Part shown: positions 1-64,000 of the stretch, one piece after another
Layout: every line of letters begins with the position of its first letter
Position numbering within the stretch: position 1 is the stretch's first letter
From: Rhyzopertha dominica
Taxonomy: Eukaryota > Arthropoda > Insecta > Coleoptera > Bostrichidae
Length of the DNA stretch: 64,000 nucleotides
Assembly: GCA_025024175.1 (NCBI GenBank)
Contig: QCXZ01000137.1
Coordinates: 66,774,680 to 66,838,679, forward strand
Direction of reading: 5' to 3'
Notes under the pieces: generated by a model
Databases searched by the model: none
What the model saw: only the letters and a program-made list of their open reading frames with translations
What the model was told of the DNA's origin: nothing
Made by a program: the position numbers and the translations under genes

Positions 1-2556
1 ATTTTCTAAATTTCCGCTTTACTATTAACGTTCCTAAGATTTCCTGTAAAAATCATAACAAAAAAAATTTGAGTTGAAACTACACGTACTTTACTTCCTT
101 TCAAAGCTTCACGAACTCGTTACCAAGTAATCACGCTTCACTATGCGTCTGTATTTAAGCCTTGCGAATGTAGGTACAACATGTCAAACTCAAAAGGAAT
201 TTAAAAAACTAAAATTTTTTGGGGTGTCTGCTTGACATGAAATGTCCCCTATCGTCTTTATCGGATCCTAACTGACAGTATCATTTACTTGATCTTGATT
301 TCTGCAGTTTCAAAACCATTGGATTTTCAAAAGTAGGCTCCTATCCATAAATAATGTCAACTTATACTCAAATAAAGAAGGATTAATCCTATAAAACAAA
401 CTGCCTCGGCGGTCCTTTTTTATATCTGCTGCACTTAAAAAAAACCTGATTTAATTTACACCCCTTCCTGTTATACTAAAAAAAGCAAAAGCATAAAAGG
501 ATTTTCTTGTACATATCTAGATATTTCATTATTTGTAACTTATTCAACAAAATATCACATCGTTGTATTGAAACAGACATTATTTAAAATTGAACAAATA
601 TGAAGATATTAATGTAGATTTGAAAAAACGATTTTGCTCGATAATTATTTCAACGGATAGACCAACTTCATTACACATTACACATCATTACATTTCTAAT
701 GCAGTTGCGGTGGTCTTAAAGGAAAAGCTAGGCATCACGCTATCATAACTTTTGTTTATTGCAGAAAAAACCGTGAAATATAATGATAGTCCCTAGCATG
801 ATACTAAGACTAATCTGTTTAGTCGTAATATCATGGTCCGTAGCACCACTGCCATCGGCTGCTTATATGAACATAGTAGTTTTTAAGAAGGTGCCTCATG
901 ATAAGAGATTAATTTTTCAACGGATTCGGTAACTGCAAAAGAATAAACTATGTTCAGGTCATTTAGGTAGGTACACCAAACGAAATATCTTATTTCGACT
1001 TTGTATTAGACGCAAAACTAGAGCGTGATGCAAAAACTTAGAACAAAATTCATAACTCATTTATTTAACATTCTTTAACAAAATCCATGGTCAGGTGAAA
1101 TTTTATTACGACGCCATTGGTTTCCTCCCAATGACATCACCATCAATGTTTCTTAAAGGAAAGCCCATGTTTTTCCTGCTGTTGCTACCTTGTATAACAA
1201 TTTTACTGAGGAAATGATGTTTTTCAAAATTCAAATGAATTATCTTTCTTTAGAAAAACTGTAAAACGTTATTTAATGTAAAGCTTCAATGTGACCTCCA
1301 GTAACCATTTGACACTGACCGAGATGAATGTAAACACGAATTCGTTGCTCTAAATATTGCAAGCAGTTAGGTTTAATAAAATAAACCCTGCATTTTACAT
1401 AATCCCATATCTATCTCCGACGAAATAGTTCATCAGTCAGGTCATGTTTCCTTCGAAAAATAAGGCCCTAAAAAGCGTCACCCTATGATTTGCACTCACA
1501 AATTTAGTTTTCCCTATTATTGACTGTGACTCTCTTGTGTCAAATAAGGATTTTGTTAAGATCAATATCTGCAATTGTAGCGATCTACTTATCAATTCAG
1601 GCAAACATAGCTTCATCAGTAAACACAATATTACTTACTTACATTCTTACATTAACTTTTCAAACTGCAATCGACGGTTTGGATCATCGTATAGCTGGCT
1701 AGTGTAAATAGAGTGATTTTCTTGAACCTCTTCGACCTCTTTAGGGTATAGCAAATTCTGAATTCTTTCAGAATTTTCTGCATTTGCAGTTTATCGCCAT
1801 GCCCAGCGATAGTAAGAATTTCTATTTTGTCTAATTCCAATAAATACGTATGTCATATTGTAACTTTGAGAAAATATTTGTATTTCAAAGTATCTAAAGA
1901 TGTCTTGGAGTTCCAAATTTTAATTACTTGCTTTAAAATCATTTAACAGTATGATCTTACGAATTTATGAACCAGCACAATACAAAACCGAAACCAGTAT
2001 CATAGTACATGAGTTTCAGTTTTAAACATGAACTAAGCAAATATGATTTTTCTTAGTAAAACAGTTATGCAAGGTAGTAATTTTTTTCGATCACCCTTTA
2101 GACAATAAAAAGACCTATCACGGACAAAAAACAATGGATTGCAATAAAAAAAAATAATGGCGTTGATGGTTAGAAACCATAGACGTCAAAGAATGATATT
2201 TTAAGAAACATTTACCATTAACACTGAATAAAGCAGATATAAATTTTGTTCCAAATTTTTGCGTCACGTTCTGTTTAAAGCACCACATCCGCGTGATGTT
2301 TGCGGGTCATTTCTTCAGTTGTTTGAGAAGCATATCATAAACCTAGCCTAAGTTATCTAAAGTAATTCACACGTAGTTTATAGCTACTTATTTAGAAACA
2401 ATTCCACTCTGTATGCAGTAAATTCTTGCTGTAATGGCAAATAACCTTCAATATCATATGCAAAATGGTTATGCGCCTGCCTCATTCACATTTTGCCCGC
2501 CTACATCATAATAACAACAATTTCGCTTTGTTGGACGTACGTCTTTTGTTCTGCAG
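1..2556. other. Upstream intronic or intergenic DNA before first visible ZP exon
   Basis: AT-rich DNA. The ZP-N half that must precede the exon at 2557 was not found here: no reading frame resembles the conserved ZP-N segment seen intact in the minus-strand paralogue at 27090-28225. It is therefore probably intron sequence, with the earlier exons to the left of the window. The only recognisable content is a transposase scrap on the minus strand at about 1437-1850. Confidence 0.6.
1437..1850 (-). mobile_element. Decayed DDE transposase fragment (insect Tc1/mariner-related type)
   Basis: On the minus strand, about 1850-1690 reads KIEILTIAGHGDK, like the N-terminal helix-turn-helix opening of a common insect transposase family. 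About 1625-1600 reads TDEAMF, like the catalytic F-(S/T)-DEA-F segment of the same family, and it is followed by a degenerate stretch. The two motifs are much closer together than in a full transposase and are separated by stops, so this is an internally deleted, dead copy. The assignment rests on short motif resemblance only. Confidence 0.4.
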
Positions 2557-2679
2557 GGGACAACGTCGACTGCTGGATGGAAATACAACATGGAAAAGGC
2601 CCATGGGCACCTCCTGTTAGCGGAATCGTGCCTCTTGGATCAACGTTGACGTTAGTTGTTGCGATAAATGATTACCGAG
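2557..2679 (+). CDS. ZP gene 1, exon a: start of ZP-C subdomain
   Basis: The acceptor ...tgttctgcag ends at 2556 and the donor is g|gtgtgt at 2680. The exon is 123 bp, with 2 bases, 40 codons and 1 base. It encodes GDNVDCWMEIQ, then GPWAPPVSGIVPLGSTLTL and INDYR. The matching stretch in the paralogue reads GDNVGCWMQIQ and GPWASEVSG, so the assignment to the ZP-N/ZP-C junction is secure. The ATG at 2493 that opens the longer frame is inside the intron and is not a start. Confidence 0.88.
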
Positions 2680-5600
2680 GTGTGTGGTATTCATTGTTAT
2701 ATAATATGCAACGGTTGTAAAACGCACTGGGCATTTAAAGCATTCTGACGGCTGTTGGACGTTCGGCTGTGATTTATTTTTGGTTTCGAGCAAAGAAATT
2801 GCGTATGGCTACTTAAGGACTATTGCTTATACCACAATAGCTCCAATAGTACCAATAATGCAAACACTAATCGACAACAATTGTGCAGAGCTAGATTACT
2901 CAGCAAAAGCCTAGACTGGACATAAAAAAACACAAGATTTTCAAAGTTTTCACATCCAATCATTATNAATGCCTTGTCGATAGTATGATTTGTTTCTTTT
3001 CCAGCAACCTTTTTTTCTTTTGTTTACTTCCTGCTTTGTTTGTCTCTTTATTTCCTCTGTTCATATGTATGTATTCGTATCACTAGTGTTTCGTAAAAAT
3101 TTTCTACTAAACTAACACATTAATGAATACAGATATTATATTAGCCAAATGCAAATGTCGGTGTTTTTTTTTATTTTTCAAAAAGCAATCATAAAACCAT
3201 GTTTATGACAATTCGAAGTACATATTTAAGAAATTAAACAGTGACATAATTACATATGTACACACAGTTGTAGTTAAAAAGCAAATGCAGTATTCACTAA
3301 ATTTACAGAAGAAAAGATATTCAGAAGTAATAAATTAAAACAATAACATAAAAAGCCGCAGTAAAGTAACCCCACAATTGAAGAAATGGCACAATACGAT
3401 GAAGAATAAATGAATATTGTTTTTTTAAACAAAACGTAGCATTTAGTTATGTTTTTGTATCAAATGTTTTATCTTTTCGGTTAGGTGAATTTAAGTTGTT
3501 GAATTTGCTTACATTACAACATGTGACCAACCATCTTCTTTAAGGTATATTCAAAAACCACCTTACAAATCTACAATTTTAAGGGAAATGCATCATACAA
3601 CAAAAAGAAGATATTAAATTAGAAAAGACAACATCACGAGCCTGCAAAATACTACAAACAATATAACGCTATCTAAGCAAGAACATATCGTTTGGATTTG
3701 TCTCAGTATTAGGTATATTGCTTCCTGCAGCTCATTACAATAATTGTTGAAACTTAATGCGTTTGAAAAATTTTTGAAATGCAATTTTCACCTAGTAAAT
3801 GAAATGTCAATTTGGCCCAAAAAAAGTTGTTTATTAAAAAAAAACATTTTCGACAAAGTTGTATACAGCACATAATGATAACTATTTTTCAAAATTACTT
3901 GAGATCCTTTTTTATTAATTTATATCTGAAAATTTTGTCAGACTAGTTCGTTAAATAATAAGTTAAAGTTTATTGATACATGAACACTGTATGCTATAAA
4001 TTTGTTTTATTGTTCTTTTTGTTTTATTTAATTACATTTCGAAATTTTTGAAAGATATCCATTTTCAGTTTCATATCTGATACATTTTTTCCACAGATGA
4101 TCATTAATTTTGGCCATCTTTTTTCCAATCAGATCGACCAATGTTTCACTTAAACTTGGGGTGTTATTAGATTTTCGAAAAGCATGTTTCAGCTGACTCC
4201 ATTTAGTTCCAATAAGGTTTAGCTTCTCAACATTATAAATATTCAAAATAATATGCCAGCATCTCTTTTACATATTGTTAGTGTTAATGAGATTTTATAA
4301 ATTGCAATTAAACATTTATTGTGCTTTTCCTTGCCGTCGTTTCTCGATTGCGACGTATTTCATTTTATTTGAAGTTTTGGGTATTTAGAATACAACACAG
4401 CAGACAATTAACCCGAACTATTTAACAAGTATAAACCTGGAAGGGATTATCATGAATATCTGGAGGAAGCTCGACGCTCGACCAGTCTACAATGCCATAA
4501 ATAAATTTAAATGACATTTGAGGTGTTTTAGAACTTTATGCTTTTTAACTTTAGGTTTTATAACTTTATGGCAACTAAATCTCCTGCAGTGCTATACCTA
4601 GCTATTATTCTTTCAGATACATAGTAAAAAATACTAATAAAGGTATTTTCACACATTACACACAACTATAGCAATTTCTTCTATTTTCATGAAACTGATC
4701 GTATTGTCAACGCAGCATCTTTTGCCAAATAGAAGCTTAGAAGAATTTTTATTATTTTCGTACTTATGATGAATGTATTTAAAAAAATATGATGTGTAAA
4801 ACTCGTCAGAATGCCGCATAAATGCTTTTGTCCTTTAGTTTGTACCAACGCAATGTTAAAAACTTTAATGTTACTTTTTAGGTGAATTTGACATGAGGGT
4901 GAAATCATGTTTAGCGTCAGACGGCGCGGGCCATGTGATACAGTTGTCCGACGAATTTGGATGCGTACTTAGGCCGAAGATGATCAGCCGATTCCTAAAG
5001 GCGAAAGGAGCAGACGAAAGGGCCTCTGTGATAACCTATGCGTTTTTCCACGCTTTCAAGTTTCCTGACGCCCTGAGCGTCCACATTAAGTGTAAGGTGA
5101 GTATCGGGAAAAATATTCCATATTCAAATATAATTTTTGCGAGAGATTTCCTTCTGCTTTATATACCTNCTCATAAAATAACATGTTTGGACTGATTAAT
5201 TGATTGACCGATTCATCATCGCCGAGCGTAAACTATTGAAGTTATGCACATGAAATTTGGGCAGTAGGATCCTTTCACAACACAAACACCCACTAAGAAG
5301 GGATTTTTGGAAATTTTACCCCCAAGGGGGTGAACTTTTATAATTTCTTAAAGTTAATTGGAGTTAAAGGCATAAAACGTTGTTATTTGGGCTTTTGTCT
5401 AGAAATCAACGAACGTGTTCCAGTGTTTTTTATAATTCCACTATTAAAGGAGTGAAACAGAGGATGAAAGTTTGTAGAGGAAATGGGTATGCCATTTTCA
5501 AGTTAAAGATCTGAAAAGTTATTTGTTAGGCTCTGGATTGGAAAAAAATTAAAATATGTCTTATTTCACTCCTAAGGGGGTAGAATGGGGGATGAAAGTC

Positions 5601-8600
5601 TGAATGGGAGTTCTGCGATTTTTTAACTTAATTGAAGTGATAAGCATGAAATATTATTTGGGCTTTTTATTAGAAAACAATAAGTACGCGTGTCGTCGTT
5701 TTATTAAATTCAATAAACATCTGAGGGCGTGAAATAAGGTATATATTTTTTAAAAGTTGACTTATTTACGAAGTAATTTACATCAATTATGTATTTAGGC
5801 TATGGTTTAGAAATTAACAAGCACATATTTAACTGTTTTGGAAATTCCACCCTTCAAGGTGTGAAAAGAGGGATGAGAATTTGTATCTGATTTCCGTTAT
5901 TTTGAAAGTATTGATAATAAGTAAACATAAAATTTTATATTCAGACCTTTGGTGAAAAAGTAATACATATGTGCTGTTTCACTGTTTTTAGGGATACTTC
6001 ACCTGCGAGGGCAAAAAGAGCTTTTCACTGTTTCATTGTTTTCGTAGTAATATTTGAACATTTAGTCACTTAGTTAAAAGTTGAAGGGATTAAATTGTTT
6101 ACACTAGTGACGATAATTTTGAACTCGAACACTTTAAATGTAAAAAAAACACAATTATTATCATGTTTGTACCCACTATTTAATTCACACAATATAATTA
6201 CTTATTCTGTTCCTTTTTTTAGTACTGTTTTAATTCAAGTAGTAATAAAATAGTAAGCGGTAAAGCTCTGCCGATTATATAGTTTTTATTTTGAAAGAAT
6301 CAGCCGAATTTAACAAAAGATTACCAGATTTACATGTTTATATTATTTTATTTCTCATATAATAATCGCGAGTTCTTACTAAAATATTGTAAAAGCATTG
6401 TGAAACCCTAATAACTTTTTTGTATTAAAAGAGGTACTTATAGTAAATCTACAGGTTTGTAAATCGTAGTTAAAGTTATATGAAAAGAAAATAGTGCTAG
6501 ACAACTTTTTTTAAACACATTTTTCTATGATTCTTATAAAACATTAGTTTCTATATTTGGCGACGTAAGAAAGTATATTATTTTATAAGAAATAAACTAA
6601 TACAAAACAAAGATAAAATGTCATAATAAATTTCATCTTCTTATAAATAATTCTAATTGTATGAAGGTATCTTGGAAGTAGGTAACTAAATTTTGATTTC
6701 AGCTGCATCGCACTTTGTTTCAATTGCACAAAAAGCATTGTTAGTTTCAAGCTACTATTTTGGCCTGACAAGTAAATAAATAATATTAAATATCATAATA
6801 CAATAAAATCAATTACTGTAATTACTACGAAATTAACAAGCCGTCTTACGTAGGTCTATAAATACATACGAGGCTATAGAGCAATACATTTGTAGGATTT
6901 TGTTGTCAATTACGACCAAGTGTGCAGGAGGGGATAGCAAAATTCAATTACTTGCATCATCAACTCATACCATTATTTACAAAAAAAATCTCTTAAATTA
7001 ATTAATATAAACAAAAGTATATACTTTTTTAATTACGGTATGTAAAATATATATAATATATTTCTAATATCGCCTTCTTCTAAAAAAAACATATCGGGAT
7101 TTCAAAAATATTAGAATTACCATCACATATCAGAAACATGAGACTCTCGTCACGAGACGAAGACTAAGTAAACCGATACTAAACAGACTACGCATTTCCG
7201 AGACCGAGACTTTCGAGACTCCACCATCTGTAGATTCTGAATTCTTTCAATTCCACTGGAATCCACAAATACTAGTCGACGTTTTTGTTATTTTTGGAAT
7301 TATCTTCGCTAATTCAAGATATTCAAAATGTGCTTACTGCAGTCGGAAGGAACATAAAGTACATACCACATATCCTACGTTACTTCTTTGAACAATTTTC
7401 TTGAGGTGTATCAAATGTAACAGACTTCTCTGTCGCAAGCACCTCAAAATAAATCTCTTTTTAAATCTTGTTAACTGTTTCAGCTTTCTTGGAATGTTTG
7501 CAAATAACCTTTATTTTTTAATTTTCTGTGTTTTATACAGGCACTCGGTATATTTGCATTGTGTTTTTCAGGTGGAGATCTGCCGGCACGGATGTCTAGA
7601 CCACTGCCAGCTGCAGCCCAACCAGGGCGACGTCAACCCCGAATTGTCGCACTACGCGTCCGCGCTGGACAGGAAGGACGACAAGGAACCGGATGAGCAC
7701 CGAATGCCGGATCCGATCGAGTCTCCGGAGGATGCCGTTTACGACGACATCATTCAGGAAGGCGAAGGAGGTGCCGCTATAGGAAGCAATTTCCCGCCGA
7801 TGAAGATGGCACAGGTTAACAGTAATGTACAATCGCTAAATGACAATGCGGACGGTCAGCAGCAGCATTCAGATGAAGAACTGGAAATAACGGCACTGCC
7901 GCATAAGGTACGCCGTTGAGTTAGTGGGAATTTGCTGAGCCATTGTGGGGTAGATCCGGGAGCACACATTTCATCTGATCCGATCGCTTAGTGTCCGATT
8001 TGTCGCGTTATGCACGGCGAATTGGATGAGTCGCTCATTGGCGAGGGTGGCACAAGAGCAGGACCGCGGCCACTCCTGTTGCCGCGTTAAATATGCACAA
8101 ATTAGCTTTTGTTTATTAGAAAATATTATGCTATTAAATGTTTGGACCTTAAGCACTTTCTTAAGCCTTGTGCGGCCGGTTTTCGTTAATCGCACGCGTT
8201 TATTTTGCAAGTAATAAAAATGACAGGCCGATCCTGACACAGAAACTATACAACATATAAAATAGGTACCACTACTGATGCCTGTTAACCACACAACTCT
8301 GACATTTTATGCATTTTACATTTATATCTTGTTCCTAAAGGTAAAGTCCAAGCTCCCATGACACAAAATGATACATCATTATAATATCTTATTGAAAATA
8401 TTTTACAACTGACGAAGAAAAAGTTAAAAAAAAGATTTGAAGGCCGAGAGATTACGTTATTTGTCAAGGTATATGATTTATATATGATTTATACTTCTTG
8501 TACATCCCTTTTTTGTTTCGTTACAAACACCTGGTATAAATGTTAAAAGTTTAGACCTAATAATACAAAATTCATAAAAAGTTAGTCAGTCTACTATAAG

Positions 8601-11600
8601 TTTTATTTATCCAATTAACAGACCTTTGTTATACGAGGGTAAATACCTTCGGCGCCCATATATGAGATTATGTTTGATGGATCTGACGTTTATCTTAGTC
8701 AAAAAAAAACTTCCAAAATTAATCCCAATGTTGCGGGTTCTAGTCCAACTCAGGGCATTCATGTCATTTTCTTACGTATATATGCGAAATAATGAACTAG
8801 TTAATAGTCATAAAATTGACTGGTTCAAATAAAATTTTGAAAGCAAATAAACAAATCACTAAAGAAGCCAGATGTTTTATAAACAACGTGCTAACTTGAT
8901 AAAATGTAAACGGTTCGAGTAGAAACCAACTACCTATTAGATATATACTAACTAGGTGATAGGAACGTTAAAGCAAAATATTTAACTAAATTTGCGATGT
9001 TTCATTACGCGCGTAAAATGTTCGCTTAATAAACATCTCAGTAACAAAAAAGTATATAGTAAATAAAAACAATCCCGTATTTGCATCGCATTTCCGTTAC
9101 TGCTCCGAATTACGAGTTTCTTTCTCATGCTGCGAACATACGTCTTTTTCTGTTTCTCACATATTCTTTTCCGCAAACAAATCAGCTTCTTTAGAACATT
9201 CATTTTCTAAAATTGTCTTCCAAATATCACTTTTCACCTAGTTTATAACTTCCATTATCCCTATCAAAGATNTCAATACTTCTAGATTTTTCTGTAGTTT
9301 TTTTTGTTAAACATTTGTAATTATATCTTTCTCTGTGTAAAAGTCTAGTTTTGGTACCATCAATCATGTGTTTAATTAACTGCGGATGTTCGTCTACGAA
9401 AGATTTATATATTTTTTAGGACCTAGTAGCACGTATGTGTTCTTTCAAACTGGTCGCTACTTTTAGTGTTGTCTAATCTTCGTAACATTTGCCTTAAGTA
9501 ATTACTTATATAATTTTGTAAGGACCTTCACTTTCTAAATGTAATTTATTTTTAGTAGAATACAAAATTTTACATAAATTATTATTATTGCTTGTGCTGT
9601 CAACAACTAAAATATCCTACTTTGTAGGTATCCTCTTTAGTTTTTCCGAAAGGCCTTGTTCATAATAAGGCAAACGCAACTTTAAATTACTTTGTGTTGA
9701 CTAAGAAATTACTTGATTTCGACGAAAACCTTTATTAAATATCTTACTACATTCTTTGCCTACTACTACATAAACATTTCTTACTATCCCTAATTTAAGA
9801 TAGTACATTTCTTGTTTGATGATCTTTAATCTGAAATTCGTTGTGAGTGGAAGGGGCGAGATGTGACATGTAAGGGTGTGTTGATTTTCTATGTAATGTG
9901 TGTCCTTACTGACCAGTTTGGATATCTAAGAAAGATAAACTATCATTGCTTTCTAATGCCATGGTAAATTTTATATTTTTAATATTCATATGATTTAGAA
10001 ACCTACGTAACTTTTGTATGCCGTAGGGACTAATAACAAAAGTATCATCTACATACTTATACCTACAGCTAGTTAACTAACAATGGTTTAAATTCTACAG
10101 GTAGTAAATATAATGGCAAAGAAGAAGACAAATATAAACATTTCAGTATTTTTCTACTTACATTCTCAACAGTAGCTGAAAGTTGGAGGCTAATAATTAT
10201 GTGGGAAGCATCTACGGTAGTATTATTTCTGTAAACAAATATAACATAAGTGTATTGTTATCATAAAGATGTATGAAGTAACCCCCGCATATGTTCAAAT
10301 GATCAGATATTCAGCTCTATCTCTCTTATAGGCTTGATCGGATGAAACACGTAAAATGTTCATACTTAATATAGGAACACATATTAAAATAGTCTAATGG
10401 ACTAACACAGAACTGTATTTAAGGACGTTATTCATGACAAGACTTAATAAAAAAGAGAGCATTTGATGACATTTTTAGTGTTCTCCATTTATGAAAAATG
10501 CCCTATTTTCCGCACGTCCGTCTGTCTTATGTCAGTCACGCTCATAGCTCGAGAACGACTCAACAGATCGGGCTCGTTGTTGGTCCTTGGATAGGTCTTG
10601 GCCTAACGATGAACAATATATATAATTAAATAAAATGCATGCCAACGATACAAGGCAAATGCGCTAAAGTCTACTTCAACGAAAAGGCTTCTTTATCCTT
10701 GTTAAAAATGTAATTCCAACGGATACAAGATAAATGAAAGAAAAACGAAAATAAGAACGAATTCACCTTAACCCAAATCCAGTGATGAAAGTTTGAGAAA
10801 CAAATTACATGGATCTGGATTTCATTAAAATTTATAACCGCGCGCATAGAATACACTACTTGGACAAAATGTCAACTAGTAGGAAAAGATTTGCTCCACT
10901 TTATTTGTTGATACGTCACAGTTTTGATTAAAGATAATCACTGTCTTACATACTCCATAAGCCATTTTGAAGTGTGAGGTACATATATGAAACATTATCA
11001 AGTAACAGCAATTAAATGAAGTTAGAAAAAGGTTTATTCACTTGCAATGAAAACGTTTAAAATGTATAGCCCGTATCTATCAAATGGTACGCGAACTGCT
11101 GTGAAAGGCGGCTATTTTGTAGAAGCCACTCGTCACGTAATCCAGTTTGTCTTGTGAACCCGCAATGGCTACGTTTTTAGCAAGTTATTCGTGATTATTA
11201 TGTGTTGTTGATGTGGATAAGTATAAGACTAATGTGGCATTATGTAGTGGAGCTCAGTTGAAGTGAAGTTCAGAGATCTGTTCACTAGCTTTATCAATTT
11301 CAAAACTAGCCGTCGTATAGATATTAGGTATTACAATTTACCTGAAATAAAGTGTCTGGTGCAGACCTTCATGTATCTGGCGTTCGTTAATTTCTCAAGA
11401 TTACAGTACCAAGAACAGTACTTCGTCAACACGTTATCAGCTGTCAGCTACTTTGTGAAACGCTCAAACAGCCGTCAAACGATTTAAACAAAAGGTTGCT
11501 TCTACCAGATGGCCGCCTTTTAGGAACGCGCTGACGTTACGTCATAGGTGATCACCATCTACATTATCTGATGATTCTAACTGATCGCACAAATACATTT

Positions 11601-14600
11601 CACACATTTCACGATCCATCACAGTGACACCTTCCCCTCTAGCTTCCGCTATCGCGATGACAGTTTCCTTTCTACGAGTGGGTGCATTTCCTATTGTAAA
11701 AGCCAACGTGCAATTATGCTTTCCAACACCTACACCGACATACCCTGCCCACAATAACCGAGAGGAACATTTATGTTGGTCGGGCGCTAATTATATCATT
11801 AAATGTGTTAATTAGCACCTTCCGAGTCGGCGTGCTTAACAGAAATTTATTTCCAGGACAAGTTCCCACACGGCCCACGAACCCTCCCGGATGAACCCGT
11901 CGCCGCTCCCAGGAGCTTCGACACGGATTCCGTAGCGCCGGACGTTGCGGAGCCAAAGTCCACCCCAGAAAATCAGACAATGCCTGGGAGCAGGACGGAA
12001 CGCAGGAAAAGATCCGTTGTCGTGTCAGATCGCAAGGTAACTATTTTGTTTGAAGGGTATTCAAGAGTATTCAAATTTTAAATAATAAGAAATCCAATTA
12101 AAGTATTAAAAAGAAAAACTCAAATAGTATAGCAGAATTTCCAATAATTCCGAATCGCACTCTAATAGTCCAGGTGTCAAGATGTTTTGGTGGAAATAAT
12201 GCTAAATAAAATATTTTTTGCTTGGTTTAAGTGTTAACAAGAAGAATATAATAAAAAATCCTCCAATTCCTACCGGAACTCACTGTTTGAATAAACTATT
12301 GAAAGGCACGTTTTTTTCCTTTTTTATAAATATGTCGCGTAATAAGGTTCTAACGATAAAAATAGCTCTTACCAGTTTTAATCGATATTAAATTTCCCAT
12401 TAAAAAGATCTTAGATTTTTTCTTTCGATCCATATTTTTCGAGATAAAGGCGTAAAACTGATATTTTTGAGACGCTCTGTCGTACGTTATGCTTACGTTA
12501 CAAAATCCAAATGATTTGGATAATGAAATGGCGGCAGAATATCGACACTTTTTTCTTTTTTTGCATATTCGAATGGGGTATTTTTTCTAGAAATTAATTT
12601 CAAGAAAGTACGTTTCTTTTTCTTTCTATCTTAATTAATAAATAGTTCATGTAAAAACACACAAAGAATCCGTTTGTTATTTGAAAAATGTATTATACCT
12701 CTTGATATAACCATTTTTCATGTTAGAGCTAGAAATACGCAAACGAATAATTGTATGTTGTTAATTACTTCCACATCCAACTGATGGGAAGTATTGTATC
12801 GCGAAAAAAATTTTCTAAAATTTTTATTTGCTCAATCGCTTTAAAATGGCCGAAAAAGATANAAACAAAATTTGCGCGAAAAAAGTTTCTTGTCTGTGTG
12901 TCTTTTTGTTTTGTGGACGCGATAACTTTCAAAAGACTTAACTTAATATGAACTTGAACGTATAAATCTCAACTACCCAAAGTGACCTATTGTTTTTGTA
13001 TTGGTTTTGGGGGCGAGATTGGGGGTAACTACCCTTTTTGCAAATTTTCATTTTTTTCGTTTATGNATGTGACTAGTAGTATAAGTGCGAGTATTATTCC
13101 TCCTTATAAATTTTCGGTGTAGCAAACTGTTTTANTAGTAAAAAAGCGTCACTTAAAGAAAACGGTTTTTCCTAAATACCTCCGAATATATTAAATATAA
13201 TCAAAAAATGAAAATACCATCAGATAGGAAATAGAAGTTCTCACAAAAAGTGTCTTAGAAGATTTATCAAAAATTTTGACGTTTTCGAAATATTTTCAAA
13301 AAAAGTATTTTGGACCCTGCCCATACGATTTTTTTAAATTCTAGTATTATGTAGAAAATCAAATATCTGATCGAAGAGCATCCTTGCAATTTTTTTGTTA
13401 AATTAAAAATTCTTGAATTATTTGGAAAAAACCGATTTTAAAGATTTATGTATTTTTGCTAATATCACAAGAACCGTTTGTTTTGTAGAGGGAAAAAGAT
13501 GCTCAAAACCTGATTACTGATAGTATAGTAAAAAATAAAAGCGTATATATCATTTTGGCAATTGGATGTGGAAGTATTGATTCAATTTGCAGCGGTTTTT
13601 TACTTGGTTATTGGTTATTCATGGTGCGGCCAAATGACGAAAAATTTAGTTTAGCGAGCCTAATTAATTTTGGATTTTTGAAAAAGTTCGTGGTTTACTA
13701 GATATTAAAAAAAGCTATCTTAAATGGTTCTGCAGTTCTGTGGATCTATGTACGACGCTATTGTAGATAAAAATTGAGACACCCGGATGTCTGCATGACA
13801 GCCCTTACTAGACAAATTACAGTTCCATTAAATTTCTACCCTGTACGAATCATGCTAAGTAATAGAAGCGATAAGAAAACAAGTTAGGTATGAAACAATT
13901 CTTAGAGGCGGCTTTTTCTGCCTTTACGACAGTAATGGAAAGTCAACAAATGTATGGTACTTCTTCGGTATTTCAGAGAAGAATAAAAATTACCTTGTTT
14001 GAGGGGTTGTATCTTTGTAGTGGATGTTCTAATGATGTTTTTTATGCGAAAGTGCTATACGATTTTTTATCCCTTGAATTTCTTCGTATGTATTCATTTG
14101 GATGAAATGGAAGATGTTTAAATCCAAATTTCTTGATAGTAATAACATAAATGTTAATCTTAGACATTTAATGTTTTTAGTCATGTAAGGCATTTAAAAA
14201 GCTACAGAATTAGTAAATACGAGGTCTGGCAATTAAGCGTAACGCGACTGATTGCAAAAAGCATGTATATTAAAAATAGGTTACATTGATATGATCACCT
14301 TCAAATACTCCCCTTGCGCAGGTGATGCCAGCGCTTTCTCCACTGTTCATAACACTTCTGGAAGACTTCGGCTGATAAAGCCTCGAGTGCCCTCGTCACA
14401 GAGCTTTCGATGCCACTTACTGACTCGAAGTGTGTTCCTTTCACAACTTGTTTAACCCGGAGGAACAAAAAATTGTGGGTGGATTGTACACCCGCACTAA
14501 TAGAGTGGACACGTCTGGTGCATTGTAGAAAGAGGCATTGCGTTGCTCTCAGACTAGTTGGTACAGACGCGCTTCGCTGGGTCAGTATTTCAAAAGAGTC

Positions 14601-17223
14601 GCAAGACGGTTTCGTCAATGCGGGCAATGTGTCACATTTAAGAGTTCTTTCGTCATTTATTTAATGTTCTAGAATGTTCTATGATATTCTCGAAACATCA
14701 ATTTTCGACATTTCCTCCACGAGACGATTACGGCAATGTGCCACACTTGGGAGTTCTTACGTCTTCCGTCGAACTTTCTAGAATGTCAAACCGTCGATTT
14801 TCGACATCTCCACCTTGATATAGTAACGGCAATATGTCACACACCTGGGGTTCTTTAGTTTGCTGCTGAATTTCCCAGAATGCTCTAGAACGTTCCATGT
14901 TATTCTCGAAACGTCGATTTTCGACGTCTCTCGAACGAGACGATTATGGTAATGTGCCACACTTCGGAGTTCTTTCGCCTACTGAAGAATTTTCCAGAAT
15001 GTTCTATAACTTTCTCTCGAAACTCCGATTTTCGACATCTCCACATCGAGACAATTAAAGCAATGTGCTACACTTTACGTCGGTTGCAGAAACGTTATTG
15101 AAATTTGAATTGAGTTTACCGCAGTTGTTCCTATAGCAACACCAATAAAAACACCGGATTCATGGCCTTAGAGGTTCTTTCGCCTGCTGATGCATTTTCT
15201 ACAATTTTGGTTTGAAGGCTTCCGTGGTTGTTGGGCGGTTACATGTTGTTTTCCGGGCTGGTTGCCACGTTGCTTGTTTGGTCTTGATTTTTGACACTCT
15301 TGTCGGTGTCTACTTGTAAGGAAGAAACCGGCATGAGTGTCGAAACGTAAAAACCAAACAAGCAACGTGAGAAGCAACTCGGAAAACAACATGTCAATTT
15401 TCCAGAATGATCTATGGCTGCTTCGAAACGTCGATTTTTGATATGTCCACCACGAGACTTACGGCAATGCGCCACACTTGGGAGTTCTTAATTCTTCTAT
15501 CGAATTCTACAAAGTTCTACGATTTTTTCTCAACTTTGGTTTTTGACATCTCTATCGCAAGACGCTTTGAGTAATGTCCCACATAATGTTCTATGAATTT
15601 CTCGAAACGTTGATTTTCGATTTTTCTATCGCTAGACAGTTTCGGCAATGTGGTACACTAGCGAGATGGTTTCAGCAAACTGCAACACGTGAGGATTCTT
15701 TCTCCTTCTATTGAATCTTCCAGTATATTCTGTTACATTCTCGAAACGCCAAATATACCACTTCCTCACAATGAACAATTTTCCAGACGATTTTCAATTT
15801 TTCATCGCGAAACCGTTTCGGCATTGTGCCACGGTAAAGGCTTCTCTACTCTAGTTCTTCCTCGGAACATCGATTTTTGAGTTCCGCACCGGGAAGCGGT
15901 TTCTGCAAACTGACGTAATTAATAATTATCTTGTGTTCTATTAAATCCTTTAAATTTCATTTCCGCTGAAAATTTGGTAAAGAAACTCTCCTCCAGTTAA
16001 AATCTTCCTACTATCGAAGTAGATATCTACTTTGGTACTTAGTACCCTATGTATACAGAGACCTGTTTTACCGCTACATGGCACTTTTTAAGGTAATCCG
16101 GCAAAAAATGCACCCCAAAACTAGAGGAAAGACGTGTTCACGTCAAAAAAAGTCGTATGGTGACAAATCCAAAGAGTAAGTCGGCTGCCGCAGCAGTGCA
16201 GCGCTTTTTGAAGTCCAAAAATTGTCACGCGACGCACGATTAAATGGCGCATTGTCATTGGTAATGGATTTATGTGTTCGAGTACTTCGAATAGAATTCT
16301 TGATTTACATCTGCCTATAGGTGGCACAAACTCCCTAAGCTCTAACATTTCTAGTATTCCATTCAAAGAGATAAATCATCGTCACCGAACGCCTGAATCA
16401 CTTTATCAAACGTTTCTTCTGAGACTCGCCGAGTCTCAGGTAAAACTCGATTGCTTATAATATCGAGCAACAATAATTGTTGCTAGATAACATGCCATTC
16501 CATTTTCATGGCATGCAGCATAGCACTGACATTGACATGAATAGCAACGCAGCTTGATAAATAATGATTGTGGAGGGTAGCACACACATCTTATCAGTAC
16601 AGGTTCTTACTGTTACCACACGAGCAGCAAAAAATCAGTCTGTCTCATTGCTTAAAAATTAGACCTCGTGCTCACACTATACTGCGCCTAAAATTCCAAC
16701 TTCCAACGGGAGAACTTGCGAAAACCGCATTCTGCACAAAATCTTCACCATCCACTTAGAATTTAAATGCCCATGCTCCCGTGACCTCTTTCAGGTGCGG
16801 AGCGCCGATGTGGGCGTCAGCAGCCTGTACGAGGTCATCTCCGAGGCGGATCTGGCCTTCAGTCCGGACAGCAAAGTCGAGGCCGTCACCGTCTTCCAGG
16901 GCAGGATACGCGAAGAAGTGGTGTACGGTATTTGCATGCCGGTGCCCGGGTTCAGCCTGCTGTTCGTCCTGGTGGCCGTTTCGGCGGTCGTGTCGGCGCT
17001 GGTGGCCGGCTCGTTGCTCTATCGCTACCAGCTCCAGAAGGAGCACATGGCCGAGAGGCAGAACAGCTCGGTGGTGGCGGCCACTCCGGTCACCACCTGG
17101 ATGGGGATGCGCCTGCTGAGGACGAGGAGCGGCGCCTGCACGTCCAACGGCTCGGCGGACGGGTCCGCGGTTTGTAGTTCGCCCGTAAACGGGAAGACTG
17201 ACGAGTCCCGCTCGCGGGAATAG
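2557..17223 (+). CDS. ZP-domain transmembrane cuticle protein, 3' part of gene (five exons, 5' end outside window)
   Basis: Spliced exons 2557-2679, 4882-5096, 7572-7907, 11857-12036 and 16795-17223 form one open frame ending in TAG at 17221. All junctions are GT-AG with consistent phase. The product has the ZP-C half with its cysteines (DCW, KSC, FGC, KCK, then CRHGCLDHC), an acidic linker, a furin-type site RRKR, a membrane span and a short tail. In insects such proteins are apical membrane or extracellular-matrix organisers that shape cuticle: the ZP part polymerises after cleavage ahead of the membrane anchor. The family is that of Miniature/Dusky/Dusky-like and relatives, but I cannot assign the orthologue. 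Introns are 2.2-4.8 kb and full of dead transposons. It converges on a second ZP gene ending at 24204. The ZP-N half and signal peptide are to the left of the window. Confidence 0.88.
2680..4881 (+). other. Intron of ZP gene 1
   Basis: AT-rich DNA with one n at 2967. The only recognisable content is the C-terminal scrap of a transposase on the minus strand at 4028-4250. I see no repeat structure in the rest. Confidence 0.6.
4028..4250 (-). mobile_element. C-terminal fragment of a Tc1/mariner-like transposase
   Basis: The minus-strand frame reads KWSQLKHAFRKSNN, then LIGKKMAKINDHLWKKC and ENGYLSK. This pattern (W-x2-LK near the start, an amphipathic stretch, then a DxLWKKC-type segment) is typical of the region after the last catalytic residue in insect IS630/Tc1-type transposases. 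The frame runs 72 codons before a stop. No upstream catalytic part was seen, so this is a remnant inside an intron. Confidence 0.45.
4882..5096 (+). CDS. ZP gene 1, exon b: core of ZP-C subdomain
   Basis: The acceptor is acttttta|g ending at 4881 and the donor is aag|gtgagt at 5097. The exon encodes EFDMRVKSCLASDG, IQLSDEFGCVLRPKMISRF and YAFFHAFKFPDALSVHIKC, which lines up residue by residue with the paralogue's ZP-C (FDMLVRNCMAHDG, YAHFQAFKFPDS). Three ZP-C cysteines are present. The first two bases complete the glycine codon begun at 2679, confirming the splice. The intron that splits it from exon a is absent from the paralogue on the minus strand. Confidence 0.92.
5097..7571 (+). other. 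Intron of ZP gene 1
   Basis: Holds the Helitron-like copy at 5160-6110. The remaining ~1.4 kb is AT-rich, and I see no genes or repeats in it. Confidence 0.6.
5160..6110 (+). mobile_element. Helitron-like non-autonomous element, copy 1 (diverged)
   Basis: Shares a series of blocks with copies at 41300-42102 and 50497-50934: a start with repeated (c)tga(c/t)tga steps and atcgccgagcg, then aaacacccacta, an aagggggtgaa block, and repeated phrases about 'ttgggctttt.attagaaa'. The terminal cgcggg...agctag end present in the other two copies is not clear here, so the right boundary is approximate. It lies 60 bp downstream of a gene 1 donor site. No coding capacity. Confidence 0.5.
7572..7907 (+). 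CDS. ZP gene 1, exon c: last ZP cysteines and acidic linker
   Basis: The acceptor is tttttcag ending at 7571 and the donor is aag|gtacgc at 7908. There are 112 codons in phase 0. It starts VEICRHGCLDHCQLQ, the terminal ZP cysteine cluster. About 95 residues of hydrophilic linker follow, rich in D/E, P, N and Q (for example PDPIESPEDAVYDD and QQQHSDEELE) and with no recognisable domain. It is markedly GC-richer than its flanks. The antisense frame at 7596-7832 is a shadow of this exon. Confidence 0.88.
9240..10230 (-). mobile_element. Decayed Penelope-like retroelement (reverse transcriptase)
   Basis: On the minus strand about 10068-10012 reads RYKYVDDTFVISPYG, the YxDD catalytic box in the form typical of Penelope-like elements. 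It continues FLNHMNIKNIKFTMALESN and LSFLDI, then further along HTLHRKSTHPYMSHL. This is the characteristic order of the Penelope RT palm and the following segment, where intact copies read FTME...LPFLDV...YRKPTHT. Stops and frameshifts are frequent, so the copy is dead. The GIY-YIG part is not recognisable. It is inserted in an intron of ZP gene 1, antisense to it. Confidence 0.7.
11090..11520. repeat. Diverged inverted repeat, possible MITE-like element
   Basis: Near 11092-11138 the sequence runs acgcgaactg, gaaaggcggc, ttttgtagaagccac. Near 11492-11531 the reverse complement of the same string occurs (ttgcttctaccag, ggccgcctttt, acgcgct). The arms are about 40 bp and imperfect, about 350 bp apart. 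This suggests terminal repeats of a small DNA element, but no target duplication was evident. Confidence 0.3.
11542..11780 (-). other. Unrecognised open frame in intron, antisense to ZP gene 1
   Basis: A minus-strand frame of about 75 codons with a balanced composition ends in TGA at 11542. It contains YVGVGVGKHNCTLAFTIG, then RRKETVIAIAEARGEG and MDREMCEMYLCDQLE. I do not recognise a family. It is GC-richer than the surrounding intron and abuts the inverted repeat at 11090-11520, so a transposon-derived exon is the simplest guess. No convincing splice acceptor or start codon was seen upstream. Confidence 0.2.
11857..12036 (+). CDS. ZP gene 1, exon d: linker with furin-type cleavage site
   Basis: The acceptor is tatttccag ending at 11856 and the donor is cgcaag|gtaact at 12037. 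It has exactly 60 codons in phase 0. The exon encodes a proline-rich linker ending in RTERRKRSVVVSDRK. RRKR fits the R-X-K/R-R proprotein-convertase consensus, which in ZP proteins lies between the ZP domain and the membrane anchor and allows release of the ectodomain. It is too short to stand out as an open frame and was found by frame continuity with exons c and e. Confidence 0.82.
12763..13598 (+). repeat. ~830-bp interspersed repeat with hairpin end, copy 1
   Basis: Closely matches 48264-49121 along its entire length. The left end is taattacttccacatccaa followed by a near-complementary gatgggaagt, so the first 30 bp can fold into a hairpin. The right end repeats the inverted form ttggatgtggaagtattga and stops at about gcagcggttt. 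Flanks differ between the copies outside these limits, which defines the element. Both copies happen to have a ~60-codon open frame near the left end, but there is no recognisable protein. Class unknown. Confidence 0.7.
14215..14640 (-). mobile_element. Mariner-like element, 3' end with C-terminal transposase
   Basis: On the minus strand the frame reads FLFLRVKQVVKGTHFESV, then VTRALEALSAEVFQKCYEQW and RKRWHHL. This is the mariner C-terminus, where intact copies read K-x-GxRF...VTRAL...FQECFxKWKxRW. On the plus strand the element begins near 14218 with tacgaggtctggcaattaag, the form of mariner terminal repeat common in insects. The upstream catalytic part is unreadable here, and the element runs into the satellite array. 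Dead copy. Confidence 0.65.
14624..15910 (+). repeat. Diverged ~100-120 bp tandem (satellite-like) array
   Basis: A recurrent unit reads approximately gcaatgtgccacacttggga, then a gttctttcgcctactgaa block, then ttccagaatgttcta, ctcgaaacgtcgattttcga and an acatctccacc.cgagacgat block. The 'gcaatgtg-cacact' anchor recurs near 14624, 14731, 14828, 14949, 15059, 15463, 15571, 15644 and 15820. Spacings are about 97-121 bp where uninterrupted. Units differ by roughly 20-35%, with many small indels, so the array is old. It is interrupted at about 15210-15395 by a foldback insert. Confidence 0.75.
15241..15394. repeat. Foldback (inverted repeat) insertion inside the satellite array
   Basis: The left arm 15241-15300 starts acatgttgttttccggg. 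The right arm 15335-15394 is its imperfect reverse complement and ends ggaaaacaacatgt. The arms are about 60 bp, roughly four fifths identical, with a loop of about 34 bp. Array sequence continues on both sides, which shows it was inserted. The loop/right-arm boundary contains ggcatgagtgtcgaaacgt, superficially like a hammerhead core but lacking it. Confidence 0.65.
16121..16400 (-). mobile_element. Mariner-like transposase catalytic fragment
   Basis: The minus-strand reading gives NDNAPFNRASRDNF, then LLRQPTYSLDLSPYDFF. This matches the mariner catalytic block, which in intact copies reads HDNARPH... and HPPYSPDLAP-DFF: the second catalytic Asp and the final D. Stops and frameshifts interrupt it, so it is inactive. 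It may be the upstream half of the same insertion as the C-terminal fragment at 14215-14640, split by the satellite array, but the frame after DFF does not continue and separate insertions are equally likely. Confidence 0.6.
16795..17223 (+). CDS. ZP gene 1, terminal exon e: hydrophobic patch, membrane span and tail
   Basis: The acceptor is cctctttcag ending at 16794 and the stop TAG is at 17221. There are 142 codons. It opens with VRSADVGVSSLYEVISEADL, equivalent to VIRVVSTGDLTF in the paralogue. A membrane span follows at about residues 50-73 (GFSLLFVLVAVSAVVSALV), then a tail of about 70 residues that is basic near the membrane and Ser/Gly-rich later. The exon is strongly GC-rich, which produces several long false frames, including a 204-codon antisense one. 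Its tail is much longer than the ~30-residue tail of the paralogue. Confidence 0.88.
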   Translation: MRSADVGVSSLYEVISEADLAFSPDSKVEAVTVFQGRIREEVVYGICMPVPGFSLLFVLVAVSAVVSALVAGSLLYRYQLQKEHMAERQNSSVVAATPVTTWMGMRLLRTRSGACTSNGSADGSAVCSSPVNGKTDESRSRE

Positions 17224-17972
17224 GGAACTCTGTGGATTGGTGCGTGCTGGTTCGATTCCGTGGTCAGGTGAAGAGCTAGCTCCATTGAGTGGGAAAGTAG
17301 AGCGCCATACAACGAAAAATAATTGGTTGGTTATGCACGTCGTTTGCAGACCCCGTATTTTCTGGTGCAAAATAGTTCTAAGATTGACCTAAAACAATGT
17401 ATCGCTATTCGAAGACAGTATCAACGAGTTGGCAGTAGAACTCGCGTACAATACTCCAATCATCTTAATCTAATCGAGCTGAACTTTAATTATTGAAGGT
17501 GATGTTTTAGTAATGGTATTCAAATATATATAGAGCAGCCGTAATGTTTGGTATAAGTGTAAATTACACTGCCCGACAAAAACAACATAAATCTTAGCAG
17601 CTAATTGTAGTAAAATGAACCTATCTAAATACGAAAAAGGCAAAAGAAGTTCGTTACACGTAAATTTTTCTTGTTACATTAGGTAAACCACATGTAGAAC
17701 TGTATTTCTTAATATTTATTGAAAAAGTGATTTCGCAAATTTTTTAACTTTGGTTGTTGTCGCTATATGTTATGGAATCTTTCGCGCCTGAATTCTTATT
17801 AGGGTTAAACGATTATTGGGAAGTAAGAAAGTGAATAGTTCATGACATTCGGCAACCAAGCTACTTATGTGAATCTAACCTTCATTACTTACTCCCACTA
17901 TGTTTAAAATTAATTCCAAGTCGATTTCATGACAAGAAAGAAACCTAAAGATATGCGAATCCTTTTAAATGC

Positions 17973-17978
17973 AATAAA
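17973..17978 (+). terminator. Candidate poly(A) signal for ZP gene 1
   Basis: AATAAA lies about 750 bp after the TAG at 17221, with a G/T-rich stretch (atgtgggg) about 30 bp further. It is the first canonical hexamer I noted downstream. In AT-rich DNA such hexamers are frequent by chance, so it is only a candidate. Confidence 0.3.
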
Positions 17979-20900
17979 CTACAACCGGAACAAATATCAG
18001 AAATGTGGGGATTTAAATGTGATAGCCATTTGACTGGGACTTCAGGAAGTATTTACATAATATTGCTGTTTCCTTTGTCTGTAGGACAGTCGTGCCCTGC
18101 ATGCCATTATTATGCAACTAACGTTTGTTTGGAAAGGAGTGAATTTTAACCAGGATATCCAGATGTTACTTATGAACCCCTGGTAGACTACAAAAATATC
18201 ATTTTGTCTCCTCTTTAAACTTGATCCTTCGAAAATTTTGTGAAGACTATGAATAGAAGATGAAGGATTATATACCTAATTCCCCAGCTAAGTGACCCCC
18301 AAGTTAATGCAAGGCATTTTTATTGCACCACAAATTAGGAAATTGTTGCATAATGTTAATTTTACCCAAAATCTTATCACGCAAGCTCATTCTTAGATGT
18401 ATTGAGCAGCTTTTTAGACAACATATGAATGCAAACTGCAAAAAACTAGTGACTTCTATAAGTTGCTTGGTTGCTGAATACCATGAAAAAATTCACTTTC
18501 TCCATTCGCATTTATCATTTTTCTTAAAAATTTGTGCGTAGCCATCGACGAGCAGGGTGAAAGATTCCATAAATATAATATATACCAAGAAAGATCATGA
18601 TTATACGTGATTACTGTTGGTTTTCGAAAAAAGAAAGATATGACCCCCATAATAGAGAAATAGAATTCATATGTTTCAAATAAATATTTTTGACGTTTCC
18701 CCTTTTCTTTGCTGTAGCAAGAAAACTTTTACTTGTAACTTATTTTGCTCTTTTTGTACTAGTTATTCAGCTTTATGGTACATAGGCCGCTGTTAATACA
18801 TTCCATCTGGTATGGATAATATCTTTAGTCTTGTAATTTGGAAAAATCGTAATTTTTCTAACAAATACTTGAAAAGATTGTTTGATACACAGCAGCTATC
18901 ACAAAACGAAGACTTTTGTTTATTTATACTATTTAGCTTAAGGGTAACATTAATTGTCTCTTCGAGATAATACTTTAAAATAGCATTAAAAGTGGAATTA
19001 CTGTAAAATACTCAGAAACTATACAAATATACAAAGCTTAAATAAGAAAACATGCGCAGTAAAAATTTGTTCGGTCAGTTTTAGTATAAGCGAGCTATTG
19101 TCGGATGCACATTTAATGAACAGTTTCTTTAAAAGCTCCGTTCCTATAAATATAAATCCCAATAAGGACATAACAGATTTTTGTCGTAATAATATTAAAG
19201 CTGGTAAGTTAGGCTTCGCTTCGGTTAATAACAAATTATTTTAGTAAATTAATTAATACAATTCCTTCCATAGCCATAAAGCGAAGTGTACTAATTGCAT
19301 TTTTCAAGTTCTACTGTCCCTATATCTTAGCCACCATTATCCAAACGACTGTTTCTGTAGATCAGACAGCATTTTACAAACGATTTAAAAAACTATCGTC
19401 ATATAAGTGCCTAAAAATTGCACCGCACTAAGTATGTTTGAGCTCGTTACTTTCTCTTAGCAATCCCATGTGCATAGTAATATTTTGATGTTTGGTACTC
19501 ATAGGTACAGAACTGAGGAGTTAAATTCTTAAAAGTCAGAGAGAAGGCGAATGAATAGCAAAATTTTCTAAAGTTTTATTACCAATTTTAAAAGTCAACC
19601 TTTCAGTTTTTTATTAGACATTCAGCTTGGTTTTTGTAGGCAGAATGAAATAAGGCTAAAAATTTAAAGATTTAAAAAAGCGCAAGGTGTGTACATCCTA
19701 AAGTAAAAAGAGAATGATAAAAACTCACGTTTACTGTGATTTTTTTTAGTATTTATAGCGACAAATGGACAAACTATTATTAACTTTGGCTAAAAAATTG
19801 GAAGCTGTCAATAAACTCGAAAAGGCACCTTCCTTTTTTTCCTTTTGGCTAAAATGGGCAACAGGGATATATCTGACCACGGAACGAATCTGTATAAGCC
19901 TAGAACTGGTGCTCAAGGACTACAATGTTTATATTCTAATAAGTGTCTTTTATATGTGTTTAAATTAGTTTCTTACGTTTAGTACTACATAAAAGGGCGC
20001 ATTTGCAATAATATTTATGTGTAAATCTAGTATCCATAGTGTTTAATTTTTAACGAACAATTAGGTAAAAAAGTTGTTTCAGATGTGATACGCTTCATAA
20101 TTCGCGTATTTTTGTGGTTGTAAATATATTTCAACGTTCATAATACAAAAATGTATGTGAGTAGTTCTAGTTTTAGCCGAGCCCCTGGCTCAATCATTTT
20201 GATGTCATATTTTGGGCAAAGCACGAATTTGATCTAATAGATCCACTTCAGTTTGATTATTTGTAAATAGTCATCATCAAAAATCTTATGACCATTGTAA
20301 TTCCGGTTGAGAAAATTGAATTTATTGTTAAAATAGGTCTAAGTCGAATATTGTTTTGCTTATAATAGATTTAATGAGTGTACAGAATAGATGAATACAC
20401 GAACGCTACTGCAATCTACCTTTAGGGTTATTTTGTACGAATTATTTATTGTACAGAATTGATGTTTAATACTGGTATGAATGTACTTTTCCAAGTAGTT
20501 TACTCTAGACGTAAATAAATAGTTTCAGTAAAAATAGGTTAATTATTTGAACTGTAAATATAGTAATATTCAGATTATATAGTACTTAACCAGTTTTGCT
20601 GCCAGTCTGTAAAACGAACAACGACATAGTTTAGTTTCGCCAAAGTGAATTTTAGAGACTTTTATGTTGCTAAGCGAGAAGATGAACTGTATATCAGTAA
20701 AAAGTTTCTTTGGATTTGAATAGCAACACTGGAGTTGTATAATAGTCTTATTCGTATTTCATTAACAATCTTGTTTACTGTTGGTTTTTCTAGAGGCTAT
20801 GTATATAAAGGGAGAATGAAAATAAATACAGTATAGTAAAATTATTTCTTGTTTTATCCTTTTTTAGATGCTTTCGAGCAAGGCAACTTTAAGGTTAGTA

Positions 20901-21869
20901 ATTTGACAAAATGGACAACAATGAACTGTATAATACGGCGAAAGGTATTTCCAAATGATGAGATATTGGAGACTTCTGTCTGCAACTGCTTCATCAACAA
21001 CAAATAGTAAAAATTTCAACTGCCTACTTTTAATATGAATGGTAAAGCTAAATAAGAAAAATTAAAAACTAAGCATGAATAAGTAATAAATAAGCGAATA
21101 TTGAGAACATATTTACTTACTTACTGTTCGTTTCTCTAGAGGTTGTGTACTTGTTGCGATCCAAATATTCTTGACATGTAACAGCTTCCTATTAGACTTT
21201 GTGTCCTCAAGTAGGTAATTGCCAAAATAAGTTGTCCCGTTACTTCACGTCAAATAAGCAACAAAAGTCATATTTGGAATAAAATACTCAATACACTATA
21301 TAAAATAGAAAAAGTGTTTATATATGGGAGTATCTTGAGGCTGTTAAGTTACTGAAGCAAATGAAACCAAATTTTAGACATCCATAAATAGCCTTAGGAC
21401 AAAGGCACACATTTACGAAGGATTGGCCATTATTTAAAAAAGTACTTATACAAACGAATTCATTGTTATTATTAAATATGATTTACGCCGATTTTCTATA
21501 GTTTTTAACAAAGTAGGTATCTTCTGTGCATTACTGATGTAATGACGAAATGATTAATTAATAAACAACCTTAAACTACAACTACTAACTACATTAATCT
21601 CTCTAATATCGTATCAACTTTGTAGTCATTATCAAAAGTACAAGTATACTGAGCAAATATTAAAGGAACTATGTATGTACATACTTCTGATGTCATAGGT
21701 AACAGGGGTTGTAAGTACTTACATGTTCTTGGATGCCATCCTGATAACTTACAGATTACAACTCATTAGCTTTTTATTAGCATTTATTTATCAATTTGAC
21801 AAATAGTGTTCTGAAACGTCAATTGAGAAAACAGCAAAAATAATAAATTTTAATAAATTTTTGTCTCTT

Positions 21870-23470
21870 CGACCTGGGTAACAACGAACCTGGAAACATC
21901 TGAACCGGGTACGCGTTCTGGACCCACTAGTTAAGCTTAGCTGTAACACCATTATCTACCACCTTGCCACTACATGAAGAAAACATATTTTTCTTCACTG
22001 TGTTTAACCACTTCATTTATACGTGGTTTATTGCATCCTCCGTGGGTCTGCCCGGCTTCAATAAGCCATATTTATCCGGATCGATTCTGTTTTTCCTCTA
22101 TGTTCCTATAATCTACCGCATATATCCAATATTTTTACCAGATTGTCAAGGAGACATCATATCGGAGAGGAGGAGACTTCGCTTCCAAAGGATCTTTGTC
22201 CTTTTTTTAACAGCACCACTAGATTAGATCCTTTGCGTATTTTAGATAATCTTTGTAGGCATCTATTTTACATTGCCAAAAAGTCCGAGGGCAGATCTTT
22301 CTTTAGGAATTGAATGACCTCGTTCTGTATTCTGTCCATTCTTGAGGCCTTCTTTTTTTACTTTACTGATTGCTCCTCTTATTTCATCTGTCTCAAATGG
22401 CGGACTCACATGGGGATCACCACCTCTCTACCATCTCCCTTCTTGTTCGCTCCAGTTCGGAGCTTTCTCCCCGAGGAGTATCTGAAGGATCCAATATTTT
22501 CACTGTAGTTCCTCCAATGAATCTCGCCAGTTTATTGTACTTCCTTCGCTTGTGCGAGGGTGGACAAGACTGCCGAATCATGTATTTTCTGCGTAGCTAT
22601 ATTTTATGGTTCTACCCATGCGTACAGCGCAGAAGCTTGAACTTCTCTGTATATTCGGAGCCTTTTCTCCCTTTCCTCACGAGTTATTACTCTTTGATAT
22701 AGTCTTCTCATTCTTCGCACCATCGTCCTCAGCTGTGTCAGCTGGTCGATCCAGAATTTGTGGGATTTCAGGGATTACTTAATTTTAGGGATTGCATTAT
22801 TCATCGCATTATTATTTTGTGTGTTAAATTCTTGGCCATGTTGTCTAATTCAGTGGGTTCTGTTGATGCCTGTCGGTCGTATTTTTCCCTAGGTGGTCCC
22901 AGTTTATCAGTTCTCCCTTCACCCTCCACCCCCATGCTGTCAGCCCTCATGTGAATAACGTTGTAATCACTGGACGACAGGAGATCCTCTATTTTCAGTC
23001 TTTAATGTATCCGACACCTTTGCACTTATCATTCTTATGTCAATGTTTTTATTTACCCCCGCCCTTCCTTGGTATATAAGTGGATTTCCTGGGAGATTTA
23101 TTTCCTCTAGTCTTGATTCAATTAACAATTACACCTCTGCCTCTTGTCGTCTGTTTTATCACTATGTCATAGGGTATACTTTGGGTTCACATTTGCTGAT
23201 ATAATAACGTTTTTCCCACTGCATGTCGTTATTATCTCCCTTACTTTGTTCAGGTGGGGTTGAATGGCGTTCACAAACTGGTAGTATTGATTTACCAAAA
23301 CTGTTTTCAGTTTTTTGGTGATAACAAGCACGGTTCTTCCATATATTGCCGTTACGGCTTTATTAACATTATTACTACCGCCATCGGTTGCAATTCAGCA
23401 AAAGTAATTGCCTCCAAGTTGTTGTTATTTGAAAGGAAAATAGAACCGTAGATCGTTAGAAAATCTTTAT
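21870..23470 (-). mobile_element. Decayed R1-clade non-LTR retrotransposon (endonuclease to reverse transcriptase)
   Basis: Read on the minus strand, frames in the right order give an endonuclease part (NNLEAITFAE; then NVNPK, TL, HSDKTDD and PRKSTYIPRKG). A linker follows with WIDQLTQLRTMVRRMRRLYQR, the arginine-rich segment before the RT of R1 elements. Then come RT pieces: RMDRIQNEVI, MYNRCLQ-like text, LVVLLKKGQRSFGS and CLLDNLVKI. Numerous stops and frameshifts make it a fossil. R1 elements normally insert in 28S rDNA. No rDNA is seen at the edges, so this is either an R1 relative without that specificity or an off-target copy. Confidence 0.7.
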
Positions 23471-23547
23471 AAAACCATTAATTTCGTAGCTATAACTTTA
23501 TCCGCAATCTTCAGAACAGTATATGACAGTTGACAGTGTACTGTGCC

Positions 23548-23770
23548 TATTGTAGCTTGGCAGCAGTTACAAAAAGGCGGCACAAAGAATTCAGAAACCA
23601 ACGCCGCCCATGTTGCATGAATCATTCATAGAAACCCTGTATATGAACTGTGCAAGTCTGACGTTCTAATGCAAGAACTTGTAGAAATGGAAAATGAAAT
23701 AAATAGAATATAGTACTATCATATCTTGTTTTATTCGTTTTTAAATGTTTTCAGACACGGCAATTCATAG
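23548..23770. repeat. Dispersed short repeat, copy near gene 2 3' end
   Basis: The segment gtagcttggcagcagttac, aaggcggc, gaattcagaaa, caacgccgcc occurs here in direct orientation and at 24845-24910 in inverse orientation. It continues into atgaatcattcatagaaacc ctgtatat, which also recurs near 25165. The two inverted copies bracket the last exon of ZP gene 2 and its poly(A) region. SINE- or MITE-like dispersed repeat of unknown class. Confidence 0.55.
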
Positions 23771-24129
23771 AACAGTTTGATAAGCGTTAAGTTCTATACA
23801 GGTACACACCGTTTCAAAGAAAAATAATAAATAAAAATAAATAATTATAAGTTAAATTAACGACAGTACTCCTATCTAAAGTAGACAATACCAAGAACCT
23901 ACCTTAACCAATCCACTTGGGAATTTCAATCTGTGTTATAATATGTACAAGTCCAAAAATGTACTTCGATCCAGAAAAATTTTAACAAAATGTTATACCC
24001 TCGATTTTCCTCTTGGAAAATAGCTGCTACCGAAACGTAATTTTAGGTAACCTTAAGACTAATACAAATTCCAAAAACGGAAATACTTAAGCGGATACGT
24101 TGCGTGATCACAACACGGACGCCAAAAGC

Positions 24130-24150
24130 TTTATTAATACACGGTTTATT
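24130..24150 (-). terminator. Tandem poly(A) signals of ZP gene 2
   Basis: Two AATAAA hexamers on the minus strand, at 24150-24145 and 24135-24130, lie about 55-75 bp after the stop codon. A GT-rich run (gtccgtgttgtgatc) follows at about 24120-24106. The spacing and order suit a real cleavage/polyadenylation site and would give a short 3' UTR. Confidence 0.55.
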
Positions 24151-24203
24151 AATGAGGCTTTCGTCGAATGACCACGCACGTAGCCATAGAGTTTCAGTCG
24201 CAG

Positions 24204-24732
24204 TTACGAATAGAAGCAGCTCTTTGACTTCTTGTCCTTGGCTTGGCCATTCGAATAACTAACACTTAATATTTTTTCACTAGAGAAAGGTCTTAACCTG
24301 ACACACAAAAACGCGGACACGAGACAGGAAGTGATGAGGATGGCCAGTAAGACGACGAGTGTGGCCGCAAAGCCCGGTGTGGTCATGCAAATGAGGCCTG
24401 CCGAAGCGGCGACTTCTTCTTTCGCCGGGAAGACCATCGTGGGTGCTGTGGTAGTCGTCCCGTTCTCGTCCAAAGAGAACGTCAGGTCTCCCGTCGAGAC
24501 TACACGAATTACTCGATTGACACCCACTTCTTTCTCTGGATCCGAGGTGACAGCTCTTTTAGCTCTGCGCTCGTCTCGTGGGCGGCCGGAGTGCAGGTAG
24601 GCCTCCAGAGGCAGGGGAGGTGGTGGCGGCGGCCCGTACGCGCCGTCAGCGGTGCCGTGGGAGAGCTCCAGTAGTCCGTTGTGCAAACCCTGGATTGCGT
24701 TCGGTTCGGAACACTGGTCAGGGCACTGGTAC
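24204..24732 (-). CDS. dyl: ZP gene 2, terminal exon: furin site, membrane span, tail
   Basis: The acceptor is tattacag at 24740-24733 and the stop TAA is at 24206-24204. The first base completes the Arg codon, and TAC CAG TGC then continues CRY|QCPDQCSEPN, restoring the last ZP cysteines that are lost if the previous exon is read through. A PPPPPPLPLEA linker follows, then RRAKR at about residue 50, VIRVVSTGDLTFSLDENG, a membrane span (FAATLVVLLAILITSCLVSA) and a short basic tail ending KSKSCFYS. Confidence 0.9.
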
Positions 24733-27700
24733 CTGTAATATATTTTGAGTCATGTAGTACTTCTACTTTTGTTATCGAACAACTGTATTAAATATGAGGG
24801 GTAAAGGAATAAGCATATGCAGGTTTTCTATAAATGATTTATGCAACGCGGGCGGCGTTGATTTCTGAATTCTTTTGCCGCCTTTTCGTAACTGCTGCCA
24901 AGCTACAATATGCACGGCGATAGTAGTTAAAGGTTGCAGATCAATGTCACACCACATGTCCCAAGTGTGAGCTTTCTGCAACCTTAAAGTCAATTATCCC
25001 ACAAAACACTACAGAATATGTTGAAAATACACACTCCCAGGCGTTTCCTCATATTTAGATATATCAAATAATTAAAAAATTGACAGATGACAAATATACG
25101 TCACTTTCCCGAGAGGCGGTAAATTGATTTATCGATAATTTCCATAAGCTCCCAGGATACATGAATAATTTATAGAAACCCTGTATATTACATTTAGACG
25201 AAAAATGAACCAAACTCGGAAAGGGTTTACTCGGATAAGACTACTGTGTACGCTCCCAAAGGCTATATTTTAATGAGTTTGTGTTGTTAATGGTATCTGA
25301 AAAAATAACGTTGTCTTTAACATATGTATTTTCTTGCATGTTATCCTGAGAACACTACTTTGGAAAAAAATATATTTTATAACCGACTTCATAACAATTC
25401 CAAATATGCATAAACGCTGCAGCGCCCCTGGTGAGCCATAGTAAGAATGACCTACTAACCAACTACTGCTCTTAAGCATGATATCTGGCGCGTAGAACTC
25501 TATGCTGTGGTGTAATTAGTGATGTTAATAACCATTCAGTTCTGTATTCACAAGAATATAGAGGAATACTATACTTGGAATACATCAACCTCTGATTACT
25601 ACACCAGTGTCGTAGAAATAAGTAAATAATATGGTAATTAAAAGTTACCATGTTTAGATACATATGGAGAAGAAGTTTATAACCAGAGATATTCTATTTA
25701 TAAGCCTTCTGAGATAAGGTTCCAACCCACGAACTGATAGGAATTATAATTATAACTTGGAATAATCAGAGTAATATAAAATAGTTTTTTTGTGATGGCT
25801 AACTATAAACTCTATAAAGAAAGCTTTATGCAAAACGTTCTTGTTCCACCGTTATTTGTGCACTGCGACTTCAAACCAATATCGCTCAAAGAAAGAGAGC
25901 GGACAGCCAGAGTAGTTTCTAATTAAACTCATTTACAATATTTACCTCAGCGGTGAAGACAGTAAACAACCTTCACAAGTTTGTCCTTTTTTGGACGAAG
26001 TAGTACTCTTCTGACAAGAATTGTATTATACATAGTATCCTCATATGAGTTTAGTTGCTAGGTACGTGGCCGTTCAAGGGATTAAAAAAAATATCTGTTC
26101 AAGGGGGCTAAGAAAAAATATATACGTAATATTTATAAGAAGTCAGAGTATCTATAAAGTCTGTTAACTTTTTAGCTCCAACTTGTTGGAATATAAAGCT
26201 CTCGGATACCAGGTATAAATTTAGGAAGCAACCAGTTTGGCAACATATATGTATGTCGAAACCTGTTGAATAATTTTTAATCACCGTGTTTTATAGATTT
26301 TTAGTAAAACATATTAATGCTGTTGAAACTACTTAATTAGAAATCGGGCGTACGAGGCAAGGTGAAAAGTTTATAGAGTTTATGGCTTAATATAAATTAT
26401 TATACATTTGTTTCGAAATATCCCGTTTTTTCTAATTAAAATCATTTGAGAGACATATTTTTAATTGCTTATAACAAAAGCACTTATACCTATATCTTGT
26501 CAGAAGAAGTGTTTCTTTGTTAGAAAAATAGCCTTATAAAAGTTGTTCACTGTTTCAAATATTGTATTTTCGGTCTCGTTCAGTCCCTCATACCACTCGG
26601 TAATTATAAGGTATTGTGTGTTGTTAGTAGCAATAATGCATTTAACAGTAAGGCGATAAACTTCAAAAAACAATTCAGCAAACAACTGTGAAAAACTTCA
26701 TCTTACGCACTCAAAAAGTTAGACGAATTGCATATGTTATTAAAATTGTAGATATATGGAGGGCTAGTAAATTACTAAATAACATTTCCGATAAATACGG
26801 CCTAAACACATATTATTCACGGAATACTAGAAATGGTATTGTTTCAATGAGTTGAAGCTAAGCTATATGTTACTAAGGAAATTTAAAAGACATCCATTAG
26901 AAGACAAATTTGGAATATTTCACTTGGATAACTGTATGAATCTCAAAAGCCATTTAGAATCTATTCTCTTTTAATGCTAAAATCCAGAACATACTCAATC
27001 AGTATGATGTTAAAATGCTGCAAGATATATATTTACTCCGATCGAGGGTTGTTTCAGGAAAGTTACTAAATAATTAAACATTACAGTACCTGCAAATCTG
27101 AATGGTGCACTGGAAATGTACCTCCATAGAATCAGGGAATTTGAAAGCTTGGAAATGGGCGTAAGAAAGAACGGAAGCGCTGGCTCCAAAGTTCTTGATC
27201 TTAGTAAACCGCGACATTAACTTCGGTCTTGTCACGCAACCTTTCTGGTCGACCAGCTGTATGGGCGCACGCTTGCCGTCATGTGCCATGCAATTCCGCA
27301 CGAGCATATCGAATTTGGAGTCGTCGTCTTTAATCGCCAGCACCATCGTCATAGTTTGGCCTATCTTGACTAGTCCAGACACTTCCGAAGCCCACGGGCC
27401 CCTTCCGACTTGAATCTGCATCCAGCAACCAACATTATCTCCGGCAAAGTCGGTTCTGACCACATCAAGCATGTCTACAGGGAAGGGTCGAAAGGTGACG
27501 GATTTTTCGTACTGATCATGCCAGGTACATCTCAGTTTCCTGGCTTGATCCCACACTTCCTGCACCTGGGGATCGTACTGGATCACAATGATATTTTCGA
27601 AGTACGTCCCTGAACCAGATTCCGCTCCATATCCATACAACCCATTCTCCGTATTACCGGACGTACCGCACTGGTGAATACCTATTTCAAATGTAGCTGA

Positions 27701-28225
27701 CTGACGTCCTAAACCTGCCGGTAGGTGGACGCAGTGCACGTTACTGTAATGCCCTTTGCTGAAGATGATACCGAAGAAGGCCTTGTCGAAACCTATGTAA
27801 ACCTTCATGGAATTCTTCTCGCACTTCACGTCCAACGATATTATTTTAGGCATTTCAGGGGCGGGCGCTGGCCAAATATCGCCCCCTGACCCATACTTGT
27901 CCATGGCTTGCTTAGGAGGTGGAGGTGGTGGACCATTATACACCACGTTGTGCTCGAAATTTGGTTTGTTTTGTCCTCCGAAGTTCTTGTGTGGGAAGTG
28001 ACCTCCGTTTGCTCTGTTTGGCATGTTGTGGGGATTTCCTCTTGGAGGAGAGTTGAACGCCAGCTTTTTCGGTGGTCCCTCTTGTTCGATTGATTCCATC
28101 GCCATCTGGTCCGAATCTGAGTCGGTGTCTTCCCTATCCTTCGGTGATGCATGGTCGTTTCGGTCGTCGGAACTTGACACTGCTTCTACTACATCTATTT
28201 CCTCCGTGCTCGTTAAGACTGCCAG
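24204..28225 (-). CDS. dyl: ZP-domain cuticle protein of the Dusky-like/Dusky/Miniature group (first exon missing)
   Basis: Two exons, 28225-27090 and 24732-24204, splice in phase 2 to encode ~553 residues: an acidic, then proline/asparagine-rich N-region, a complete ZP domain, a furin site (RRAKR), a membrane span and a ~30-residue tail. Conserved ZP text includes EVWDQARKLRCTWHDQYEK, VTFRPFPVDMLDVV, CWMQIQVGRGPWASEVSG and YAHFQAFKFPDSMEVHF, ending CRYQCPDQC across the splice. In flies this family sits in the apical membrane and shapes cuticle of wing cells, bristles and trichomes. I judge Dusky-like the best match from recall, with Dusky or Miniature as alternatives. The large exon opens in phase 0 with LAVLTSTEE, so the signal peptide is on an upstream exon that I could not find in 28.2-64 kb. 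It converges on a second ZP gene. Confidence 0.9.
24733..27089 (-). other. Intron of ZP gene 2
   Basis: 2.36 kb, phase 2. It contains the inverted copy of a dispersed short repeat at about 24815-24910 and a further fragment near 25165. The remainder is AT-rich with nothing recognisable. Confidence 0.7.
24815..24910. repeat. Dispersed short repeat, inverted copy in intron of ZP gene 2
   Basis: Reads tttctataaatgatttatg, caacg.gggcggcgttg, tttctgaattc, ttgccgcctttt, gtaactgctgccaagctac. This is the reverse complement of 23560-23640 with about 85-90% agreement by eye. Together the two copies form an inverted pair about 1.3 kb apart. Confidence 0.6.
27090..28225 (-). CDS. dyl: ZP gene 2, large exon: N-region and complete ZP domain
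   Basis: The acceptor is catttcag at 28233-28226 and the donor is CAG|gtactg at 27089. There are 378 codons plus 2 bases. Residues 1-45 are Ser/Asp/Glu-rich and residues ~45-125 Pro/Asn/Gly-rich, with a PPPPPP run. The ZP domain covers ~126-378. The in-frame GTG at 28180 is not a start, because the frame is open to the acceptor. Several overlapping frames here are shadows. Confidence 0.93.
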
Positions 28226-28839
28226 CTGAAATGTGAAAAAAAAATGTTAGAAATGGCAGAAAATTGGGTTTAGTAATCGTTCCATATTTCGTTCTATTTT
28301 GCAACAAATCTATGGATTAGAACAAACCATAAAATATAGCAGAATATATAATGATCCAGAGAGAATTGGTCACAAGTTCATAAGATTTGAAATTATCACC
28401 CACTACCCACAATTACTCGTATATCAAACTTACTGATTCGATTGCGTTTCTTGATGAAACACTTTATGTAAATAAATCAAAAGCCATTGGCTATTTTACA
28501 GACTTAAGTAATAATTTACAGAACTTTAATTTTTCTACTCTCTGCTAAATTGGAGTCGTAAGTGAACAAAAGAAGTGGCAAGTTCTACACGGAGAACCTA
28601 TACATTACTCAGAGCAGTTCAAATGATTTAAAATCTGCTTCGTCATTAGTGGCAGGTTCATTATTATCTTAAGCTTTTTTTCTAATTTCCAGTTGTTTAG
28701 AAAGAGCTATTTTTCTAACCATTACACATTACTGCATTTATTAGTATTTTTTGCTATTCTTCAACAACGTAACGTAACCGCTGTAATTAACAGATAAGAA
28801 AATAAGAAGTATGCTGGACTCAGAGCGTTACTGGAAGCT
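28226..28839. other. Upstream intron of ZP gene 2, no features seen
   Basis: AT-rich DNA directly upstream of the ZP exon on its strand. I looked for an ATG followed by a hydrophobic leader ending in phase 0 at a donor site and found none that is convincing. Confidence 0.5.
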
Positions 28840-29860
28840 ACTCTGAGACCCAACAGCAAGGACTAAGCGCTTATCAATGAAATCCTCCAAGAACTCTACC
28901 ATACCTAAAGAAGAACAACGGCGACTACTACCTTCTATCACGAGATCCTCAAGATTCTATAGACTGACGAAAATATACAAGACGGGAGCAATAGGCAGCA
29001 CTCGAAAATCACCAACATATGAGTTATCATAAGACATCGCCAGCGAACTACAGCATTACGTGGCTTCAATAGACACTTTTCGGAAGAATTCAGAACACTT
29101 CGTAGCCGTTCTACAACGTCGTACCGCAAGGTAAAAGGATTTAGCGATAGGTTTCGATGTTGAATACCTATTTACGAATGTTATGCTAGAGGAGAACAAA
29201 TCATTTGTTCCGCGAAGATTACCAGAGAATTTAGATAACCTAGTAAGACTATGTCTGACTAGAATATATTTCTTGTGGAATGGAGAATACTACGAGCAGA
29301 GGTTTGGGATTATTCGCCATCACCTCTCATCACCAACAACTTTATGGAAGCTGCAGACAAAAAGCTATGTTGACGACGCTTTCGTTATTTGGCTACAGGG
29401 TTTGGGCGCACAGCAAGGCTTCAAAGAACACCTCAAAGGACAACAAGCAACTTCAAAGGTGGGGACAGCGAAGGTTGGAAGCCTACCTTTCTTGGACGTT
29501 CTGGTAAAATGAAGCAGCAGTGGCAAACTAGGGCACAAGGAGACACTCGATCTATAGCTACAGGCCTCGTCACACCACTATCCAAGACAGAAGAGATCTG
29601 TGATCACTACTTTCCTACGCCAAGCAGAGAAAATCAGCGATACAGAAAGCACTAAGAACTAAGCACACTAAGAAATCCAACACATGGTTACAACCTCAAA
29701 GAAGAGTGGATACAGAGAGGATATGAGTAAAACAAGAGGATTTATAACAACTTAAATCGAGATGATGGATGGCATTCGCACATGACCAGTTATGAACGTG
29801 ACAACGAATATGTATATAAGAGGGAACCATGAGAATACTAGTCAGAGACCTTCAGAAGCA
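28840..29860 (+). mobile_element. Decayed Penelope-like retroelement, plus-strand copy
   Basis: The plus strand reads KIYKTGA, SPTYELS, then FDVEYLFTNV, LCLTRIYFLWNGEYYEQRFG, then KSYVDDAFVIWLQG (YVDD at about 29367-29378), GFKEHLKG and LPFLDVLV. This is the Penelope RT order: PKIHKxGxPxRPI, SFDVxSLFTxVP, YFxxNGxYYEQxxG, YVDDxFVIW, LPFLDVLV. Stops between blocks and missing segments (the MGSPLSP block is absent) show it is dead. Divergence from the other two Penelope remnants suggests separate insertions. Confidence 0.75.
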
Positions 29861-30059
29861 GTTAGTAGTATGATCATCTAAATGTCAAGTACTACACTTA
29901 ATACCCCGACATCTAACACAAAGAATTTTCTTCAATGGACAATAGCCTTCACGTAATCATTTATAGATAGTGTTCTTATCGGTTTTAATTATTTCTTGTA
30001 ACTGTTTTTTTTTCTATTACTAAGCTATGAAAGCCAGCCGTTTTAAAATAATAACTTTG

Positions 30060-30430
30060 GTTTGAGCTTTTTATGTATAATAGTTTAATAGTACCTCATA
30101 CTGTTGCTTTTCTATACGTGTTAAACTCTAAAGTGTTACGACCATTTTTTACGGTTTTATATAAAAAGTTTAGACTATTATCAGCACCTAATTGTATAGT
30201 GAACTGTATCTTAGGGTTAAAGAAGCTTAAGAAATGTATATTCTCACGTTTTCTTCCTACAACTATAAAAAACATCAAAGAAATGATGTCTGTGTGTTCT
30301 GATTGTCTTTCATACAAATTTCGGCTAGTACGATGCTCCAAGGTGAGCCCATCGTAAGCCCCTCTAATCGAGTACAAGATTTATTATTAAACCTAAAACA
30401 ATTTTTTACCACGCATTCTTTTATCACAGT
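30060..30430 (-). mobile_element. Decayed Penelope-like retroelement, minus-strand copy
   Basis: On the minus strand, NCFRFNNKSCTRLEGLTMGSP is followed by AEICMKDNQ in one frame, then by FFNPKIQFTIQLGADNSLNFL and LEFNTYRKATV in another. These are the YFxFNxxFYxQxxGLPMGSPLS and FxNSxxxxIQFTxE...LNFLD...YRKPTTT blocks of Penelope RT. It lies 200 bp from the plus-strand copy, in the opposite orientation. Confidence 0.65.
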
Positions 30431-30659
30431 TTTTGATTATATTTAAAAATTGTGACGTGTGTTTTCGTTTCTACAGAAGAATCTAAAATATTCAGGCCAG
30501 GAAAATTTTTAAGAGAAATTTGGTTTGCATAACTAGGACAAAAGGTTTGATATGGTTCAATACTCAGTTTTTTAGAACTAGTAAATACAAAATTTGACAG
30601 GTGGTTATCAAATAACCAAACAAAATGCCAGATAGATCCCAACCGAATTTTCTATGTTA

Positions 30660-33520
30660 TATCGGTTAATCTCAAAATATTTAATGATTTGCCGTTACCT
30701 GATGGAGACACATCTTTAGTAATTTAGTAGCCATCGCTTCATTATAAATAATGCACTAACACGTTAGCATTCCTGCCGTTGCCTGCGACTCATACTCAAT
30801 CACTTATAACCATCTGGTTACGAATTTTGTTTGGATGGGAAATTCCTGGGCGTCTCTATCAACTTTGCAGTTATTACTATAAATACCAGCTAAAAAAGTT
30901 GTTTAGATGATTTATGTGTTTGATTACCCCGGGGCGTCTGCGAAAAAATCTAAAATTGGCAAATGCCGCGGGACACCAGTTTGTTGTAAATCTATGCATA
31001 CTTAACGGATCAGGGAGTACAGGTCAGTTGGCCAACATTTATTACTCTTCCATTTCACGCACAAACCATACCTAGGGCGATCGTTCCCGTATGAACTATA
31101 AAAAATCGTACTAGCGTTACATTAAAATTCAATGAAGCTATCGAGAGCTAGGACGCATTTGCAACTGCAACCTCTCGGTCGTTTGCAGACATGGTACAAT
31201 AAAAGACGCTGTGGAGTGAACACTGTGGGGCTATGTAAAACTTTAAAAGCTGGAACAGAATCTGTCAAACTTCTTTTTTTTTCGTTCTTGGAGCAACTGA
31301 TAGTCTGAGATGGTGGCAAATTTTCAGAATAGGCCACATAGCCAAGTGATTTAAATTAAATTTGATTCGTTTCTTGTAATGCAAATGGGCAAATTTTCAA
31401 ATTGTTGTGCATATTTTTTGCGAGATTTGTGCTTCCATTGTAGGTACTTCTATCCCATTTCAAGTCATCTAACAGCAGCGTTTCATCTTTGAGCTTTAAG
31501 AACGGAACACGGAATTTTTGTCTTAATCTATTTTTCTACGGTATAAAGCTGTACATACACAAAAAACTCATTGCATCTTAGGCCTGTATTTTATGCCAGC
31601 ATGGCGTAGTTAGTTAGTTGTTAGTTTAGTGCTATTTTCAAAATTGAAAAACAGAACATCAGACAATTGGCGACTAAGAAGGCAGAAATTCGAAAATTAT
31701 CTGTTAGTCATGTAAATCGGAAAAAACAGCACAAGATACATATATTACAGCTGCTCCTGCTTATTAGAGGAGAGAGTTCTACGATTTACAACGCATTTAT
31801 CTTCGAGGATCGTGCAGATACGAAATAGCTACTGTTGAGTTTGCAGATCATTGTGCTATTATTGCATTATCCTAATAATGCTAGATAATGCAAATTAACT
31901 ACATGTCGAGTACTTTGCTGCTGCTCTAAAACTTAAACTCGTTCTTGTAGATCTGGGTACTTCAAAAACATTTTTATTTATATTACTTTAATTGGAGATC
32001 GCTTTTATAACAATTTACCAAACGTAAATAATGATATATATTTGTAGGATTAGTTTGCCTAATTAAGACTTATTGTTTAAAGCAGAAAGATACTGTACTA
32101 GTAGTACATCCTACTCAAAAATTCCACTTGTTTTACCCAAATAGTTGAAAAAGACTTTAGTAGAACTCGAAAAGCCGAATATGACCTGAAAAATTAATAA
32201 ACCTACAGCAATAATTATAAAACATCATTAAAAAAAAACTTCTTAACGCTTTTCACTAGATTCATGCTGTTTTAGAAAGCAGTTAAACGAAAACACTATT
32301 TCATAGGCATTAACAAAGAAATTTCCTAGCCTTTAAGAAAATTCTCGAAACACGACAACTTCGCGATGCACCATAGCACCGAGCCAGATTCCTCAACAGT
32401 CAATCTCTAGAAGATTTCAGAAAACGTCACCTTCTAGACCGTATAGATCTATTCTTGCCAGTTTTAAATCTCTCACAATACTGATGAGTAGCTGTCCAAA
32501 AGTAGTAGTTTTCAGTAGTAGAAGTATTTTTGGGAAAATCTTTCTAATTACAAATTCAAAAAATCCATTACATAGGTATTATATACTATAAGGTATAAAA
32601 GCATTAGTGTTTCAATGATTTGTCAAAAATATTTGAATATTCACTCTCCTAAATGATACCGTTCTATTCAAGAATATTTGATTAGTTTGTATGAGAATAC
32701 GAGGGCAGATGCCATCTAAGAGGAACTCTGCGAGCTAGGCGATCTATAACTGTGATAGACACCGGCCTAGCCCAGGTTTCTATCGATGACATCGGAGAAG
32801 CTACCATACGCTATCTCCATAAAAGTACTGGTATACATTTGATCAAAAAGAATCTTTAACATTTATGATTTAATTAAAAATGAACGCAAGCCGTTTATGT
32901 AGGTAGGCGTTTATATCACATCTCACATGGTGCATACAAGATTTTTTGAGAATCTTGGCTTTGAAACATACGGATATCTGCGTATTTTTGTCTCACTAGG
33001 AAGCAAACCACTTGAAACTAATTCAAATTCGCTCAAAATACCTTCAAAACGCTATGATTTTGTTGCAAATTAGAAACAGGAACCAGAAACTGCAGTGAGC
33101 GATCAATGTATATTTTGTTGGCATAACAGAAAGAGAAAGTCGCCACTGCAAAAATTTTGTAACTGAGTAACTGTCCAAATATATATTGCACGATAAGTTG
33201 CCCAATCTGGCAACTATGTACCTATAAGTGCAGTTCCAAGCGTTATTATAAATGATCGAAACTCTTACGTCAGAGAGATCACGCGTGATCTAATGAATGC
33301 CGCTGCCAAGCGTTCAAATCGACCGGTATTTTCGAGTTTGGTAATTATTTAATTTTGAGATAACGGCTACGAGAAGAAAGCGAAAAAAGGTTTTTTTTCT
33401 CTTAAAGTGAACCAAGTAAACTACATTTTGAACACTTAAAAAATGGAAAAGAGCCTGTTCAAAGTTTCGTCCGAAATACATTAAATTTGAAAAATCGCAC
33501 TAATATGAAGTAGTTTTGGA
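30660..33520. other. No features recognised
   Basis: AT-rich DNA. No coding frame, repeat or RNA signature found. The ctgatgag string at 32482 was tested for a hammerhead and failed. Confidence 0.5.
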
Positions 33521-33529
33521 CCAGAATGT

Positions 33530-33780
33530 ATGATAAGATGATCCAGAGAGCAGATTACAATTTTGCGAAACCATGTTTTAAACCTGATGACGAAGAATTC
33601 TTATGCAATATTGTATTTTTCAATGAAACTACCTTTTATCTTGACGACGACGGTACAATAAGCCGATAAAACTCTTTCAAAAAAAATTAACATTTGGTTT
33701 GGCATTGTAAGTAACCGTATATTTGACTCATTTTTCTTAGTCGTTGTTTTATCAAGTTCATTAAAAAAAATCCAGAATGT
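33530..33780 (+). mobile_element. Tc1/mariner-related transposase fragment
   Basis: The frame reads DDEEFLCNIVFFNETTFYLD, then DGTISR and, after a one-stop gap, INIWFGIVSNRIFDSFF. This corresponds to the catalytic (F)SDEAxFxLxGxVNRHN and VNVWxGIxGxxIIGPFF segments of a widespread insect transposase type. Flanking frames are broken. Confidence 0.55.
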
Positions 33781-33789
33781 TAGGTGAAA

Positions 33790-35030
33790 AGGGATGCAGA
33801 ATGATGCCTTTAATTTAATTGCAGTATTAAAGTATCGAGACTAAAAAATTTTGTTTAAGAACGATTAAGTTTCACACTGTGTAGCATTCTGTTGTGAAAC
33901 AAATCTGTGATATTTAAGTAGTGTGATACCATTTACGTTGATGGGACCTTTAAATGATGTTTATCACACGATTATTAAGTGTTCATGGTTTTGAAAACAA
34001 TCACTATATACCACTTGCATTGTTTTTTTACCAAACATAATGTAAAGGTTCCTATGTTACCTAAGTATCTCAGTACCGAATGTACTTAATTGAATTTTAA
34101 TCCCAAACTTATATACGTAGATATGAAAAAGCCAAGGAGGAAACTTTTTCATCTGCAACATTAAAATCATAATGTATACGATTCGTGCGAAGGAATTTCG
34201 TCTTAAACTTTGTTCTTCTATTTATACCAATGCTTATACCTAGATGGTGGAAAATGGAAAATCTTGGACTAGCTTCGGAATACTCCAATGACAGACGTGT
34301 GGGATAGTATGTGTTAAACTTCCGTTTCTCAACCCTAAATATGTGGGCGATTGCTTAGCGTCAGATTTTTCGGATATATTACCTACAGATTTGCGTTTTC
34401 AAGTTATATCTCAGAGCAAGCTGATTCTTCTCCTTACATGTAGGCGGAAGCAGTTTATCAATAAGACATACTAAAGTCGATTGTGTAATTTTTAAGATAG
34501 AGTTCATTGCAATTTTTTATAAACTCAACAGAATATTTTCCAATTTTTAGAAGTTTTGGGGTCCGTTGAAGAAAAAGGGGGTTGCCATTTAGAAAAATTG
34601 CCGATGACATCATAGCTCTAAAACAAAACACGAACAAAAAATGTCAGTTCTGTAAAAACCCTTCTAAAAATGATTTTGGGGATTTAAGTATACCATTTTA
34701 GTTTACCAGCTCATCGTATGGTACTCAAAGCCGTACTCAAAAGAGTTGCTGCTAATCATTATTCAAATGTTCTCACAGCCAAGTTGTTATGAACGATGTA
34801 AAATAGAAGTTCAAGGGATTCATAAATCTTATAAAATCATATCATGGGTAGAACCAACGTTTCCTGACGGGTCACAAAAATTAATGTCTTAAAGTGATTA
34901 ACATGTGCTATTCTTATCTTTCATTCCACCGCTCCGATTACAACAGGCGCAATTTTGTTATTCAAATATGATTTTTATATGCTTTAAATACAGCTTTTAA
35001 TTGAATTGATGTTGAGAAGTTCAAAATATC
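33790..35030. other. No features recognised
   Basis: AT-rich DNA between a transposase scrap and the GC-richer island. Nothing could be supported. Confidence 0.5.
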
Positions 35031-35039
35031 AGAATAATC

Positions 35040-35500
35040 ACCACCTCGTCTTAAATTTGTTCCACTTTCAAGAAATCACTAGTGGCCCACTTCGCAGCCA
35101 TTTTCGACCAGATTCTCGCATCGACAGCAAATAAACGACCGATTTAATGCGATACCGACCGGATAAGATTGCATCTATTGTTTTTGGCGTTTTCGCATCT
35201 ACATTCGGAAATCGCATTTTAAAGTGGTCGAGTGCTATGCGATTGATGTTTAATTAAACCGATGTGGAGCACCGAGACCATAGCTCCGGGCAGGCCCGGA
35301 CTGATAACGGTGTCTTGACCGTCCGCCCGGGGCCCTCGTTGACCCACACACTCACACTGCACACATACATACGCACGTAGTTATCAGATGCCGCTGTTTC
35401 AACCACCTCGCATCAGTGGCGGTCCCGATAAGGAGCACGTCATTTTCGGTGTTTCCTGTCTCCTTGATTGCAGAATTTATGATCGATTCACGAAAATTTC
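35040..35500. promoter_or_regulatory. GC-richer island, candidate cis-regulatory module or untranslated exon
   Basis: About 450 bp with clearly higher GC than the surrounding 20 kb and no transposon resemblance. It has two WGATAR matches (tgataac at ~35303 and its inverse ttatcag at ~35380) plus two weaker GATAAG strings (~35162 and ~35427), a TAATTAA, an atcgat-type site, and a GC palindrome near 35285-35300 (ccgggc..gcccgg). No coding frame is convincing on either strand. It lies 7 kb upstream of the ZP exon of gene 2, so it may be an enhancer, promoter or 5' UTR exon of that gene. Inference only. Confidence 0.25.
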
Positions 35501-35509
35501 CCGCCAAGC

Positions 35510-38500
35510 TTAGATATCTAAAACACTTATTTTGTCAATGTGACAGTGCAGTACTTCATGGTAGGTAATTGTCATCAGACACTGACAAAAATATGTTTCT
35601 TCTATTTAACTTTATTTTCCAAAGGAGACGGGCAAGCTCTAGATCAAAACGAATAATTTTCTGCGGCATAGTTTCAACATTTTCTGGGCAAATTTTGTCC
35701 TTCATCTACCTCCAAAGCAATTAGTGGAAGGGATTTTGTTTGGTGACCTTTTTGAACAAACGACTCATCTTCTAATTTATTTGTTAGGATAATGCTAAAT
35801 AAGCAAGTTTCTTACTTGCCTTCTCAAGTTAAAAGATGTGTCACCATACAGCACCCTCATTTACTGTATGAAATATAATAAAACTTCTTCCAGTGTTAGA
35901 AGTTCATATTTTTCAATAAAACGCAAATAATAAGCCGCCGTCAACGTTACTCTTTTTTAACGGTTCATGTATCAATAACTTCACTGACCAACAATCTATT
36001 TTGGAAATGAACCCCCCAGTTACTGGTGGTCTTTAAAGCTAGCTTTGTCAGTTACCAAAATAATTTGCGGACAAAGTCTTCGATTTTTCGTATAGTGACG
36101 AAACTATATCTCATCTTGGTGCTTAGTTTGTGAGATTCAAAGGTTGCACAGATAGGAGATGGTCCTTCATATTTTTATGCCAGCTATATTAACTCTGTAG
36201 GAGATTAGTAGAAAGAGAGGCATGTTTTTTCTTGAACAAGTCTTGGTTGAATGGGACGTTCAGCTGTCGATGATATTCTTGAACCGTCGTTTACGCGTTT
36301 CACCAAAAATTTGTACATCTGGCTTTTAGCATATATCGGTTCCTGGTTTATTCTTAAATAATAATAAAGTTCCAAGTTGTAATGTCATTAACATAAGTTT
36401 CGAGATGTATGCAGGCCTTTTTCAGTCGCTCCAATCTTGCCTGTTGATGGAGGTTTTTGCTTGCTTGTTAATCATATTACGATAAATAGCTTATTTCAAC
36501 TTATTAAAACTTTATTATCATCTTGCTTTCACCAACTAATTAAGTAATATTTAGTTCACGAAAAGCGATAATAGTTTTACTCACAGACACCGTAGTCTTA
36601 CAAAGTTTACAAATTAACATTAACATAACATATCTAAAAACTTCTTTCATTTTCTATGTGTGTAGCTTAGTGACGATTGACTTCGGAACTATATTCGTTT
36701 TTGAATGTAAAATGGCCACTAGAAACCTTCAAGGCTATATCCTTCTACATCTTTTATCCTCTCAGATAGTTGCTCATCAAGCTCGTTCCATACAAAGCAC
36801 CTACTTAAACATTTTTTTTTGTATTTCTGAGCTTTCCTAATTCTCATTTCAATTCTTCTTTCACCTATTCATCAGAACTGTTTATGTAATAAAACGGTTA
36901 CCTATGGGAAGCCATTTCCAGCGACATCGCTCACTCAATTAGTTATACCAAGTACAACAACATAGGCTTTCGCGAATATAATAACTTAAATTAGCGAAAT
37001 TCTAAACGATTTTAATGTAGCAAACTGAGATTTGTGTTAGAAATAGAAAAAAGCAACACCAAAGGACTGCCTTGCAATGATGAAAAGGCATACGACATTC
37101 TTAAGAAATCCGAATAAAAAAATTATAATGTCTCTATTGAAAGTTAACCATAAAGTCACATTACATACACCACTAATCAAATTATCAAAGAACTGTACCG
37201 CTTACAACATAACATTGAACAAAATTATTCGCTGCACTTTCATACATCCACATATACATAATTTTTAAGCTCCATTTTAAGGAAATATAATTTAGTCATC
37301 TTGCAATGATCATTGAAATGAATAGCGATTCCCGAACAATGACCAACGCAATGTTTAATTTTTAACTAATATGAAAAATGAGAGTATTTTTCTACCATCA
37401 GTAACTTTTTAGTGTTTTAGACCTCAAAAGAGGCACATTAGTGGGCTAAACCTTGTTTCTTGTTTGGCAAGAAGTTGGGTAGTCATATTTAACTCATTAC
37501 TACAGATACGTGGCATTGTCTTTTGCACTTCGTAAATAGTGTAACCGTCCTCTCCTTTAGAAAAGAAAGCAGAAACAGAAAAGCAAGTAATGGCTAAATA
37601 TCGACATTTAGCGAACGAATTTTAAATCAGGAATTTTCAAAATTTTGCGGTTATAAAAAACTTATTTAAAAAAATCCATGGTGGCTGTACCTTCAATATA
37701 CCCGTAAGTTTCACGTGGACAAATCTATCTTAATACGTGGTAGAGGAGTTAGTTAACTTTGAGCTCTAGTTAATATAACAAGAATTAATCCTTTTTCTCC
37801 TTTTTCGCTGGACTGTTCCAATGCGTTCATTGGATCTAGGTTTCTGTACTTACAGACCGTAACAATATATACGTAGTTCGTAAAGCTACCGTTAGATGAT
37901 ATTACCGATTTTCCCAAAATGACCGGGCAGTCTGCCCCAAAGTGCGATGTAAGGTTTGTTTACAAGCTTATACGCTTGTACCATTGCTCAATTAATTTTT
38001 AAACACAGTTTAAATAATAGTTCTAAAAGACATTACCACATCTTGGCGCCATTTCATCGATGATGTATTGTTTGTTATCTTTGCGATCTCTGTAGCATGA
38101 CCCTATAGTAAGTTCTCGAGACTTCTAGCTTTAAATGAAATTCTTTTTTTTATTGAGTCAGTCGGCAATTCTTCATCTTTTCCAATACGATGTTTGTTGG
38201 CAGTTGCTTATTCGTGAATAATAAGAAGCATTGTCTAAAATGATAACATTGGCTTCATTTAAACATGGTAGTCTCCTTTTATTTTAACTGTAATTACACA
38301 CAGCTTAAATAATAACTCTTTGCAATAAAAAGAAACCGATCATTTAGCACTGTTCGTCAAACCCTATGTATGTCAATCAAAACGATACCTCTAAAAATCG
38401 AAGCACTAAGTGGACAATATTTCGAAATACAAACAACAAGTAAACAAATGTTTTCACTTCGAACTATAAAAACGAAGAGTTACGCATACAATTATATCCA

Positions 38501-38900
38501 AAACTGCATAATAAATGGCATACAATATTTAAACACCGTCAATAGCGATATCGCATAAATAATTCAGCCAAACTCAAGTAAAATCTTAAAATTGCCAAAA
38601 ACTGAATCCCTCGTTTAAACATAAATTCTGATTCACAAAACAGTGGAAAACAAAAAACAGCATACGCCTAAAATCAAACTAAAATACGGACATGTGGAAG
38701 AGGGGATTGTAACAGTAAAGTAAGTAATTAAGTGAATACAGCTAGGTGTTACGCATAAAACCAGGAAACCACATTTTTGTCGATCATTTTTTCAGGCCCC
38801 CTTGACCAAACCGTGGGGCCGCCACTGCTTAGCAATCCCGCCGATCAATCAAAACCGACACCCCATCATTAATATTGACTGCGTCCCACATACCTAAATC
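35510..38900. other. No supported features
   Basis: AT-rich DNA with short chance frames. At about 38045-38090 the plus strand reads WRHFIDDVLFVI, which resembles the (F/Y)xDD region of a reverse transcriptase, but no flanking blocks were found. It is noted and not called. Confidence 0.5.
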
Positions 38901-38918
38901 GTTCCATTATGCGGATTC

Positions 38919-39026
38919 TCATGCGTTCCACAGGACCGGACGATTCAGCAAAGCAAAGAACAGTATACCCGCAAATGATACGGCAATTACGGTGCAGAAT
39001 GCAAATAATAAGCCCGTGCGTTCCGA
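38919..39026 (-). CDS. Possible terminal exon of an unrecognised membrane protein
   Basis: On the minus strand the acceptor-like tttcactcgctcagcag ends at 39027. It is followed by 35 codons and TGA at 38921-38919, starting SERTGLLFAF and including TVIAVSFAGILFFALL, a clear membrane span, then the short tail NRPVLWNA. The 250 bp around it are distinctly GC-richer than the flanks, as with the real ZP exons. If real, it is a phase-0 last exon of a gene lying at higher coordinates on the minus strand. I found no partner exon and do not recognise the protein. Confidence 0.3.
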   Translation of the reverse strand, partial: SERTGLLFAFCTVIAVSFAGILFFALLNRPVLWNA

Positions 39027-39229
39027 CTGCTGAGCGAGTGAAACTAAATCGGTGAGATAACTGCCAAGTGGATTACATGGTTATCTTACTTTCCTTCACG
39101 TCTGCGAAGGTAATAATAAGGTAAATAGATGTAGTTTTACTCCCACTGATCTTGTTTAGCGTAATGGCCGCTAAATCATGAGGAACGAATTTGCAAATTG
39201 ATGACGCTACTTTACAGCGAAATGTATGA

Positions 39230-39460
39230 AGATACAGGATGGTGCAAAATGGAGTTCCACATTTAAGAGAGAAATTAAAAAAAAAAGTACAAAAATATGA
39301 AAAACCTATAAGCACATCTGAAGGAATTCTCGCGATTTCATTAAAAATCGTGTCCTTGAGTTCTTGTAGGGTTTGATGGTGATGTTTAAAAACCTCTGTC
39401 TTTAGTCGTATCAGCTGTGACTCCGTCGTGTTGAAACCAAAGGCCACCTGTACAATATTC
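39230..39460 (-). mobile_element. C-terminal fragment of an insect DDE transposase
   Basis: The minus-strand frame reads QLIRLKTEVFKHHHQTLQEL, then KDTIFNEIARIPSDVL and FSYFCTFF. Intact relatives have the same layout after the final catalytic residue: a linker, 'LQELKxRIxxEIxxIPxDVL' and an RxC-rich helix. The frame runs on for ~130 codons, but only the first 60 resemble the family. Confidence 0.5.
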
Positions 39461-39469
39461 AATAGTGAT

Positions 39470-41290
39470 TTTTGGGGACAAAAAAATTCTCGAGTATGTT
39501 ACACGTAAGTTTCACGTTGCTTACAAAAGGAGAGGGCAACAAGCAAGCAAAAGGTGTTGATGGAGTTCTGTGGGGTTTTCGGCAGCCTAATATCAAAAAT
39601 ATCAAAAATACTGCTCGTTCACTGTGCCAGAAAGATGGAAATGGGTTCGTCGCTGCCTCACACAATACCATCAGAAGGTAGAGCTGAAAGGATCTGTTTG
39701 CAACAACTTTTTCCCAATCTGTTAGGCTCGTATTCTCAGCAATCATAATCTTGTAAGGGTGTAGCTTACTGTACTGGTATTTTTAGACGCCGCTGTTATT
39801 TATTTAGTCTAATTCTAAAGATGTCTACCATGTTGAATATCTGAAAGAAATTCTTCGTCTTTCCAATGTTTAAAAAAATGATTCTAATTATAGGCCGGTT
39901 TGCCATCTTTGTAAATTTTTAAAATATTTTGTCGCTATATGGAAGTCTTGAAAGCACCATTTTATTGTGTCATTGTGGTTTTTGGCTATGTATCTTGCTT
40001 TAGTCAGTTTGTGCTTTCGATGAAATTGACCACATTGTTCTATTAAGTAAGACGGAATGATATGGATCTTCGATCATAAATAAATACTGGCATGCAAATT
40101 CATCAGCTTAACGCTAAATATAGAAACTATGTCTCCAATTAATATTAGTCTATTGCTACATCTGAAGTTTAGATTTTCGTCAACATTTGATTTTTTACCA
40201 TAACAAATCCAAATCTATATACTTGCACCTGCATCAGATAGGTATGTGTCACGTTTATAACTTTATATGTAATACGTGTAAAACTCCGAATAACTATATA
40301 AATCAACTTTTGCTACATTACCGCATTGAGAATGGCGAAAGCAATAAAAAATTGTTTGAGTAAATTATGTTCGTAAAAAATTCTTAACTTAAAATACATT
40401 TCATATAACCCAGCTATCGCTCATTTGTTATTATAAGAGTATTTCAGGTTTTGGATCAAAATCTGCATGTTTCTCAGCTAATTTAGGTTTTCTTGACTTT
40501 AGTGTAACAGCCCTAACAGGAACGTGACTCCCTGGGCATGTTGTAAACTTTTCTGAACCTTTGACAGCTTTCTATCGTCAGAATAGTAGGTTTGCGGAGG
40601 TTAGTCCCTCCCAGGGTGGTATATCTAGTGCTGATGGCAATTGATAACAAATTCAGAAGTGTTGTTGGTAATTCTTGAACTATATTTCTTATATACATCC
40701 CCCAGCTATTCATCTTTCTATGTTTGACCAAAATTATGAGATTCTAAAGCAATTGGCTGGTTTTGATCGCTAACGACTGCATTTTACATTGGTCAGCATA
40801 ACTTATTCAATAACATTTTTGATCATTTTATGATGTAATGAAATTCTTAATCCTCACGATCGTATTTTAAAATCTGACGACGTAAACCACCGCTTGTTGC
40901 TGAAAATGTTAATCAACCAGCTATGGAATTGTACGTTAAACTAACAACTATAATATTCTGATTTCAGCAGCTATAAGCCTAGAAAGGCAAATCATCCACC
41001 GATTCAATAATCTAACCAATGTTACAGACTGTTTTTTTTCTACATCAATGACAATTGTAAGGTCGGCTTACTTAGATTTGTGTGACACTATTTGCACAAT
41101 ATTTGATCTAGACCAAAATATATAGCTGAAACATTTGCAGAATTCTTCAATAGAGTATGGGAATAGCGAATATTTTTGCGAATGATAGCGTCTAAATACC
41201 TGGTTATCGGAAAAAAAGAATTTATCCAACGCTAATGAGATTCAGAGTCTGTTTAAATGTGATGGAAAATAACAGCATGTTTGGAACAAT
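39470..41290. other. No features recognised
   Basis: AT-rich DNA. Several short frames, none with recognisable content. Confidence 0.5.
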
Positions 41291-41299
41291 ACAAAACTG

Positions 41300-42102
41300 C
41301 CATCACCAATGGATACCAAATTTGGCCAGTGGGGTTCTCTTAATCTTAAACACCCACTATAAGGAAGCATTTTTGAAAATCCTATCTCTAAGGGGATGAA
41401 ACCTTATTTTTAGGTTTTTGATTAGAATTAAATGAAGACGTGTGTCAGCGGGTTTTTTTTAAATTCCAGACGTAAAATTGGGGATGAAAATTAGTAACGC
41501 AACTCTGTAATTCTTTAAGTTAAAAATGTGAAACGGTATTATTTAGGCTATGGATTAGAAAATAATAAACGCGTGTTTCATTGTTTTTAAAATTCCGAAG
41601 AATGGTTGATAAAGGTTTGTATGGAAGTTAAGTGAAGTTAAAAACATGAAACATTATTATTTGGGCTATTGATTAGAAAACGATAAGTAAGCATTTCAGT
41701 GTAATCATAACAATAATAATAATAAGTAACCATGAAGGTTTATATTCAGTCCTTTGGTGAGAAACTAACACATAGATGTACAGTTTGGCTGTTTTTGAAA
41801 ATAATTCTCCTCAGGGTTTGAAAAGGGGATGAATATGGTCTTCTCATTGTTTCGAAGTAGCAATTAAACACGTGGGGCCGGTTTCTCTTCTCTATTTTAA
41901 GCTAAAGTCAACCAATCACATACCTCAATTTAAGGTGTTATCATGGTTACGGCTAACAACAACTTTAACAAAGAGAAGAGAAACCGGCCTTAGGCTTTAA
42001 GTTATAAGTTGAAGTATACACAACATTTGGTATGAAATAACACTTTGATATTTGTTATATACAATGTCCCTCTACGTGAGCTAAGCCGCGGGCATCAGCT
42101 AG
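41300..42102 (+). mobile_element. Helitron-like non-autonomous element, copy 2
   Basis: Shares blocks with copies 1 and 3: gccagtggggttctcttaa, aaacacccacta, 'tatttgggctattgattagaaaacga' phrases and a right end gagctaagccgcgggcat.cagctag followed by T. A CTAG end after a short GC-rich palindromic stretch, with T flanking, is what Helitrons show. It contains a 114-bp MITE (41876-41989) that copy 1 lacks at the equivalent point. Confidence 0.55.
41876..41989. mobile_element. MITE with 18-bp terminal inverted repeats
   Basis: The left end ggccggtttctcttctct and the right end agagaagagaaaccggcc are exact inverted repeats, 114 bp overall and non-coding. The Helitron-like copy at 5160-6110 shows the uninterrupted sequence at the corresponding site (…gaacatttag…ttgaag), which proves insertion. 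The target duplication is short or eroded. Confidence 0.8.
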
Positions 42103-43029
42103 TTACAAATACAGTAAAAAGTGGAAATGTCCGGTGCTAAAAATCAATTTTTATGTACTTCTCCCACATATATACCATACTGAAGAGCATATTCAATTCA
42201 AGATTGTTTGCATCTTCCGCTAACAGCAAACACCACCTCTTTTATTCTAAAAGGACACGTCAAAAATAATGAGTTATATCAACTGTCGGAGTACGCTCAA
42301 CGTGAATAAGAATAAAGCTTGTGTACACATGGAGAATGTAGCAATAATAACCTGGAGCAATACCAGTACTGAAACTTGCAAGTCACGAAGAACGTAAAAA
42401 TGTTTTCGTCTTGCAAACGCAAACATCCCTCGCGAATTTCGTAATGACGCTTCTTTCCTCTGATGGTTTTATTTTTGCTAAATCATCACGCACTAAAAAG
42501 AAATGATGCAGCAAATTGAGATAATTCAATGGAAATTTAGAATAAATTGTTGCAAATTCAGATGTCGCTCTATGTAAACAACAATTTGCTACATTCGAGT
42601 TCCACTTTATGTCTGTGTATTTACTGTTACGTTGTTCCACGCGGTGCCTACTTGTGTTGGTGTTTATTTGCAAATCTATTGACGGGCTAAATGTTTTCGC
42701 TACTTATAAAATAGCACTTAACCACAAAAGCTGACGATGTGTCATCACAACCAAATCAATTGTCAAAACTATTTGAAACAGGGTGCTATGAATTTTACAT
42801 TTCTTTAGTTGTTGTCTTTATTATTGAATTACAGATAATTCGACCAGTAACACGATTATTACAATAAAAGTACAAAAGTCAAGTATAAATTCCAAATGCC
42901 GAAAAGCAAAGCGTATTGATGACTACTTAAAAATGTACTGGTAACTAGATAAAAATAAAGAAGTTATCCTCGTAATTTAGGGAATTTGTTCTTGACGGAA
43001 AACGTAAGTTGTAACAATTTGAAGTCGGC

Positions 43030-43290
43030 TAGGCAAACAAGAATTAGTTTAGTGCGTTGGCATTATGGATGCGGTAAAAATATAGTGCTGTTCGAGACAA
43101 GACTGTGCCAAATGAAAGCATACCGTAATTGAATTAGCAAATTTGACAGAATAGGGTCTATAATTGGTCTTCGGAGATCAGGAAGACCAAGGATTAGTGA
43201 TGTCCAAGTTGAAGAAGTTCTTCGGAAAAATACTAATTCGCTAGCAATCAGTAGTGTAAATGATATTATATTAAACAATAATAGATATTA
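43030..43290 (+). mobile_element. Transposase N-terminal helix-turn-helix fragment
   Basis: The plus strand reads WHYGCGKN, MKAYRN, then SKFDRIGSIIGLRRSGRPR and ISDVQVEEVLRKNTN. The G-S-x-x-x-x-R-x-SGRPR motif between two helices is the N-terminal DNA-binding region (often annotated DUF4817) of an insect transposon family. It is followed by unrelated DNA, so this is a fragment. Confidence 0.6.
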
Positions 43291-43649
43291 GTAATCTAGC
43301 ACACAAAGCAATAAAAGGTGCTGAGTTCAGCTATCAGGAGCACAAGCTGGAGTTGTTCTGCCACGCAGAGGTGTTGGATAATGGAAAACTTGTAATTAAA
43401 TTATATAAACTAAGTAAACCGTAAGTTAAAGAAGGAAAAGGAAGATCAACAGAGAAAGAGTTATTAACGTAAGTTTCGAAAATTTGATAGGTAGAAGAAA
43501 AATCAGAATCCAAAAACTAGAAGTTAAGGGTGGGTAAAGAAAATAAAAAAAAATAGAAAATTACAACGGTGTAGCATTTACTACTGTTTACTTAACAATT
43601 TGTTTTTGATATATTTTCTAAATGCACTATATATTATTGTTCCGGAGAG

Positions 43650-45000
43650 CACATCGCCCTTAGGAAACTTGTTGGAATATGAGAATACAATATGAGAATC
43701 CTCCTTCAAATAATTGTTTACGGTGTCTAGGTATGATGAGCGTATTCCTTTTCCTTAAGTTTAAGTTATGAATGTGAGTTCGAAATGTAATTTTTCGGTA
43801 GAGGTACGAAGTTAATTTAGATATTAATATTTTATAGAAAAAGCAACCCATATGTAAGCTTTGGCGATTACGACTATTAACCCATAGCAGCTAACCAAAC
43901 TTATCTGAAATACGCTTGTTTTTGCGAATTCCAAGTATTAACCGGATACAGGAGTTTTGTACTTGAAATGCGTAAGCTCTACTTATAAACACAGAAACAT
44001 GTTTCTGAAACCGCAATTTGCTATCTATTATCACCTCCAGATGTTTTGCATGGTTCATTTTTTGCATGTCATTATCAATTTTGAACTGTAGATTATTTTT
44101 TGAAAAAATTTACATGAATGGCATTGGCAAATAATACTGCAGAAGATTTACTGAGATAAATGTTAACCTTGTGAATGCTGGATATGTTGAGCAGTTTATT
44201 CAGATCAGCGTTAATTGAGTCAATGGCTTTAGGAAGATCTGAATGTCGAAAAGAGCAATATAACTGCGCGGCATCACCATATAAGTGATATCTACAATGA
44301 CTTATTATCAAATGGAAGCGGAAGTATAAAGGGTATACAATAAAGGACCAAGTATGCTTCCCTGTGACACACCTGATTTTATAAAGAAGTTCTGTATCTC
44401 CAGCAAGGACTCGTTGGAATCAATCACTCTGAAAATAATGTGAGAATGTACACGCATGACCGTCAAAACCGAGAAAATGTAGAATACTTATCAACATTTC
44501 TTAATCCAATTTATCGAATACTTTCGAATAATCAAGCAATATGAGTGCAGTTATTTGGTCAGAATCCCAAGCTCGAATCAGTGGATAATACCTTTAAATT
44601 TTTTAATTGGCATAGTCTTATCCACATTCTAATTCTCGCATACACATCGCCTACGTTGGCGTATATAAGGGAAGCCAGATCTATGCCGTTTACTGTATTG
44701 TCTGCAATGGGACTATAGACGTGCTAATTAAGTTTTATAAGTCAAAATAGCTGTACACAGAACACAGATTGTTTTGACGCAGGCGACATGACATATACAT
44801 TTTTTTGTTGTTGACAACTATGGTGTTGGTGGAAACCAAACTGCCTGCAAGGAAGTTTACTTAAGCTCACCATATTGTTTAATTTGACATTCCATTAATC
44901 TTTCAAAAATTTTTGAAAATGGTAATGATCTGATAACATATCTACTTATCTATCTAAGATAACAAAATTCATCAGGTTGTTTTATTTTTGGCAAATATTA
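43650..45000 (-). mobile_element. Decayed Jockey-type LINE, reverse transcriptase to C-terminus
   Basis: In order on the minus strand: KFLKD and LPCRQFGFHQHHS, then LLDFSKVFDKLD, GVSQGSILGPLLYTLY, HLYGDAAQLYCSFRHSDL (YADD box changed to YGDA), LSKSSAVLFAN, MNHAKHLEVIIDSKLRFQKH, and finally TLIIPRHRKQLFEGGFSY. This is the full RT order of Jockey/CR1-like LINEs with stops between blocks. The catalytic box is altered, so it is inactive. Confidence 0.75.
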
Positions 45001-45259
45001 TCTTCGCACCATTACCTAATCAGTGAAATATTGAGTTCTTATAGACCATATGCATTAGATTTGATAGATATGATAATATTCGAACACAATTAAACCGTAC
45101 CTAACGTTAAAACTAAAACGGATTTGTGGAGCTCTTAAGAAAAGATTTTCTCTTAACCCATATTGATGGGTCTTGCTATTATACATTCTGGAATTTGAGA
45201 AATTTGACTCGTCGGTCCAGAAAACAGAACGAACGCGTTTTATATCATGACGACAGAAG

Positions 45260-45270
45260 TTAAAATGTTA
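45260..45270. repeat. Left target-site duplication of outer retrozyme copy
   Basis: ttaaaatgtta here is repeated exactly at 45795-45805, immediately outside the two ends of the plus-oriented hammerhead element. An 11-bp duplication indicates insertion as one unit, probably by LINE-type priming. Confidence 0.75.
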
Positions 45271-45469
45271 ATAAGAATTTAGATGGCAATGCCATCTGTC
45301 AGCATTACTCTGACATGATGACAAAGCCACCTAGCTGCCATTATGGGATCTACTTCCTAAAAGACGTGACCTGTAGCCTGACAAAGTGGCATACCCCTGC
45401 ATACTTCAATTTGACAGCAGGCCCCCACGGCACTTTTTCCGAGCGGGCAAGAACCGACATACATTAAAA

Positions 45470-45650
45470 TGCATATCTATGCTGTGCTGTCTGCACCGCA
45501 ACCAATTGCAGATAGATCTATTTCACTATCATTATAGCTCATCACTTCCTGTAGGAAGTAGATCCCATAATTGCAGCTAGGTGGCTTTGTCATCACGTCA
45601 ATATAATGCTGACAGATGGCATTGCCATCTAAATTTTTACTTTCATCATA
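45470..45650 (-). mobile_element. Inner hammerhead element copy, inverted and internally deleted
   Basis: On the minus strand it runs from aaatttagatggcaatgcc through the body to acttcctacagg, then jumps directly to the tgatgag of the ribozyme and on to the 3' end at atgcatttt. Compared with 63252-63551, about 120 bp are missing: the second half of the body and the 5' strand of ribozyme stem I. It sits inside the plus-oriented copy. No clear target duplication was found around it, so nested insertion or local rearrangement both remain possible. Confidence 0.7.
45484..45547 (-). ncRNA. Broken hammerhead ribozyme
   Basis: The minus strand keeps tgatga, stem II (gctat/atagt, now closed by a G-T pair), GAAA, the atagatctat stem III and the downstream stem I strand. 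The deletion junction has removed the upstream stem I strand and changed the essential first core C to G. It is predicted inactive. Confidence 0.75.
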
Positions 45651-45688
45651 CCAAGCCTTTGGTATATAGGCAAAACCAGTTCTGTGCC

Positions 45689-45778
45689 GTGCTCTCTGCA
45701 CTAGACCTAAACTGCACTGATGAGCTATAATCATAGCGAAATAGATCTATCTGCAGTTGGTTGGAATGCAGACAGCAC
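45689..45778 (+). ncRNA. Type I hammerhead ribozyme, intact core
   Basis: A self-cleaving RNA motif. Core CTGATGA is at 45717-45723. Stem II is GCTAT/ATAGC (45724-45737) with an AATC loop. GAAA is at 45738-45741. Stem III is the palindrome ATAGATCTAT (45741-45750: 3 bp plus a GATC loop). C17 is at 45751. Stem I pairs AACTGCA (45710-45716) with TGCAGTT (45752-45758) perfectly. Beyond an internal loop of 9 and 8 nt, a second 12-bp helix (45689-45700 with 45767-45778) has one mismatch. Every invariant hammerhead core base is present. Cleavage is predicted between 45751 and 45752. The very short stem III is characteristic of animal repeat-borne hammerheads, which may act as dimers. Confidence 0.9.
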
Positions 45779-45794
45779 AGCATAGACATGCATT

Positions 45795-45805
45795 TTAAAA
45801 TGTTA
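45795..45805. repeat. Right target-site duplication of outer retrozyme copy
   Basis: Exact repeat of the ttaaaatgtta found at 45260-45270. It directly follows the element's end gacatgcatt. Confidence 0.75.
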
Positions 45806-47450
45806 TTGCCACTTTAACTAATTATACCTATAAGGGATAAATTTATAACTTTTTAGAAACCTGTAAACACGTTTTGCACACTAATTACTATTTCAAGATA
45901 TACTTTTCCGCATGGGCGGAACTTACAAGCTTGAACAACCGACGTTTTTATTTTACAGTTATTTGACAACTAAAATTATTATTATTTTCCTAAGTCTTCT
46001 ATACAGATGAAATTTTAGTTCTGCGATTCATCGTTTATATTAATGCCATTAAATAATCAACCTTTTGTTGTCTTTACAGCTATCTTAAAATTTGAGTATG
46101 GTGGGTAAGGCTAATGTTTAAAAATCATAATATTGACATTATTTTTTACTCTAGAAGAAAACTTTGTGGTTTTATCTAAAGCTCTTCCAGGAATAGGTAT
46201 TCCATAATAGTAAGCGTTATAAAAACTACTAGTTTGCTAATTTCAACAGTTTTGAATTNTTGATAATAATAATAATAATTAAGGCACTTAATATGGATCA
46301 GCTTGAATGTTGGTTATTTCGTTTCGAAGCTATTTAGGGTAACAATTACTGATCTTTATTAAAAAAATATATATATACAAAATTTTTTTATCGTTTTACA
46401 GGATTGTAAATATATAGAAGTATACAGACCTGATTTTAAGGCAAATAAACAGCTCGCCTAAAGCAGGCATCTGTTACGCAACGTATATCGGATGTGAACA
46501 CATTTGGTGATGGTGAGGAAACGTAACGATCTTGAAGACCAATATAACGTCGGATGACCGCGCCGCTTAACAGAACACCGACATCGTGACATGACCTACA
46601 GCCGACGAGTCAATCAAACTGTTCATGACACATCCTGTTCGTATTCTCGATTCGAAATGTCGCGTGGAATTTTAAAAGTACTGCACTAAAAAATAGAGCA
46701 ACTCTTGTTTTATTTATGCCAGTTGACTGCGATGAATTAGCGGGAATGGGCATCGGCGATAAATATCGTCCATGTTATCCAAACTTTGGAATTGTGCGCA
46801 TATAGAATGACGTTCCTACCTTGTTCAACAATTTTGCCTGAGAATTGTCAGCGGGGAGAATGTTCGGCGTCAATTATGCGCATGATCTATTCATGGTTCT
46901 ATCCGAAAACTCCTCGAAGGTTAAGAAGTTTGTTAAAGATTGTAAAAAGGTACGTGTTATATACTGATGTTGTGTCCGCTTCTTTGGAAAGGGGTATTCG
47001 TAAGGTACTTCCTTCGAGATAAAAAGGACCCCTATGATTTTATTGTCACATACTCTAACTATCCGTTGTATTAAACGAAATGCGGAAGAGTGCATCACCT
47101 GGACCAGCTGAGACAAATCCAACTCTATAAAGAAGTCTGTTGGCGTATTTTTCATTCATCCGTAAATTTGACATGGTCAGGTCTATCTTAAATATGTGTA
47201 GAGGAGTAGTTAACTTTATGCTAAAATGAATATGAGAAAAATTAATCATTCAAAGTATTTTTATTTCACTTCCTAAANCCACCGCTAGATAACGCATCCC
47301 TATTTTAACAAAATGACTGGTCAGTCGGCAACATACACTTACAGACTGTATATACTGACCTATGTTGCAGTTCGTAAATCCACCGCTAAATAACTCATTA
47401 GCGAATTTTACAAAATATTTGCCGAGTTTTAGGTGCATTTTGGCCAGTAT
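45806..47450. other. No supported genes; short (TAA)n run
   Basis: AT-rich DNA with a (TAA)n microsatellite at about 46262-46280. 46450-46680 is GC-richer, with broken frames that vaguely resemble a transposase helix-turn-helix but not enough to call. The rest is unrecognised. Confidence 0.4.
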
Positions 47451-47454
47451 AATG

Positions 47455-47700
47455 GTGGCCTCATTTAAAATACTGCTTATGAAACCAAAGAAGGATAACA
47501 CCAAATTACAAAACAGGGGACAAGCTGCCTGCAACCAGCTGTAGTTAGACCAATTAGTCTAACTTTAGTGATATGTAAATGCATAGACAACAGAACAAAC
47601 AGAATAACGGAGTTTCTTTTTGAAAACAGAAATAGAGGTAGGATTTGAAGAGATTGAGATAGACAACATATTGTCAATTAGGTCTAAATACACGTAAATC
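47455..47700 (+). mobile_element. Non-LTR retrotransposon RT fragment
   Basis: The plus strand, with one frameshift, reads LLMKPKKDNTKLQN then VRPISLTLVICKCIDNRTNR and TEFLFENRNR, then GFEEIEIDNILS. This follows the LINE RT order: IPKPxKDPxxxxxYRPISLTSxLxKxxExxxxxRLxxFL, GFRxxRSTxDxLS. No downstream catalytic box was found. Confidence 0.5.
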
Positions 47701-48263
47701 CGTACTTCATATGAGCGACAATAATCATAAGTATTAATAGCAGTGCAAGAATATACACATCTGTTTCGATCTGATGTAGAAAATCACATTATTTAAATAG
47801 TTGTATCGCTGATACGAATTCAGATTTTTTAAAAACAATATCAGGTGTTTCGGTTTTTTATTTGCTCCCTGTTATATATACAATGACCTTAGTCAAAACG
47901 GTGAGAACTTATTTAAAATAGCACTCTGTATACTTTTTCACCATTTGATAGATAATTTACTTCTAATCTATAACCAGAAGAAATATAAACTTATTTAGAT
48001 AGGAAAAACGCTGAAAATGTGCTCTGCTTACTTCAAGAAGTAATTCGGCTACCAGTACATATACGACAAAAAACTACTTGATTTAGCTAACGATATTTCT
48101 TATTCTATTCTACATTTTTAAAATAATGTTGTTTTTTAAATTTTAGTAACTAGCCTATTTTAATCAAATTTCAACTGACGTGGTACTTTTTGGAACACTT
48201 TAAAGTGAATTTAAATTCTTCTTAAATTGTTAAATTCTTCATCTTGAAACTAACNAAATCTCG

Positions 48264-49121
48264 TAATTACTTCCACATCCAAGGGATGGAAAGTATTGTA
48301 TCGCGAAAAAAATTTTCAAAAATTTGTATTTGCTCATTCGCCTTAAAATGGTCGAAAACGCAAAATAAATTCTTGTCTGTATGTCTGTGTGTCTGTGTGT
48401 CTGTGGTTTTGTTTGTGAACACGATAACATTCGAAAGACTTAATATATGAACTTGAACTTTGGCAAACTTATAAATCTCAACTACCCAAAGCGACCTATT
48501 GTTTGTGGGGTAAGTAGGGTATCGGAAAGGAGGCGAAATTTGGGGGTAACTACCCTTTTTGCAAATTTATATTTTGTATTTTTTTTTCGTTTTAGTATGT
48601 GATTAGTAGTATAATTGCGGGTACCTATTATTCTCTCTTATAAATTTGCGGTGTAGCAAACTGTTTAGAAGATATTAGCAAAAAAGCGTCACTTAAAGAA
48701 AACGGTTTTTCTTAAATATCTCCGAATATATTTATTATATTCAAAAAATGAAAATACCATCAGATAGGAAATAAAATTTCCCACAAAAAGTGTCTTAGAA
48801 AATTTATCCAAAATTTTGACATTTTCGAAATATTGCCAATAAACCTATTTTGGACCCTGTGCGTACGATTATTTTTAAATTTTGGTATTATGTAGAAAAT
48901 CACATTTCTGATCAGAAAGCACTCTTGTAATTTTTTTGTTAAGTTAATAATTTTCCAGTTATTTGGAAAAAAAGATTTTAAAAATTTTATATATTTTTGC
49001 TAATATCACAGGACTGTTTGTCTCTGTATAGAGAAAAAATGCTGAAAACCTGATTACTNAAAATGTAAATGTCTTTTTGACAATTGGATGTGGAAGTATT
49101 GATACAATTTGCAGCGGTTTA
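48264..49121 (+). repeat. ~830-bp interspersed repeat with hairpin end, copy 2
   Basis: Near-full-length partner of 12763-13598. It starts taattacttccacatccaag, has the same tgtatcgcgaaaaaaatttt block, and ends ttggatgtggaagtattgat...gcagcggttt. It contains a short tgtctgtgtgtctgtg run at about 48374-48404 that is longer than in copy 1. Agreement is roughly 85-90% by eye, with small indels. Confidence 0.7.
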
Positions 49122-49129
49122 TTTAATGA

Positions 49130-50490
49130 TTATTATTGCTATGCTTACTTAAGGAAGGGGTACGATATATCTCAGATGAGGAANGGTAGGGACAAACACG
49201 TAACTAAGCATTTAGCGCAAAAACCGAACGAGTTACTTTTAAATATAGAATAAATAATCAATCAAAAAAATGAGTGGCTGTGATTTTAACACGGTCCGAC
49301 AAGAAATACCAACCACAGCATATTTTACCAAATTTTTTTTATTCCGTAATATTAAAAGATTTTCCCAAATAAAAGCAATGCTGCAACATAGTTTTTAGTG
49401 CAGCTTGTAATTCACAGCATGGATCCAGAGGCATATGTTAATTTTTCTCATTTTTGCTAGCTAGATACCTTAGATAAAAACTAGTTCGTCTCTGCTGATC
49501 GGTGCCAGTTGGTAATACATTGGCTTATTAGATAAAATGTCTAACTTTTTTCCATGTATACGAGAGACATATTGAGAATTGGAAATAAACATTCTATCAA
49601 ATGATACATGCGAAAAAAAAAGGTTGACTGTCACCGTTTTGACAAATATCGTCCTCAAGGTAAATTAATGATGTTTTATAGACCTTGTCATCGCATTTAG
49701 GATTGTTTATAGTTTGACACACTTTCTTTATAAAAATAAAAAGGTTACAAAGGGCAAATACAAAACTGAAACACCTGGTAATCCACCTAGCGTTAGAAAC
49801 AGCCTTCTATTTCTGGGACTATATTTCACTACATATAACAGTTCTCGAAGAAGTTCAGAGGCATTCCACGTACCTACCACATGACACCGTACATATTAAG
49901 AACATTTAGGTATTTTAACTTACCTACATTAGAAGAACGAAGGAAATGTGGTGATTTATATATACATACGAGCTACTAAACGGATGTTATGCAGGTTGTC
50001 CCCACGACATTCCATATGTTTCACTCTAGCCCAAACATTTATCGTCGAGAACATTCCCAACAGTTTTGAGCGCCCTGAGGACTATATTGACTAATAAATT
50101 GTGTTCAAATACGTTAGCGTTTCTAAGCATGCACAAAGCCTTGTTTGACACATATTGATCCCTTGCATTTATAGAACTTATTTAAAAGCCAATAGGGCTT
50201 ATGTCGGCAAAAAAAGCTGCAGTTATATTATTTACACAAGAGTTAGTTTTCTGTTTAAACATTTAATCAGTTTAATTTTTACTGACTTCTCCAAAAGTTA
50301 AAATTTTCAAACATCGTGCACTGATTTGTGTTTCTATTTTTAATGTAACCATGTTATCAAAACAATATTCTTTCGTTATTTGCCAATCAATCTAATTAAG
50401 CTTGTTATGTGGTATTTGCTGACATTCATTGCGATACAAGTAACTATGGTACTAATAACGTTATTTATTTTGATGTAGATAGATTTTCTT
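49130..50490. other. No features recognised
   Basis: AT-rich DNA between two repeats. Nothing supportable. Confidence 0.5.
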
Positions 50491-50496
50491 TATTCA

Positions 50497-50934
50497 TCTA
50501 TTCTATACATATAAAATGTTCTGACTGACTCACTCGTCATTGCAGAGCGTGAACTATTGAAGGTAGACACTTGAAATTTGGCCAGTGAGGTTCTTTCATA
50601 ACGTAAAGACCCACTAAAAAAATTGGCAGTTTTTTCCCTGAGGGGGAGAAATAGGAGATGAAATTTTGTACGGAAGTTCGACACTTTTGAAGTTAAGTTT
50701 TTCAATAGATATAAACAAAACACGCAGCGTTTTTTAAAAATCCGCGCTTAATGGGGTGAAATAAGAGAAGAAAATTTGTATGAAAGTAAAGTTAAAAACA
50801 TGAAACTTTATTGTTTAGGCTTTGTATTAGAAAACAACTAACACATATTCTATCGTTTTTTTTAAATTTTCGGTATTTGATATTTGGTACATATGATCGC
50901 CTTATGCGTGAGCAAAGTCGCGGGCAATAGCTAG
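50497..50934 (+). mobile_element. Helitron-like non-autonomous element, copy 3 (best-defined ends)
   Basis: Begins A|TCTATTCTATACAT at 50497 and ends gtcgcgggcaatagCTAG|T at 50934, giving 438 bp. A TC start, a CTAG end after a GC-rich stretch, and insertion between A and T all match Helitron rules. The interior has the family blocks (ctgactgactcactcgtcat, ttgaaatttggccagtgagg, aaagacccacta). Non-coding. Confidence 0.6.
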
Positions 50935-51726
50935 TTTATTATATTTGTTAATGCCGGGCATAAATTCTCGTATTATACACCTAACCGAGACTAATTTTCT
51001 TGTTATCCGGAACACAGTACGATGTAGAGCAAGGCATCGCTATAACTATAAAATTCACAGATTGTGTTTTAATAGCGCTTATATTATTAAAATTAGATAC
51101 ACCAATTTTCACATCAAGCAGGCGAAACACCTTACAGGTATATTCACGTTTGCATTCTTTTGTGCATACTACAGTCATCAATATTATTATTGAAGTATTA
51201 TTAAGCTTTGTCGGTTACAGAAGCGGCACTACCCCAGAGGCATGTTTTTTCTTTCATCGCCACAGAAAGTAGGCAAGTATATTGTGGTGTTATGTTACTA
51301 CTCACCCCTTGGAGAAGAAGGCTGGCCATGAGAAAAGCACGCAACCGCATTTCCTAGTCTGCCTCGCCAGTTGTCTGCTAGTTTTCGTCTGAAACGTTGA
51401 AATTAATTACTAAGTATAGTATGTTTCAAAAGAGACACAGGAAATGCAATTGCGAATTAAGGTAAGTACAAAGTGTAACTCCAAAAATTAATGACACTAG
51501 CACCCCCAAATTTTTAGAAGTATTTAAGTATAAGCTCAAAATTTGTATTTTGTTTTTTCATAAGCGGACGAAGAAGCCCTGCAAATTTGACTACGTCAAG
51601 CAGCCCAAAACAAGTGTAATTACAATCAAGTTTTCATGAGAAACTTGCACGGAACAGTTGTTCTCAGGTTACATCATTGTATAATGAAATGGAAAACATA
51701 AAAGATAATTAGAATATACAGGGCCC

Positions 51727-52576
51727 GCCACCTAAAACTCCCCAGGCTCGTATTTTCATTATTTTTTTGGGTACAACCTTAAGTTATATGTCAAATATTA
51801 AGTATTTTTAAACTCTTTAAAAATAGCATGGTCAGCGTAATTTTTACTCCTTCTTAACGAAAAACAAGAAAAGCGAGTCACCATCATAAGGCTGTTCATA
51901 ATTTTGAAGTGTTAGTTTAACAGCTTATTGCGGTACAAATTATGCCTGCATACCCATCGCTGCACACAAAACCTCAAAATTTGGAGCAACTTTTAAATAA
52001 ATCAAGTACAAAGTTCGTTCTAAAGAGAGAGAGGCTAGTAAACGAAACCCTGCGATCAGGCTAGTTTGCTTTTTTACATCACGCACTAGTCTCATCGCAG
52101 GGTTTCGTTTTCTAGCCTCCCTCTCTTTAGAACAAACTTTGTAATTTATTTAAAAGTTTCTTCTAATTTTAGAGTTTTTGCGCAGCGATGGGTATGTAGG
52201 GATAGGTTGTATCGTAATAAGCTACTAAACTAACACTTAAAATATTTTGAACAACCCTATTAATAGAACATGGCGGCCACTAGATTTCTTTGTTTTTCAC
52301 TAAGAAAGAGTAAAAATTACGCAAACATGGTAATGACACAAACTGAAAAAGACAAAAGTCAGCATTCAACTATGAAGCAATATTTATTATANGGGGNAAG
52401 GTTAAAAAATATTTACAAAAATTAACTTTATTTGCAGGAAATGATAATCTGCAAAAAAATTCTGGACACCTACTATGCTATTTTTAAAGAGTTTAAAAAA
52501 CCTAAATGTGACATATAACTTAAGGTTGTACTTAAAAAAAATAAATAAAATACGAGCCTGAGGAGTTTCAGGTGGC
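51727..52576. repeat. 850-bp foldback element with ~340-bp inverted arms
   Basis: The left arm runs from gccacctaaaactcc at 51727 to about 52068. The right arm is its reverse complement, ending ggagtttcaggtggc at 52576. The loop is about 19 nt (ttgcttttttacatcacgc). By eye the arms agree at roughly 85%. The right arm carries a ~140-bp insertion (about 52330-52470) that the left arm lacks and that contains two n calls. No coding frame. It is either a foldback/MITE-type transposon or an inverted duplication; if transcribed it would form a long double-stranded RNA. Confidence 0.8.
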
Positions 52577-52579
52577 AAA

Positions 52580-55500
52580 AATCAAAATGACGTAAACAAC
52601 AACCCAGATTTCGCATTCAACCTTACCTACTTTACACATAGCGCGGTAGGCTTTATTGCCTAGCGTATAATAGCAGCAGTACTTGGTATGCCATTGTGCT
52701 TCTTTACACGGTTTTCAGTGACAAACACGTTGTATTAGCTGGCATGGTTTTGTTTGCCCGCCTTCGACTATGCATGCTAATCCTGCGGATTCTAGGAACG
52801 TGTCATGTACTTCGAGTACCCTAATCAAACATATTTGAATATAGGCTGGTTTTAACGGTGGCACGGCATTTTACTTGTTTGCTATTTGAATTCTTGTTAC
52901 ACAAAAGCATACAAATTGCAGTATGTGGGTCAACGGTGCCAAATATTTGTTTGTCGAATACAAAAATGCTTTAAAACTCCAGTATTTTCGTTCTCAGAAC
53001 TCGATTCAATTTGATATTGTACGTCCATCATAGTCAATAATTTTAGTGCTACTGATCCAAAATTATTAATAACCAAAGACTAAGAAATATGGAAGCAAAA
53101 GAAGCTTTTGGTTTCCAAACATTAATAAAGTAACTCTAATGACCTTTGATCAACTACTTGAGTATCTATCATCGTAGAATTGAAATTATCGTTTATGATG
53201 ATGAGGAAATGCCACTGAATGCTGATAAGAAATAAGATTTTTTATTCAGGGTATGATAGTAGTAGTCAATTAAGCAGGCCAGTTAATTATACATACTCCA
53301 CTTACTGAACTATTCAAATAATTTCTAAAAAGAATATCACCGAAAATTAGCAGACTATAAGAAGAAAGTTTACAAGAATAATTATCATCATTGACCAATG
53401 GCACATGAACACATTAAGGAATGTTGAAATTAACACTGGAAAAAGTAGACTAAGTGATCGTATATCTTTTGGTCTTTTGAATTTTTTCATATTACAACCT
53501 CAACTATTTTCAAAGATAGCTGACTTCTAGTTGTACCGGAAATGCACACTTATTTCGGTTCAAAAAGAAAACGAAACACTCCATTTTTGCTATACATTTA
53601 GACTACATTTTACTTTATTAACCAAACACTTTACATGCATTAGGTCCAAAATGCACAAGTACGAAGTCATTCGAAATTTTGTGGAAGAAAACGAGGAGTA
53701 CAATATCTGCGAAAATACGCAATATCTTTTAAAAAGAGATACAGTAATGAGGTTTTCTTTTCCTCATTTTAAAGAGAGCTTAATATTTTGCCCTTGCAAA
53801 TAAAACAAAAAAAAATTATGGCTAAGAAATATTTTTTTTGTTCTTGTAATTTTGAAATCTTTCAATAACTCGATTTTTTAAATAGAATGAGTTGCACTCT
53901 TGTGTACACAAGGGTTGCACTATCAGACGTGAAATTAAATTTCATTTGACAAAGTACTTCTAATATTATAGTTCGAATTTGCATGTTTTAGGTTATTTTT
54001 TTTTAATTTTTTTAGGATCACGGTTACGTCCCTGGTAGACTTTGTTATGCAGTTTTTTATCAAAACCTATTATTTTCGGCATGGGTGTGTTTCCCAGCTT
54101 TTATTATCATTTTTGGTGCTGGTAATAATTACGCCGCGCCGTCAATACTCTATATGATCTTGGGAAAGCAGATTTTGAGGGCCTCAAGAATTCACTCGAA
54201 AGCAGCTCTCTTGAACTAGCTTTCCGGTAACTGCTAAAGTGATCTTTTAGCTATGGAAATGATGGATGAGGTACAACAGGGAATAATTATAAGAGCACTG
54301 TTGTGCACATGTAAGTGTGAGGGAAATTGTAGTGTTGCAGCACTGATATAGAATGTTAAAAACTTCACAAATACCATCACTACCGTACTCAGCACCATCA
54401 ACAATTAATGGTTATTAACTTCTAAAGCAGGCCATTATTTAGTCACTGTATTCTAGGAAAGTACAGAAGAAGCAAGAATTTTCCAAACGAGTAGTATTTT
54501 CTGATGAAGCCAATTATTATTAAGTAGAACCTTCTTTCATATTTGAATGGCGTTTCCCCAACAGTGACGGTATCATCATCTGAATGTTAATATTATGATA
54601 TATTTTTTTTCAATGGTTAAGTGTTTTCTAGCTAGAGAAGAAATAAATACACAAATTGTTCTTTAGTTTGTTCCGTGTAATTTCAACAAAATGGACCACA
54701 TATTAAGGCTGCTGGGCTTTTCTAAATTTAAATAATCGTAAATGTAAGGATCGGTCGCAGTGGATGTGCCTCCAGAGACTTGAGATAACTGTTTTTTTTA
54801 TCTATCAAGCTACATCTCCTACTATATCTGAAGACATGAGAAATCGAATCCAGCAAACTGGAAGGGAAGTTTTTTTACAACTTTTTAGAAGATAAATATC
54901 CTTTTTTTGTACTGATTCTTTATTTAGAACTGTATAGTTCTTGTATGAATGTATATGTGTCCCACTTTTTGAAGTTGGGCTCGATATTTTCAAAACGCAG
55001 TTTATCTTTGAGTTTTATTTAAGGAATTGCAAATTCGAATAAAGTGTAAAAACAAGAAAAATTAGACAACAAATGCTAACATAACTTCCTGAAAACTGTA
55101 TGAATGTTACTTTTTGGTATGACTCAAAAACCATCAATTGAGGTTATTAAAAATGCTAAATCAAATCAAATGCATAGGTCCTCACTATTAGAAAAAAATT
55201 GTACCTAGTGTAAAATTACCGTTTAAAAACGTATTTATTTACATGTTAAGCTTAAAATTTCTTCATACCATCTTAAGCTCTGCAAAGAGTCTTATGTGTA
55301 TCATTTCGAAATATGAAAATAAATAGTTCTAAGGGAAGGATATTTTGGATTTGCAGCTACTTTATGGATTTTCGAAGAAACTAGGTAACGTTCTTCATCA
55401 TAGGATGACACTATTACGATACTTTTGGAATAGTGTTATAGTATAAAAAATAAATTATCTCGCCCACACAATCATCGTTTCATTTTCAAGTCAATGGCTG

Positions 55501-57000
55501 TACCCACATGACGTTGAAAAGGTACAACACTCGTCATCTCTTGGTATTTATTTAAAAAAGTTACGAAGCTTTTTTTAAAGTCAATTCCTACTAAGTGTTG
55601 ACTTTTTAGCCGTCCTTGTTCGACTGCGGGTGAATGTGCAGTGGTGAAACACGATCTGGTATCGAACGACCGCGATTTGTTTAAAAGTGGTGGCGTTCTT
55701 CTAATTATAGAGGCACCATGATTGTTTTTTTATAAACTCGATTTTGAAGTCAACTTGTGCTTCTCTTGTGCTAGCTTCCAAGCTACTAGTAAATATAAAC
55801 TACCATCTTTCTTATTTAGGCTTTCCGGCCATTTCTCTATTTCAAGCGAACCTCTGCTTTCTTTTTTCTTAATTCGTTCTTGTGATGCGTTGTCAGTGTT
55901 TGCTGGAATAAGGTGGAAGTGGTCTGTTTCTCTTTGGGGTTCTTCTTTTCAGCTACTCTTGCAGATATTTTTGGTTTGTCTGTCTTAATATATTTCTTGT
56001 TACTACCTAAAGGTGGTATTTAATATATTAGTTGGTTTCCAAGTGCAATTTTGCCTTTTGGTGTTTTGCTTCCGATATTGTGTTGCATTAAAACGTTCTC
56101 CATTCACGTGGACACCCTTTTGCATAAAATAATGCCACTATTATTTTTGGTTATTTTTTTATTTTTTGTATTAATTTGGTTGCATATTTTGCATTATTTT
56201 GTTTTTGTAACCATTTTATTGTACAACGGCAATAAATTTTTGATTTTTTTATCCAACAGGCTTAGCGAACGTGTGACCAAGGTACACTATGGTACTATAC
56301 ACGCAGAACGGCAGAACTCTAAAGAGTTAACATTAACAAAACCTGCACGGTATGATTTATTATATTTCTCAACGACGTATGTAAAGTCTCATAGTTTTAG
56401 ATTATCATCGCTGTCATTAAGAAAATATTACAAAAAAACAGTTTTGGTTTAATTCGACAGCGTGCTGTATCCAAAGAACAGAATTGTTAAAGACTAGAAG
56501 AAGGAGTACAAGAGTTACGTCTTGAAGTGAGCAAAAAAAACTATATTTAATACTTTAGAATAAAGTATAATATTTACAGTATAAGAAGTGAAAAAGACGA
56601 AGTACTAATTATACAATAGTAATTTTTCTAAGGAAATCTATGACAACGTAATAATGAATGCACGAGCATTATCCAAAGGTTTCAGTTTTACCCTGACTCA
56701 GAAAAGAACTACCACCAGAAGACATAATAGGTGGAGCAGAATGTACAATAAAGAAAAAACGAAGCCGAAAACATATGTCACCCTTTTTGCATGATTAATC
56801 TTGCATATTATACTTATTATTATTATTTAAAGGTTCAGAAACTAAAAAAGTAATTTTGCTCCATGTGTATATAAACAGTAGTATATACTGTAGTATAGCC
56901 GAAACAAAATTATAAGTGATTGTACCTACATAGATAAAGTAGTAGTAGTAAGTTAATCTGGTACAGTGTTTATAACGTTGCAGAAATAATCCTTATTTTG
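52580..57000. other. No confident genes
   Basis: AT-rich DNA. At about 54480-54520 the plus strand reads VVFSDEANYY, like the catalytic start of a mariner/Tc1-type transposase, but the flanks do not support it. Frames at 55722-56452 (88 and 133 codons) are hydrophobic T-rich translations without recognisable domains, and I do not call them genes. Confidence 0.4.
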
Positions 57001-60000
57001 CATTTAATATAATCATCACTATACATCTTGTATGGCGGTGAAAATGACTGGTTCACAAGTGGACTGTTACTTTCATTTAAACACATTAAATTTTCTTCAG
57101 TGCACTAGCAAGCAGGCATGGTTCACCAAACTCTTGTTTTCACCTCTACAATTAAATTATGGTGTTTTTGTAATGAACAACGCAATATATCTTTCCGAAC
57201 AGTTTATTACACAGAAAAAATTGCCAAGAACATGTTATATAGGGATTACTACAATGTCTCTGTGTTTTTAACAAAATTAAATTGCTTTGGAGTAATCTGG
57301 AAAAACGTATTCGAAAGAAAAACGGTGTCATCGATATCAAAGTTCTTGTGTGCTTCAATTTTAAATTTTATTAGTGGGATCTATAACTAAGTTTAGGTAT
57401 CAAAACACTCAATGAACATAGTTTAACATAGTCATTTGTCTTTAAATAGAAAAATAATTCGACAAAAGCTCTTGTCGATTTACAGTGTGTAAGTATTCAT
57501 TGCAAGCATCAAAGTGGCCAATAATAAGGTATAGGTATTTTTTAGTGGAGCCATATAACTTTAAATTAAATTTAAACCAATATAGTCACTAGGTTTCGCT
57601 CATAAGTTATTCACACCGTCGTCTATCATAAATAAGCTGATTCAAAGTGCAGGTTCAGTGTTCTGTAAAGAATTAATGAAAATGTGAAATAAACTACACT
57701 CTAATAAATTCTCAGAAACTTTTACACTTTAAAAACTGACTAGTACTTCCTGTCAACAGGATGTTAACCATAAAATTTCAGTCACTCCATGTGTTTCCGA
57801 TGTATACGCACACACTAGAACTAAATCAGCATTAACCGTTCGAAATGGCGTTACTACATGTGTAATATATATAAACATAAATTTAATTCGACTTCCGCAA
57901 GCGTAAGTACACGTACAGTCACACGTGAATTTGAACATACGCAATCTCTTTGACGCAGTGCATGGCAGCGTATAATTTTCTACAGGTAGGTTATAGATGA
58001 TAAATATTACTTCTTTAAGTATTATAAACAGACAATTCACAAGCAGCATGAACGTTTTCTATTAATGAGTTATAATCGTATTAAACCGGTTTGAAAGTTA
58101 TTTAGTACTCATTATCTATCTCGGTAATGCGGTGACATATGGCTCGAAAGAATTAATTTGTATATAATAAGTGGGTTATGGAGCATTTTGTAAAGAAAGT
58201 TTCTTCTTGAACTCATTATTTTTGTATTCTACCTGTGTCGTATCTACCTGTGAAAAAGCAAGTGCTGAAATGATCCCAATAAATAATATATACAACTATC
58301 ACACTAAATGCAAGATGTACAACAGCCACAATAAAGTAATTAATTTTTACTGAGTTCTTAATCTGTCAAATAAGAATCAAGCACATTATATCAGTTCGGG
58401 GAACAAGTTCTTTTTTTGTAATAAATGGTGTCCTACTGATTGATTTAGTATGAGCATCGACCTAATTGGTGAACATACAGAGCAAATAGTAGGTATAACG
58501 TTGTTTACCTCCAATGAATGATTTGGAAGGAGATTGTCAAAATAATAAGAAATTATTAAAAAGAAATATTTCCCCAAATGTCAAGTCAAACGTATTAAGG
58601 CCGCTATGGAAAAACATCTCTAAAAAAGTATCAACAAACTTGGTCACTAAGAAGAGAGGAGATGGTTCCTTTATTGAGACAATATATAGGTTAAATATAC
58701 GTTCGTGTAATATTCTGAATCCAACATTATTTTAGTTATGTAAATAAAAAGCATTTGTCTAAACAATACTGTGTGCTTATATTAATTACAATGGCAATCC
58801 ATGAATTTAAATATTTAATTACGAAATAAATCGAACTTTAATACTCTTAACATAATGTAAAAATAACAAATGATAAATGAGGATCACAGTATGATGTAAC
58901 TATATACTTTCTTAATTATAGCTTAAGGTAGACCATGGGACACTAAATAGCCGTAATATGTCGTTACTAAACGCCACAACTCATTCAAACTATATATGTC
59001 AAGTTTTCGCACAACAGAACAACACAGCATAACAGTTACCTGAAAACAATCAGTTTAAATCCCAACACAAAGAAAAGGATGAAAACGAAGACATACGATT
59101 CTTAAACGAATCGAATTACAAAATATTCTGATCCAGAAATTTGGACGCTTTGATTCTTGAAAATAATCTTTTTTTTCAGTAAATTGTTCTAAATACACTT
59201 CTTAAAGCTCTAGAATATGTTATAAAAGTAAATGCATTTTTATAGGAACAAGTATATATGCGATGGCAAATACTAAATTTTAGTTTATGCGGATGATAAC
59301 ACGATTGGAACAAGAGCAAGAAAGAAACTAATAGAAATATTAAAGAAATTAATGCCTGCTGCACGAAATGTAAGCCTAAGACTAAATAAGAAACCATATT
59401 GTATATGACGGAAGTACAAATAATCACAAGCCATTGATCAGGAGACCAAGCCTGAATTTGGAAGAATAAGAATGTTGTTATTTTCGTTTAATAAAAGTAA
59501 CAGTTTGTCATTTTTTTACACAAGATAACGTCAACATTTTCATTTCGTATCAGAGTTGTGAATATACTACTACTACGTATAAGTATATGTATGCTATCAC
59601 CATTGCATGTGTTGTTATTTAAGTGTCACAACGACAATCACAAAAGTGTACAAAATTGCTAACGCGTTGTTCCAAAGTTTTCGAAAAATAATTATACGCT
59701 AAAAAATTTTTCAATATGGTTTTCATTTTTAAACAGGGCATTAAAACAATAAATTAATGCCCTCATTTTTTATTCCGACCTGTCCATTCATCATCTAGTG
59801 AAATACTTCACTTTTAAATTAATTGGCTTCATTTGCAACTTACCACCCCTTGTAATATATACTTTTGTGCTCAATATTTACCAAAAATGTGCTATTGGTT
59901 AAGCTTGCAGCACATTGGGAGAATTAGGTATCTAATTTAAGGACGAAATCTGTCATCTGCATTATACCAGCCTCTAGTTGCTCCTGCATAATTGCATGAA

Positions 60001-62320
60001 GCTAAATCAGGCAAAAATATATCATTGGGATATGTGTTTGAAAGTCGAAACAATTTAAATAAACATTTTTGGATATAAAGTTCTACAGATGATGCGTGAA
60101 CACGACCAGGTAAATATTGACTTTAGAAGTGACAGACCACGCTAAATTTTACCTTTATTTTTACATTGTCTGGTGTACTTTCTATGTAGTCTGCATAAAA
60201 TCCATCGTTTCTTTTCACTTCTGAATGGCATAAAATGAAACATTTTCCATTATCCGTAACAATAACTTTATCGGGAAAATGAATTTGTCTTAGCGTACGA
60301 AATTTAGGAATCCTTCAAACCTTTTTCGGAACACCATGCACATAATGCCTGTTTTTCTCAAAGCAGTCTTTGAAACACCGGGTTCCTGAGCTCATTTTCG
60401 CTGAATAATTCCAACTTTGTCTTTAGCAGTTTCAATCAGTTTTCGTTCCCTCGTTTTTTGTCGACCACCTTTAGGTAAATCAACGGAATTCCATTATGGT
60501 CTTAAAAATAATCGTTAATGGGGATAAATACCAACAGTATTAGTTTAACTAGAAAATAAACTGAATAAGAAAACTAAGCTGACAAAATTAAAACTAAGTT
60601 AATTGTAAGTTGTAACGCCATTTGGTACAATTATGAAATATTTTAAAATTTTTCGAAACTTTAGAACCATACGTTAATCGAAGAATTGGTTTTATTGTAT
60701 CAGACTGCAGACGCTGCGTCAGTTGCGCCGTTGTGTTGTTAAAATTCTCGCGTTTTGTCCTATTAACACGTATTCTAAATACTGTAATTGGACGCACAAA
60801 TTGTGGACTTGTAGGCAATTAACGTCGTTGAAGTCGGACGGACAAAAGCGGCCGTTCTTTGTAGATGCGCTTCATCCCACCAGGCACGAAAAACAATGTG
60901 CAAGGCGTGAGATGCTAATCATTATTAAAACTTGACAGTATTGTTATTCTCATGAACTCGTTTAACGCTGGTGTGCTAAATACCTTCCAGCGCAAGATAA
61001 CGACGTATTAATTCAGCTGTTCTTTTTTTATGAAACAATTGATGTTTGAGGTTAACAAAAAGCAATTTTGTGAGCAATGTAGCTATTGAGTTTTAAAGTA
61101 GTGGAAAAATAGAAAAAAGATTAATTTAAATTTTAATTTCAGCAATTTTTTTTTCTTCTGAATGATATATGTTAACTAAATTTGCGTTTGTAATAATTCC
61201 TAGAATTTAAAATATTATACTGACAAAATGTCAAGAATAGTGAACCGGTTAGCTAGAAATTTTATCGGGGGTTTATGCCGACTGACATAACCGAACGACC
61301 GATGAATTCGTGGCCAGAAAGACGAGCCATATCTCAGCATCGTTAATTTTTTACCTGTCAGGTCATAACGATCTCAAATATTAAATACACAGAAACAAAT
61401 AGGAGGGTTACGAGTTTAATATAGTATGTGTATATTTTCACAGCCAGGAGTATTTGTTGATTTCTATATATGACTTCAAAAACATAATTGGAACATTATT
61501 TCCTAGGTAATTTTAATTATAATTTTAGTCCTTGTAAACGGCAGTTGTCAAGGGAACCACTAACTTTTGCTACACTTAGGTAAGCTCTGCATAGGAATAT
61601 ACCAATTTTTAATAAAAAAAATGTGCGCATGTAATTGAAAAGACAACAGTCGACAGTGATTTAACTAGATTTGATAACTTGTTTATTTATCACCTGAAAA
61701 CATTGCATTTGAAAAATATTTGTTTATAACCATCTTGCGTAATTGTTACAATGGTATATAAGGAATAAATAACACATTTCCAAGTAACCTATTATTTAAT
61801 TTTAATTGAAATTATTGACATGTATATTGGTTTGAATATTAAACTAATTGTGTTAGAAAATTGTTCATTACAAATATCAATCATCGCATAGGTACATTAA
61901 CGCAACATAAAAATTAGTTTTACAAATAAATAATGTTAAATATTTGATTCAGACACTCAACGAGGGCTGATAAAAGGTAGTTTATTAATTACTAAATCAA
62001 GTACTTACAAATTTATTGGAAAGTAACAAAATAAAACATTTGAAGAAGCAATCTTATATCTATGTGAAACCAATTTAACAAANTCGTAATCATTAATAAT
62101 GCATCCTTTTGCTGGCACAGCTTTTCTTCTAAAAACTCTTCAGCTTGCCTAACTCTTTTAGTTATTATAATGGACAGAAGATTAATACCTAACCTATATT
62201 TTTATGTAAATGCAGATTTGGATTTGCAACAAAGTTTGGGTAAAAATATTTGTATTGGGATTTGAATGGTAAAAAGCGTCTGAAAAGTGCGCACGGAAAG
62301 ATTCACATGGATTTGTCGTT
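57001..62320. other. No confident genes
   Basis: AT-rich DNA. On the minus strand at about 60490-60280 broken frames read RKLIETAKDKVGI, EPGVSKTALRKTGI and FRKRFEGFLNFVR. These look like decayed protein-coding sequence, probably a transposon, but I do not recognise the family. The rest shows nothing. Confidence 0.4.
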
Positions 62321-62324
62321 AAAC

Positions 62325-62640
62325 CTAAATAACTGGAATTCGATAACCGTAACGTTGGAAGAAAGGTGGCCTCTTCACTAATATATCATTTACAAAACAT
62401 TCGCCAGCTTTTGACGGTTCAAGGAAAGGCGATCCAAAAAGACAGTGAATGCACTTAGCTCGTGAATTAGAGTTTTTGTATGTGGTAACCAATCCGAGCT
62501 GTTGGATTTTTCTATACCAACTGTGAGCTACATGAAAATTACACCCAAATATGGTAATGTCCGGCCAAATGTAGTTTACAGCGTTATGAATAGATTGTCC
62601 AAAATCTAAAACTATTTTACGTGGACTCAACGGAAGGTGC
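62325..62640 (-). mobile_element. MULE transposase fragment
   Basis: The minus-strand frame reads KIVLDFGQSIHNAVNYIWPD, then FGCNFHVAHSWYRKIQQLGL and TYKNSN. This is the MULE transposase segment around the second catalytic Asp and the C-x2-H: intact insect copies read DFExAxxxAxxxxFPxxxxxGCxFHxxQxxxRKxQxxGLxxxY. The frame runs 101 codons to a stop, with no flanking FLYWCH zinc finger found. An isolated remnant. Confidence 0.6.
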
Positions 62641-63241
62641 TTCTTCTGATTTTTTCAAATGTTCGAATTTATTTATGTACGTTTGTGTATGTTTGTTTTG
62701 CAACAGACAGAATATGAGGGATATGTAATGATCATTACGTACACGGTGAATTATGAACAGCTAAGGATATACGTAAATATCCCGTCCAGAGTCTACTGAA
62801 ACATTATTTTAAAGCTGCTTTTGTTGTCTGTGCAACTCTCTTTTCTCTTATTCTAATTTGAATGGTTTTTGAGAATTACAACATATTGTAAGGGTTATTG
62901 AAGTTTTCACAATTTTGGATCCGGAACACCCTCGTTCAAATTGTCAACATGTTATTTGTGGTATTGAGGGACTTAAGAAATATTAAAAAAAAGGTTAAAA
63001 ATAAAATCCGTACTTTTTAAGATTGCTTGTAGTGCATCAAAACAAAAAACTGCACCAGTGAAACTTTACGATAAAAATAAGACATGTGCATACCTACCAG
63101 TGTTACTCTAAAACTGTTCAATCAAAAACATGTACAGCAGCAAATTCATTACTAAATTAAGAGAAATGACGTTAAATTGGCTGCTTTTAGTCATCTTCTA
63201 CTGTATAACAGGTAATTTGCGAGCAAAATCATTTCAAAAAG
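62641..63241. other. No features recognised
   Basis: AT-rich DNA between the MULE fragment and the complete hammerhead element. Confidence 0.5.
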
Positions 63242-63251
63242 TAGTATTCAT
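63242..63251. repeat. Target-site duplication of retrozyme copy, left
   Basis: tagtattcat here is repeated exactly at 63552-63561, giving a 10-bp direct repeat that tightly frames the 300-bp element. Confidence 0.75.
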
Positions 63252-63551
63252 GGAATAAAATGCATGTCTATTCTGTGCTGTCTGCACCGCAACCAACTGC
63301 AGATAGATCTATTTCGCTATCATTATAGCTCATCAGTGCAGTTTAGGTGTAGTGCAGACAGCACGGCATAGAACTGGTTTTGCAAAAGTGCCGTGGGAGC
63401 CTTTTGTCAAATTGAAGTATGCAGTTGCATGCCAATTTGTCAGGCTACAGGTCACATCCTTTAGGAAGTAGTACCCGTTAAGGCAGCTAGGTGGCTTTGT
63501 CATCATGTCAGTGTAATGCTGACAGATGGCATTGGCATTTAAATTCTTACT
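63252..63551 (-). mobile_element. Hammerhead-ribozyme retroelement (retrozyme/SINE-like), complete 300-bp copy
   Basis: Bounded by a 10-bp target duplication. On the minus strand it starts aagtaagaatttaaatgcca, has ~185 bp of non-coding body including the atgccatctgtcagcat block, then the 90-nt hammerhead, then a short tail ending atgcattttattcc. Only one ribozyme is present, so it is a monomer insert, not a tandem. Body, ribozyme and tail occur in the same order as in the outer copy at 45271-45794. I saw no LINE-like tail and no clear Pol III boxes. It probably moves by target-primed reverse transcription supplied in trans; the enzyme source is unknown. Confidence 0.8.
63275..63364 (-). ncRNA. 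Type I hammerhead ribozyme, intact core
   Basis: Minus strand. Core CTGATGA is at 63336-63330. Stem II is GCTAT/ATAGC with an AATG loop (63329-63316). GAAA is at 63315-63312. Stem III is ATAGATCTAT (63312-63303). C17 is at 63302. Stem I is AACTGCA (63343-63337) with TGCAGTT (63301-63295). Beyond an internal loop, a perfect 13-bp helix pairs GTGCTGTCTGCAC (63364-63352) with GTGCAGACAGCAC (63287-63275). All invariant residues are present and cleavage is predicted between 63302 and 63301. The only core-region difference from the 45.7-kb ribozyme is one base in the stem II loop, which is neutral to folding. Confidence 0.92.
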
Positions 63552-63561
63552 TAGTATTCAT
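63552..63561. repeat. Target-site duplication of retrozyme copy, right
   Basis: Exact repeat of the tagtattcat found at 63242-63251. Confidence 0.75.
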
Positions 63562-64000
63562 CGAATTGCCAAAAACCATAAGTTTGATCCATACAAGATA
63601 AAACGATAATGAAAAGCAGTTTTGAGCGTCGATGCATCAACTTTCATTGCCGACATCGACACATCGGCTGCATAATGTCAACAATGGATGTTACAATTCA
63701 AAAGTCAGGTTATGTTTCTGTTTTCTGTAGTTGTAGTTGCGTGTGCCCGTATACGTGATCTGTATAAAACCAGTGCTCCTGGAACCTGGATTCCTACCAG
63801 CTGTGAGTTGTGTAAATATGTCGGGTAGAAAATGCAATAGGCAAACTTGCAGCAAATTTTAGCTTTTGCGGAAGTATAATAAAAACCAGTGGCTTAGCGG
63901 AACTACAAAACCATAGGTAACAACGATTTATTTTAAAACACATTTTTTATACTAGTTAATTATTGTTTAGTCATTGTTTATGTTGTCGACATTGTTGACA

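Follow-up and report, generated by a model that had tools for sequence, protein, structure and literature searches.

A complete type I hammerhead ribozyme motif within a probable non-autonomous retroelement of 294 bp in a beetle genome

The locus described here raises two linked questions: whether the short motif that it carries is a real hammerhead ribozyme motif, and what kind of element has brought it to its present place. We will consider them over the whole stretch of DNA that was analysed, which is 64 kb long and will be called the window. A first-pass annotation had read from the letters a complete type I core with a C at the cleavage position, a stem I of 7 bp, a stem II of 5 bp and a distal stem I helix, with a new 5' end predicted at 45752. 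All of these are found in the sequence. The parts of the motif are listed below for the two copies of the element, A and B, in which it is complete.

45710..45758, + strand: hammerhead core of copy A, complete type I by the strict descriptor
45710-45716/45752-45758, + strand: stem I of copy A, 7 bp
45717-45723, + strand: CTGATGA of copy A
45724-45728/45733-45737, + strand: stem II of copy A, 5 bp
45738-45740, + strand: GAA of copy A
45741-45743/45748-45750, + strand: stem III of copy A, 3 bp closing a GATC loop
45751, + strand: C17 of copy A, with predicted cleavage at 45751|45752
45683..45786, + strand: extended stem I of copy A, which encloses the core and has a distal helix past an internal loop
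63295..63343, - strand: hammerhead core of copy B, C17 at 63302

The stretch 45710-45758 is a real and complete type I hammerhead motif, and we regard this as confirmed. Its letters are AACTGCA-CTGATGA-GCTAT(AATC)ATAGC-GAA-ATA(GATC)TAT-C-TGCAGTT, and C17 falls at 45751, so that the predicted 5' end does lie at 45752. Copies A and B both hold CUGAUGA, GAAA and H17 together with stems I, II and III in the type I order, while the third copy, C, does not. The strict descriptor (stem I of at least 5 pairs, stem II of at least 4, stem III of at least 3, CTGATGA, GAAA, U16.1 and H17) has one match on the + strand of the window, at 45717-45751, and one on the - strand, at 63336-63302. It has none in 1000 dinucleotide-shuffled whole windows searched on both strands. 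This last result makes it exceedingly improbable that the arrangement arose by chance (as had been argued from the start) and has no function, even though the window holds further matches to the loose core and the Rfam scores stay below gathering. The loose core alone is indeed not rare, with 4 matches against 0.97 expected (2 of 100 shuffles reach 4), and the looser patterns together give 4 matches in the window against 0.79 expected. The two extra sites that they pick up, at 23481-23514 and 36846-36875 (both on the - strand), fail the strict descriptor. For the enclosing stretch 45683-45786 the folding energy is -39.6 kcal/mol, while its shuffles average -25.88 (z -3.72), and none of 200 shuffles folds as well.

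The check proposed for the motif was a covariance model, Hammerhead_1, and its outcome is a divided one. Hammerhead_1 is absent from the Rfam listing; at A, and likewise at B, the listing omits without a name one overlapping match from the same clan that scored lower. No Rfam family matches the window at its gathering score. The best model is RF02275 Hammerhead_HH9, which copy A matches at 45700-45772 with 28.8 bits and an E-value of 3.3e-5 for the 501 bases searched or 0.0042 for the whole window, both significant. Copy B scores 25.1 bits, which is significant locally (4.2e-4 for 401 bases) but not across the window (0.066), and both copies remain under the gathering score of 52. Both match all 77 model positions. 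In copy A, stem I is interrupted by an internal loop at the place where the HH9 model has one, a candidate for the loop I - loop II tertiary contacts of type I hammerheads.

The first-pass annotation had also placed the motif in an interspersed repeat of an insect. The repeat proves to be an element of 294 bp with shared ends, whose copies and flanking direct repeats are laid out as follows.

45260..45270, + strand: 5' direct repeat of copy A, TTAAAATGTTA, 1 base before the common 5' end
45272..45437, + strand: left part of copy A (element positions 1-166), 89.8% identical to copy B
45438..45669, no strand assigned: insert of 232 bp in copy A, made of copy C and flanks of 27 and 30 nt
45465..45639, - strand: copy C, inverted within A and carrying an internal deletion
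45670..45797, + strand: right part of copy A with the hammerhead (element positions 167-294), 93.75% identical to copy B
45795..45805, + strand: 3' direct repeat of copy A, TTAAAATGTTA, overlapping the last 3 bases of the element
63242..63251, - strand: 3' direct repeat of copy B, ATGAATACTA, with 4 extra bases (TTCC) past the common 3' end
63256..63549, - strand: copy B, the uninterrupted element of 294 bp
63552..63561, - strand: 5' direct repeat of copy B, ATGAATACTA, 2 bases (AG) before the common 5' end

With the insert left out of A, its alignment with B is gapless along all 294 positions, of which 25 differ. The hammerhead occupies element positions 207-255 and leaves 46 nt of the element 3' of the cleavage site. 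The direct repeats measure 11 bp at A and 10 bp at B; as 3 of the 11 bases at A coincide with the 3' end of the element at the other repeat, the duplication there is one of 8-11 bp. When 50-nt stretches were drawn from the window at random in 50,000 pairs, the two had a 10-mer in common in 183 cases and an 11-mer in 54. The target-site duplications of A and B are of variable length, as in a target-primed retroelement; neither direct repeats of copy C nor a duplication at the ends of the 232-bp insert were found. We infer that the ragged ends and variable duplications of A and B are the expected trace of target-primed retrotransposition.

From these observations (a complete motif in two of the three copies, shared ends, and flanking direct repeats at two of the three) we consider it quite probable that the motif is a type I hammerhead ribozyme lying inside a non-autonomous beetle retroelement of 294 bp, either a non-LTR retrozyme or SINE-like. 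What had been annotated did not include where the element ends, its flanking direct repeats, the inverted copy nested in A or the monomeric state of the copies in the window. The support for this family consists of three copies, all of them in one 64-kb window. A DNA transposon of the MITE kind that carries the hammerhead by accident would also leave direct repeats of 10-11 bp, since Mutator-type elements make duplications of 9-11 bp. We hold this to be very unlikely, because the outermost 40 nt at either end of copy B, compared by eye, have no long terminal inverted repeat and only a few end bases that agree, and because 1-4 bases stand between the common ends and the repeats at three of the four ends, as in retrotransposition.

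The retroelement reading leaves the exact kind of element to be considered. Read in all six frames, copy B offers at most 71 codons without a stop (a criterion of length only), and no frame of 120 aa is found at copies A or B. The GC content is 0.435 for copy B and 0.452 for copy A without its insert. A tRNA-derived SINE was considered and rejected, as the combination of a tRNA-like head and pol III boxes is lacking: a search of the window for tRNAs with ARAGORN under the bacterial code comes back empty, and a consensus scan of copy B gives no B box and one A-box-like match, which lies inside the ribozyme. Tandem copies were looked for as well. A blastn of the copies within the window returns A, B and C only, and there is no tandem array at 44000-47000. 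The 3' end of the element taken alone has 5 near matches in the window, 3 of which are the known copies, against 3.93 expected. On the + strand, 16758-16776 is a stretch of 19 nt that matches element positions 3-21 with one mismatch (E 0.002 for a 60-nt query); it is the best of several weak matches to the element ends and is either chance or a small remnant. Exact patterns for two core forms and one 5' block of the element have no matches in viral contigs or in bacterial and archaeal genomes. A separate observation, made by eye, concerns CACGGCAC and GTGCCGTG (ATGCCGTG in B), which lie directly upstream of the ribozyme within 45426-45690 minus the insert and could form a hairpin in competition with the distal stem I, a possible switch.

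The claim that a second genomic copy preserves the motif holds for copy B, but it was incomplete, as a third copy, broken and inverted, is nested in the first at 45639-45465. The deletion in this copy C took the 5' side of stem I together with C3, the hammerhead can no longer form, and 45475-45549 folds without one (z 0.26). Together A and C make inverted repeats of 105 and 81 nt. When the full composite transcript is folded, C pairs with the left half of A, and the hammerhead of A is as free as it is alone; in a transcript that starts inside the insert (45440), the hammerhead is buried in a duplex with copy C, at a cost of 44.9 kcal/mol. The masking of A by C as a general rule was therefore dropped, only the transcript starting at 45440 being masked. 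The flanks of copy C, 45438-45464 and 45640-45669, match no part of the element, and within the second is ATACCAA/TTGGTAT, a palindrome. A different mobile element, to which both flanks would belong, may have brought C in.

Stem III had been described as a palindrome. The palindrome, AUAGAUCUAU (10 nt), is there, in all three copies, but its 10 nt cannot all pair within one molecule, where the stem is limited to 3 bp closed by the GATC loop. In all nine single-molecule folds the pairing probability of stem III is at most 0.001, and in eight of them forcing the hammerhead costs 3.6 kcal/mol, the ninth being the fold that starts in the insert, with the cost given above. With two molecules, the minimum-energy structure is a double hammerhead with a shared stem III of 10 bp, at -31.0 kcal/mol for A and -31.4 for B, compared with -14.8 and -15.2 for two single hammerheads. 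These folds agree with the earlier remark that so short a stem III is of the form that often needs dimerisation. Tertiary contacts stabilise natural hammerheads, and as the folding model leaves them out, a single molecule may cleave as well. The best reading of the modelled energies is that the element would cleave mainly as a dimer.

Such a behaviour has precedents and counterexamples in the literature. For amphibian retrozymes, a weak helix III and dimeric cleavage are described in PMC7229834, and dimeric cleavage is suggested for the hammerheads of Penelope-like elements (PLEs) in PMC7761336. Both papers also report efficient cleavage of the monomer for most hammerheads of invertebrate retrozymes, an argument against dimers being required in the 294-bp element. 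A stricter proposal is that this is a solitary, fixed-end hammerhead retroelement that cuts only in trans, the RNAs of different genomic copies pairing through their palindromic stem III. We find this improbable; if true, it would make the cut depend on RNA concentration and turn it into a brake on copy number or a step that frees a 5'-OH, with no circles from tandem transcripts.

The weakness of stem III in the monomer also fits a relic, that is, a once-mobile hammerhead repeat whose ribozyme is now inactive or untranscribed. The 25 differences between A and B over 294 positions, the interruption of A and the loss of part of the core in C point the same way. Against it, neither A nor B, the two copies that retain the core, shows damage to it, and only 1 of the 25 differences falls in its 49 nt, in loop II, compared with 24 in the other 245 positions, a contrast that is not decisive (one-sided Fisher p 0.055, not significant at 0.05). 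We regard the relic as a possibility of some weight, though not as the likely state of the element, and it is compatible with the retroelement reading for its past.

How a retroelement of this kind might have moved can be sketched as follows. The RNA of the element would be made by read-through, or from an unrecognised promoter. Two such RNAs would pair through the palindromic stem III into the double hammerhead, which would cut after C17 and leave 46 nt of the element 3' of the cut. The enzyme of a partner retrotransposon, Penelope-like or a LINE element, might then copy the RNA of the element into a staggered cut of the target, by reverse transcription that always begins at the same place, 46 nt past the cleavage site. 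A fixed start and a staggered cut would together give fixed ends and duplications of about 8-11 bp. For ends to be fixed away from the cleavage site, the template would have to be a linear RNA that was not cut, or else a circle with an internal start of reverse transcription. As the copies are solitary, a single transcript could be cut once and could not release a unit-length RNA or a circle.

Nothing in the window is a certain candidate for the partner. A Penelope-like one is attractive for two reasons given in PMC11167929: PLE reverse transcription starts internally, away from the 3' end of the RNA and at a site with no homology to the target, and an anole Penelope-like element whose hammerhead has been mutated can still insert in vitro. 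A full PLE, with a gene for reverse transcriptase and GIY-YIG between pseudo-LTRs with hammerheads, was rejected for the element itself, 294 bp being too small for the gene. More doubtful than likely is the proposal that the element is a solitary pseudo-LTR or a non-autonomous derivative of a PLE, with a hammerhead of the PLE type. The internal start just mentioned would suit it, as would the form of PLE hammerheads, presented in PMC7761336 as minimal type I motifs without helix III or tertiary contacts. The open frame 29135-29512 carries FDVEYLFTNV, YVDDAFVIW and LPFLDVLV. We take these to be PLE reverse transcriptase motifs. Pfam, however, assigns the frame to no family, a protein search with it finds one protein, presumably the window's own, no strict-descriptor hammerhead lies near it, and the stop-free run of copy B is as short as given above. 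Look-ups of the frame among solved structures and in Pfam gave nothing usable. The surrounding stretch 28780-29860 on the + strand, with limits set by eye, is a possible decayed retrotransposon and the sole hint of a Penelope-like element in the window.

We return to the reading as a non-autonomous non-LTR retroelement, which can be set beside known systems. The non-LTR retrozymes of animals (PMC7229834, by Cervera and de la Pena 2020, with insects named in one sentence among other invertebrates) have the same type I hammerhead at about 300 bp, in units of about 170-400 nt without coding sequence and with a GC content under 45%. The 294 bp and the 71-codon longest run (judged by length only) agree with this, and the GC content, near 0.44, lies just below the limit in copy B and just above it in copy A. 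These retrozymes are tandem repeats, from dimers to long arrays, an arrangement that explains the formation of circles, whereas the three copies in the window are solitary and have common ends, with direct repeats at two of them. Solitary precedents exist, as minimal type I motifs are dispersed in animal genomes according to PMC7761336. PLE hammerheads (PMC7761336 and PMC11167929) are likewise of type I with a minimal stem III and may cut as dimers; the 294-bp element differs from them by its palindromic stem III of 10 nt and has no room for a reverse transcriptase gene.

Two further systems have features in common with the element. The pDo500 satellite of Dolichopoda cave crickets, as described in PMC2837043, is also an insect hammerhead repeat for which single and double forms were proposed, but it is a satellite array, and its double form keeps stem III within one strand and shares stems I and II, whereas the predicted double form of the 294-bp element would share stems I and III and keep stem II internal. 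The hammerhead repeats of Nematostella (PMC4918200) are flanked by LINE-like duplications of 15 bp, comparable to the flanking repeats seen here, and are named among repeats of which many are multimeric, unlike the solitary copies of the window. In the part of the retrozyme and PLE hammerhead literature that was surveyed, no beetle hammerhead retroelement is described. Our best reading is that of a new family of animal hammerhead-bearing non-LTR retroelements, whose less usual trait is that its copies in the window are solitary and have fixed ends, 46 nt past the cleavage site. Solitary copies flanked by duplications, with ends off the cleavage site, would offer a natural test of whether transposition needs the ribozyme, a point that the in vitro insertion of the anole mutants leaves open (PMC11167929).

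The window holds two other features. A ZP-domain gene at 27074-28246 (- strand) is an orthologue of insect dusky by its best named matches, and these, being beetles, bear out the attribution of the DNA to an insect and make a beetle the likely host. Among the best 120 of 1040 matches, the top named ones are Sitophilus, Rhynchophorus, Tribolium and Tenebrio at 82-83% identity, two matches at 90% stand above these named beetles, and other insects are lower. At 15241-15394 there is an inverted repeat with arms of 52 nt, 83% complementary and 50 nt apart; its Rfam matches, to two microRNA families, are weak and well below gathering, so that it is probably a fold-back element.
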